Shown: piece after piece, positions 1 through 64,000 of the stretch
How positions within the stretch are numbered: the first letter of the stretch is position 1
Layout: every line of letters begins with the position of its first letter
Origin: Marchantia polymorpha subsp. ruderalis
Taxonomy: Eukaryota > Streptophyta > Marchantiopsida > Marchantiales > Marchantiaceae
DNA: 64,000 nucleotides
Direction: 5' to 3'
Assembly (NCBI GenBank): GCA_037833965.1
Contig: AP031358.1
Coordinates: 21,274,001-21,338,000 of the forward strand
Program-made: the position numbers and the translations under genes
The notes under the pieces: model-generated
The model's database searches: none
The model's input: the letters and a program-made list of their open reading frames with translations, nothing else
Told to the model about the DNA's origin: nothing

Positions 1-979
1 GAAATCCTATTTTAAGACGAAATACAGTTTACAGATCCAGGGTTGGATCTGGGTAAGGTTTTTGGTAATCAATAAACTAGCCCACCCTTCACTGGGAGGT
101 AGCACGAACTGATTTGACTTGTTCACTTTTTCAAGGTCTGCGCAATGGTCAGCTGCAGGTTTCGTAGTGGGTAGGGTACTTGTGGCTGGCAAATTTGCCC
201 ACTCTCTGTGTACTCCGGATTGATCGTAAGGTGGATAATTTTACTTTGGTGTACCAAATGTTTCTATATTGTGCTGTGGATTATCTGCCCTACTTAACCT
301 ATGATGTACCAAAGATATGATTACTTCCTGTAATTTATCTGCATGGTAAACCAACTTGCTGAATCAGATTCTTTCCAAAACAAGAAACAGACTGAAGAAC
401 TTCGGCAATTATTGGAGGAAATTATATAGTTAAGCAGATCTTTAGTTTAGAGCGTCAAGACTGAAGGTAAGTGATACACTATGCCACAGACCGTAAGTCG
501 CTGTTTAGATTTGATTATGCACAATAAGATTGAATGCAAGCATCTGTTCTGAGATCTGTATTTTGGGCTCCAAGATAAAGAATTTTGTTAGGTGATGGTT
601 TACACCTTCGATTAGCTCCATTAAAACAAAGAGCTTTTCGAAGACTACTAGAGTAGTTTCCATAATAAGATGAGTCTGATACTGCAGTGTACGGGGATAA
701 AAATTATTATTAGTGAGAGTATGATGCAATTTCAGGTTTTCAGAACTGTCTTTGTCAAATTTTGCCATAATGATTGACCTATCTGTTCCTTAGAATCTTC
801 TGATCTGACCGAGATAATCTATAGACAGCTTCAAGACTTGGAAGCTTTTATAGATCACACGAAGGTTGTGCTTAAAATTTTATAGAGCTACTACTTCTGT
901 ATCCGAACCTCCAATTCTTGAAGCGTCGAGATGCTAGGGGTGGTCATGAATAGGATTGTTGTCATCTATTGCAGCTGAG
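1..979. other. No recognisable gene (left edge)
   Basis: I see no supportable coding exon here. The open frames on both strands are short, low in complexity and without family motifs. The last part (about 940-979) may be the leader or a preceding intron of the RRM gene that follows, because a CT-containing stretch ending in AG lies just before its first ATG. Confidence 0.5.
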
Positions 980-1720
980 ATGGATATGAACAAGGGCAAG
1001 GGTGAAGCGGCTGGCAAAGGAGTGGAGGAATTAGCCATGAAGATATTGAAGAAGCTCATTGAACCCATCCACAAGGATAAACTTCTGGACATCTTGCAGC
1101 ATGCCGCCTCTCGACACATATATGTACTCGAAGATATTCGCAAACCTGCTGATAAGTACCACAAGATTTTTGTGAGTGGTCTATGTCCCGACACCACACT
1201 GGAAACCCTCCACGACGTATTCTCACCATTTGGAGAATTTGAGGAAGCAGAATTTCCAGTGGACAAGAGAACTGGACAAAGCCGCGGCTTTGCATTTATC
1301 ACATTCAAGCACATGGAATGCGCTAAACGAGCTCTGAAAGAACACAGCAAAAATATCGAAGAATTGATGGCATTTGCCAACTTGAAGCTGCTCGGAATCC
1401 CATACAGGAGAGGGCAGCCAGTAAGACGAGAAAAATTTATGTCAGCAATATCCGGCATAAAATGACACGCGAAAGTCTTCTAGCCATCTTTGCAATCTTT
1501 GGAGAAATTGAAGAGAGGCCGATAGTACACAGAAACTCTTGAACCTCGTGGGCAAGGTTTTACTTTCATTATCTACAAATCTGAAGACTCGGCGCGGAGA
1601 TGCCTGCAATACCCTATGAAAACTATCGACGCTCACACATTGCACTGTAAACTTACTCGGGGGAGTCAAACGGGAAAGTCAGTTCGAGGGATAGGTCAGT
1701 CTGGAAAGGCCGAAGGTTAA
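980..1720 (+). pseudogene. UBA2-like two-RRM RNA-binding protein, frame-broken
   Basis: The first ATG at 980 opens a frame to 1465. It encodes an N-terminal helix region (KKLIEPIHKDKLLDIL) and a complete first RRM with RNP2 KIFVSGL and RNP1 RGFAFITF. Order and spacing match the UBP1-associated UBA2 family of plant hnRNP-like proteins, which bind U-rich RNA in the nucleus. The second RRM is present only in pieces. RNP2 KIYVSNI and the FGEIEE segment lie in another frame from about 1405. The 3' half (FTFIIYKSEDSARRCLQ) lies in yet another frame and ends at the TAA at 1718. At least two frameshifts therefore separate RRM1, RRM2a and RRM2b, so a full two-RRM protein cannot be made without unusual splicing. 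A truncated single-RRM protein of about 161 residues (980-1465) could still be made. The 3' part from about 1402 is duplicated at 6840. An intron explanation for the frame changes is possible but I found no good donor/acceptor pair. Confidence 0.7.
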
Positions 1721-1791
1721 GATGATATGAACATGGGTTCTCAGCCATCTGGTGATATATCCGGACGGGATCTGCTTTGAGACATTGCAAG

Positions 1792-1879
1792 CTTTCACCA
1801 CGAGTCGAATCATCAATAAAAAATCAAGACGGTGGAAACTTTCACCACGAGTCGAATCATCAATAAAACATCAAGACGG
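1792..1879 (+). repeat. 47-bp tandem repeat, two copies
   Basis: The sequence starting ctttcaccacgagtcgaatc at 1792 is repeated at 1839 with only small changes. The equivalent place in copy B (about 7220-7270) holds a single copy. The repeat therefore arose in copy A after the 5.4-kb duplication, or was lost in copy B. Confidence 0.85.
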
Positions 1880-2268
1880 GGAGCCCACTGAGCCCTGAAC
1901 ACCGTCTTCGTCATCAGTTTCCAGTAAATGGTCCCATAAATGTCCAATGTATGCATTGCATAGACCACGCACAACGGTTTTATTACCGATATGCAGGCCG
2001 GATCAGAAGTTAGTGCATCTGATCCGTGCCTGGCTTATTTCCACATACAGAAAAAACAGCCTCAGCAGCCACACACACTATTACATTTTAAGCTGCCAAA
2101 GCTGCACCTCGCGACAGAAAGTAAGGGGAGGCAGATGGAAGGACATTTAGTTCTCGAAGACGAGACTGCAGGAGGGTTCGTTTAACTGCTAGAGTTGCTC
2201 TGCATTATCATCAAAGGACCATCGTAACGATGAAGTTGCAACAATCAGTTGGCAACAACGATCATCTT

Positions 2269-2853
2269 CTACTCAGTTTTGGAAGTGTACGTAGCTCCTT
2301 GCGCCGTGAGCCAGGCCACCTTCTCTGAATCGGGAACATTCTTGAGCTGCTCGTAAAGCCATATTGCGTTGTCCGTGATGAGCACCCAGTTACCTTCACC
2401 AGAATTGTAGACAAGGGCGTTTGGATCCACAAGCTTTTTGCAACCGGAAGAGGCGTCAGTGCATGCCTGCTGCTCGTCATCAGAAACATCAGCCAAAAGC
2501 TGACGGCGTCGACAAATGGGGTTCCAGCGAGCACCAGTAAACTTGGCTCCAGAAGCGCAGACAGTGCCGGTAAAGCTTCCCCATAAACCGGTACAACCGC
2601 CACCGATAAATATGTCGGTCAATTGACAGGGGACCGAGTTTCTGACTTCAACTGACAACCATGGAGTGGGGGGTATGGTGCAACAGACTCCCGGAGCGAT
2701 ACCGAAACATCCCACAGATTGTCCACGACAGTACATTTGCGGCCAGAACAAGATGTCCAATGCTCCAGTGGACTGCAACCTCGACAGCGCCAGCACCAAC
2801 GCAGCCAACAGAACAGATGGAATTCTTCCTCTCAAATACGACGTACTCTCCAT
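2269..2853 (-). CDS. Small secreted cysteine-rich protein, copy A
   Basis: This single-exon frame encodes 194 residues. The start at 2853 is supported by an in-frame TGA just upstream (four codons before the ATG) and by a typical signal peptide, with a basic RGR followed by hydrophobic PSVLLAALVLALSRL and a likely cleavage near STGA. The mature part is rich in cysteine (GQSVGCFG, GVCCTIPP, GGGC, TVCASG, PICRRRQLL, ACTDASSGC) and glycine. The C-terminal 60 residues are acidic and polar. I do not recognise the family. The Cys/Gly spacing superficially recalls beta-gamma-crystallin-like small secreted proteins, which is only a resemblance. It is probably an apoplastic protein. Its paralog lies at 7920-8501. 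Both copies share an upstream TATA box and a conserved GTAAG donor-like site (near 3046-3052 in copy A), suggesting a 5'-UTR intron. Confidence 0.75.
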   Translation of the reverse strand: MESTSYLRGRIPSVLLAALVLALSRLQSTGALDILFWPQMYCRGQSVGCFGIAPGVCCTIPPTPWLSVEVRNSVPCQLTDIFIGGGCTGLWGSFTGTVCASGAKFTGARWNPICRRRQLLADVSDDEQQACTDASSGCKKLVDPNALVYNSGEGNWVLITDNAIWLYEQLKNVPDSEKVAWLTAQGATYTSKTE

Positions 2854-3150
2854 GATTTGCCCTCAACTTAGAGCGTCTGGTCGTGCGCAGCAGACAACCC
2901 GGAAATGCACGTCAAGAAATTCAGCAGACGGAATTCATGCACCTTCACCGACGATAGAAATCGTTTGAGCCTTTTCTAGAAAATCAGCAAATTATGCACT
3001 GGCTAGCTGAACTTACTCTGATCATACTATGAACTCGGAGCACACTTACCGTGCAGTGGATTACTCGAAGCAGACAGCTAGCTGGGGTCGTATTCTGATT
3101 CTCAGACTGATCGTTGTTGAGATGATGAGGCTTCATACGAACTATGCGAG

Positions 3151-3159
3151 TTTTTATAG
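3151..3159 (-). promoter_or_regulatory. TATA box of secreted-protein gene, copy A
   Basis: Read on the minus strand this is ctataaaaa, about 300 bp upstream of the ATG at 2853. The same element sits at the equivalent place in copy B (8804-8811). The leader between contains a donor-like GTAAG conserved in both copies, so part of the distance may be an intron. Confidence 0.55.
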
Positions 3160-3169
3160 TGGCTCTGAC

Positions 3170-5580
3170 ATGTGATTCAATAGTTAAAACAATTATAAAG
3201 GCGTACCTGCCACAAACTAAGGCGTTATCTGTATATGCGACGAGTAGAAATCGATGTTTGACGGCGTCAAACTACTAGTGGAAGGACCAGCTTCTGGCAA
3301 GGTCTCAGTGCCATACACTTTAATTCGCAGCTATGTTTCCGAATTACGAAGGGACATAGATCTTCGAATATTACAACTAGTTCACGATTTTTATAACTGT
3401 TCCATCTTTGTCATCACGACAGCAACACTGGGATGGCAATATGTTGTCTCAGCTGATACACGTGTTCCAAGTGTGGTAGGCTGGTGCTCAAAGTCAAATG
3501 GTTTAGAATCAGCTTAGACATAACCGAGGTTTCGGAAAATGATCTTACAATCACTCCAGCGAATTGGGATGAGTTAGAGAAGGGAATGGTCAAGGAGCGA
3601 GAAGCGTTAAATTCACTGTTGTTTTATCAGACTTGTGTCAGGCTCGCCTTGCGTTATATATCCCATACTGAACAATTTATGCAGCGACAGACGCTAACGT
3701 TTGACACCTTCAACACCAGTTACTGCTGTTTTGATTGCTGTAAAACGAGGCTCGCTACATCGCTTGCGAAAACTCGACGTGCAATAAATTTGATCTCTGA
3801 TACGTTTTGTTCATTTCCGAAGCTGGCTGTCTAAACAGCGTCAACTGAGAAGAGAAAATCACTTGATCAAGGTACAATCTTGCACAAAATCTATTGTCGG
3901 AGTATCACCACAAGTGACAGATTTGCAGAAACTTTTCTGTTCGATATTTTCTCTTATACTTTTGTAACAACTTTTAAGTTGGTCTCTACAATATGTCTGT
4001 AATTTTTAGTTGCTGTTGTCGAACATCCTCGATAATTTGCAGTTCAGAACCCGGAGAACTTTTCTCCTGAATTTTAGGACTTGCCTTGTCTCCAGATCCG
4101 GCAACTTACTACAAATCGGATTGCAACACATCTCATCCAACACAATTGAACTCACCAATGATGAGTGATTTTAGATTTTCAGATGCCAGATTATACATCC
4201 GACTTGTTCAATAATATGAGAAAAAAAGGTGTTAAACAACCACAATTTTCGTCATGACCTACTTGCAGCAGCTTGACTCTACTCGTACAATTTAACCGGA
4301 AGTGAGGACTAGACATTACTGGTAACACAGACTGCTCTCGGACAGATCGGTTGGAACATCGTATACACAAAAACTATCATAATATATATCTAGGGACATA
4401 AACATCCTGAGTTACTATTAATCTAATATTTTTTCTACCGCATATTCGGCCTTAATACTGATTCAAAGTAGCACCTGACGATTGCCGCGCTCAAGTACAA
4501 TGTCTGCGGAAACTCGTGCTCGTCAGAATGTCTTATTATATCACTGTAAAATCACTGACCACATGAAGTCAAGGTCCATTTTATTTGTATTTTTTTCCAT
4601 AGAATCCACTACAGGAGAACAACGTGGTGGGTCATTGACTTTGATGAGGAGACTCAGGGCTGCAAGATGTTGGTCTTAATTTGGAAACGTGGATAATGTT
4701 TATTAAATGCATCCTAGACTTTGTAATAGTAGAATATATAGTATAATAGTAATATAGTACAATACTGCGTGTCCCCAGAGTTTCGATGCAAGCTGCAATG
4801 GAAGCTGAGAATTTCTGAGGCCTATGATGATCTCTTGTATTTTACTTGAACCTTTATCTTACTCTTACAACACTCCTCAATTACGCCCAGAATAAGTCTA
4901 TGCAGCCTAAGCCTGCACCGGGAGGTAAGGTTCTCTATCCCCGAGCTATATCTTAGTAACGTAACCAGGAGCAGATTGAAACAACCTGGATCTCTATCGA
5001 AGTACGGTGGACATTAGTGCTCGAGAAATGTTGCGGTGACAAATAAAATGCTTCTGGAGCTGCAGAGAGAGATATGCAGCTGAATCAAGGACAACTTGGC
5101 CTTTGTACTGACACGTGGTGGTGAGGTGGCAGAAGCAAGACTGAGCGTGCAGAAAAAACAAATATCTCGATGCAGACCAGGAGCTTGTAGAGTCGTACTT
5201 TATGTGTGTGGGAGAGCTCAAGATCATAAAACAGACTGTTTTTGCTTTAACTCTGTTAGCTTACTATCGATTCTCCTCTTGCACATCAACATTTACGTAA
5301 TCGATCCATTGACTTTCGAAGTGGGGAGTTCGACCCCGTTTTGTTTTGTTCATAACCGGAATTTTTCCATTTCTTTTCTTTTTTTAATATTCCATCTTCA
5401 TCATCACATGGAAATTCTTTTGCGCTTTTGTGACGGTTAACTTTTGTTTCTAGAACCCAACGACGAAAGGGATGATTTGTGGCAGTATTGCCATTTCAGG
5501 GTAGATTTGGGCACGTGCGTGGTCAGGAGAGAGGTCATTGATGCTGAGTTGCGACCAGGTTGAGAAGGAATAGCATCCAA
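3170..5580. other. Copy A spacer; one short ORF conserved with copy B
   Basis: I find no family motif here. The only frame worth noting is 4500-4679 (+), beginning MSAETRARQN and encoding 59 residues. The matching frame in copy B is 10329-10520. The two differ by an in-frame 6-bp insertion and stay in frame over more than 50 codons, but their ends differ. This could be a small gene, or simply a well-conserved stretch of duplicated spacer. Other frames (3254-3517, 3484-3834, 4994-5227) are not kept intact in copy B. Confidence 0.35.
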
Positions 5581-5584
5581 GGTT

Positions 5585-5740
5585 CAGCTGTTGTAAACTG
5601 GAATCAACTTCTTGAGGATGTATATGATGCAGATTACGGAACAAGCTCCCTTCTCCAACTTCTTACCCATTTGCTTAATCTTCTGCCCCACAAACAGGAC
5701 ATTGCCAAGTCTTCATGAGATGTTTCAGTCTTTTTTAACA
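5585..5740 (+). pseudogene. Fragment of class-3 lipase last exon with its intron border
   Basis: From about 5590 this stretch resembles 21210-21360, the end of the last intron and the start of the last exon of the lipase gene at 15871-21513. The shared series is gttgtaaact, then cttgaggatgta (cttgaggttgta in the gene), then a tgcag acceptor, then coding sequence whose translation TEQAPFSNF matches MEDAPFPNF of the gene. The frame then degenerates. Because intron sequence is included, the fragment was copied from genomic DNA and not from an mRNA. It is absent from duplication copy B. Confidence 0.7.
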
Positions 5741-6839
5741 GGGGGTTCCCCTGTGACCCGGACTACTCGCATGACGACAAATTCGTATGTCATAAAGAGA
5801 ACCGTAAATCCCAATATTCGATTTAATGGCTCTAAACATTATTTCAGGAAAGAAGCCTTCCAGTAGTACAGTACAAGGTTGCATTCATCCGGAACCGGAA
5901 TTTGACAGTCCTTTGATGAATATCTAGCGTCCACTTTTGCCCTCACGGCTAATAGTATTGGGAATTGGACTTCAAATCATGATCAGAAGATATCTTCAAA
6001 CTTTTAGCAACTCCTGGATCCACATGAAAATCGCGCTTACGTCACGAGGTTGTCTTTTGTAAAGCAAGGGGATCATATTGCATAGAAAAGGTAATCGGAT
6101 CTGACTGCCTCCCGGGAAGCCTCCCAAATCTCATTCAAAGAGAGACCAGACCCGAGACGCAGAGAACATCAAGCCATTGACCCGCCGGAATCTCCCGATC
6201 ATCAAATAATTTAAATACATGCCTCCGTCCATACACAGTTCTGCAACTCCAGTAAATGGTTAGAACACATATTTGACATTTTAAATTTCGTAAATACATG
6301 AATAATGGACGGTGAGGCCCAGTGTGTCAAATCAAGGGTGCCACCGTCCAGCGTCCTCAGCAATCTTACTCTTCCTCTCCCCTTCTTTCCCTTTCGATCA
6401 GAACTGAGAACAACATGAACCAGAATCACTCTCCCACATTTGAAACGTTTCATACATTCATGTATAAAGATTTGTACCAAAACAGATTGCATCTTCATAA
6501 AAAATTCATAGTTGGATAGCTTTGGCTTATGATGGACTAGGGCATATTCGATAAAAGAAAATTCCAGGTTTTGGAGCTGAACTAGTCTACAATAACTTAA
6601 ACAGTAGTTTATATTCCCAAAGAAATAACTGCTGATAAACTACGAGCAAGCAGCAATATTAATGATGGCTTTTGTAATATAACCCTTCGTCTTTTATACA
6701 ATACTGGTAATATGACATTGATCAGAGTTTACTTTGCACATGAGAATAATTCTACATTCGAGTACATTCTAGAATTTCAAGTCCGATATAATTGCTCGTT
6801 CCTTATAATTAAGAATGCTTGATTCTTGAGTCAGGTACA

Positions 6840-7357
6840 GACATACAGGAGAGGGCAGCTAGAAAGACGAGAAAGATTTATGTCAACAATTTCCGGCTTA
6901 TAGTGACACGCGAAAGTCTTCTAGCCATCTTTGCCATCTATGCAATCTTTGGAGAAATTGAAGAGGGGCAGTTTGTATATAGAAACCTCATGGGCAAGAT
7001 TTTGCTTTCATTATCTACAAATCTAGAGACTCTAAGAGATGCCTGCAATTTTCGATCAAAAGTATCAACGCTCACAAATTGCACTGTAAACTTTCTCGGG
7101 GGAGTCAAACGGGAAAGTCAGTTCTAGGGATAGGTCAGTCTGGAAAGGCCGAAGATTACGATAATATGAACATTGGTTCTCAGCATCCGGTGATATATCC
7201 GGACGGGATCTGCTGGGAGACAGTGGAAACTTTCACCACGAGTCGAATTATCAATCAAAAGTCAAGACGGAGAGCCCACTCAGCCCTGAACACCGTCTTC
7301 TACATCAATTTCCAGCAGACGGCAACATTTTACTTCAAATCTGCACCTAGACCATAA
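6840..7357 (+). pseudogene. UBA2-like RRM2 remnant in copy B
   Basis: This is the duplicated 3' part of the RRM gene at 980-1720. It lacks RRM1 entirely, because the duplication breakpoint lies inside the gene. RNP2 (KIYVNNF) and IFGEIEEGQ lie in one frame. The RNP1 half (FAFIIYKSRDS) and a tail reading KLHCKLSRGSQTGKS, then GDICWETV-like sequence to 7357, lie in another. The FGEIEE region has a short tandem insertion (AIFAIYAIFG) compared with copy A. It has no promoter of its own that I can see. Confidence 0.7.
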
Positions 7358-7919
7358 CCATCAGCAGCGACCTAACCCCAAACACACCATTACCTGTGCC
7401 CACCCATGCTATTCAAATTACGCCAATTGTGTTACGTGTATTAACCATTTACAACAATTCTTGGTTGGATCTTGATAAACACTGCCCATGGCGTTACTTG
7501 TGTTCACCCATGGAAAAACTAATGTCCCCCAAAATCCATGCCCATGGCCCCCAAGGTTGGGCTCTGGTTTCCAGTAAATGGTCCCGTAAATGTCCAATGT
7601 ATGCATTGCACAGAGCAGGCACAACGGTTTTATTGACGATATGCAGGCCGGATCAGAAGGCGGTACATCTGATCCTTGCCTGCTTTATTTCTACATACAG
7701 AAAAAACAGCCTGAGCAGCCACACACAGCATTACATATTAAGCTGCCAAAGCTGCACCTCGCGACAGAAAGTAGAGGCAAGCAGACAAAGGGAGATTTGG
7801 TGCTCGAAGACGAGACTGCAGGAGGGTTCGTTTCACTGCTAGAGTTGCTCTGCATTATCATCCAAGGACAATCGTAACGATGAAGTTGCAACATATGAGT
7901 TGGCCACAACGATCATTTT
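7358..7919. other. Copy B segment with copy-specific insertion
   Basis: About 7358-7565 has no counterpart in copy A and shows no family signature. The rest (7566-7919) matches copy A 1918-2268 and is probably 3'-untranslated or downstream sequence of the minus-strand secreted-protein gene. Confidence 0.5.
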
Positions 7920-8501
7920 CTACTCAGTTTTGGAAGTGTACGTAGCTCCTTGCGCCGTGAGCCAGGCCACCTTTTCTGAATCGGGTACATTCGTGAGCTG
8001 CTCGTAGAGCCCCATTGCGTTGTCCTTGATGAGCACCCAGTTACCTTCACCAGAAGTGTAGACTAGGGCGTTTGGATCCATAACATTTTTGCAACCGGAA
8101 GAGTCGGTGCATGCCTGCTGCTCGTCATCAGATACATCAGCCAAAAGCTGACGGCGCCGACAAATGGGGACCCATAATCCACCAGTAAACCGGGCTCCAG
8201 AAGCGCAGACATTGCCGGTAAAGGCTCCCCATACGGTGGAACAACCGCCACCGATAAATATGCGGGTCAATTGACAGGCTGTCGAGTTTCTGACTTGAAC
8301 CGAAGGCCATGGAGTGGGGGGTAAGCTGCAACAGACTCCCGCAGGGATACCGAAACATCCCACAGATTGTCCAAGACAATTCGGTTGCGACCAGAACAGG
8401 ATGTCCACTGCTCCGATTGACTGCAACCTCGACAACGCCAGCACCAAGGCAACCAACAAAACAGATGGAATTCTTCCTCTCAAATTCGACATACTCTCCA
8501 T
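7920..8501 (-). CDS. Small secreted cysteine-rich protein, copy B
   Basis: This is the paralog of 2269-2853, 193 residues, about 83% identical by eye. An upstream in-frame ATG at 8609 would add 36 residues. I chose 8501 because it aligns with the only possible start in copy A and puts the signal peptide (PSVLLVALVLALSRLQ) at the N terminus. All cysteines of the mature domain are kept apart from local shifts (NCLGQSVGCFG, GVCCSLPP, GGGC, NVCASG). Differences crowd into the cysteine-rich domain, while the signal peptide, the PICRRRQLLADVSDDEQQAC stretch and the last 25 residues are nearly or fully unchanged. Its function is unrecognised. Confidence 0.75.
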   Translation of the reverse strand: MESMSNLRGRIPSVLLVALVLALSRLQSIGAVDILFWSQPNCLGQSVGCFGIPAGVCCSLPPTPWPSVQVRNSTACQLTRIFIGGGCSTVWGAFTGNVCASGARFTGGLWVPICRRRQLLADVSDDEQQACTDSSGCKNVMDPNALVYTSGEGNWVLIKDNAMGLYEQLTNVPDSEKVAWLTAQGATYTSKTE

Positions 8502-8803
8502 GATTTGATACTCAACTGAGAGCACCTGGTCGTGCGCAGCTGACAGCCCGGAAATGCATGTCAAGAGATTAAGCTGACGACATAATTCATGCACTTTCAC
8601 CAACGACATAAATTCTTTGAGCCTTCTCTAGAAAATCAGCAAAATCTGCACTGGCAAGCTGAACTGACTCTGATCATGCTATGAACTCAGAGCATCCTTA
8701 CCGTGCTGTGGATTTCTCGAAGCAGACAGCTAGCTGGGGTCGTATTCTGATTCTGAGACTGATCGTTGTTGAGATGATGAGGCTTCATACAAAATATGCG
8801 ACC

Positions 8804-8811
8804 TTTTATAG
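8804..8811 (-). promoter_or_regulatory. TATA box of secreted-protein gene, copy B
   Basis: On the minus strand it reads tataaaag, about 300 bp upstream of the ATG at 8501, in the position equivalent to the copy A box. A conserved donor-like site (acggtaagg, near 8702) lies between it and the ATG, with a possible acceptor ctctcag about 15 bp before the ATG. Confidence 0.55.
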
Positions 8812-8989
8812 TGGCTCTGACATAAGATTCAATAGCTAAAAGAATCATAAAAGTGTACCTGCCACAAACTAAGGCGTTATCTGTATATGTGAGCAGTAGA
8901 AAAATATTTATTGACGGCGTCAAACTACAAGCGGGAGGATCAGCTCCTGGCAAGGTCTCAGTGCCGTACATTTTAATGCGCGGCTATGT

Positions 8990-11900
8990 TTCCGAATTAC
9001 GAAGGGACATGGATCTTTGAGCATTACATCTAGTTCACGATTATTTAACTGTTCCATCTTTGACATCACGACAGCAACATTGGGAAGGCAATATATAGCC
9101 TCAGCTGATACTCGTGCTCCAAGTGTAGTATGCTGGTACTCAAAGTCAAATGGTTTAGAATCAGCAAAGGCATTACCGAGGTTTTGGATTATTATTTTTC
9201 AATCACTTCAGCGAATTGGGATAAGTCTGAATAAGTTAGAGAAGGAAATGGTCAAGAAGCGTAGTAATGTTCACACTGAATTGTCGGTTCATGGGGTAAT
9301 TTTGACACTCATTCTTATTGCATGGAAGAGCCACAGTTTCCGCCCACTGTCCTCATGTAGCTGGTGGATCATAATTTTGTGGCAAGTACGCTGACCAGTG
9401 TCGAAGGATCTCCAATTCTCGAGGTTTTAACGTTAAATTCCACTGTCATCTTAACAGACTCGTGTCAGGCTCGCCTTGAGTTATATCGCTCATACTGAAC
9501 AATTTACACCGCGACAGACGCTAACATTTGACACCTTCAACACCAGTTACTGCTGTTTTCATTGCTGTAAAACAAGACTCGCTAAATCGCTTGCAAAAAC
9601 TCGACGTGCTGTATATTGATCTCTGACACGTTTCTTGCGTACCGAAGCTGGATGTTTAAACATCTTCAATCGAGTAGAGAAAATCACTTGATCAAGGTAC
9701 AATCTGACACAAAATCTATTGTCCGAGTATTACCACAAGTGACAGATATGCAGAGACTTTTCTGCTCAATTTTTTCTTTTATACTTTTGTAACAACTGTT
9801 AAAATTGTCTGTACAAATTGTCTGTAATTTGTTTGTTGCTGTTGTCGAACATCCTCGATAATTTGCAGTTTATAATCTGGAGAACTTTGAACTTCTGAAT
9901 TTTAGGACTTGCCTTGTCTCTAGATCGGGCAACTTTCTACAAATCAGGTTCCAACAGTTTTCATCCTACACAAATTTAACACATCAATGATGAGTGATTT
10001 TAGATTTTATGACCTCAGATAATACATGCCACTTGTTCTATAACGTGCGAATTAAATTATATTTAAACTAACGCAGTTTTCATCATGACCTTCTTGCATT
10101 AGCTTGACTCTATTAGTACAATATAACCGGAAGTGAGGACTAGACTGATGTCTAGTCCTCACAGGCAGCACAGACTGCTCTCCGACAGATTCGTTGGAAC
10201 ATCGTATACATGATATAAGATATCTTGGGACGTAGACATCCTGATTTACTCCTAATCTTGTTAATTTTATGCGGTATAAAATTAATAAGATTCGAAGTCG
10301 CACCTGACGATTGCCGCGCTCAAGTACAATGTCTGCGGAAACTCGTGCTCGTCAGAATATCTTTTTATATCACTGTAAAATCACTGACCATGAACGCATG
10401 AAGTCAAGGTCCATTTTACTTTTATTTTTTTCCATAGAATCCACTACAGGAGAACAACGTGGTGGGTCATTGACTTTGATGAGGAGAGTCAGGGCTGCTT
10501 GTTACTATTACTTTATCTGATGTTTATTTTAATTTGGATAATGTAATAGTAGATCATGTTAAAAGCAATAGCATCCTGTACTGCGAGATATAGTAGAATA
10601 TTGCATGTCCCCAGAGTTTCGATGCAAGCTTCATTGGAAGCTGAGAGTTTCTGATGATCTCTTGTATTTAACTTGAAGCTTTATCTTACTCTTACAACGC
10701 TCCTCAATAACGTACAGGCTAAGCCTGCACCGGGAGGTAAGGTTCTCTATCCCCGAGCTAGATCTTAGTATTGTAACCAGGAGCAGATTGAAACACCCTG
10801 GATCTCTATCGTAGTACGGTGGACATTAGTGCTCAAGAAATGTTATGGTGACAAATACAATGCTTCTGGAGCTGCAGAGAGGGATTTGCATCTGAATCGA
10901 GTACAACTTTGCCTTTGTATTGACACGTGGTGGTGAGGTGCATAAGCAAGACTGAGTGTGCAGAAAAAACAAAAATCTCGATGCAGACCACGAGCTTGTG
11001 GAGTCGTACTTTATGTGTGTGGGAGAGCGCAAGATCATGAAATATATGTAAGCCAGCGTCCTCAATGGCCTTCCGAACCGAGGCAGCTATATTTGTAGGA
11101 TGTGTCCATCGTCTTAGATTCGTCTGGTGATACCAAATGCATACAGTGGCATCGATCTGCGGCGTGGGCTCTCTTCGGTCTTCTGGAGAAGCCATTCGTC
11201 AAATGAAGATATAGTTAACCCAGCTTTCACATACACACAGCTTTCACAGTAAATCCCAATGTTCGATTTAATGCTTCTCAAATCATTTTCAGTCTTCCGG
11301 TAGTACAGTACAAGGTTGCATTCATCCGGAACCGGAATTTCGTCAGTTCTTGGATGAATATCCAGCTTCCACTTTTTCCCTCACGACTAATAGCGATGGG
11401 AATTGGACTTCAAATCCTGATCAGAAGACATCTTCAAACTCCTGGATCCACGTGCCAATCGCGCTTACGCCACGAAGTTGTGTTCTGCAAAGGACGGGAA
11501 TCATAGTGCATAGAAGGGTGGGTAATCGATCTGACTGCCTCCCGGGAAACCTCCCAAATCGCAGTCAAAGAGAGAAGAGACCCGAGACGCAGAGAACATG
11601 AAGCCATTGACCCGCCGGAATCTCCCTCTTCTATTCCGACCATCAGATTAGTTGAATAGAGGCGTCCGTCCATACACATTTCTACAACTCCAATAAATGG
11701 TTAGAACACAGAATGGACAGTTCAAATTGCGTAAATACTTGAATGATGGACTGTGAGGCCTAGGGGGTCAGATCAAGTGTGCCACCGTCCAGCGTCCTCC
11801 TCAATCTTACTCTTCCTCTCCCCTTCTTTCCTTCTCGATCAGAACTGAGAACAACTTGAATCAGAATCACTCTCCCACAATTGAAACGTTTCATACATTC

Positions 11901-12250
11901 ATGTATGAAGCTTTTCACAAATACAGATTGCATCTTCATAAAAAAGTCATAGATGAATAGCTTTGGCTTATGATGACTACTCTACAATAAATATAAAGAG
12001 TAGTTCATATCTCCAAATAAATACCAGCTGATAAACTACGAGCAAGCACCTATGTCAATGTTGGCTTTTGTGGAATAAACCTTCATCTTTTATACAATAC
12101 TGGTAAAATGCCATCGATCAGAGTTTACTTTGCACATGAGAAGTCTTCTACACTCGAGCACATTATAGAACTTCAAGCCCGATATTTTTACTCGTTGTTT
12201 CTTATAATCAAGAAGTTATCTGTTTGATTCTTGAGTCAGGTAAAGACCTT
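8990..12250. other. Copy B spacer without a recognisable gene
   Basis: This is the counterpart of 3340-6830. It contains the short ORF 10329-10520 (MSAETRARQN start, discussed under copy A). It also contains a minus-strand frame 10833-11195 whose first half, starting MASPEDRREPTPQIDATVC, comes from sequence unique to copy B (11045-11240) and does not match any family I know. The remainder is non-coding by appearance. Confidence 0.4.
10133..10162. repeat. Perfect 13-bp hairpin with 4-nt loop
   Basis: The arm gtgaggactagac (10133-10145) is followed by tgat and the exact reverse complement (10150-10162). Copy A has only the left arm (about 4301-4313), so the hairpin is specific to copy B. Confidence 0.9.
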
Positions 12251-12758
12251 CATCCATTAGGCTCTTTTATAATTCTTGTTTCCGCATGATCAAATGCAAC
12301 CCAATGATTATAGCAATCTACTCAACTCAGCAGCCAGTACGAGGCTACAAATGAATCATTAACTAAGATCGATAGAAGAAGTCCACCCATCTTCTTTTGA
12401 CATACATGTGCACAAAAAAGGTTACATTATATTTGAACTTTAGCAATATTAGGTATATATGAAATCTAACATCTAATATATGCATGTTGGATTTATCAAA
12501 TGCAAATCTAAAACATGAATGAAGAGAGATAACGATCTTTAAGTTGAAAGATTGAAATAACTTTAAATAGTTTCATAAATGAAGAAAGTTTTTACTGACT
12601 CTTTGGAAACTTGCAGATTATATGATCCTTCTTATTCCATATTTAATATGATAAAGTACCATATATCAAGTAAACTTGAATTTACTACTTAGTCTTTATT
12701 CTATATATCCGAGATGGTGATGTAGCATCTATCAAGTAAACTTGGCTGACTCCATCAT

Positions 12759-13085
12759 TTAAGCTAGTAAAGCATTTGAGAGACAATTGAGACATTTCCA
12801 GACTTTTGGCAGAGTGTCCTCTGAAACAAGACGTAAATCTATTCTGCAAAATGTCACTGAGTGAAACTTCTTGCAATAAGTTTTGTGATGGCAACTGCAT
12901 GGTATAGTACATTTTGTATGCCACAGTCCAGCAATATTATCCACATCTTCGACCTCTGGTAAAAACATGTGTGAAGAATGCCATCCCATGCGACAACCAG
13001 TGCAGATGTAAACTTGATGAAGAGTTGGTGGAGCTTTGGCTTCTTCATTCAGATTCAAGGATGCCGAATCGCTTGAACTTGCCAT
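12759..13085 (-). CDS. Cys/His-rich short ORF, unrecognised
   Basis: This frame of 108 residues starts MASSSDSASLNLNEEAKAPP and contains a dense series of possible metal ligands: CTGC, HSSH, HTKC, CSCHH, YCKKFH, then two further cysteines near KCLNC. The pattern suggests a zinc-binding fold or its remnant, but I cannot place it in a family. It stands just outside duplication copy B in otherwise empty DNA, with no clear promoter or intron. It may be a fragment of a larger gene or transposon. Confidence 0.3.
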   Translation of the reverse strand: MASSSDSASLNLNEEAKAPPTLHQVYICTGCRMGWHSSHMFLPEVEDVDNIAGLWHTKCTIPCSCHHKTYCKKFHSVTFCRIDLRLVSEDTLPKVWKCLNCLSNALLA

Positions 13086-13105
13086 TGCACCAACTTAGAA
13101 TATGA

Positions 13106-15870
13106 TAAAAGCGAAAGTTACTGCAATCAACAAAATTATGAACCATTTGTTATAAATCATTAGAATTTAAAATAACACCTATAGAACTTGGACAAAGCAA
13201 AATTACTTCAACCAGAATTTCTGACAAGATGGGTATGATCTTGAAAACTTTGGTGGAGCAATTGTCTACCCTAGAATAACATAGCTTGTTACCACTCTAC
13301 TCTTCTACGATCTACTAGATCATCTAACACTAGATCAGTTTCTAGATAAGATTCTCATTTGTGAATTGAAACCATTTCAAAATCTTGATAGGATGCTAAC
13401 TTTATCACAATTTCACAGCACTTCAAGAAGTAAAACTGTTTAGCATTACCTGGGAAAGTAAATATCTGGGATGTTTTACAATTGATGTCAATGGCACCTG
13501 ACGAAGAGAAAATCAGGAAGGCTCGTACAAAATCTAATATGCTGCCAAAATATACTATCGCAGCCTGTAATCGATCGCCCTACATGAGCAATACAGAAAT
13601 CCGCCATCGATGCCACGTTCAACTACCAGAGGAGCCGACCAGCTAATAATCCGACTCCCACTCATATACTCCTATCCGTCTCCGCTCAAATGCCGGGCAC
13701 CACCAAAACATCATTCAGTTCGAAGGAAATACCTGTGCTCTGCGGCTTCTGCCAAAGTTCGACGAGCTCCGGACGCAATCAGGAAGCCGCGACAGCTGTA
13801 GAGAATCGAGAATCTTGTTTCGATTGCCTGTGCCTTGACTTAAATCGAGAGAAGATTGAGTTCTTAGTTTTACTACCAAGGTTTTAAGCATTCATGAATA
13901 TGATTTCAAGGCAGTAGACTCGAGGGAATCTAGAACAAATTTTGATGACATGTTGTACTAATAGCTCCAGACAGAAGCTTTACAATGAAATTTTCGGTAT
14001 CATTCAAAAATGATGATCGTTGATCAGAATTCAAATTTTTTTCCATTGCCTATCTTTGAATGTGCCTTGTGCTAAGTAGTGCATTCAAATTTTCAGTTCA
14101 ATCTCGAGTATGGCGCTCGATTGGCCTGAAAAAATTGGCACCAGCCCCGTTGCGCAGTCAAGGCGCTGCAATAATTTTGGAAGATTCAAAGTCTATCATC
14201 CAGCAGCACATGGCAACCTTAAATTTCAAAATTGACCATTTTAACGGGCAGTTTGATGAGCAGCTGCTTGTGTAAGGTCAGATGGTTTGTGTGCCATCTG
14301 ACCTTATGAAAGGCGTTGTGTCACTCGTTGGATCGATCCTGTGCTTCTTGTGCCCGATGCTCTAGTATAAAAGTCACGCAATGGACTTGTGGTCTGCATA
14401 CTTTGCATCTTGGTTTTAGAAGGTTGATGACGGCAAGATCGCAGAGGTTTACTCCTGCTTTCTCTGTGCACTACGTTGTGGAGAGACTTGTGGAAGGCTG
14501 AGCTTCGGAGAGGTGAGTCTTATTCATATGTCACCATTGGAAAAGAAGACGAGATGCGTGAGCTGTATTCTAACCTGAAGCGTCAACTCCATTGTCTGGA
14601 TCGTTTATGTGTACGTAAATGCATGGCCAATCTTCTGAACTGAGATTGAAGGTGAGACTGACTAGGAGAGATTTTGTGGTGTATAACAGAAATTATCATC
14701 GTTGCTATGTGGATCATCACATACTATCACCAATCACCAATCACCTTGTGCATGTGATTTTAGCGCAAGTCATATACGGCTGAATGAGATTCAAAGGATA
14801 TTTAATGTTCAGGACAAGGTCGTAAATGCTCGGCTCCTTTCTTAACAGTCTAGGTGTGCAGTTGTGATTATCCAAATAAGTTTAGATGGTACGGACAGAA
14901 GGATGTAACCTGGACCTGGATCATAATAGTTGAATATCTCTGAGCTTTGCTATCAAAGCTAGTGGCACAGTGTGAGCGGATTAGCATCATGTTATCTTTT
15001 TCGAAACAGAACTTTAGTTTTCAGCTAATCTATCATATCTCTCCAAAGCGTCTCTGCTTGGGATTCGTTAAGTTCTTCTCCGTAGAGAAGTCTCTAAATT
15101 ATAAATCTTGACCCTTTTTGGTACCAATATGGCCCATTGGTCTCGAACGTGAGTTGCAGATTGATTGACAATTTCTCTCAAGTAGTATGAGCTCATTTGA
15201 GATTCGTGATCATTTACTGGGTGTTTTCTTTTATAATTGCATGACCACAATCATTATGATGATATCGCACTAGATTTTAAAAAATTTGTTGAAACACTAA
15301 AAAGTGGATGTCAGTATTTGAAGAAGAGAAAGCTTATATATAATATTTATTTATGCCTGAAGATCGGAACTCACATGGTTCTTTAAAACACAAGATCCCA
15401 AAACAAAATTTGGACAGATAGCTAATTTTTTTAGGCTTACTCCCCTTGAAAGATTTGGAAAGAGTTATGGGTTTGCATGTAAGCACCATTAGTGTATTTA
15501 TGTTAAGATTGGTGAGATTTTAGTGGATTTCGAATCTGATTCAACGGTAAAGTGACTGCCTACCTAGATGAATATATTAACATCAGAAGATGTTGACTTC
15601 AAAGCACAACAAACTAATATCAGGCTGAGATTTACATATGTTAGTGAAAAGGAAGCTTTAAGTACATCTTTCAATATCTAGTCTTAATTTCAACCATAGA
15701 CTTGAGTTGAATATTAGTTGTATACTTCTAATGAAAAAATTCAGACCTTTTCCACCGCGTCTAAGGTAAGATTATTCCATGGTCCTAGATCTGTAGAAGG
15801 AATTTTTCAATAAAAGACATCACTGAGATTCTTTTTTATTGTGAATCTGACAGGCTCAATTGCATTGACC
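13106..15870. other. Intergenic spacer
   Basis: No coding exon is supported. Short frames at 13610-13887 and 14060-14275 have no family features. A perfect hairpin lies at 14273-14306. Just before the lipase start there is a weak TATA-like caataaaag at about 15808-15816. Confidence 0.5.
14273..14306. repeat. Perfect 13-bp hairpin with 8-nt loop
   Basis: taaggtcagatgg (14273-14285) is followed by an 8-nt loop and its exact reverse complement (14294-14306). No T-run follows and no neighbouring gene ends here, so a terminator role is unlikely in a plant nuclear context. Confidence 0.9.
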
Positions 15871-18800
15871 ATGACTGAAGCAACGATGAAAACATCAGTT
15901 CCGTATTTTTTCGCCGTCAAGGGCCAGTGGACGATAAGACAAAACGTGGAGAACAAATCAATACTTAGCCCGTTTCACTTGATTGAAACGCCGTGGAGGC
16001 AATTCGTTTTGTTGTTTCTGGAAGTCATGCGGTTCTGTTATCTGCCTGTGCTAGCTGTCGGAAACCTTTTGGAGTTTGTCTTGAATGTCATGCTGGCAAA
16101 CGGAGGCATTATCAACACTTTGTTGAAGGTTACTTTTCCTTGCACAGGTTTGTTCCGGTACTTGTGGTTCTTCCTTTGAATAATTAGAAGTATAAATTTT
16201 TTTATTATTCCTAAACCTATTGATAGAGTAAAGTTGAAGATTTTCGTTATATCTTACTTTCAGCTGCGCACAATGTACACGAAATTCACGTAGAGATAAG
16301 TTGACTTTACCGAATAAAATGAGCTGATTAATGATCCGAATTTCGTTTCCAGCTTACAAAATTCTAAGCCTGACCAAAAGTCAGAGAGAAGTAGTCGAGG
16401 AGGAGATCCAATGTGCTCGTTTCTGTAAATCTGTAATTTGCTTCTTGTACTGCAGTTATCATTATCATTATCAGTTATCGTTTTTGTCTCCGGCTGGGCG
16501 CTCCAGAGGTTGTGCCGAACTGGTTATCTGGTTGTTTCCACTGCAGGGTGATCACTGCCTCTATGAAAGAGGAGTTGAAAAGCTTCCTGTCTTAAGTCTT
16601 ACCTTGATAGAAAAAATAATATGATATAAAACCGTCGACGTGCTGATGATCGAGAACATGTATCTTCGAATTCAGGAAAACTTGTTGTACGATGTAGAGA
16701 TGATGAAAACTTTGCAACGCTGCTTTCGATCATGGATCGACGATGGTCTCTCAAAGCACAGACCCCAGAGAATCGAACCGGATCCCGTGATATTGCGGAC
16801 ATACTGGTTATGGCCTCCAAGCTGGCGTATGAGAACGCAGCCTACAACCGAAGAGTTGTTTCTACCATCTGGAAGGTAACTTTAGGACAAAATACTGACT
16901 ATTATAAACGGTCCTCTTCCCTTGATACCGGCTGAGTTTCTCTAAGAAGTTGGGACCTTTCCCAGGTGTCTTGGGCACGGAAATTCATTTTTCATTTATC
17001 TAGCTGACAGGACATATGATTGCTTGACTGCTCCTGTGACTACTTTTGTTGTAGCATTACCATAATTATGTATGAAGCAGTATACAAATCTAGAGTTAAT
17101 AGCAGGATCTAGATTGGAGTGGTGCTGTGCGAAGTTTGTAGACGAGTTTGCAATTGACCGTCTCATATGTATCTTGTGGGTTTTTGCAGATGAACTTTGT
17201 GGGCTTCTACGATTGCTGGAACGGTGAGAATTGAACCTTCTACTCCTCATTATATATGTTCAAAACGTTGACAGTCTATGTTCTGGAATGTTACAAAAAA
17301 TAATTTTAAAAAAAGTTGGGCTTTCTTGACTCTTCTCTTTACCAGCATCACAAAATCTTAATTTTAACATGGGCACTTCCATGAGCTTTACATCAGCGTC
17401 AAGATATATATAACGTCGAACAAGAAAGGCTTTTCTAACGATGGATTGTATGTAATGATTTGCAGAATATTTCAAAGTGGCAGGTACTCAAGTCCTTCTG
17501 TTTACGGATAAATCTGAAAACGCGAATGCCATTGTGGTAGCATTTAGAGGAACAGAGCCTTTCAACATGCTGGACTGGAGCACCGATGTTGATTTCTCGT
17601 GGTTTGAGCTGGAAGACGCGGGAAGAGTGCATGTCGGATTTTGGGAAGCACTTGGTCTTGGAGACCGTGAGAAGATAATGCAGTTATCGAGTGGCACAAA
17701 TGCAGCTCCACTGAAAGAGAAACACAGCGTATGCCCTATTTCATCTCGATCATATCCCTATCATATTTAGTGACTTTGTGGGACGTTCCCAAGGCATGAA
17801 CTTTGCTGCTTGTCTGGGGAATGAAATCAATTTATTCGAATCTGAGCGATTGCTGATTATGGAATAGTCATCAACATCGAACATCTGGATTACGAGAGTG
17901 TCAGTATTTAAGCTGGAATACAGCTGTTCTTTCAGTATAGCCCTTGTTCTATAACTATTCTCGAAGAGATAGATCAGACAAGAATGTTCTGCCAGGATTC
18001 AGAACCCTTGAATATTATATAACTACTTCAATGGCTGAGTTTCGGCCGCTCTCTTCTGCATATTCTACGTCCTCATCCTTCATGCTAAAATTTGTCAATC
18101 AAGGGAATTGGATTCAGATACGGAGTCTGTAGCTACCAGTCAGATGTAATATACTTCCAGATTACAAATGGAGGAAGTCTTGGTATGAAAGTGTAGTCTT
18201 AATGCTAATTGAAGTTATCAGATTCTCACATGATGGACTGATACTATCCATCTTGTTTTCCTTCGTATCGTTTCCGAGTTTTTACCTTGCAATAAAAAAC
18301 GTTTGGTGTACAGGTGGAGAGTCGCGAGGACAGCGATGACCAGGAAAAACTGAAAGCATACTCCTATCTGACGTCGAAGGTCAAGACACTCATGTATGAA
18401 AACCCCGAAGCAAAGCTTTACGTCACGGGACACAGCCTTGGGGGTGCTCTTGCGGCTCTGTACACAACAGCTCTGTTCTACTACAACGAAACTATGGTGA
18501 CAGAGAGACTGGGTGCCCTGTACACGTTTGGACAACCGAGGGTTGGAGATAGAAAACTCTCCAAATACATGGAAAGCAAAATCGACGAGGCAAAGTACGT
18601 CAGAGTCGTATACACCAACGACATGGTCCCTCGACTCCCATTTGACGACTCAGCTTTCAAGTTCAAGCATGCCTGTATGTGTTACTACGTCAACTCTTTC
18701 TACCATGGGAAGGTGAGATAACCAGGTTGTTGGAAAACGATTTGTTGTCCCCCACTTATGCACGCACTAGTGAATTTCCTTCTGCTTATATATATGTATG

Positions 18801-21513
18801 GAGTCACTCGAAAGCTGTAGATGCATGTTCGAAACTTTCTTTTCTACATTTTCACTAATAAATGAAAATTCCCCTCGTGTAGCCATAGCTTGCTTATATC
18901 ACTTTACCTACATTAATATATCTTGGTATCATTCCCCACTTTAAACTGAGAAAATTTCAAAGTTCAAGTAAATATTACCTGCAATTCGAACCTCTGGGCA
19001 GTCTTATACTCTGATATAAGTAGTTAGAAACTGGCTAGGTGTATATTCTAAGCTTTGTTCTCTTCAAACTAGCCAGCAATACATAGTTCATAATTCAAAG
19101 GACATTGTGATGCCCTAAATTTAAATATTTTCTTAATCTAGATGATGATTGGAGCCTAATTAAACACTGATCTTGAATATGGATACAAACTTACTTCAAG
19201 ATTAGCAAGTTTATCACTTTTACTTAACAACAAGGAAGTTTTTGTCTCATATCGAGTATGCACTTCAATAAGCAACTCAAAAGTCATATCCTAAGTTGGA
19301 TAGTACAATAATTTAACTGTCTTTCACTAATTTTTCTGTTCAACAAAAATGTAGCTACAAGTTCATTCATAGTAAGCATATAGCCACTTGTGGCCATATT
19401 GTTGTCATGATCATGTCAAGTAGCATCACATAATCCTTTTAAAAGAGTTCAGATACCCAGTTCATGTGCTTTGAGTAAATGCCTTCGCATTCTTTAGGTT
19501 CATTAGCATCCTCTTTTCACATGCCCACTGAGTTAGAGTTGGGCGGGTAGTATATCTGATGAAATTTCCCACTGAGTGAGCTATGGCTGGTAAGGTAGAA
19601 ACCCTACCTAACATTACTGAACTTACAGCACTGTGGTAAGAAGGTAAGCATGCTGTTGTGCTCCACCTCGAAGAGGCTAAAAAGTTGATATTTGAAACTT
19701 ATTAGCATACAATTTCACCATCCTCGTCTATAATACAAAAATGTGTTTTTAAGTGCACATCTAATATTGTTTAGATGTGCACTTGAAAGTATTCTAAACC
19801 AACGCTAGAAAACTCTCTTGTTGATATTTCGCTTCTATAATTTTATGCACAAATTTTAAGTGCAAATGGAGCTAAATCTCAAATTCTTGGAATAAGATCA
19901 AATTATTCCTTGTGGTTGATAGTCAACGTGGCAAAAAATTCTTTGGGACATAAAATTTTGAGTGTATGTGATTTTTAATCACGTATGAACAATGAATAAA
20001 TTGATCTTATTCCAAGAATTTGAGATTGAGCTTCATTTGCACTCTTTACATAACTCATTATCTCCTTACTGTTACTAAATTAATGATTCTCATAGGTAAT
20101 GTAATGTGGGAGATGAATGCGAACTAAATATAATTTAAGATAAAAATGTGTGAATATTCTTCAGCCTAGACTTCATTCTCTTTCTTATTTTTCATTTTTA
20201 CTTTTGATACTGAGGTTTTTCATTTTTGATCTTCAAATACTTCAAGCCACCTTTTTCTTGTTGTTGCACTTGACGATGAAACTCCAAAGCACTTCTTCCT
20301 GCAAGTTTAAGGTTTTTTGTCGCAATACCTATATATATCTTCTTCTTGTCTTTAATTCCTTGAAGATTCAAAGTTATTAATCATCAATTCAATCTAGCCT
20401 AAGGAAAGGAATGAATAAATTTCGAGTTTTCAATTTGGACCCAAATAACCTCAGCATATAGTATACATGTTACCGGCCACTTATTGTAATTAGTGATGAA
20501 GCATTCTTCAACATCTTTATGATAATCATGTGATGTTATGTGAAACTCATTTTTAAAACATTCTTCAATGTTTCAATTTTTGACAAAACTTACGACATTC
20601 ATCAAATCAACTTTATCTTGAAATGATATTTCTTTATAATTTAGAGTGTTAACTTTGGTTAATCTTGTGAGCTTGATAATACAATGAAGGTCACCAGGAG
20701 AATGTGGTCCCCTTTGACCTTCAATTTTGAAAATTGTTGAAAAAATTTACTAGAATATTTTCTCAGTCAAGACATAGCTTGATACTATTCCTATTAACTT
20801 CATGTATGCAACACTGACATCTTGAAAGCTAAAGATAGCAATTCCGATTCTAATATAGCACCAACTCAAAATTCCAAAAAATATTAATCTCATCCCCAAG
20901 TTCTCGGCCATTAGGTAGTTGTATAGCTAATGGCCTTTGCTTTTCACAAACATGCTAGCATTGTTTAAATAGTTCATATATCAAACTTGAGCACGATGGT
21001 GAATTTTAATTTTGAGAAATTGAGCATTTAGAGACTTTTCGCTGTGTGAGTATAGAATGAGTAACGAATACCAAAGGGGAGACTAGATAAGTTTGTGTAA
21101 CTGCGGTGCATTGCGATGTCAAGTTTGTCTTTGAGAAGCTTTGTTATGCCAAAGCTAGTCAATTGCGCTATATAATCAAATTAAGAGCTTGCAATTTCAT
21201 CGAAGCTTCACCTGTTGTAAACTGCAGTAACTTTCTTGAGGTTGTAATGCAGACGATGGAAGATGCTCCCTTCCCCAATTTCTTTTCTATAAGATTCTTC
21301 TTCCGTTTCATCACCATGCGTCTAACAGCCCTTCAAGAGTTGATTCTATCCACTTTCCTGTGGCTCTTCGTTGGGCGGGACTACAAAGAAACCATCGAAT
21401 CGACTTTGTTTCGGGCGATGGGGTTGATAGTTCCTGGTATTTCTGACCACGGGCTAACCAACTACATCAATATTGTCAGACTGGGACGATTGCACTCTGA
21501 TTCGAAGTACTGA
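15871..21513 (+). CDS. Class-3 triacylglycerol lipase, OBL1-like
   Basis: Six exons: 15871-16147, 16676-16875, 17190-17223, 17466-17728, 18314-18712, 21253-21513. All introns are GT-AG, phases close, and they encode 477 residues. The alpha/beta-hydrolase hydrolyses acylglycerols. OBL1-type plant members sit on oil bodies. An N-terminal hydrophobic stretch (about residues 44-78, with VLLFLEV and [13 protein letters not shown]) matches their membrane or lipid-droplet anchor. The oxyanion region AFRGTEPF is followed by the nucleophile elbow GHSLGG with Ser about 299. The likely acid is Asp361 in TNDMVPRLP and the likely base His457 in GISDHG. The C-terminal block [22 protein letters not shown] is typical of OBL1. 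The segment between exons 5 and 6 is shorter than in angiosperm relatives, lacking the usual linker after FYHGK. The last intron is 2.5 kb and contains two inverted repeats. Part of the last exon is copied at 5585. Start choice: first ATG in a frame open from 15841. A second ATG lies at 15886. Confidence 0.88.
19751..19784. repeat. Perfect 14-bp hairpin in lipase intron 5
   Basis: aagtgcacatctaa (19751-19764) is followed by a 6-nt loop and its exact reverse complement (19771-19784). Confidence 0.92.
19860..20042. repeat. Fold-back element with 42-bp arms in lipase intron 5
   Basis: The arms 19860-19901 and 20001-20042 are reverse complements over 42 bp with two mismatches and enclose 99 bp. 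The inner core, reading caaattcttggaataag on the left arm, is perfect. I see no transposase. It fits a small fold-back or MITE-type element. If transcribed with the intron it would form a long stem. Confidence 0.85.
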
Positions 21514-23488
21514 ACATACAGAAGATCATGAAGTTGAATATTTACATGTAGCTTACGGTATTTTAGACGCAGCAGCTGACAACGTATATGGTTGAGATCC
21601 TGTGAAGTTGAACTCCTATATAAAGTTCAGAACTGACTGATGCAAGCGTTGGCTACGAAGTGCAGTAGATTTTTGACGATAGATCCATCACATCCGCACA
21701 TAAGTACTCAGAGAGTGTAGGAATGAACTATCAAGTTGATCCCTTGAGTGAGAGTGTTTTATCAGGAAATAATCTGAAAGAGGATCGTTAATCCGAGTGT
21801 CCGATTTGAATTCGCTCTCAGTCATACGCCGCGATTTGAGCATATCAAAGTCCAACTTTAAATTTCTGAACGTTTCACCTTACTCCTCTTCCCCGTTGCA
21901 ATGCATTTATTTCTTATGTTTAGGAGCCAAAGGAATTTGGTTATCGATCCTCGTCCTTCGATGTCAGACGTACTCGGAATGCATCTTGAAGCTCGTTCTG
22001 AAATCCGCTGCTGTATCTACAAATGCAACAACTTCGCACATATCAACCTTGTTCTTTGTAAATATGGCGACCATGGTTGTATACAAATATTCAGAGATCC
22101 AGTGTATGGCTACATCATGTATGTCTTGTATCATATGTCCTTGAGTATCCTTTCCTTCTTTATGTTCAATGTTCAATGAATTGCATGTGCAAAAGAAGGA
22201 TATTTCGCAAACAGGAAGATTTTTCTTCTTTGAGTTATTCTCAAAGCTTAATCTCTGAGAAAATGCTTAATCGGAGCAGATGCACTAAGAAGACAGTTGG
22301 AAAGGAGCATGGATCTTGGCATTTACAATTTTATTTTAGACTGATATCGCGACTGATTTGACTACAAGTGGTTGTGCAAAATTAGTCTCACTAATACTGT
22401 TTTAGATATTCATTATTTATGAACATGGATAAGTCGATATGCCATTGAAATACCACCACTTCCTTACTTCAACTACATCCTCGTTCTTAATGTGGCCGGC
22501 TGGGGAGAGGTTGCGTCCGTGGCGGTCAAGGGAGAGAATTCCGGTTGAGTCAGAACAGTTGGGGCAGAAGTGGTCTTGCACCGGATGATTTATGGGGCAG
22601 GCGCTGTCGTTCAAGCTCCCCCTGGGCAACGGCCTTTGATTTTTTCAACGTGGTTGATAAGATCTCGGGATTCGAACAGAACATGAACAAAAAGATTTTT
22701 CCAACGAGATCTTGCGTTCCTTCGAGCCGACGCTCATTTGCAGACTTCCTACAGCTGGGACATCCTCTTGGCCCTACTCTCTTTTCAAAGTTGTGAACTT
22801 CGACCCAATTTTAGATTACGTGACCAATCCCAAATTGACTGTCAGGCAAATATCGTCTGTTAAATGATTTCTGAGGAGATCCATCCATGACTGTGGGATG
22901 GCTGCATTATAAGGATCTAGATAGAGACCACAAGATGCAGTTCACATTCCCAACTGACAACTTATAGCACCAGCTTGCTACCAACCACATTACTCCTCTA
23001 GAAGCAAGCGATGACAGCTAGCAGCCTGTCCAGCATGTTCACTGTGGCTTATGTTCAGACGTCTCCTTCTCATAAAAGTTCGATGTGTGCTGTGTAAGTC
23101 CATATGAATGCAGAAACTTCTAGAAATATGTACGGAATTGTGCTTGGCTAATATCGTATCATGCATGGCTAGAAAGACATCTCCATAAGCGTTAAGAAGT
23201 CCTCAAGTCAGTTCTGAGATTCGACCTCTCACTAACATCTGATGTTCCCATCATTAGAGCATATCACGAACCGCTGTAGTTCTGCACAGCTCGCCTGTCT
23301 CAGCAATTTTATAGGAACTGCACGAAAGACAGAAGAAGAAAAATCACGAAAAGAATATATATAATATATTCATATATATCATATGATCTCTTGACAAAGT
23401 GTTCCTGGGTTTTGTTTTTCTCGATCTCTTACATATTCCAGCCAGATTCTCAACGTTGTTAATGAATATATCTTAATTCATCAGCGTA
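21514..23488. other. Spacer between lipase and glycosyltransferase genes
   Basis: No exon is supported. Frames at 21797-22361 and 22545-22796 have no recognisable features. Just upstream of the glycosyltransferase, about 23345-23385 is a very AT-rich run of TATA-like repeats, followed by a CT-rich leader (ctctactctactctctctct region, 23550-23575), as expected of a plant promoter and 5'-UTR. Confidence 0.5.
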
Positions 23489-23590
23489 ATGGTTAAGATA
23501 TGTAATATATGTCATTCTCTACCTCCATTCTTCCCTGTGTCCATTTTTCTCTACTCTACTCTCTCTCTCTCTCAGATTGGATTCACTATC

Positions 23591-25627
23591 ATGGAAACCT
23601 CTTCAGATACTGTTAGAAGAAATCGGCCCCATATACTCATGGTTACAACTTCCCTGAAGGGCCACTTCCCTCCCTTCGTACAATTGCTCTACAGACTTGC
23701 TGATTTCTGGAGACTCCAAAGTCCCCATGACACTTGCATCGTAACGGTGGTTGGTGTCAAAGAAGACCTCCTGGACTTGAAGAGACTGCAGTTCGATGGA
23801 GCTTTCAGAGGCGTGGATTTGCGTTTGTTGGAGATGTGCGTTGAAATTTTCCAATCAGGTAATCCGAAGAGACCGATCGACCCATTGATTCAGACCAAAA
23901 TGTTTCAGGATGCCTTTGAGCCCCTGCAGCAGAAGATGATTGAAGAGAAGAAGAATGGAGGGCTGGAAATTCCAACATGTTTGATACCAGATTTTCTACT
24001 AACCTTCACAAAGGCAAGTTCTTCTTTACGTATCAGGCTGCTTAGAAACCAGCACTTCAGAATAAGATTACACATTTATATTTATATTTTCTTTCAATGG
24101 CAAACGCAGCTTTCTCTTGAACTCAAATCTCCTCCATTCAGTCATAACTTTGGTTCAGATCTTCTAATTAGTTACATACATGAAAGTGCTCGTCACTGTA
24201 ATTGAGATGACAATTGTAGCAAAAAACGGCACTGAGCTGATATTGTTGATACTGCATGCATGCAGGATCTCGCGGAAAGTTTGGAAATCCCTTGGATTCC
24301 ATTCTTTCATTGTCCAGCTTGGTGCACACAATCATTTCTTATGTTCGAGGAGATACTTGATCTACCGGTAACAACAAGCAGCAATGATTTTATACCCATC
24401 CCTGGCCTGCAATGCTTCCGTCAGAATGATATTGCTAGTGAGATATGGGTCACACCTGAATGGTTTCAGAACCTTCGTCGAAACACGTGCAACAAATGGC
24501 TCTCAGCTGTGCTGTTCAACACTGCACCAGAACTTGAGGGGCCGGGAGGAGCTCTGAACGCTCTCCAATCGTTCTTCAGTAAACAAGTGGATATAAAGCA
24601 GGTAAAAAATGATCTTCAATCTCCTGTGACACTGAGAGTATAGTTTGCAATTTCTGCTTCTGCTTCATATACTCCCAACCTTTATTTTTGTAGAGATTAA
24701 GACCCAGCAATATTTGACAGGGTGGAATATTGATTGCAGGTTCCAAAGCTATATACTATTGGTCCGATGCTCCAGCTTCCAGGCTTCGGGGCTCAGTACA
24801 CCACAAGTATTCCAGAAAACGATTCATGCTTGCAATGGCTAGACATGCAAGCTGAGAAATCAGTTTTGTACATATCTTTCGGTACCTTGGGAAACTTGAA
24901 CTGGGAGGAGATGAGGGAGTTGGCGCATGGACTCGAGGCGAGTGGTGTTGCCTTCCTGTGGATCCTGAAAGTATCATCCCCGGCAGAAGCCATCACTCTC
25001 TTGACTCCGGGATTCCTTGATCGGACGAGACATCGAGGATTCATTCATATAGGCTGGGCACCTCAGACTCGCATTCTCTCGCACTGGGCTGTTGGAGGTT
25101 TCATCTCCCACTGCGGATGGAACTCGATCATGGAAAGTATTTCCAATGGAGTGCCGATAATTTCATGGCCAGTGTTTGTTGACCAACCCATGAATGCGAG
25201 GTATCTGGGAATTATTCTATACGACCCTTGGGATGATCTTCTGTGAATGATTTCTAGTTCCATCATGGGAAACACATCTCTCGTATTTCTTGGATATAAA
25301 TATCGCAGAACTCAGCTTTACGATTTCAAGGAATCTCGATTCATTTCTAGGATTGATAGCATTTTGGTCATGTGATGAAACTCCAGGTTCATTTCGGATG
25401 TTGCCAAAGTTGGCGTTCCAGTCATGGAGGACTTCAATCACAAGAAAACCATCGTGAGCAGGACCTGCGTGGAGAAAGCAATCAGAACTCTCATGTTCGA
25501 GAAGACGGGGACCGAGTTAAGATACAACGCAGTGAAACTGAAGGAGGTGTTGACAGCTTCAGTAGCAGAGGGAGGATCGTCCCACGCCAATTTACGGAAG
25601 TTTCTCCAAGAGATTCTGATGATTTAG
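23591..25627 (+). CDS. Family-1 UDP-glycosyltransferase (UGT)
   Basis: Four exons: 23591-24013, 24266-24601, 24740-25200, 25387-25627. Together they give 486 residues, usual for plant UGTs. These cytosolic enzymes move a sugar from a UDP-sugar to a small acceptor such as a flavonoid, terpenoid or hormone. The catalytic His is His25 in SLKGHFPP near the N terminus. The PSPG sugar-donor box spans residues 359-402, exactly 44 residues from WAPQTRIL to the closing VFVDQ. It contains HCGWNS and a final Gln typical of glucose users. The C terminus ends in a normal helix (LRKFLQEILMI). Intron 1 appears to start with GC (AAG|GCAAGT) and ends in AG. Introns 2 and 3 are GT-AG. An in-frame ATG at 23489 would add 34 residues, but family members start close to the first beta strand, so I prefer 23591. 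The acceptor cannot be told from sequence. Confidence 0.9.
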
Positions 25628-27580
25628 AAGACTTTGAGTTTTCGAGGTTTGGATAACTCAAAGTCGATCTGTAGAGAAGCTAATGTTGCTCCAACTGCTT
25701 TCCAGGATTTGAAAACTTACTCTGAGTCACGGTTTGGAAGGTACAAATAAAAATTACTTGGTGTGGTTTTATTATTTCAAATGATGTGGTTTTATTATTT
25801 TCATTGTAAATATTAAGACCTTGCATCCAATAACTAGTAGTTTTAATATTTCTTAGGTGTGATTCGATATACTTCACCTAGAGGAAAGAATTGTTCTTTA
25901 GCTATGTCTAAAAGAGATGCAAATCTCATAAGTTTAAGATAAAAGATTTCAAATCTGATAATAATTACACGAAGTACTGAGTAGTTGAAGTAAAAACTCG
26001 AGTAGGCGCTTCAGCGATGGGCAAGACTCTATGTCTTATATTACAAGAGTACAAAATCCCATATTAGAAACCTTCGAGAAATCGGGAGACTATCCACACT
26101 AGAAGATCGTCCTGATATTGAGGGTTTGCCGCAACAAAGAGAACATATTATACAAAGATCTGCGGTACAATGTAGGACGTTGCTCAGAAGGATATAAGTG
26201 GTTCTTCTTTGTGTGGGTCTTTGATTCTTGTTATGTGATAACGAGATTTGACTTCTGGCCTGATGAAACTTCTGTTTCATGTGAATCTTATCACAGGCTA
26301 GGTAATCTTCTAGTACTTATATTCCAAATAATTTTAGAGAATCATTAGTATATGTGTTTAATCGCCTGTCAGGTGCGATTCACATGTGTGCTTACCTCCG
26401 AAGGTAAAGGTGACGTGGGTCCAAATAATACAATTTGCAGGCTTTCTATCGGTAGAAAGTGCTGGAAAGTTTCCATATGTTTTGGGAGTGACTAGTTATT
26501 TTTCACTTAGGGCTAATTAGCCCTCACTCTATTACCAGTTCTTCTCTCATGGATGACCTCTACGTCACGTTACGAGATAACATTGTTGTTATGTATGTCA
26601 TTAGCTAGTCATGATGTACATGCAGTCACACAAATAAGAACATGTTTTAGATTACTTTCAGAAGAATTGATATCCTTGTCACTCAATATGGCACATTCTG
26701 GCACATATTCTCACAAAAATGTCAAAATTTTAATACATGCTAGAACTCCAAGTAGATGATTTCTCTCTATTCGCCAATATCACCACGATCTTGGTTTCTA
26801 CTATGATAGTGGCTGCTTATGAAGAAAAAAAGTGGATATACGAATTTCAAAGTTTTTTTTACGTATTCAATCAATAATCATCACATCTGCAACTTTAATT
26901 TGGTCCTTTTGAAAATTATTGATTCAATCAAAATAAACTTTAACACATACCAACTCTTTTTATGTGTGATATTCATCTTCTCATGTCATCTTAAAAATAT
27001 CATGCTTAGTTGGCATTCATATGTTTACACAAGCATCAAGTGTTATTTCAATACTCTATCATGTCATAAAAGACTTCATATCATTTTTTATTGATGAAAC
27101 AAGCCAAGTAAAGTATTCAATGCTTTAGAATAAATAATTGATGTGAGTCAAGAAAACTCATTCGCATGATAGAGATGAGATTCACACACTTGTGATGTTG
27201 ATTTAATAGTGATGTAAGTTTCTTATTGATGCAATTTTTTTTCACAACACATGATCGCATGTAAGAGTAATAAATGTAAGACATTGTCAAAATTATGGTT
27301 TCATCAAAGTATATTTCAAATCTCTAATCAAATTTGTGAATAAGAAGCATAAGAATGAAAACTCGTTTTTTTTGAAATGATTGATAAACTCATGAAAACT
27401 CTTAATTCAAGTATTCTAAATATATAAATTTCCATTTTTCTTGCATATTTTTAAAAATATCATTAAATATCTAACTACAAATTTTTTTAAAATCCAAATT
27501 TGCAACTAGCCAAGAATTATCAAAGTGTTAACTTTTTTATCAATGATAAGTTAGTTTGTTAATAAAGTAAAAATGATAAA
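25628..27580. other. AT-rich spacer
   Basis: This starts with the glycosyltransferase 3' end. No coding exon is supported. A stretch near 26035-26300 has the look of a retrotransposon LTR (an aaaatcccatattag block, TATA-like repeats, a GTGTGGGTCTTT block), but I could not define both ends. Confidence 0.4.
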
Positions 27581-27589
27581 AATAATTCA

Positions 27590-27700
27590 CAAGAACATCA
27601 TCCAACATCAAAATGCACAACACAACGTACTTGACGCCAATATATAACGTGGTTCAACTGTTACCACATCCACAAATATATTAAGTATTTAAAAAAACCT
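27590..27700 (+). mobile_element. Copia-type LTR-like remnant
   Basis: The series tgcacaacacaacgta, then aacgtggttcaactgttacc, then acatccac follows a pattern common in plant Copia LTRs, where a GTGGTTCRRC-GTTACCAC block sits behind an AC-rich stretch. It lies on the far side of a minus-strand Copia pol fragment (28980-29340) and may be its 3' LTR. Ends are not defined. Confidence 0.35.
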
Positions 27701-28979
27701 ATTACAATGTTTGCAGAGCGAGCTAGGTATTGATGCACTTCGTAGTACAATCCAGATCAAACAAAATCAAATACTAATCCAGTTCTTTCAAAAATCAACC
27801 AACAATAAACTAAAATTATCCTTGACAATCTATTCCTTTAACATATATTGAGATGAAAGTACCATTTATAACCTATATAATCAATTATGCATGATTCGCA
27901 AAAGAAAACCTAATAGCTCTTTAAACTAGAACTAACTAGAAGTAAACTGTAGCCACAATATGATAAAGTAAAAATATGCAAAGGTAATAAAAATTGGAAG
28001 CGGTTAGTTATGTATCAGTTTAGATTAATTATCACTCACACTACTATACTCTACAAAAGATAGGTGTGTGATTAGTGAGAGTTCCGATGCAAGAACAAAA
28101 CGAAGATATAATTTTTGGGTACGAGTGAGTGCTACATTTTACAAAAAATACTTCTTAGTGAGTTGACGGAGGATTTTTTTTCCACTCTGCCTTTTTATCA
28201 AACAACGTTCCCGTTTGTGCTTAGTTAATAATGACAAATGAAATTATGATTGGAGTTATTTTCCACAGTTTTGGCTCTTTTTGAAAGCACTTGAGTTCTA
28301 TTGCATTTATACAATGTTCACTGTGACAATTTTGTATGACATTTTATGCACTTATTTCATTCTAATATCAATTGTCAGCCTTCTTCCAATGGTTTGATTG
28401 TCACTTCCTAATCTTTATGTTATGCACTAAATTCATAATGATCAACTTTGTACTCATTAGAAACTTGGGCACTCGTACGCAATCAAGCATATAGTTCACA
28501 CGAACAAGTTCGTATTTTAGACGTAGCATACATCCATCCGCAAAAAATATATTATCTTCCCTTCCCTATACTTGCATCTTACCTCTGATCAATCACAAAC
28601 CTCTATATAGTAAAGTATAGTAGGGTGAGGAGTAATTAGCCTAAGTTGAGTGATAATTAGTTGCTAACTAAAAAATATGCTAGTAAACTCTACTTATATT
28701 CTTGATGCAAAACCTGCATAGTAGCATAATGTCTATTAAAACTCTTTAAAAATTAATTTTGTTGAACTCATCAGCTAGACTAAAATTAACATCAATCTTC
28801 ACTAGCTCAATCTTTTTATTAGACACTAAATATTAAATAAATGATAATTGATGTTGGTTTGTTGTTCATCTCTTGATTTACAGCAACATTTAACATATTT
28901 TGACGTTTAAAATAAACATTGATAATTTAAAATTTTTAATCTCATTTTAGTAATAATTTTATTGTCACTACAAACTGAA

Positions 28980-29340
28980 TTTCTTTTTTGAAGTGAGCTA
29001 TGCATTACTATAAAAAAAATATCCAATTGATGCAACCACCGCCAAGTGTAAACAAATATTCAATTCTACATTTTTTATTTTCTTAATCTTGTTAATAATT
29101 TACATAAATTTAGCATAGAAAGGATTTGATATTGTTTATTATATCATAATCCTTGGTACTTTTCAAATACCGGAGAATCCATTTCACTATTTATCAATCA
29201 TAATCTTTGGTACTCATCAAGTACTTGAGAATACATTTCACTGTTTTTCAATTCATTTGGATTTGATTTATATTTATTCATCTTGAGTTCAGCAATAACA
29301 ATATCATGACTTGAACACACCATTAAATACAAAATATTAT
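28980..29340 (-). mobile_element. Degenerate Copia reverse transcriptase / RNase H fragment
   Basis: Minus-strand translation gives pieces of the Copia polyprotein C terminus in the right order but in several frames. They are MVCSSHDIVIAE (family MVxTRPDIAxAV), then SNPNE, then VKCILKYLMSTKDYD and VKWILRYLKSTKDYD (family VKRILRYLKGT), then FTLGGGCINW (family FTLGGGxVSW). Stops and frameshifts show it is dead. The VKxILxYL block is present twice as a direct tandem repeat of about 56 bp (29153-29207 and 29209-29262). Confidence 0.7.
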
Positions 29341-29669
29341 CTAATGTTTTGTCATAATATAATATCAAATAATACAATATAATGTGTATATATATAATTC
29401 CAAAAAATATATGAAATACTCAAAGTGCAGAGATTATATCTTCCATCCTCAGCAGACTTACAATTCCTGAAGTATGAAAAGAAGTCTTCAACAACGAGAA
29501 AAAGCCTTGAATCTTAACAAGAATCGATTCGAAGGAATAAACTCGAGAAGAAGTTAAATGGATACAATAGGTACACTGGAGGAGAGTATGGGTTACTTAT
29601 TTGATTATATCTGACGTACGTCATACTGCGAAGCTGAACTTCAGTGTACTTTGACCGGTCAGAAACACG

Positions 29670-29689
29670 CCCTGTACTCGAGTACAGGG
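29670..29689. promoter_or_regulatory. 20-bp perfect palindrome with GTAC cores upstream of SSRP1
   Basis: ccctgtactcgagtacaggg is its own reverse complement and holds two GTAC cores. GTAC is the core bound by SBP-domain (SPL) transcription factors, including copper-response regulators in green plants. It lies about 620 bp upstream of the SSRP1 ATG in the promoter or leader. A binding role is inference. Confidence 0.5.
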
Positions 29690-30310
29690 TCCAAGGTCAC
29701 CGGCACTGGCGGGCGACTGCGGAACAGAGCTCCCGGCAAAACCCGCATCCATCTCATCGCGCCAGCGACGAGAAATTGGAGGGAAAAGCTGCCATTCATC
29801 TTTCGAGTCTAGTCGCAGTGAAAGCTCTCGGAGCTGAATCCTGCCGACGGGACTAAGCGTTAGATTGTACATTTCTCCGCGTTGAAGAAGGTTTGCTGAT
29901 TCTATACGTGACGCCGACGAGTGAAAACTTCGATCACAACCTTCGAGGAACGTGTTGCAAAGGCCTGTGGATTGCCATCGCCCTGTGAGAGGGTTTTAGG
30001 CTCAGGCGGCCTTGGAATGGTTTCGAATTCGGTTTGGTTCTCGTGAAAGGGTCTGCGTTTCGAGGAGGAAGGAATTGGGAAAATGCTTGTGATTGGAAAT
30101 CTCTAAGGTTAGTTTTGCATTGTGGATTGGAACCGGGGCTGCGTGGCAGCCGACGACACGGTCGGGCCTAGGGTTTAGTAACATATCATGACAACGTCGA
30201 AGGCAAGAGCTGCAGGCTGAGTTTGCTTGGATAGGACAGGTGAAGCTCCAAGATTCTGAGGTTCACGCAAAGATTGTTGAGAACCTTGGGTGAATTTTGA
30301 GGCCTTCGCG

Positions 30311-33300
30311 ATGGCGACTGACAGTAGCCTCCACCAGTTCGGCAACATTTTATTAGGCGGACGAGGTGGCATGGTGGGATTTCTCTTCCTCAGCCCTTTT
30401 TAAAATAATTTTAAACATGGTTCCGGAGAGATGTTTTTTGTTTTTGTTTTTGTTTTTGTTTTGCTGTTGCGTCGCTAGTTTCTCGAGCACTCAAATTTCT
30501 TTACACTGCTGACACGCAGTTCGTATTGGGACTTTCATCCCCGTATTTATGGTGTCTGAACTTATGTGTACTAGAGCCCAACAATTTTAGTCTATCCTAC
30601 AAGCGAAGCTTGTTTGAGGCGGCAAGTGTCCATTTTTATTTAAGAGGTCGTGCAGGCATGAGGTGGATGACTGATAATTATCTGTCACACTGCCCTGAGA
30701 AAATAGTCCAAACCTTGCCGCTATTAATTGAACACCGATGGACTTATTGACGGCAACCTCTTATTGCACTTGAAGGTCTTGAACCTCAACCTCAACTTCA
30801 GAATTCTTTGCTCGCACGGAAAAACCTGAGTCATGATAACGTATATGATATCTTGGAATACAAGATATCATATACGTTATTTGAAGCTGAATATGGAGCT
30901 TCAGCTTCAGCTTCAGTTTTTGCACAGCCTGATGGCTCAAGTTTTGAGTTCAAGATTTTGAATCACCAATGATCTAACAGCGTCCAGATATGTCTACACT
31001 GAATGTTTTCCATCTTTCAGCCCTCTTGAATTGTCAGCTCTACACGCTCTTAAACAGTTTTGACTAGAAATTCGCTAGGACCACTGAGGAATTCAAGAAA
31101 TAGTTGATGCTTGCAACGATACACTTAAGTCAAGTCGAAAGCATCAGCAGGAAACGATGGGAAGCTTACAGCTTCAAGATGAACGGATTTTCTCTTTCTT
31201 GCTGATATCACGATTATATTGGAGAGCCTCTGCCTTGCCGTATCTTGTACGTAATTTTGAACATTGGGACGAAGCTAGCTTACGTGTTTAAGAGAAGAAA
31301 AGGATTGCCTGCTGGATTTCATTACTCACCTTCTATTCTGGAGGCCAGGTGACGATGATCATGTTGACTTACCTTCGGTCTTTAATACTCTTGATTATCT
31401 TTTTCCAATTTCTTCAAACCTGAAACGGTGTCGAAAAGTTAATTACGCTCGTAAATTACTCTCTGCCTGGGGATGATACAAGCTAGATTTTCAATGTTAA
31501 AGAATGACACGCGCTAGATTCTGAACTTTCAGTTCATTTCTTTATTCCAGATACCCCTGACCTAGAGTTATGAACTGCTTACTGAAAATCTTTCTGAATG
31601 TATCTGCAGAACCCAGGGCAACTCAAAATACATCCAGGTGGTTTTGTTTGGAAGAAAACGGGAGGTGGAAAAGTTGTCGATGTGGCCAAGGCAGATATTA
31701 CTAGTTTGAGCTGGACTAGGCTGCCCAAAGGCTATCAGCTCGGAGTTAAGATGAGAGCAGGTTCGAATGTAAAGTTTAGCGGTTTCAGGGAACAGGTACG
31801 TTCGTCTCTTATGGACAAGTAATTCTTGCATACCGTGCCTTGGTATATCAGATACCCCAGTTCTTCGACAGATCATACTTTACTACAAAAGAAAATGAGT
31901 TTATCTTCAAGTGGGGGAAAAGAAGCCAGTTGTTGTTGCATTCAATGTTTGTACTCCAGCCATTAAGTCACGGCGGTCTTAAGATTTCTATCTTGCAGCA
32001 TCGTGAGCTTGTCAGATGAAGCGCATTCATGTAGATCATTGTTAAATTGAAAGGTTGAAAGTTGAATGTGATGCAAAGCACTTTGTGGCTTGGAAGTGGT
32101 CTTCATATGTAGTTATTGGGAAATAATATTGTGAGAATACGTTGAGTGCTAACGTCGGTTTCTCGTTAATATCGGCAAAACCTCTGCAGGATGTGGCGAG
32201 CTTAAATCCGTTTCTGCATGCGAACATGGGAATAAGCCCAGATGAAAAACCACTAGCAATAAGTGGTCGCAACTGGGGTGAAGCCGAGTTGGAAGGTACA
32301 CAAGTGTCCACGTTATGTCACTCTATAGTCAGAGATACCATTCTAGTAATCTGTTGGATTTCATGCTTTCAGAGTTTGGAGAGCCTCTTCTCAGGTTGTA
32401 ACCTTTTGCCACTCAATGAAAAGTTGAAGTGAAGAGCTTTTTTGACGTGGATGCTTTGTATTTGTTCTGCAGGAAACTTGCTGTCCTTTGTTGTTGGCGG
32501 GAAGCAGGCCTTTGAAGTGTCCATATCAGATGTGAGCCAAACCCAGATGATGGGAAAGAATGATGTAGTTTTGGAGTTTCATGTGGACGACACCACTGGA
32601 GCTAATGAGGTATTGTGAATATATATCTTTTTTGATTAAGAGTTTTATGGCTATTATATGCACCTTGAGCAAATTATCAGTTGGTCGTTGTATAATTGTC
32701 CCACGTGGCAAATTCGTTCGCAGAAAGATACTTTGATGGAGTTAAGTTTCCACGTTCCTAGCACCAACAGCACGTACGTCGGCGACGAGGAAAGACCTTC
32801 GGCACAGGTTCGCATGTTCTGCCTCTGCATTGTACCCATGTCGAAGCACATGAGAATGTATTGCTGTAAGTGCACATTCGTTGTGAAGCCAAGTATCGAA
32901 TCTTACACTGTAGATGCAGTCAGTAGTATCAAATTCGTAAAACTTACATTTGTTTGCTGCAAGTAACGTTGATGTGCATCAGGCCTCATGCATGGTTTTG
33001 ACATTGTGAGGGGGATCAGGTGTTCTTTGAGAAGATTAAAGGGCTCGCAGATATTTCCACTCAAGGCACAGATGCAATTGCATTGTTTGAAGTGATAACT
33101 GCGCTCACCCCAAGGTAAGTCATATGTCTGCATTGATTGTATTAATTGTTCTTCCAGCTCTCAATTGCCAGGTCTTCCGCGAGAAGATCCTGTCGATGGC
33201 GGACGTTGGGCCCTCGGGTGCAGAAGCAATATGTATGTTCGTTGAAGTTGGCATCCTTACACCAAGGTATACATATGTCAGAAGTAGGGGGTGTCTAAAC

Positions 33301-36300
33301 AGTGAATCACATTCACGTGAGCCGTAAACCATTATCCTGTTTGGCAGTAGAGGTGCTACTCTGCTAACGGAATGGTGTTAGGAAATGCATCTAGGTTTTT
33401 AAACTCTGGCTGACTTTTCTGCCGTACGAGTTTGTATTGGGTTTTGCAGAGGACGATATAATGTGGAGCTTCACATGTCTTTCTTGCGACTTCAAGGACA
33501 AGCCAATGATTTTAAGATCCAGTATAGTAGTGTCGTTCGTCTATTTATACTGCCGAAGGTCGAAATTCAAACCCTGAATGTTTGTTTTTCCTCAAGTTCG
33601 TACGAGCATTGACTCAATCATAGAGATAGTCAGGAGAAGCAAATTTGATGTTTATACTTAAAAGGTTCCTTGGTTGCTGATTAGTAGTATCTTCTGATTT
33701 ATCAACTTATGAACTATCTCTGCTGACTATGAAGCATATGCTTTCCTTCACAAGTTTTAAGCCTGAGAAAGTTGTTCATATATGGGTTTGTGGGTTCATA
33801 GTGCTGTATAGTAGTAGAAATAGCCTTATGTCTTTATAATGACGTGCTTACCTCATCATAAATGTACGTGTGTTCATTTCTTTTGTGTCTGTGTGCTGAA
33901 TTGTGTTGCTTTTTGGCAGTCAAATCAACCTCACACTTTCGTTGTCATCACTTTGGATCCCCCCATCCGTAAGGGTCAAACATTTTATCCGCACATTGTT
34001 TTACAGGTGAGATCTAAGTTTGTTGACTCCTAATTGCAAGTCTAGTCTGACAAGTTTCTACCATGTCAGGCTACAGTTGCTCTTCTCTGCATTCTTTCGG
34101 TTTCTTCCTCTTGTTGTTCTAGATACAAACTATTTAAAATCAGCATCATTTGAGTCGATTTATAACACGTTAGTGGGAATTCTAACAACTTTTGGCCCTA
34201 TCTGACGCACTTGGCTGCTTTGTGTCAACAGTTTCCTTCCGAAGAAATAACCGAGTGCAGTCTCTCGATGAACGAAGACCTTCTGAATACTAAATATAAG
34301 GACCGCTTGGAACCCTCGTACAAGGTATGAAAGTAATTCTGTTGTAACAGATTTTTGGAGTTCACAAGACTATATGATTATAGCTTTTTCTCATGCAACT
34401 TGACTCGCTTTCACAGGACCTTTCACACGACGTCTTCACCCAAATATTGAAAGGATTGTCCGGTGCGAAGGTAACCCGACCTGGGAAGTTCCGCAGTAGT
34501 CAAGATGGATATGCTGTAAGGGCATCTCTGAAGGCGGAGGAAGGCACTTTGTACCCGTTGGAGAAGAGCTTTTTCTTTTTGCCCAAGCCCCCTACTCTTA
34601 TATTGCACGATGAGGTATGTGAACGCACGCACTTTCCGTCCTCTCCCTTGCAGCTCGCAAGGCTAGGCTTTAAGTTTTTAATCCGCATACCTTGGGCCGC
34701 TTCAAAGTATTTTGAGTGTTATTTTTAGCCAATTTCACTTGTCATCCTAGATAATTTCTTAGATCTTAAAAATTGGCGTTATTTCTTTTGACTATTCTCT
34801 CTTACTATCTTACATCACAATCGCTTTTGGTATAGAATTCTTCTGTAAACGTCATTGATTGTTCATGTGAATCTCTTACGCAGATCGAGTATGTCGAATT
34901 TGAGAGACATGGTACGGCCGGAACAAGCAGTATATCATCGCACTATTTTGATCTGCTTATCCGTCTAAAGAGTGAGCAAGAGCATCAATTTCGCAATATC
35001 CAGAGGAACGAATATCACAATCTTTTTGACTTTATCAGGTAATATGAGGTTAGAATGTAATATCATTTTTTCATTAAGATTTCTATTTCAGGCATCAGTG
35101 TTTTCTCCTAACGATACGGTATGAGTTTGATCTCTCGCCTCTTGTAACTTATTCAGAGACTTCTGTACTCGTGAGGACTTCTGGAGTGGTGACGCATACT
35201 TGTCCGTCACTTAGCTGACTTGGTTTTTTGCCTCAGCTCTAAGGGCCTGAAGATCTTGAATCTGGGCGATGTCCAAGGCGCAAGTGGCGTGGCAGCCGCT
35301 TTAGCAGGCTCAGATGACGAAGGTGTAGATCCACATCTAAATCGGATTCGTAGTGCTAGAGGTGAAGGCGGAGGTGACGGTGGTGGTGAAGACAGCGATG
35401 AAGAGGTAAGTGCACCTGACTTTTTAGCATGAACTTTTGTGCTCGAGGTCCCAGTTCAAAGAAAGTTTTGAACAGCTTGAAGTAACTTTCATGGCAATAG
35501 TACGGGAGGGAAGATGTAATAACATAGTTGTATATTACGGCCAGCATCAATTTTAACGACAAATCTTCGAGCTTTGCTCGACCTTATAGATAATATGAGG
35601 CCACACATGAAATACTTGAATTCTGACGTAAACGGCTTGTTCTTCCCTCAGGATGAAGACTTCGTTGCTGAGAAGGATGACGAAGGGTCACCAACGGATG
35701 ACTCTGAAGCTGAGGAACCGGATGCAAGTGATAGTGGTGGGGACGAAGACGCTGAGGAAGACGAAGACGAGGATGAAGTAAGTACCTGTGCTTCGCGTTG
35801 ATCACTTGGAATTTACTTATCACAGTTCGGTAATGTAAGATATGTGACGTGATGTTCTCTTTTATTTATACATATGGCTTTGGCGTGCCCCGTTTCACAG
35901 GATGAAAGACCGGCTAAGAAAGAGCGCAAGAAACGGGAACCAGCTGCTGCTAAGCCTGGAAGAAAGAGAAAGAACAAAGAGGAAGGTGAAGGAGGGAAGA
36001 AGACCAAGAGGAAGAAGAAAGATCCAAACGCTCCAAAGCGCGGTCTGTCAGGGTTCATGTATTTCTCTCTGTCGGAGAGAGAGGTATGTAATGCGATTTT
36101 AGTACATTCATTGATCCCGTTTGGCGGACTCTGACCTTTTGTAGACTTGTGTAAAAAAAAAACAGAAGTTCAAAAATATCCTCTGGAGCCCTTTTTTTCG
36201 TTGTTGTGTTGGATTTATTGATTGATTGTCAACTATTTCTGAAGACATCGCCGATACCCTGCAGAATTTGAAGAAAAGTCAGCCGGGGCTTTCCTTCATT

Positions 36301-36640
36301 GACACAGGAAAGGTTTGTGGAGACAAGTGGAAGAAAATGTCAGGTATAATCTTCATCGGTATTCTGCGGGCAGCACATTTGACCGTTGTAATCATGAGTT
36401 GTTGCATGTTCAAAGTTCTATCTTGACATATCTTCATCTTTCAAGTCAGTCTGTTACTTCAACTGAGAACTACGCTAAAGCTAAGCTGCATGAAATTCTG
36501 GACGCTTGGCAGTGGATGAAAAAGCACCCTATGAAGCGAAAGCACAGGCAGATAAAGAAAGGTACAAGCGGGACATGTTAGAGTTCAACCGTGGAGGTGC
36601 TGGAGGTGGCCCAGCAGAGGATGGATCTGATGATGAGTAG
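30311..36640 (+). CDS. SSRP1: FACT complex subunit SSRP1
   Basis: Sixteen coding exons: 30311-30373, 31610-31795, 32190-32295, 32473-32609, 32724-32807, 33172-33266, 33450-33558, 33920-34006, 34232-34324, 34417-34614, 34884-35038, 35237-35405, 35652-35777, 35901-36083, 36265-36343, 36513-36640. They give 665 residues. SSRP1 pairs with SPT16 in FACT, which loosens and rebuilds nucleosomes for RNA polymerase II and replication. Evidence in order: N-terminal SSRP1 domain ([27 protein letters not shown]), middle double-PH domain from about residue 195 ([59 protein letters not shown]), acidic tract (about 480-536), basic tract, and HMG box starting DPNAPKR at about 577, with [12 protein letters not shown]. 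Unlike yeast Pob3 it carries its own HMG box. All splice phases close. A homologous alternative to exon 6 lies at 33020-33114 and is not counted here. GC-rich sequence 29640-30310 is probably promoter and leader. Confidence 0.95.
30433..30463 (+). repeat. (TTTTTG)n microsatellite in SSRP1 intron 1
   Basis: Five uneven T-rich hexamer units ending in G follow each other shortly after the first coding exon. Confidence 0.85.
30836..30880. repeat. Perfect 20-bp hairpin in SSRP1 intron 1
   Basis: ataacgtatatgatatcttg (30836-30855) is followed by gaata and the exact reverse complement (30861-30880). Confidence 0.95.
33020..33114 (+). other. Alternative exon 6a of SSRP1
   Basis: This 95-nt segment has an AG acceptor before it (ggatcag) and a consensus donor after it (CAAG|GTAAGT). 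It is open in phase 0 and ends in phase 2, exactly like exon 6 (33172-33266). Its translation ([18 protein letters not shown], then [12 protein letters not shown]) aligns without gaps to exon 6 ([18 protein letters not shown], then [12 protein letters not shown]). The spacer between the two is 57 nt. Joining both would add 95 nt and break the frame, so only one can be used per mRNA. Its acceptor has a poorer pyrimidine tract than that of exon 6, so it may be the minor form. It could also be a decaying duplicate. Confidence 0.8.
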
Positions 36641-38014
36641 AGGCGATCAACCTTAAATTGCATTCTCCGTCTTTATGAATCCATCTATAATAAGACCGTG
36701 AGTGTTCTTGTGCTCGAAGACAAATCCAAGCTATCCACATTGAGCTGAGAAGTGCCAAGCAGAACGGAGTAATGAAAGTTCAGTGGAAGCCATACATGGA
36801 GTCCAGTCGTGACTACTTGCTGTTAAACAGCAGAGATCAGTTTGCGACCGAGTAGCACAGAGCCTGATGTTTCAAGGGCAGACAGTTCCGTAATGTACGT
36901 AACCGCTCATCTGGTTGTGGTCAAGGAGACCGCGGCAGGCATACGATGCTGGAAAAGAGCAGGGATTTCTACATACCTATTGTTGTCAGATACGAAGAGC
37001 TTGGAGAGTGGTGAAACAGTCCACTGCTGTAGTCGGCAACTGGAGATATTTAACTTAGGGGAGAGGTTCAGTTCATTTATTTGGCCCGGGGAGTTCTCAT
37101 ATCATAGACTTGACCCCGATTCCCAGTTAAGCTCTTGGTGGTCGTATAGCTCCGAGTGGACCACCGATACTGCTTTTCCAACGGGCGCGTTCATGGGGTT
37201 AAACACGGAAAGAGAGTACGCACTAGTGGTTGAAATGGTGGAATTCCATATTTGTAACACCACAGCGTTGTATATTTTGAGGCAATTTTGGTTCATGTGA
37301 ATCTTTCCCAAGACCATGGAACAGCGTGAGGCTTTTTTGCTCTATGCATCTGAACTGGCATTTACAAAAACCCACATGATCCAACTCGTCTTGTTTTTAG
37401 CGCATGTGTAGTGTTGATGTGCATGCTTTGACCGCTCGTGGTAGAAATTAGTCAAATGAGATGCCCAAGAGTCAGATGAGATTACGGGTCGTGTGTGTAC
37501 ATGCTGCTGTGAGAGGGAGGGTGCGTAATCCAATTTCGAGCATTCACCAGGTGAGACAAATGTGGAGCTCAAATGCATGTACAGCAGACCTTTTACACTT
37601 TATTGCTTCCATTGAAGAATTCGAGGGTCAGAGCTTCTTAAACCGAGGAAAAGTGGAAAGTACAGCAGCTCGGAGACATGAAGTCTGAGTATCATCTGCA
37701 TGCTCCTTATTTCAGCTACACTACCCCAATTGAGAGTTAACTTGAGATCTAGTTGATACTCAATCCTCGCAACGATCCGTCTTGTAGCTGGGGTCTACAT
37801 TAAGTGGATCCCACCCATGTCCGACAAGGTCGTCTCCAGATGTGATTGCAAAGTAGGAGTATGCACATACTAAAAATGTGGATATGTACTTCGTGCATGA
37901 GATAAGATTCTGAAATCTCTTAAGAGTGCCCCAATATCAACATATGTTGGCACTGATATAGTACCAACAACGTCATTACTATCTGATAATTTTCTATCTC
38001 TTTCAAAGCAGATG
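36641..38014. other. SSRP1 3' end and spacer
   Basis: This contains the SSRP1 3'-UTR, with a possible poly(A) signal aataag near 36690. A frame at 36842-37300 has no ATG start and no family features, and I do not call it a gene. Confidence 0.5.
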
Positions 38015-39361
38015 TCATCTCCTTATGACGTAGTTTCTAGCAGGTCCATGTCCAAAACAAGGGCTCCCATCGAACTTCAAGAAGGGAATAGGCTCCAGCA
38101 CGCCTCTCGGTGCCTTGGTGCCGAGGCTCTTGCTGTAAGGAAGCCCACAATGTTTTGGAAGTAAGTCCACCTTCTTAGGCCTTGACTTTTTGCTGCTGGG
38201 TTTCTTGATGACTAGTTGCTTACTCCTTTTCTCCTCGAGTCTGTCGTAAAGATAAGTCATGCCCTCATGGCCGTCGGCGCAGAGTGGTAAATTTTTTCTT
38301 GCATAACCGGGCTCTCCCTTTTCTTTAGTGCTGTTGTCCCGGAGACAATGAGCGAGATCCCGTCTTCCTTCGTAACTCCCTAGAGAATCAAGTTCATCCG
38401 AAGTCCCAATAGATTCTGCATCATCGACCAGAGTTGCCAAAGCAGATGCTTTTTGGATCAGTTTCTGCAGGTCGTCCTCCAACGTCGTGCATTGACGCTC
38501 TTCCTGATATCGTTTGTGTCTAGCCTCTTGAGCCTCTCTTCTACTCTCCTGTTCTTGCTCTTGTTGGGATCTTTCTCCTATGTGATGTTGATCCTGCTGA
38601 TTATCATTGAATGTTTCTTCCCCAGCACTGCCTGCTTGAGTTCTTGCTGGTGGAGTGGAGTTTGCATTTTCTTCCTTGCTGTGAGCACAATTTTCTGCTC
38701 CGTCTCTAAAGGCTCCTCCGTTAAATGCCAACTCCCTGGACATTCTCATAACTTCTTCAACCCGCTGCCTCTGGCTTTCAAGCTTCACTTGGTCGTTGAT
38801 TGTCACTTTCATCATCTCCTCTTTGCTTCTCCTGTTGTTCTCCTCTCGTCTCCAACGACCCATCTCTTCATCTATTCTCCTCTGTTCTTCCTGGTCCCTC
38901 TGCTCTTCGGCTAGCTTCTTTTTGTGTTCTCGTCTCATCTTTTCCTCTTCACGCAGCTTTGCTGTTTCTTCTTGCTTCTTCCTCAACATTTCTTTCTTCC
39001 GTCTCTCATTCTCCTGAAATTTCCGATCCCTTTCCTCCTTCAGTTTCTCTTGGGTTTTTCTAAATTCTTCCATTTTTTGCCGGTGTAGCTCTCTAAGCCT
39101 CTTCTCCTCCATTTGCTTCTGTTTCTTCTCCTCCTCTTGAGTACCCATGGTTTCTTCTAGCTTTTGTCTTTGTAATTCTCTTAATCTCCTCTCCTCGCCA
39201 ATCTTCTTTTGATTCATTCTTAATGTCTTTTGGTTCCATATTTTCATAGCCTCCTGCTTCCTCTTCTCCTCCTGTTTCTTCAGTTCTTTCTCGTGCCTCG
39301 TTATCATTGCGATGAACAAGGTTGTCTGAGATCTGGGCTGCCGCACTGATGCCGAAACCAT
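38015..39361 (-). CDS. Glu/Arg/Lys-rich coiled-coil protein, unrecognised
   Basis: A single uninterrupted frame of 448 residues. Residues 20-240 are almost entirely charged heptad-like sequence (repeats such as RRLRELQRQKLEE, KRLRELHRQKMEE and KLREEEKMRREHKKK), predicting a long continuous alpha-helical coiled coil or single alpha helix. Residues 240-300 are polar and Gln/Glu-rich. Then come a short helix with acidic residues (LEDDLQKLIQKASALATLVDD) and a basic tail (KKPSSKKSRPKK) ending in a Gly/Pro-rich segment (APRGVLEP, SPCFGHGPARNY). I know no domain with this arrangement. The length without stops and the non-repetitive C terminus argue for a real protein. It may be a structural or cytoskeletal scaffold, but that is a guess. 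The ATG at 39361 is the first in frame. An upstream exon cannot be excluded. Confidence 0.55.
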   Translation of the reverse strand: MVSASVRQPRSQTTLFIAMITRHEKELKKQEEKRKQEAMKIWNQKTLRMNQKKIGEERRLRELQRQKLEETMGTQEEEKKQKQMEEKRLRELHRQKMEEFRKTQEKLKEERDRKFQENERRKKEMLRKKQEETAKLREEEKMRREHKKKLAEEQRDQEEQRRIDEEMGRWRREENNRRSKEEMMKVTINDQVKLESQRQRVEEVMRMSRELAFNGGAFRDGAENCAHSKEENANSTPPARTQAGSAGEETFNDNQQDQHHIGERSQQEQEQESRREAQEARHKRYQEERQCTTLEDDLQKLIQKASALATLVDDAESIGTSDELDSLGSYEGRRDLAHCLRDNSTKEKGEPGYARKNLPLCADGHEGMTYLYDRLEEKRSKQLVIKKPSSKKSRPKKVDLLPKHCGLPYSKSLGTKAPRGVLEPIPFLKFDGSPCFGHGPARNYVIRR

Positions 39362-42300
39362 GAACTAAGGTCATTCCAACCCTCTAGGTTCTAAAATTAA
39401 TCTGTCATACGATGTCATCCTCGGCTTACGGTTTATCATCCTGTTCCTGGTGATGGGACGATATGGAAGTATGCTGTCCACCGACAATGCCTCACGAGGC
39501 AGTCAATCATAATCTAGGTTGGGTTTAACAACCCAGGAGAGTCAGGTCAACCCCAAACAAGCTCTCCATATCACGCTGCTCCATGACACCTTCATGCTTC
39601 CGAGAGACAGTCCAGTATATAGAGGCATGTTAATGATCGTCCATAGAGTCCCTCTTCAACAGCAGCCTGCGTATTCATTAGAAACAAAGAGTAAATTTTT
39701 ACAAAGGAATTGGTGGATATGTATGTCTCGAAAGCTCACACAGATTTCGAGATTCCGTGTGAGCTAGTGTTGTTCTGCTGTCCTGAAATGGCATGTGGTC
39801 TGAATACTCAGAATTCGTAATCAATGAGTGCATTAGAGTCTGTCATTCATTTCAACGAATCGCTCCATCGTTGGATCAAGCAATTTCCTCACATCAATAT
39901 TCTCACGAGTTTGCTGAATCATGACACGGTTATATCTAGGAATGGAGATAAGCAGGTCTTGTTTGATTACTGATAGCACATCTACAACGAATCGCTAAGA
40001 CATATCTAAACCTTGACATACTCTCTATAACAGGTCGTTAGTTCACCATGTGACACAATCAGTCTGAAGCAGCCGTAATGTCCGTGAGATTCACGTTGTA
40101 TCAAGTCTGAAGTGCATCTAGCTGGTGGTCAATAGCGATGTTTTGTATCGAATTTTTTCATGTACCGGAATCATTGGGAAACTCGGCCGCACGTCCCGCA
40201 CGGTCTTCACATTAGAGAAGGCCGGAGCCTTGCGAAAGTACTGCTTTGAACAATGCATCGACTCCTTAACGTGATCATCACCATGACAGCTTACGAGTGA
40301 GCATATCTCCAATGCACAGAAACTTGGCGCAGCTGCAGGCTGAACTAATGCTACGCTTGCTGCAGCAGGTGGTCCAGTTCATCAAATGCTTCTTAGAGGA
40401 AGCCTAGAGTTCGCTTATTTGGATCTCTGAATGAAAATCTGCTGGGTTTGCAAAGTTTGAACTCTTTTCCAGATCCAATATAAAACCCCGCCAGTTCTCA
40501 TCTCTGACGCTGAACTATCAACAGGAACCACTGCGGCAATTTATTTTGACAGGATTGCTGTTATTATCAAGAGCAGAGAGGTGCCTAGCGAAATTGCTGT
40601 TCACAGTTCTTCGAGGTAGATGACAATTTTGTGTGATGCGCTCGTCGACTATGTCTTCGAACTCATTCAACACGGTCTCCGCGTCTTCGGTTTGAAGATG
40701 AAGAATGTGGAGAAGCGGTGGAGCTCGAGCGACACAGCTAGAGAAAGGAAAAAAGGGTTGCTGCACACAATCGAGAACCTTGTGGGCATTTTGAATGAAC
40801 AAGGCGAAAACAGCTTCTCGCTCCCTCTGTCTCCCCGCCTCCGTATCCCCATCCCCGAACATGGCCCATGCACAACTTGCAAGAGATCAATCACGACAAG
40901 CACTCAAAACCCTATAGACCACAACGAATCAAACACGAAAAAATTCTCCACGCCATCAGCCCCAAACAACGGTGACGCGATCAGAAAACAAACATCGCAG
41001 CCTGTAAAATCTCCCAATCCTCCCTTCTAGGCTCCCGTCACATCCACCCTCGTCCATGCCAAGCCAAGCCAATCCAAGTCAACCGAATCGAATCGAATAA
41101 AATAAATCCAATTTTCTTAAAACGTCCCAGGAAAAAACAACCCTCATGCCCTTCATCCCATCCCTTCCCCAAATTTCCCAATTCCGATACTCTCCGCGAA
41201 TCCTGTCCTTCAAACTCTCGCAATCGGAGCACAGACACACAGAGAGCACGAAGACGAGGAGGAAGTTGGACGGCGCACGTCACATACTCCGAGGAGGAGG
41301 GGGAGATCTTCAACCGGTCGCTGCCAAAGGGACGAAATGGAGTTCGGTCGTCGTCACGAGAACGCTTTCAGGAGCACGAGGCCCAGGAGACGAAGCGGAC
41401 ACTGAAGCCCCGAACCTGCCCCCTGCGCCATACGTACGAGCTACAACTTTACTGTACAGTGTACGCGTCATATATACGTCTATTTATGTAAAATACATAC
41501 ACTGGCAGTGACGTAGGTGTCGCTCGTGGGCCGCGGGGGCTTTACAGTACTGGACTCTGGACGGTGGGCTACCGCCGTCATTCTCTCCCGCCGACGGTCA
41601 ACGACTGGAGATCGGTCGCACAAAGCCACTGTCGTGATTTGGTTTACTAGCCCCTACTTTCCCATTTCGTTTTCTTGTTTGTAATTGCTCTGCTCGTCGG
41701 GGTTTTGGCATCGATTTTTTATTCACTCGGCTATCCTTTTATTTTTGATTTCATCGTTTGATTAACATTTGCCTTTACTTTTTCTTCCTAATTTTTTATT
41801 TTCTTATTGGCACCCTTTCTTCATCAAAAATTCTAGGTGATACCAGTCAAATTCATCCATATTCTTTGTTATATTCTTTGTTCGCCCGGCGATTTTGATT
41901 TTCTTGTGTGTCGGGGTGAAACGCGAAAATATCACTTTTCTTGAGTTATATTTATCTCCCTGGCCTTCCTTTGACAGAATCACCGAAGAAAAAAAGCGAA
42001 GAGAGTTCACGAGCGACGAAAGCGGGATAGGTCAAAGTATTTCTTGTGTCATCGGTATAGACAAAAATAATAATGCTTGCTTTTGAATATCGACACAATC
42101 CAATTATGTGGGCTTTGCAGGGCTATGTCTTTCTCAGTGCGCTTGCAAACTAATAAAATCTTTAGTCAGTGTGTTGTTCCACGAAGCTCTGGCTTTCTTC
42201 TCTCGGAGTGCTAATTGGTCAATGACCTCTTGATGAGGTAGTCTATGATTCCTTTCACCTCTGTAGTTTACTACACGTACTAAATGATTTTTTGACAGGC

Positions 42301-43560
42301 CAAACCAGATGTGAAGGTCAAGCTCTAAAAATCGTTTCAAATCAAGCTTGAACTCACTTAAGTTGTCTACGTCTGCATATCCAATCATGTCGGCAACCTT
42401 TTCTTACAGGATCCAAACCCCCTGCAGTGCATGCTTATGGTTCAAGAATTACATGATTTTTATTAAGATAAATGTAATTAAAATGGTGGATGACTGTTCC
42501 AATAACCAATGAATTTATAAAGCCCAGTGCTTCGGAAGATCCAAAAGCGTGAGGTCGGGAAATTATTATATTGGAGAAAATGTTTCATCATGTACGCTCA
42601 GCAAACTTCATTTCAGATTAGTCTCTTCAGCTTTGAAGATCGTATACATTTAGCTAGTTCCTATGCAGAGTAGGATCCTAAGAGACCAATGGTGCACGTA
42701 CTACTACCCCAGATAAACATGTACGATAAGAGTGGAATGGACACGCCGTTCTAAATTTAGGCGTCATATTGTAATGACAATGACTTGTGGCAATATATGC
42801 ATTGGAGAACAATGATGAAACTTCGTTAAAAAATTTGCATGAGGAAAATATTTGCGACCATCTTATACAAACCTCAACAATATTCTTTGCCAGAAAAGAT
42901 TACTCCTCCTTGAGACTTGAGTCATATACCTAACTAATTTTATTTTTTGCTTTCATCTGCTTCTACTAATCAATATATACATATATTTGATTGAATATCA
43001 CTTTATTTGACAAAGTTAAGTTTCTTCTCGGCGACTAAATTTATGTAAAGAGAATATTTAACATTCATTGAGGTCGAATGGAGACACGGTAAAATGGCAA
43101 TAAGGATGGGACCTCGTGGTGAGGGCGAATGCAATAGGCGCGAAGGCGCAATTGATCGGGATCGTGTAAATTCATGCAACGCTCGTCGTCGATATAAAAT
43201 CCGAGGAGAGCGAAAGTTGCGGAATTGCGTCCCAAATGGGTCGAGAGCTTGCCTGCTCGACAGGTGGTGCGACGAGAGTCGCGATGGCCACCGTTCCTGA
43301 CGGTGCAACCGACGCAGCAAGCGGATAAGCACGGAAGATTCTCTGACGCTCCGTCGCGCGATGGACTGTGCTGATGTGGCCGTCGGCCTGCGGCGAAGCT
43401 TTTAGCGAACGCGAAAGCTTGCGACCGAAGAAAAGCGTGGAAGGGAGGGAGGGCTCGAGGTCGCGGTCGAGGTCGTGGTCGTGGAATTGGGTCCAGAAAT
43501 TTCTAGAAATCGAGGCTCGAGGAATCGAAATTGGCCTGCGCTCTCTCGCGGTCGGCAGTC
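39362..43560. other. Spacer with GC-rich block, no confident gene
   Basis: Overlapping frames exist at 40518-40862 (-), 40620-41030 (+) and 41038-41511 (both strands), in a CpG-rich stretch that looks like promoter or leader DNA. None shows a family motif. A minus-strand frame at 42134-42388 (starting MIGYADVDNL) is also unrecognised. A GTAC cluster lies at 41428-41466. Confidence 0.45.
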
Positions 43561-43569
43561 CGCTTGTAC

Positions 43570-43576
43570 TATAAAG
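43570..43576 (+). promoter_or_regulatory. TATA box of the DNL zinc-ribbon gene
   Basis: tataaag, preceded by GC-rich promoter DNA, lies 171 bp before the ATG at 43741. That spacing fits a short unspliced leader. Confidence 0.55.
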
Positions 43577-43740
43577 GTTGAAGTCTGCTTCTTGTTCTCG
43601 AGGGTTCCGTCTCTAGGCCGATCGCGGGTGCTGTCCATTCTTCTCTCGAGGCAATTTCACCGATTTGGGCTTCCTGTTGTTTGGACATTGGAGCGCGTGC
43701 CGCTTGCCACTCCAATTGGGCGATTTCCCAGCGGTTTGCG

Positions 43741-45912
43741 ATGGCCAACGTGATGGCTTTGCAGTCGTGTGCGACGGCGTCGTCTTTGGCAGCACCTTCT
43801 TCTGTCCAGCGCTTGTACACTGCACCTTCTTCTTCTTCTTCGTCCTCGTCCGCTGGTCCCCTTAAGGCTCCCCTAAACGCGGGGAAGTTCGTCGTTCAAT
43901 CGCAGTATAGGGAGAACGGACCCAATTACTTTCTCTTCTCGAAGTCGCCGAATTCGGTGCCGGTTGTGAGAGCTGCGAGGGACTCGTTCGATTGGATGGA
44001 CGACTCCTCCGTTTCAAACGGTCCGTCAGCTCTGATTATTTATTTGATTTCTCTTCTTCCCTTGCATTGTCTCCTTACGCTCATTTCATCACTTAGCAGC
44101 CGATTGCATTATGCCCTGTTTTAATTTTATACGGCTTCATGTTCAGGTACCGAAATAAAGGACGATGCGATGGTTCCGATTTCATGGGAGGCGAATTCTG
44201 AGAAGCAATTGGAGGGGATTGTTCCGGCGGAGAGGACTACTTTTCTTACCTTATCTAAGGTTAGGCTCTACTCAACCCTCCAAAGTCGCGTATGTCGCGC
44301 AATTGTAACCGCCGTATGTGAGTTCGGTCTTCTTTTCAGCCGTGCATATTTGAGAAAATTGAGAAGATTTTGCCCATCAGGCTCTTTATCGCCTTTAATA
44401 GGAAATCATTGGTGCCGAATACAAACTTAAGGGTCTCAAATGCCGTCTTTACATTTTGGATACCTGGGTGTTGCGGATGTGCTGGGCCTGAGTCTTAACC
44501 TCCAAACAGACACTTCGATAGTAACAGATTCTAACATGGTGTCAAATTGAACACTCCGGTTAAATTCCATCGTAGTTTCATCCGTACGGCTCATCGGAAA
44601 GTTAAGTATTGAACACGTCGGAATTTGATCTGTTTTTTTTATCACGAAGTTGACTTCATCCATATTGGGACTGTTTACTGACTTGCATTCTTCACATAGT
44701 ATTTTGTTGTAAATATCACAATCGTAAGTTGGAAATATGTGCCAGCATCCTCATTGATTCGGATGTTTCCTGGATTGTTTACGCAATCCAGGAACGGACA
44801 TACCGTGATACACAAATATGTGTTGCTAAACAAGTGCAGTAAGAGTCTGCCCCCTGTATTATAAAACAGCCTTACTTTCATATCGTATAAGTTTGTTGCA
44901 CTATGTATGATATCTAGATGTCAGTCTGAAGATGGTATATTTGAGGGTATTTTGCCAAGTCGTTTGAGCCCCTTTGCTTTCCTCGTATGTATCTTGAGCC
45001 AGTTTATCAGGTTGTATCTACTGTAGTACATCACTTAGGAGGATGTGAATACAACGCCGTCTGTTGTGGTTATTCAACATGCTGGTAGTGGATGAATGGA
45101 TATAAAGTTATCAGTGAGATTTTGTTGCTTTCGAGTGTAATTTTTGTGAACTTGGAGTAAATATAGGTCCTCGACAGAAGCTGAGTTGACTTGGAAAGTT
45201 ACAAGAAGGTATATGTCAAGCTGAACAATTTGAAATATCTGGAAATACGATGTAGGATATGGCGATGGGATTAGTGCTGCAAGCAGCTACAGCTACCGGC
45301 TGGACAACCGGCTCCGGGTTGGAAGGTCCAGCAGTATCAAAAGAGGAGAGTGCAGCTGAGGAGGAGAAATCAAAGTTTCCATATTTGAGCAAGTCACCGA
45401 GGAGAAAAATGAGAGTGGCTTTTACCTGCAACGTGTGCGGTGAGCGGACGACTCGAGCCATCAACCCTCATGCCTACTCCGACGGGACCGTGTTCGTGCA
45501 GGTAAGATCTCCCTGCGCATGTATCATGTAGTCTTATTGTGAAACAAGCATCTCCGTGATAATCATGTCAAATGTGCTGAGTCTGTGTTGATTCACAGCA
45601 ATTTTTAAAAATTTTGGCAAGTCTGGAAGCGAGAGAAATTTATGTTGTCCGTTCAACTTTTGTGGCCCTTTGTTATGAAGCACCAACCCTTCCTGTAGAA
45701 GCATGTTATCTTCTACTGATACATTCGAGTGATTGTTATTGCAGTGTAAAGGTTGTGATGTGTTTCACAAACTTGTGGACAATTTGAACCTTTTTCACGA
45801 GATGAATGGCAAAATCTACCGGGGTTATGATACCCCCTGGTATGCCAATGACCAGCCATACGATTTTTTCAATGGGCAGTACTCCATCGATGATCATTTT
45901 CCTGGATTGTAG
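43741..45912 (+). CDS. DNL-type zinc-ribbon protein, Hsp70-escort (HEP/ZR) family
   Basis: Four exons: 43741-44020, 44147-44259, 45256-45501, 45745-45912. They give 268 residues. DNL zinc fingers keep organellar Hsp70 soluble and active and help protein import. The zinc ribbon is formed by CNVC (Cys189, Cys192) and CKGC (Cys214, Cys217), split by an intron exactly before the second CxxC. It is followed by the signature LVDNLNLF, which holds the eponymous Asp-Asn-Leu. The N terminus (Ser-rich run after [11 protein letters not shown], many Ser/Ala, few acidic residues) looks like a chloroplast transit peptide. Residues 90-185 are poorly conserved linker. The C-terminal YANDQPYDFFNGQYSIDDHF extends past the minimal domain, as in plant plastid members. 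Intron 2 is about 1 kb and holds an 11-bp perfect hairpin (44767-44794). Confidence 0.9.
44767..44794. repeat. Perfect 11-bp hairpin in intron 2
   Basis: ttcctggattg (44767-44777), loop tttacg, then the exact reverse complement (44784-44794). Confidence 0.9.
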
Positions 45913-47639
45913 GATGAACAGACTTGAAATTTGTGTATATCTTGGTAACTGAAGGTCGTAGACATTCTACGGACTATATGAGAATAGCAGTTGTTGCGTT
46001 GATATCTCTGGCCACGAAAGGTGAAGTCATGCAACACCAGATTCACAGAGCTTTTGCCTACAGCCGCCAAAGCTCTGCTTCTACATCCTGGCTCTTTTAC
46101 AGAGAGCTATTCGCAGCCACTGTTGTCAAGTATGTAGTGTAAACTTAGATGTGTATGCTGTACAGAAGTAGCTCTACATGGGAAGATTTCCACTTTCTTC
46201 GTCAGTCTCAGCGGAGAGACTTAGCTTAAACCTGAGTGTCGAAGTGTTGCAATGTATGGAGTGTTATGAAAGGGTAGAAATTTAATTGGAAGTCATATGA
46301 CGCAATACTTTGTTACATTCATGAAGAAATTTGTGTCATATTGTATCTACGTTTCCGCTGGAACTTTCAGTATTCTATCTCCTCTCTATTCTATTCTGTT
46401 AGCCTACGCGATTCTTTAAACGATTTAGTTTTGATTGGCCTTGACCGCAATTATGAAATGTTTCGTGGAGTATTGATATTTAGTTTTAACCAGATATTCA
46501 ACTTATGTATGTGGTTGGCTTCATGTAAGGAAGGTATTATACAAATAAATAAGGATTCAGCGCGAGACTAATAGAGGTCATGAAGCTTAGGAAACCGAGG
46601 GTTCTTGTTTATGTTCCTAGGTCATTTTCTTACCAAAAAGCTTTGGTTGAAGTTGGCAAAGAGCTATTAAGTGTTAATGCCTGTGTGATTCTCCCCACTA
46701 ACCCCTATGCTTGGGATGAGGATAGAATCATAGTTTCATGGTGATGCACGTCGTGTTAAAACATGTTAGATCTAATAGGGTCGGATCCTTTATCGTATTC
46801 CAGCTTACATGCAGGGGTAATGTTCTAGTTACAGTGAGTGTTTTGCTGTGTATATTTTATAGACATTGTTCCACCCATTATCTTCAGTTTTCTGTTGGGA
46901 CAGGAAGAAAAAAAGAAGTTGTCTACAGATGAGAACGTTACAGCTTTTCTATCAACTAGTCTGTCTCATTCTAAGGACAAGGATGTAGATCTCAGTGTAG
47001 GTTGATTGTCCCGGTTAGCTTGACGATGTGGTCTTTTAATTGTCAGACAGTCTAATGGATAGGCCTGGGAGGCCTTCGTCTTAGTTTTTGCATTTGATGT
47101 ATTGCCTCAGGGCGAAATTATTTTCTATCATTAAGGCCTTTTTTTATCATTAAAGAATGGCATTGGTCTGCTTTAAATAGAATGAGTGATGTAGAATGAA
47201 AATGCAAAGTATTTACATATCTTTGGAGTAAAGTGTGTGGAATTCTTGATTTATTGTGTCAAATGCGGACATTCTATAGCCCTGAGGAAGATCTTATGGT
47301 GATTATTATTGTACTTAAAATAATTCATCTGTATATTTTTCTTAACGGCATCAAATACTCACTATCTAGTATTGGAGATATAATCCATTATCCATATACA
47401 ATTTCTTTAAAAAACTTAAATACACTCAAAATGCTCGGAAACAAATTCTGAAATGTAATATTTGAATGTAAATAATACGAAAATGATACTTTTTAAAGTT
47501 TGTAATCATAATGAGTATTAATAATGTAAAATAACTTACATATTTTTATTAAATAAATATCATAATTTTTGATATTATCTTTCTATCATCTTGGATTTAA
47601 TTTGTACTTGTTGATCTTCATTTTAATGAAAATAATAAA
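45913..47639. other. Spacer without recognisable gene
   Basis: Only short frames are present. 46580-46744 (+) could encode about 54 residues (MKLRKPRVLVYVPRSF start), but nothing supports it further. Confidence 0.5.
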
Positions 47640-49510
47640 TAATAATATTCACAGTAGTGTCAAAGATAGTAAAAGTTTGAGATTGAGCATATGATACTTC
47701 TTGAACGATTTCAAATTGCGCATCATCCCAATGGATTTATGATTCATTCTGGAAGGAGTATTGAACCGATATTCGATTTTGGCAACAAAAGTACGTCCAC
47801 ATGTAAGCAACATTAGCGAATTCTCTAATATCAATGTCTCAGGTGCCATGTCCAAGAGTCAAAATCAAACATTTTCAGTTTGATAATAGTTGATAATATA
47901 CTCAATTAGTGGTGCAAGCTCGTCTTCATTTAATGACGCTGCAACTAGCATTGCAAAATGTTACACCAGGTTATGATTGATCAGATGTCGCATTGGATTA
48001 AAGTAAGCCATCGAGAGCCTGCCATCATCTCTTAATCTACTTTGAATCGTATGAGCACATGGCAAGCTCATTGTAGCAAACTAAGCTTTAGAGCAAGTAT
48101 CCAAGTCCGCTTTTTCTGCTTAGCTTGCTTTGAAACTTTGTTGAGGATATAAATCAAAATTTGACAAATAACATCCTTGTATAACAACTAATTGTGCTGA
48201 TGATTGATTTGAATACGATAAGAGCTTTCTTGTGCTTCAATTTCCTTGATTTGATTCTCAAAGTCATGTGAAAGCCAGATTTGAACATCTCAGAGGTTTT
48301 CTGTTGAGACTCCGAGGTATTGTTTGGCCATCGAATGCTATATCTCTGCTCTCAATGTGTTTACATTCCCAAAATGTGTGAGATGAGTTGTCCATGCTAG
48401 GACAAAACACTCCTTGTGCGCAATCTATCGTGTTTGTAGGTGCTGAAGCATGGCCGAGATTTGAATGTACGTATCATAAATTGTTGCCCATTGCAAATTG
48501 AAGATATCCACGGTAGATGATCGAATCACAACTATCCATGACTGTTGAAAGGATTTCCGGTCTTCTTCAGTTTTGAATTGCTTCTTAGCGAGAATGTTTT
48601 TTTGAACGTGCCAGATCCATAGCAGATGGGATGCTGCAAGAAATATGCTTGAAAGCGCATTCATGAAGGCTAACTTGCAGTCAGTTGTGATTGTGATTGA
48701 CTTGATCTGGTCATAAAGAATTGCTATTTTATTCAAGGTCTAATGATAGTATGGCTTAGTTTACTCTCGTAGAAATGCAACTACAATTATAAATTAAGTG
48801 TTAAAGCTTGTCATACTAATGACATGGAACATGAACATGCAAAAACTGTTGATCTTGTAGGTACAATTGATTATTTGTGAGCAAATTGGAAACAACCAAG
48901 ATGTGCATCGAACAAGTTCGTAACTTGATTTTCAGTGTTGCAACGTAATTGTATTGATAATTTGCTGCACATAGACTATACATGAATGTTAGAGTCAATG
49001 GGCGGTCAGCAATCTGTGTCTTCCTAATGCGCACTCTCTCGTTGTGGATTGTCCTTGCAATGATTTGCATGTTTTGGTTGCTCTGCCTCAGAGTAAGTAG
49101 AATTTACTTGGATGCAATGTCAAGAACTACCATGCGGTCTGCTTCTCCACACTGAACAGAATTGAAACGCCACGCACTCGGATGGACTGCAATGTTAGTA
49201 TAAGGTTCATGATTGTGGTCTCCACAGCGGACTGAGAGATGACAGAGTCCATCAAATTTTAGTTGTCATTCATATAGCTGAAAATGATAGTAAATAAGAC
49301 ATGTTGATCATTGGCGGTGTTTTTCAGCTTTAGAGTGACCACATGCAGCGTTGTATTTGTGTCCTTGGTCACACTTGAGTATCACAATGTTTCTCACTGA
49401 ATCTTTACGTCGCTTTGTAACAGTGTAGCCCTGAGTATGAGCAAAGGCTTGGACGCTTAGCATCATATCTTCAAGTGACGTATATGATGTTTCAAGAGAT
49501 GGTAACATGA
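47640..49510 (-). mobile_element. Decayed MULE-type DNA transposon (FAR1-like transposase)
   Basis: The minus strand carries pieces of a Mutator-like transposase in order. 49308-49508 gives the N-terminal DNA-binding part (SLEDMMLSVQAFAHTQGYTV, then VILKCDQGHKYN, typical of FAR1-like modules). 48425-48736 gives the catalytic core (TTDCKLAFMNAL, then LLWIWHVQKNILAK, with the second DDE aspartate and the WH motif). 48007-48075 gives the SWIM-type zinc knuckle (MSLPCAHTIQSRLRDDGR). Several stops and frame changes separate the pieces, so it is not functional. I could not define terminal inverted repeats. Confidence 0.75.
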
Positions 49511-49979
49511 TTCTTGTATGAGCAATTTCATGTACAGGTTGAAAACATCACCAACTAGATGAAATGTAAGGAAGAAGTAGTAAGAGCTGATATCAACAGA
49601 ACACATGTGCGATTAAATTTAATTTTGAGTGGTCATGTGACATGACAAACTTTAATTTTATCGTACACAATGACTAGATGGCTAGCATGTGAAGTAATGT
49701 ATGAAAGAACTATTACAGTACAAGGTCTATTCTTTTTTAATCTTGTGCATCAGTTGAGCATACTTTTGCTGAATTAACATATGCTTTGCATGGATTGCTT
49801 TCAAGTTTGTATCTTCAAAGACATGTGTGATGTACATCTTCACCGCTTCTTGAAGAGCTAGAAGGGCAATCACTTGAAATCAGACATTCTTAATGTCTTT
49901 TTTCAGCAATTTGTCACACCAATCAAGCAAACGGTGTCTTGCAAAGAAGAAGATCGGTTGTTTTCTGAAGATCTTGAAT

Positions 49980-50408
49980 CTATCGGAGCGCTACTTGCTT
50001 CTTTGGGACATTCGGGAGCTTATGAGGGCCAGACAGAGACTCACAGGTGTGGAGATTGTATGCAAGGACATTCTTAGTTTGATTGACCATGGTGCCCGCA
50101 CTTTGTCTGGCCGTTTTGGTTTCGTGCGAGTCATATTCGTTGATGAGTTTAATGGAAACGAGGCAGTAGCGCTTGTGATTACTCTTGTTTGCGCTAGGAG
50201 CATGTAAGATTTGGCCGGTATGGATGCCAAGTAAGTTGCCGGATGCGAGGAGAACGACCAGGTCCTTTGACAAGCCCTCAAAAGCGTAGTAAGAGTTGTT
50301 TTTGTAGTATTTGATGTTACCGGTAGCAGGGAGGGTGGAGAGGTACTCAAAAATGAGCTTGTGATAGAGTTGATCAATTCTTTGTTGCAAGGTAATGGCT
50401 GGATTCAT
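49980..50408 (-). CDS. Unrecognised ORF next to the MULE remnant
   Basis: This frame encodes about 142 residues starting MNPAITLQQRIDQLYHKL. It is less AT-rich than its surroundings and has a plausible soluble composition, but no motif I know. It lies upstream of the transposase on the same strand and could be an extra ORF or a captured host fragment. An overlapping minus-strand frame (49991-50377) is Ser/Thr-rich and probably its shadow. Confidence 0.25.
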   Translation of the reverse strand: MNPAITLQQRIDQLYHKLIFEYLSTLPATGNIKYYKNNSYYAFEGLSKDLVVLLASGNLLGIHTGQILHAPSANKSNHKRYCLVSIKLINEYDSHETKTARQSAGTMVNQTKNVLAYNLHTCESLSGPHKLPNVPKKQVALR

Positions 50409-50599
50409 GGAAGTATCACCTATGACGTTTTTTTTTTTTGCACAATGAGGGGGAAGCCAAAAAACACGCTTGCAGTTGATACTTGGGCTTGTGTGAGAAA
50501 AAAAATTGTTTTGACAAGTCAAGTGACTGTGAGATCCGCCTCTAATCTCATTGTGATTGCTTTTACAATTTGTGTGGTTGTTTTAACATTCCCATTTTA

Positions 50600-52200
50600 A
50601 TAGTTTTAGACGTCTTTATAGCTTAATAAATCACATATTTGTTTAAACACATTCATAAACACATTCATATTAATAAATCACATTGTGTTTAAACTTGATT
50701 TTTTTGAAAAAATATATTTTATTTCTATTCAATCAAATTTTTCGGTGAAAAGCAAATCTTCATGAAATCATTTTTAATCAAATCAAACTAGAATCCATTA
50801 TCAATATAAAAAACTGAATTTTATTGAATTGAAAGTTATTAAAAATCTGGAAAAAAAATCATTTTTAAGTAAAAAATAATCTAAAATTCAAAAAATGTTG
50901 ATCAATGTATCTGATAAAGTATCATAGAAATAATTTTTTAAAATATCTAGTCTTGAAATAATTAAAATATAATCAATAGTCTGAAGGTATATTTATTTAT
51001 GAATTGATTATAGTTTTGAATATTTGATATAAATGAAATTTTTTGATATAATTTTTAAAGTATTGCTTTTCAATTGATCAGTCAATTATTTGTGAATCAT
51101 TGACTACTTTTTTTAAAAGTTTCTATTAAAGTGATGTTTGATGAAAAAATCTAAGCTAGTTCTAATTAGTCATATGAAATCAAAATTTTGAATCCACAAA
51201 AAATTGTAAAACCTGAAAATCTATATAATAAGAAAAAAAACCCATAGACCGATGAAGCTCTCATATGTTTATTGAGTATTGCTCTTTGTTGTACTCATCA
51301 CTTTTGAAATATCATATAAACGGACATTGTGTTAAGAATTTTTTTTAACTTTGAGCATAATTGTTATTGTGATTTGCTAAGCAATATTTTTATTTCATAT
51401 GCATTAAACAATAGTATGATTACTACACAATTAAATTTGTGATAAAAAATAATATCCACCCGTATTTATGTTATAATTTTGAATTTTCGCATTTAAAACA
51501 TTAATCAAATCTTTTACACATTGATGTAAGTTTATTTAATTATGTATAATTTTATGAAATTAATGTGTGCATAAAATTCTTGAATATGCAAAAAATTAGT
51601 TAGAAATATATTAATCAATTATTGAAATTTTGACTGCGTTAAATTTTTCATGTATAAGATCTATAAATAAAAATTGATGTTTGGTAAATTTCTTTAGTGC
51701 TATATATAATTTTTTATACTATCTAGATTTCAATTTTTTTTTAATAAGATTTGCTTACTAAATTTTTCGTAAATTTCATATCGTAACATTATTTTTATCC
51801 AAAAAAAAATTCATTACAAATGACATAAATTATTATGTACTGTATATAAATGTTATTATTTTATGTACTTTATAGCTACTTTATTAGTGAACAAACATGT
51901 TGTTACTTTATTTCAAAAAATCATTTGAGTATCATTTTCATGTTTCATCCAAGTAGTTTCAAAAACAATGATAGCAAAGAAACTTTATTGCTCTATTAGT
52001 AGCTATGGAAATTCCAAGGAATTATATTTTAGTGAATTATGATATGAAGTTTGATAGAAATCCGGATACTTGAGGGTTTAGGCTTACTTAAACATGCACA
52101 AGTTATAGATCATACACATGATCGTAATGTTAAATCTTGAGATTCTTATTAGAGTACTCAAAGTATTCAAATGAAATAAATTATTCACAAGGTTCAAAGT
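50600..52200. other. Very AT-rich, gene-free block
   Basis: About 1.5 kb is dominated by A and T runs with stops in all frames. I see no tandem array and no coding sequence. Confidence 0.6.
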
Positions 52201-52201
52201 A

Positions 52202-52829
52202 AGAGAAATTTGCTTGATGGAACCCCTGCGGAAAGTAATTTGCTTGATGAGACCCTGCAGGTTTTGTGTTACCCGATGGGACCCCATGAACGATGCACCG
52301 TCACCCATAAACTAATAACGACTTGAGTTTTAGAGAGAGTGCAACGATTCAATCACACCCACGGACAGAGTGGACTTTGCCCTCCTCACTTGTTTTTATT
52401 TTGTCATTCTGTATCCGGCCACTCCCACAGGTGACCAGCAAAGAAATGCTCATTCCGAGTTTATTTATTCGCCACAAATGGATGACCGCGAGACTTGAGC
52501 TCGGAACACTTTCCGATAGGAGCTCTTCATCGCATACGTAGGGTTACGGAAGAAGGGTGCAGGCGAGAGGCAGCAGAGAAATCCGCGAATTGAAGCACAA
52601 CAAATTGCACTTCGGGCAAAATCGATCTTTGTCCTCGTGATAATCCAACATAAATTATAATCAGAAATTGATTTCTGATTGTAATCCCCACATTGTAATT
52701 ATCAATCATAGTTACAAGAACTATGGCCCACGGCACACAGTCGTTGTTGGGGTACCATTGGTTAAAACTAAACCTAAGTACTCTCATCAAGCAAATTACT
52801 TTCTGCAAGTCCTATCAAGCAAATCTCTC
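52202..52829. mobile_element. Inverted-repeat element with internally repeated arms
   Basis: The left arm (52202-52252) and right arm (52782-52829) are reverse complements over about 48 bp at roughly 80% identity. Each arm holds two units of a repeat of about 30 bp with the core aatttgcttgatg. A third, degenerate unit follows the left arm near 52268. The 530-bp interior has no convincing ORF. The structure fits a small non-autonomous DNA transposon. An aaagtaa motif occurs just outside both arms and may be remnant target-site duplication, but the spacing is not exact. Confidence 0.55.
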
Positions 52830-53737
52830 TAGAAAGTAACATATGAAGTAGCTTATAGTATAATTTTGTTTGCAGTAAGTTGTTTTTTTTCTTTTAAATT
52901 TATCACTACATTTGCATTATGATATCAGATAATTAGGGTGGTAAACTTCGAAACACGTAAACCATCACATCTGTCGAGCCAAATTTATGTATGATAGTAT
53001 CCTTGATATTTTTTTTAAACTCCGACAGGCTTTGACCTTGTTAATACGTTTTGCCAATAAGCTACTAACTGAACGGCGAGGCACTTATTTTGAAGTAGCA
53101 ATTTCCGTGACACATTCATCTTACAGCCCCTATTTTGAAAATCCCGGTTCAGTGATCACGAGTCGTAGGAATCAATTGGACAAGTTTGCCAATGCGCGAC
53201 AGCGTCATGCGAAGAATTTCATAGCTGATGAACCACCTCCATATCCAGAAGAATCCATTTTCCAAACTCCTCGTGCCTGGAGAGTTGCATACTAGTCACG
53301 GTTGAGCTAATCATGATGCGGTCTAAAAGTTTTGGATCACAACACTTTGGAACGACTTTTCTGTCTGCGAGCCAAGGTCATCATGAGAAGTATGGCTGCT
53401 AAGTATTTACGAAGAAGGAATTGCAAACAATCCCCATGAAGAATATGCTCATGTCTGAATGCAGAAGATGAGAATTTACTGAAATGGTTGGCGTTTCGAC
53501 CAAGCCACGAGCTGCATCACAAATGTACAGAGAAACTTCTCGACGAGCCTTCTCGACGTTGCGAGCTTAGAATTGGCCTCACAAACGCTGGAAGAAGCTG
53601 AGCCTGACGGGATGTCTTTCCTTTTCTTCACGTACATTGACCAAATTTCTTAAAAAGTTGTGATCCCGCATCACCTTACTGCGTTCCAGATGTGACACCT
53701 ATCGGAATTGAGTTCTAATGCGCGCCATACGAAATGA
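52830..53737. other. Spacer with one weak ORF
   Basis: 52987-53295 (+) encodes about 102 residues ending IFQTPRAWRVAY without family features. The rest is the 3' flank of the DUF1499 gene on the minus strand. Confidence 0.35.
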
Positions 53738-55632
53738 CTATTCTGGTACAAACTCCAGACCTTCTTTGTAGTCATAAGTTGGAGGTGGCTCTGGACCGAA
53801 CGAGTCCCAAGGTGATTCGAGGAAAAACAGAGTTCGGCTTCTGTTTCGAAGTATGGGAACCTGCAGTTGGCAAACCAGATCAGCCAGTCAAGATTTGTTT
53901 TTAGCATCGATTTGTTTTGACAAATGTTTCCAATTTTCCGTAAACAGGAGGAGACTATCCCTCCGAACTTTCGTACGGGAATCAAATTCAAGTTTCTTGT
54001 CACCTGGGTCGACGGGGCCCAAGTCAGATATTTTTACGCGAACATGAACTTGTTCAGCAGCTACAAACAGAAATAAAAAAATAAAGGCAAGCCCGATTCA
54101 TACAACCAACTGATCGGAAGGTTAGAACTCAAAAATAATTGAAGATAACATAGCTCAGAAAAAAGATTCTGAAAGGATCAGAAACTGATCTGAAGACTTG
54201 CATGTTTGTGACAGAGGGTATGGATATGGCGGACCACATACCTCTTCCCAGGTCAATGAGCTTCTAATTCGTTCGAGTCTCTCCCTGTTCCGTGCTTTGT
54301 CAGCCGTACCCTGAGCCCTGGATGCAGCTCTGATAACAACTGTTGCGTCCTCCGATGGGTTGCTGAATAGAAATTCTACATCGTCGATAACGCCGTCCTC
54401 TTTGTCGGTGAATTTTGCGTGGACGTACCTGCACGTAGTGGTACACATCCACCAGCTGTCATACAAATGCATGAAGTAGTCCATGCATAACAATGGCCTT
54501 GTAGCAAAGACAAGGCACATTCATAATTTTGAAGGCACATTGAAGTCACATTGAGGTTCCTTCAGAAATCAGAGTTTCTTTCTCTATTCTTTGTTCCGAG
54601 GACAGAGAGCACTGTTCTGCTCAGAACCAAGGGAACGATCAGCTCAGTGAAAAAAAAGCATGCATAAGGACAAGATTGGTGTAGTTGTAGAGACATCAGA
54701 GTTCTGCAATTTCCCCAATAAAACCGAGAGCAATTCTGGGCAGAACTGAGCATGTTTCATTGTCAGGATCTATGTTCGAAGCGAAGATCGCAAGTCCACA
54801 AATTTTACCTTTCTTCGGGCTCTGCTATTATGTCAGCTCCCATGCTCGAAAGAGTCTCCTTCAAAGCGTTTACTGCATCAGATAGTTGCCCTGGGAACTC
54901 CCAAGGTGCCACGAAGAAGTTCGGTCTGGTCTATCAGACAACCATACGATCATCGCCAGTTCAGCCAAGTCCGACAAGAGAATTCTTTGCGTAAAGAGGA
55001 ATCAGATATTGCAGCATCTAATCATCGGCGTGTAAGTTCAAAATTGTAAAAGACCTGTCATCGAAGGACGAGACACAATTGGGTGTCGAATTGCATGTTC
55101 CGAGCGTCTCATCCACCACTCCAATGCACGTCGCGCAGCTGCCCTTCGACGGTTCTGGTTGCACCAACACCTGAGGTTTCTCCCATGGGAAGGTGCCCAC
55201 GACAATGCTGGCTGCTGCCTCAGCGCTGCTGGCAGTTCCATGGTGCACTAGCAGGCTCAAACCGAGCGCCAAGGCCGTCGAAGCAGCCAATCGCAGCCCA
55301 CCAGCAGGGGAGGCATAGTATCCGAGAGCTTCCGCATCTCCACTACAGCTTGAAGTCCACAGCTTACGATCACTACGAGCCGCCTCGACTCTCAGCCGGA
55401 GAGATCGAGCTCCACGTTTACTCCGATGCAAGCAATTTGCATCAGAAATCTTCAAATCTATAATGTGAGCTCCATAACTGCAGCTACTCCTCAATCCTTC
55501 CAAACGCATGCGCCTGTAATCACCACGAATTACAGCAGAAGCGAATCTGCTCCTCTGCAGATCAAAATGCCGACCGGAATTCAAGCACGTAGACTCGGGC
55601 ATTAACACCTGCGACATCTCGAACGGAGGCAT
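53738..55632 (-). CDS. DUF1499 protein, probably plastid-targeted
   Basis: Four exons, transcribed from high to low coordinates: 55632-55055, 54925-54809, 54428-54242, 53860-53738. They give 334 residues and phases close. The domain begins at CATCIGVVDETLGTC and NCVSSFDD. It continues with PNFFVAPWEFPGQLSDAVNA, then YVHAKFTDKEDGVIDDVEF, then the hallmark RNRERLERIRSSLTWEE, and ends ESPWDSFGPEPPPTYDY. This is the plant DUF1499 architecture, of unknown biochemical function and present also in cyanobacteria and proteobacteria. The first 125 residues are basic and Ser/Arg-rich (transit peptide), followed by an Ala/Leu hydrophobic segment (LRLAASTALALGLSLLVHH) that may anchor it in a membrane or direct it to the thylakoid lumen. 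Intron 1 has a weak donor (CAG|GTCTTT). The start is the first ATG of the open frame. Internal ATGs at residues 6 and 11 are alternatives. Confidence 0.85.
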
Positions 55633-55892
55633 CGAAAATCAGCCGCAATTCGAGGCGACTCGGGGACTTTGTTAGTAAGATGCGAAAGTTGGTTGGTGCA
55701 TGCGCTTGCGATTTTTCTCCCTCGTGCTCCGGACGAGCGGGATCGGCCATTGTTGGCCACAGGAGAGCCGAGGCCCCGACGCAGATAGGCACGTAACTGC
55801 CACTCGCTCCCCTCGTCCCCCGGGGGCCTAAAGGTGTACATCCTTTAGTGCGAGTCACCAACTCGGGGACCTCTGCTCTTCCACGTCACCGC

Positions 55893-55936
55893 GTACTGGA
55901 ACTGTACACGGTGTACAGTTCCAGTACACCGTGTAC
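55893..55936. promoter_or_regulatory. Overlapping perfect palindromes with five GTAC cores
   Basis: 55893-55909 and 55911-55927 are 17-bp exact reverse complements around one central base. A second inverted pair (55904-55916 and 55924-55936, gtacacggtgtac type) overlaps it. Five GTAC cores fall in 44 bp, about 260 bp upstream of the DUF1499 ATG. GTAC is the SBP/SPL-factor core, so a copper-response-like or SPL site is possible, by inference only. Confidence 0.55.
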
Positions 55937-56836
55937 CGCATTTGGGTCTGAGTCGGACTTTATCGAAACCGCATGTGACCTCGAGGCCTTTCGTCCCAAG
56001 TACAGTATTTGGCATAGCTAGCTAGCCCACAGTGCCCTTTCGCAACCTCTTCTGTTCTTACTTCCGCAGTTACATTAAGGAGTCCAATAAAAATCTTTTG
56101 GCTTTCTCAAACATGAAATTAGGCCCTAAGCCTGCAAATCTAACAAAAATGAGGCGCGTTGGTGACCAATTGACTGACTGTCTAGTAGTCAACTAGTTTG
56201 ACCATTTGTGTTACCATGGCATGTAACTATAGATTTATGTGTGTATGTGAGACAATGAACAATTGACTGTATATCTGAAAGATAGGAATGTTATTTACTT
56301 AGTTTGATCTATTGAAACCGATAATTACATTATCATACTATGAACAGAAGATGCACATGAGAATGATTATATCAGATGATGTACTAATATATTCTAATTT
56401 GTACACTCTCTGATGATGATAGTTTAAATATTATAATATATATATGGTAGACTCATATAATTATAATACTCGAGCCCATCATTGTTTAGTTTCTTCATTA
56501 CACGGAGTTCTTACTATACCTTTTTAATATCGATTTGGATTCCCGTTTGAACTTTGTCACTATACTTTGATCCCTCTATACATGTATGTCAATTAACATT
56601 CAAGCAAATTATTCATATAATACGGAGTTTGTTGATCACTTCACATTTCATATTGAGACAAACGTGATGTAGTGGTTTAGAGTTGAGCCATAGAGAAGCA
56701 TGGGCTAGTGCAAACAGTCTTGTATAGATCTTATTAAGTGCCTTAGTAGAAGTTAACCTGTTCAAGATGTATAAGATCTGATAATAATTGAAATATATAT
56801 GTAAAAAATTCTCTCTCTCTCTCTCTCTCTCTCTTT

Positions 56837-56867
<31 letters not shown>

Positions 56868-58615
56868 TAATTCAAATTACAATTTTTTACTTTACTGCTC
56901 AAAAACTAATTCAAAAATTTCCAACCTCTTGAATATATTTATACTGATGCATTTGTTATATGTGATTTGTACTTTAGAATTAAGCGCAACTAATTTTTGC
57001 ACTCGGGTGATATTTTCAACTTTTAGTATCCTAGTCATGTAAATTTCATTTGTTATTTGATCTTCCTTCCTACCATCTATTAAGTTGTGATTAGACATTC
57101 TATCTACACAAACTCTACTTATCTTCTCTCACCCCCGATGAAACCCGAGTATTTTCTAAATGAATATTTCAAAGGATTTGGAAGTGAAAATGATAATCGT
57201 TAATTTCTTTACATGTCTCTATTTTTTATTGTTAAATTATGATTTATTTAGGAAATAAAATATGCATTTTTTCAAGAAGATAATATTGAATAGCCCATAC
57301 TTTGACCGGAATACTGATCGAGGAGCGCACTCAATATTATAATTCAATGTTTCTGTTAAATGTTATGTCAAATATATGTATTTTATAATAGAAGGAATGC
57401 GCAATGTTGATAAAAATGGAACATTTTAGTTCCATACTGCATTCTGGTCTCGGATTTAACCATGGAAGGTCTGATGATGATATTCTTATATAGGGAGAAG
57501 AGGGAACAAGAAATCAAACAACACAAGCAACCAGCACGTAGATCGAGAGATACTCGAGTCGACGGCACAAAGATTTGACTCGCATATTTATTTGTGTGGA
57601 CAATGAAACCTGGAATGCCACCCTTTTCGCTTTACTGCTGGGTACTTCGTTTGTGTGGACAAAGTAAATTTCAGCCCGAAGAATATCCGCAATCGGATAA
57701 ATCCGGTGAACGGGACGAAGGACACAGTGCAGTGCAGTGAAGGGGCAGGACTGCGGTTTGAGTCGGGGTGAATTTGTCGACCAAGGAAATTCGAAAGATC
57801 TATCCGGCGCGGCCAGACCGCGGCCCCGCGTCCGCGGAGAGCGCCCGTATGAATGTCGGGAGGCGGCCTCGCCTTCCTAGTCATGGTTTGCCGTGTTTGC
57901 CTTGCCCGTTGTGCCGCGGAAAGCAGCTTTGCAGGATGTGAAGCAGCGAGCTGCGACGCGCGTCGAGGACACCGCGAAGGAGAGACGAGGCCATTCGAGG
58001 GGACGCGAGGGGAGGGGGCTCGATTCTTGCACAGACAAAAGCGAGCAGCAGACCGGATCAGACACGACCAGGAGAGACGGACAGAGGAGAGGGACCACGA
58101 CGAGGTACGATTCTCGAACCGAAACGCTCGAGCCATCTCATCGTCGTGATCCATCCGCCTGCCGGTGCGCGGTGGTGGTGATTCGAATTTCGGCCGATGA
58201 CTGATTTTTTTTATTTTTTTATTTGGTTGCGTTTTCGGGGTCCTGTTTTCCTGCTGCGCCGCTCGCTTTCCTTGCCCACACCTGAAGCTTAGATTCGGGG
58301 CTGCAACAATTCTATGTCCGTGCTCTATTGCGTGCCCGTGCAAAATTTAGTCTTCGTGTCAGTGACTTTGACCGCGAATGAGAGAGTTGAATGTAGCCTT
58401 TTTTTTCGTGTGCCTGGATTTTGAGTGTGCTGCGAAAATTGGGAATTTTTTTTCCAAGCGAAAGCGGTGAGATATGTTTATGGCTTGGTCTAAAGGGCGA
58501 TTTTGAGGATGGACTACTGGTGACCGGTGATCGAGTAGTCACGCATCGAGAGAACTTATCTAGAAGGAGTGTTTTTCTCAATGATATTTCCGGGGAATCT
58601 CACCGTGCAGGTAGG
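55937..58615. other. Spacer and GC-rich promoter block of the antiporter gene
   Basis: 56000-57580 is AT-rich without genes. 57640-58300 is strongly GC-rich with long open frames on both strands (for example 57588-58343 minus, 251 codons) that lack any family feature. I read it as CpG-rich promoter and leader DNA of the antiporter gene, not a protein gene. Confidence 0.5.
56811..56862 (+). repeat. (CT)12 and (TA)n compound microsatellite
   Basis: About twelve CT units (56811-56834) run into about twelve TA units (56837-56862). Confidence 0.95.
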
Positions 58616-58759
58616 ATGTCTCGGGTGTGTACAGGCGATCTCGGAACTGACAGAAGTGAGTCCTGTTGCTTCAGGAGAAAATTTTTCGGAGCTTATGAGG
58701 TTGTGAGCAAGTCAGTGCGGCCAGTAGAGGCCATTTGTAAGAGCCATAGAAATCGGTGA
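58616..58759 (+). promoter_or_regulatory. Upstream ORF overlapping the antiporter start
   Basis: A 47-codon frame starting MSRVCTGDLG ends in a TGA whose last base is the A of the main ATG (TGATG, 58757-58761). If the leader is unspliced here, it could restrain translation of the antiporter or feed reinitiation. A GTAGG just before its ATG could also be a splice donor, which would remove it. Confidence 0.4.
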
Positions 58760-61700
58760 TGGCTTCCCTTCAGTGCACTTTACTGAACCAAGCGTCCAAA
58801 GTAGCAACCATCTCGGCACAGCGATGTGACAACCAAGGCGCAGCTCTCACAGCTGCCACTTTTCCGAAGAAACAGGGATCACGTGCTTTTGTGCGAGTAC
58901 TTCCTACGTGCTCGCTTAGTTCCAGTTCTGTGTACGGTCGTAGCTTGCGAAACGGAGTTCACCAGCGAAGAAATGGAGCTTGGAGTCCTCTACCAGCGAA
59001 ACCACCGAAGTCTGTCGTACGAGCCTCCGCTGCAGACGGGGAAGATTCCAGTGAGGATATGTCACAGGTATTTGGAGCTGCTTTAGACTTTCAGGTGTGG
59101 TTTCAAAGCACCCGCAGTCTGTTGCGAACAAAGCTTTCAGCCTTGATTGATGAATTCCTTCAGAAAAATACGTCGTGGTTTTGTTAAACATTTTACGACT
59201 GCGCATTCACGTTATAAGACGCCTTTTTCGTTATCATGTCAAATACTGTCTGCGATTTTGCAAAGTATCTTCTTTCTGCTCCTGCTGATTATCCATAGAA
59301 GAGTCTCAGCTGATTATCCATAGAACCATCCGCATCCGCAACCTGGAGTTTGTGCGGACCGTTCGTTTTGAGGCCTGTATTGGAGAAAAAAGAATGTAGC
59401 GTAGTAGAATGTAGAATGTAGTTGCTGATAGTTTGAGTTCATTCCAAGAGTTTTCACTCCACAAAGTGTCGTGCCCAGCGTTAATTTGGAACTACAATGT
59501 CGTACATAGCATGAATGGTGTCTTCTGTTATGCGGATATTGAGATTCATGACCTTGCTGTTCAGGAATTGAACTCGCCAGCAGGGACATGTGATCCATTA
59601 TGTTCAGTCGATGAGATGAGTTCTTCAGACTTCCAAGAAAATTACAAGCCGAAAACTGATCTCCTGAAGGCGGTCGCTGTCGGAGCAGCTGTTCTTACTG
59701 GAGCAGCCGTGGTCAACCACTCGTGGGTAGCTGAAAACCAGGTCTGGTCGTACTCTTTGCATTTCTTTCCAACCCCATTTGTTCGAAATGTCAAAGCTGT
59801 CCCTTTTGTCCCTCTTCCAACTGGTTCACTTCTATAATCGCTTCTCAACATCAGCCAATCTCCAGACTTTCCATATTAATAAACATTTTTTAACAACAAT
59901 TTCTCAAATTGTTTGTCTGTTACGGTTTTGTCGATGGGATCGATTTCGGGAGGCATGGTGTATACCGTTGGTCATCCGTCTTTTGAGAGTGTTAGTCCAC
60001 CCACGTAATCTCAGAATCTGAAGAGCTCTCAGTTTGTTCCTATTGACGTTGTTTGCTAAGGATAGATACTAGGAGAAGTTTTGGTAGGTATTTCTGCTCA
60101 ATTTACCCTCCGAGTCCCTCGTCCGTAGCTTATGACGAGCAGAAATTAATGAGTAAAGTTTATTCGCCGATGTGCAGAACTTGGCAATGGCAGGAGTCTT
60201 CGTACTTGGGTATGCTGGGATCATTTTTGAAGAAAATCTAACTTTTAACAAAAGTGGAGTGGGGCTCCTGATGGCTGTCACTTTGTGGACTATTCGAAGC
60301 ATTGGGGTATGGCTTCAACTGAGCCCAAACAATACTCAAATGTATTCAGTGCAAGATTGCTCAATTTACATACACGCATTGGAACTTTTCTTCCAAGTAA
60401 ATAAGAAGAGAAGAAACTGAAATACGCAACTGAGGACTGCTCAGTCGAGTTCTTTCTGTATCGAAGAATAAACCTTTAATCGAAGATTATTTTTATCACT
60501 TCATCCGGAGGTTGATTATGGTTTGATATTGCGAAGAACTATGCATGAGCTGCTTATAAATGTTCTCTTGAAGATGCAACTTGTGAGTCCTGATATTTTC
60601 AAATGTTGTCATCTTTCCGCGCACCCCAATCGATTCATGACTCTTGAAATCATACAACGTGATGGCACTACTCTATGTGTGCAGGCTCCCTCAACTGAAG
60701 TGGCAGTTCAAGAACTAGCAGTGTCTTCTCAAGAAGTAAGTGAGATCGTTTTTTTCCTGCTTGGAGCGATGACAATTGTGGAAATCGTGGACGCGCATCA
60801 GGGTTTCAAACTTGTTACCGACTCCATTACGACACGGAAGCCTCGACTTCTTCTTTGGGTGGTACGTCTTCTCAAAATTGTGATCCATTCTTGGGCAAAA
60901 CGTCCCTAAAGCTTCGAAGACAACACGTCGGGTATTTCGTAGTGTGATTTCTAGATTGGAGCAACGACGCCTTAAGTTTCCCTTGCGAGCAGTGCAGGGT
61001 ATTGACTCGTCCGATGTGAATTTGATACTTTATAGACTTAAAAGTGGATGTTAGTTGAATAATGTTACTTTGCTGTTTGACAGATTGGGGGTATCACATT
61101 CTTTCTGAGTTCTGTTCTTGATAACTTGACCTCAACTATTGTAATGGTTTCTCTCTTGAGAAAGCTTTGCCCCGACGTCGAGCGTAGGAAGTATGTCTCT
61201 ACTTCCAGGGAAATGAAAAAGATTTTGTCATGGATTTTGTCAAGATTTTGTCATTTTAGCTAGCTTTTCGTTTTTCATACTCGTTTTCTATGTGGGATAT
61301 CGTATACGGACGGTCGTCTATGTTTCAGTTTTAAGTCACCTGTATCACGCTCCTTTTCACTTGATTTATGGAATTGATTGCATTTAAATCTCCATCTCAT
61401 GAGAGTAATGCACCAGGCTTCTTGGAGCTGTGGTTGTCATTGCTGCAAATGCTGGTGGGGCATGGACCCCCATTGGAGATGTGACGACAACCATGCTGTG
61501 GATTCACGGACAAATTTCAACTGTTAGGACAATGCAGGTAAGTGTTCTGCCTTCACGTTTACGTCATAATGGTCCGGCTTCGAGTTGAAGTTCATTCAAG
61601 TATGGATGAAGGCTTGCTTTTCACTCTTAGAACTTGCATGGTCAAATTTATTTCATTCTTCTCCCTTTACTTGATGGGAATTGTAACCTTATGCCTAAAA

Positions 61701-63424
61701 GACCTTTTGAAAAACAGATCTGTCAACTATTTCTGCAAGTATGTATGTAGCCTTTATATCATAATTGCTCGTTCATCTGATGATTCTAATTTACTTCTTA
61801 CAGGATCTGTTTATACCATCAGTTGTTTCACTTCTTGTCCCGTTAGCCCTCTTGACTGCTTTCAGGTTCGTGGATGTAGTGGCATTTTGATATTTGAGGC
61901 AGTAGACTTAGATATAACTCATTGAAGTCTGTAGAAACATCGTGATCTGCAGAAAGAATTCATGACAGATACTTGGAGGATTTTATTACATGCGTTGATG
62001 CGTGCGTATGAATTCAAGATTTATTGGTGCATCGTATAAGTAAGGCTCACTTTGTACAGATCGAAGTCAAAGCTCTAGTTATTAGTTTTTGCTTTGAAAT
62101 GTCAGCTCACCTTCGTCGTTTTTCTGTCGCAGTGATAAAGATGACGACAAAAAGGAAGTCCGTCCAGTAATGACAAACGAGCAATTAGCACCAAGGGGCC
62201 GATTGGTCTTCGGTGTGGGTCTTGGTGCTCTCCTATTTGTTCCTGTCTTTAAGCAGTTGACAGGTCTGCCACCTTATCTTGGTATGCTCCTAGGTCTCGG
62301 TGTACTCTGGATCATCACAGACGCAATTCATTATGGTGACACAGAGCGCCAAAGACTGAAAGTGCCCCAAGCATTGTCGCGAATAGACACACAAGGAGTC
62401 TTGTTTTTCCTCGGAATCCTCCTTTCCGTGGGCAGGTTAGTACATCTTCGTCACCATTATTCTTCGTACACAAGATTCACGAGGTCTTCATACCCAAGAT
62501 TATAGCTAACCACTTGTCACGCGTGTACTAGCTCCATCCATCACGCAACTATCTATCATAGTGGTTAGTTATTGGTTTGTGGTCAAGCTACTTGATCCGT
62601 GTACTCTGGTACTTGTCTTAAACCTCCCCTTCATCTGATGATTTTGAAGTGGTTAGTTGGAACTAATCCACTTTTACATGTTACATCGCAGCTTACAGGC
62701 CGCAGGTCTTCTCCAAGAGTTGGCTTCCTTTTTGGACCAGAACATACCAAGTGTAGAGCTCGTGGCAAGCATTATTGGCGTTGCCTCAGCCATTATTGAC
62801 AATGTGCCTCTGGTAGCAGCCACTATGGGCATGTACAATTTGGATACTTTCCCAATGGACGACGAGTTGTGGCAACTCATTGCGTATTGTGCGGGCACGG
62901 GAGGCTCAATCCTTATCATCGGATCTGCAGCTGGAGTGGCATTCATGGGCATGGAGAAAGCTGACTTCTTTTGGTACCTCAAAAAAGTAAGTTGGCCTGC
63001 TGCCTGAACCCAGTTGAATGCTAAGTATCTAGCCTGCTTTGCGACTGGTTTTGAGTTAAAAAGTCTCCCTCGTTAGGAAAAATCTATTTTCTACCTGCGG
63101 TTTTTTAGAAGAAGCCTGTGATTTGGCTGTGTTAAATGATCCAATCCGTTTGGCGCTGGGCTACTCTGAACTACATAAGGAACCTTTGCGGAACACGCAC
63201 AGTTTGAGTAGAGTAAAAGGTTTTAACAGCATCATAACTTCTTTCAGTACAACACAGTTCCAGTATTTGGTCTCCTTGCCTTATAACTTATGAGTGGTGA
63301 CCTGCAGGTTAGTGGATACGCTTTTGCTGGGTATGGTGCCGGTATTGCAACATACCTCGCCTTTTACCATCTGCATGAGAATCCAGTGGCCTCCGTGTTG
63401 GGACAGCTCCCTTTTAGTCCCTGA
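58759..63424 (+). CDS. NHD1: NhaD-type Na+/H+ antiporter, chloroplast (NHD1-like)
   Basis: Ten exons: 58759-59067, 59565-59741, 60178-60306, 60685-60861, 61084-61190, 61417-61537, 61804-61865, 62133-62435, 62692-62986, 63308-63424. They give 598 residues and all phases close. NhaD carriers exchange Na+ for H+. The plant member sits in the chloroplast inner envelope and protects stroma and pyruvate/Na+ transport from sodium. Residues 1-100 are a Ser/Arg-rich transit peptide. Conserved ArsB/NhaD-type blocks follow: GYAGIIFEENLTFNKSGVG, VFFLLGAMTIVEIVDAHQGF, LDNLTSTIVMVSLLRKL, AANAGGAWTPIGDVTTTMLW, LPPYLGMLLGLGVLWI, DAIHYGD, QALSRIDTQG, SAIIDNVPLVAATMGMY, AGTGGSILIIGSAAGVAFMG. The two IxDNxxxxA/T motifs in the repeat halves carry the likely ion-binding Asp residues. 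The C terminus is longer than in angiosperm relatives by a short tail (ENPVASVLGQLPFSP). Confidence 0.95.
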
Positions 63425-64000
63425 GCGTAACAGATTATGCTGGAATGACCTGCGATTCTGGTGAAGCTCTGCTGGCCACGCTATAGCTTTGCTTCCCTTC
63501 TTACTTCAGTGTAATTAATTGAACTACGAGTCTCCATTTTACAAATCACGCCACGTAGAGCGACCAGTAATGAGTATGTCCTTATGTGCGCATGACAATA
63601 ACGGTTTTTGAGAAGCCAAAGGATAGAGATTGCAACGATATTCGGGCAACGGTATTTATAGCTGACATTTCATTTTTGATCGATAAATTTTGGATTATAC
63701 CTACCAAGAGCGTTCTTGAATGTCAAGTTTCTCTGCTTGAAGAACGTATACTAATGAAATTTTACAGAGGTAGAACTTAGCATGTGTATACCGTATCTGA
63801 CAATGTCGTCACGTTATTCAAACTGGATTTCGGAGGATTTGAGATCAATCATACAGCGGTCTACGGTAGCCTCAAAGGCCGTGCACAGCTAACTAAATAA
63901 CACCTTTTGTATACTAGATTGTGAAGAGGTGCAGTATTTAAAGGAGGGAAAGAAACTTCCTTTGATTTCACTTATGATGTCTTGTAAACTACCGCATTGG
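63425..64000. other. Antiporter 3' flank
   Basis: 3'-untranslated and downstream sequence. The frame 63586-63780 has no supporting feature. Confidence 0.5.

Follow-up and report, generated by a model that had tools for sequence, protein, structure and literature searches.

The histone chaperone FACT is commonly regarded as a single, general-purpose complex. A locus in the liverwort Marchantia polymorpha subsp. ruderalis raises the question of whether a plant can make two kinds of it from a single gene. Here we analysed 64,000 nucleotides of contig AP031358.1 (the window), in which the gene for the FACT subunit SSRP1 carries two neighbouring versions of exon 6, 6a and 6b, which a first-pass annotation had taken to be mutually exclusive. 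We consider it likely that they represent an old tandem duplication within SSRP1 that has been kept as a mutually exclusive pair with a steric block, and with 6b as the default. The duplicated pair is probably functional, and the structure of the locus provides strong grounds for exclusive use. Such splicing would provide the plant with two versions of an essential protein that handles histones and, if this reading is true, two SSRP1 forms from a gene found once in the genome would amount to a way of specializing FACT in which no gene is duplicated. In the haploid-dominant, genome-editable Marchantia, the effects of deleting either exon would be directly visible.

A duplicated exon in an SSRP1 gene found once in the genome

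The splice model was made by hand and comprises 16 coding exons per isoform, with exon 6 present in two versions (Table 1). Six Pfam families match both isoforms, and in both the order is POB3_N, SSrecog, PH1_SSRP1-like, Rtt106-like middle domain and HMG box, which places the product among SSRP1 proteins. This architecture, which is that of known SSRP1 and Pob3, and the alignment to solved structures of both bear out the identification as a FACT subunit gene; the difference from the known proteins is the alternative start of the PH1 domain, which was not seen in the 118 other proteins, among the best 120, from which the exon region was excised. An annotated protein of Marchantia paleacea (P0001; Mapa_013144) agrees with the 6a isoform of the window at 659 of 665 residues, and thus supports the hand-made model as a whole.

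Table 1 Features of the SSRP1 locus (positions in the window)
Feature	Position	Strand	Remarks
SSRP1 gene, start codon to stop codon	30311..36642	+	Hand-made splice model; 665 aa
Exon 5	32724..32807	+	Splice model; phase-0 end; upstream partner shared by 6a and 6b
Weak 6a acceptor	33001..33019	+	TTGAC branch-point motif and purine-rich tract
Exon 6a, divergent alternative	33020..33114	+	Splice model; identical in annotated M. paleacea protein P0001
Gap between 6a and 6b, 57 nt	33115..33171	+	Contains 6a donor and branch-point motifs
Exon 6b, canonical	33172..33266	+	Splice model; 31/32 identical in Calypogeia fissa P0003
Exon 7	33450..33558	+	Splice model; takes phase 2 from 6a or 6b alike

No second SSRP1 gene that could be the source of 6a was found in the 241-Mb genome of the species with three kinds of query. 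Searches with 478 of the 665 amino acids of the protein gave 12 matches, all inside the SSRP1 gene; the 6a peptide, at E values of up to 10, matched only itself (E 5.6e-14) and 6b (E 0.17); and the 247-nt stretch from 6a through 6b matched only itself. Three primer sequences of M. polymorpha reference genes are present in this genome without mismatch, in keeping with the species. Elsewhere in the gene, intron 1 holds a perfect 20-bp inverted repeat (arms at 30836-30855 and 30861-30880, with a 5-nt loop), and a genome-wide pattern search that allowed up to one mismatch reported only its two arms.

On recheck, the anatomy described by the first-pass annotation proved exact: two side-by-side exons of 95 nt each, 57 nt apart, which both enter in phase 0 and leave in phase 2, have intact AG/GT borders and encode 32-residue translations that align without gaps. 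The peptides are identical at 15 of 32 positions, and 20 of 32 have a positive BLOSUM62 score. At the DNA level, 49 of 95 nucleotides are identical (18/32, 22/32 and 9/31 at the first, second and third codon positions, respectively), and 6a contains neither a stop nor an indel. The two exons are therefore adjacent and homologous, equal in length and phase, and flanked by intact splice sites.

The reading frame is lost when both exons are used, as had been proposed: inclusion of 6a and 6b together yields a product of 326 aa, compared with 665 aa for either exon alone. Skipping of both leaves 195 aa, so that joint inclusion and joint skipping alike destroy the product, and retention of the 57-nt gap brings a stop directly after 6a (224 aa). 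The 665-aa frame survives only one-of-two splicing, and the two full-length isoforms differ at 17 of 665 residues.

Splice signals and the choice between 6a and 6b

The 57-nt gap had been held to be shorter than plant introns normally need. It is probably too short to be spliced, by a norm checked within this gene only: the introns elsewhere in SSRP1 measure 92 to 1236 nt, and the gap is the shortest inter-exon space. It contains two candidate branch points, the motifs TTGAT and TTAAT, at distances of 22 and 31 nt from the 6a donor. In animals, a spacing between donor and branch point of under about 50 nt is taken to leave too little room for both splicing complexes (PMC5740500, PMC7969005), and both distances, measured to what are motif guesses, fall under this animal-derived threshold. 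Branch points that lie 25-41 nt from the donor enforce the exclusivity of OGDH exons 4a and 4b (PMC7969005), and in a catalogue of human mutually exclusive exons such steric interference was seen in 57 clusters (9%) (PMC5740500), which makes it one known exclusion route among several.

With its branch-point motifs no more than 31 nt away from the 6a donor, the gap would make the joining of 6a to 6b hard. By analogy with the animal cases, the exclusivity of the pair would most likely come from steric interference, backed by the frameshift of wrong products. The spliceosome would connect exon 5 to 6a or to 6b, and either of these to exon 7, with 6a-to-6b joining blocked by crowding in the gap; the frameshifted products of double inclusion or skipping would probably be cleared by nonsense-mediated decay, which would act as a second filter. 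A choice governed by competing RNA structures, as in mutually exclusive exons with a docking site and selectors, was rejected: no inverted repeats of at least 11 nt occur between 32700 and 33560, and the fold of 32960-33300 is no better than that of shuffled sequences (z 0.63).

As far as the available text goes, the pair resembles OGDH 4a/4b and members of the human catalogue in being homologous neighbouring exons with frame-breaking joint inclusion, and, as far as the motifs here stand for branch points, in the spacing of less than 50 nt to the upstream donor (PMC7969005, PMC5740500). The described cases are animal genes, whereas this is a liverwort chromatin gene, and experiments located the branch points of OGDH, whereas those of Marchantia SSRP1 are motif guesses from DNA.

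Plant titles on exclusive or duplicated exons were few in our literature searches, and no title on an exclusive or duplicated exon pair in SSRP1 was found among publications, mostly outside subscription journals, on SSRP1 splicing, Marchantia and plant exons. A MADS-box gene of Picea abies is said to have mutually exclusive exons, one of two being chosen. A one-of-two exon choice like that proposed for 6a and 6b is described for plant VHA-H (PMC6829547); there the label derives from classified annotated transcripts, and the available text describes no homologous tandem pair. SSRP1 of Brassica napus (BnaC07g25280D) is tabled among genes with line-specific splicing events (PMC7548069), and the entry, in the available text, names neither the type of event nor a duplicated exon.

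The splice sites of the two exons are unequally strong. The acceptor of 6a has a tract with 29% pyrimidine, the lowest of the 16 acceptors of the gene (others, 47 to 76%), compared with 71% at 6b, and the A of its TTGAC motif, at 33001, lies 18 nt before the last intron base. The donors rank in the opposite order, with 6a (AAG/GTAAGT) matching the consensus at 8 of 9 positions and 6b at 5 of 9. We propose that 6b, with its better acceptor, would be the default and yield canonical SSRP1, and that 6a, with a purine-rich weak acceptor and a near-consensus donor, would need activation; the exon choice would thus be regulable. The pattern at 6a suits an activation-dependent exon, although an acceptor this poor could equally be the mark of an exon that is little used.

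The donor ranking, and the use of 6a in the annotated M. paleacea protein, would also fit a reversal of roles in which splicing is equally exclusive but 6a is the main and 6b the minor form in Marchantia. Given that 6b has the better acceptor tract and is the type carried by the other plants among the best 120 proteins, we judge such a reversal improbable and retain 6b as the likely default. Two further AG dinucleotides lie close to the acceptors: use of the one 9 nt upstream of the 6a acceptor (33011-33019) would add the in-frame residues GDQ, and use of the one 14 nt upstream of the 6b acceptor would break the frame.

The exon and the start of the PH1 domain

The exon had been assigned to the linker ahead of the SSRP1 middle domain. 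It is not just linker: Pfam PH1_SSRP1-like begins at residue 210 and the alignment to the human SSRP1 middle-domain structure 5UMS begins at residue 192, so that the second half of the exon forms the start of the PH1 domain. A pure linker swap is ruled out by the Pfam boundary. The exon most likely supplies a lead-in helix and the first strand of PH1. In the AlphaFold model of P0001, which is of the 6a type, residues 190-201 form a helix and residues 213-220 a strand; in the model of the 6b-type Calypogeia protein P0003, the helix spans 191-201 and the strand at 213-220 is absent, in a stretch with pLDDT below 50. Both models (mean pLDDT 53.9 and 51.8, respectively) are too poor for a comparison of shape, and the difference carries no weight.

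Residues D203, F215 and L221-T222-P223 are invariant across an alignment of 39 of the best 120 proteins (P0001 included), and 6a keeps them. V217 and A220 of 6a were not seen in the other 118 excised rows; rows with insertions were excised from the 3′ end, which leaves the V217 and A220 columns in register. Compared with yeast Pob3, 6a is identical at 13 and 6b at 12 of 32 positions, indicating no special kinship of 6a; compared with human SSRP1, the counts are 11/32 for 6a and 15/32 for 6b. The substitutions in 6a score above random against Pob3 (P 0.008); against human SSRP1 the result is non-significant (P 0.09).

SSRP1 dimerizes with SPT16 through its N-terminal domain, and its middle domain contacts histones. 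The suggestion that exon choice tunes SPT16 pairing finds no support here as a direct effect. Exchange of 6a for 6b would alter the helix that leads into PH1 and the first PH1 strand, and would adjust middle-domain contacts and not SPT16 dimerization. The swap could plausibly alter how the middle domain packs or the surface that it presents.

Selection, age and distribution of 6a

By the Nei-Gojobori method, the comparison of 6a with 6b shows saturation at silent sites (pS 0.85), with pN at 0.38, and differences are concentrated at third compared with first-plus-second codon positions (Fisher test, P 0.004). We simulated a neutral 6a branch and a 6b branch with silent changes only, 20,000 times at each of 9 branch lengths, in a simple model with equal branches, local base composition and a fixed 6b protein. 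Under neutral decay, the pattern of identity by codon position seen in the exons arose with P no higher than 0.018; this test by itself is moderate, 0.018 being the value at the weakest branch length; when the same simulation was scored by the BLOSUM62 conservativeness of replacements, P was at most 0.00045. The simulation and the identity of the P0001 peptide indicate protein-level selection on both exons. With silent sites saturated and the protein constrained, 6a looks neither recent nor dying, and it appears to have been held as a protein for a long time. No figure for how far silent sites have diverged between M. polymorpha and M. paleacea was found in the available text of PMC7332582, PMC9985172 and PMC9516144.

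These results bear on two other accounts of 6a. It could be a decaying duplicate that is no longer spliced, its likeness to 6b simply left over; its acceptor is the poorest of the gene, 14 of its 32 residues depart from the moss/lycophyte-type consensus, compared with 4 for 6b (hand count), and the other plants among the best 120 proteins carry the 6b type. The first-pass annotation had itself named a dying duplicate as the alternative. Decay sits poorly with saturated silent sites above a constrained protein, with a stop-free, indel-free exon between intact borders and with the same peptide in the M. paleacea gene model, and we regard it as a minor prospect.

Alternatively, 6a could be a poison or rarely used exon, the double inclusion or retention of which leads to decay and sets the amount of SSRP1 and not the type of protein. 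The frameshifted 326-aa product, the stop at 224 aa on gap retention and the strong donor would suit this role, but it offers no reason for a conserved, conservatively substituted peptide (for which the scoring against Pob3 is the weaker support) or for the exact length and phases of 6b; we consider it slightly less probable still. A maintained, mutually exclusive pair is the reading that we prefer.

P0001 is the best independent support for 6a. It contains all 32 residues of the exon, and its 6 differences from the 6a isoform all fall among the 633 residues outside it. By its listing P0001 is a gene model, and it may be a pure gene prediction that favours the strong 6a donor. For the wider distribution, we took the best 120 of 734 proteins found and excised the exon-6 region by means of the TPRG motif in 119 of the 120; the exception, P0030 (Ceratopteris), is of the 6b type by eye. 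Within this set only P0001 is of the 6a type, and Calypogeia and all other plants are of the 6b type. A region search with 6a gave 2 candidates, of which only P0001 carries it, and a short-fragment search with 6a gave 3, none of which scored. Because the protein database shows one representative per 90% cluster and just 17 of 665 residues separate the isoforms, 6a isoforms may hide within clusters, and absence elsewhere is weak evidence. In related species, the two members of the pair are thus seen in separate proteins, the 6a type in M. paleacea and the 6b type in Calypogeia.

Calypogeia and Marchantia 6b have M214 and V216 in common, and 6a has the L and E of moss and lycophyte rows at these positions; some angiosperm rows, Nymphaea among them, have M214 as well. 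In an exon tree of 32 residues and 19 chosen rows (6a, 6b and 17 of the best 120 proteins), the free tree has a p-AU of 0.835 and a tree with 6a outside 6b plus Calypogeia, the preferred placement, has a p-AU of 0.277. A duplication inside Marchantia only is not rejected at 5% (p-AU 0.054, p-KH 0.092, p-SH 0.11). The duplication may be older than the split of Marchantia and Calypogeia, for which the tree is a weak hint. A further reading, which we put forward tentatively and think unlikely, is a switch that predates this split, with two spliced PH1 starts (for example, vegetative compared with reproductive or stressed) and two FACT complexes.

Two further proteins in the set depart from the usual form. 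In P0039, SSRP1 isoform X2 of Cryptomeria japonica, GANE runs directly into VFREKI, as in an in-frame skip of exon 5, which suggests an old exon 5/6 border. P0002 of Adiantum nelumboides (811 aa) is a single annotated protein that seems to repeat the N-terminal SSRP1 half, through a gene-model artefact, an assembly artefact or a local duplication.
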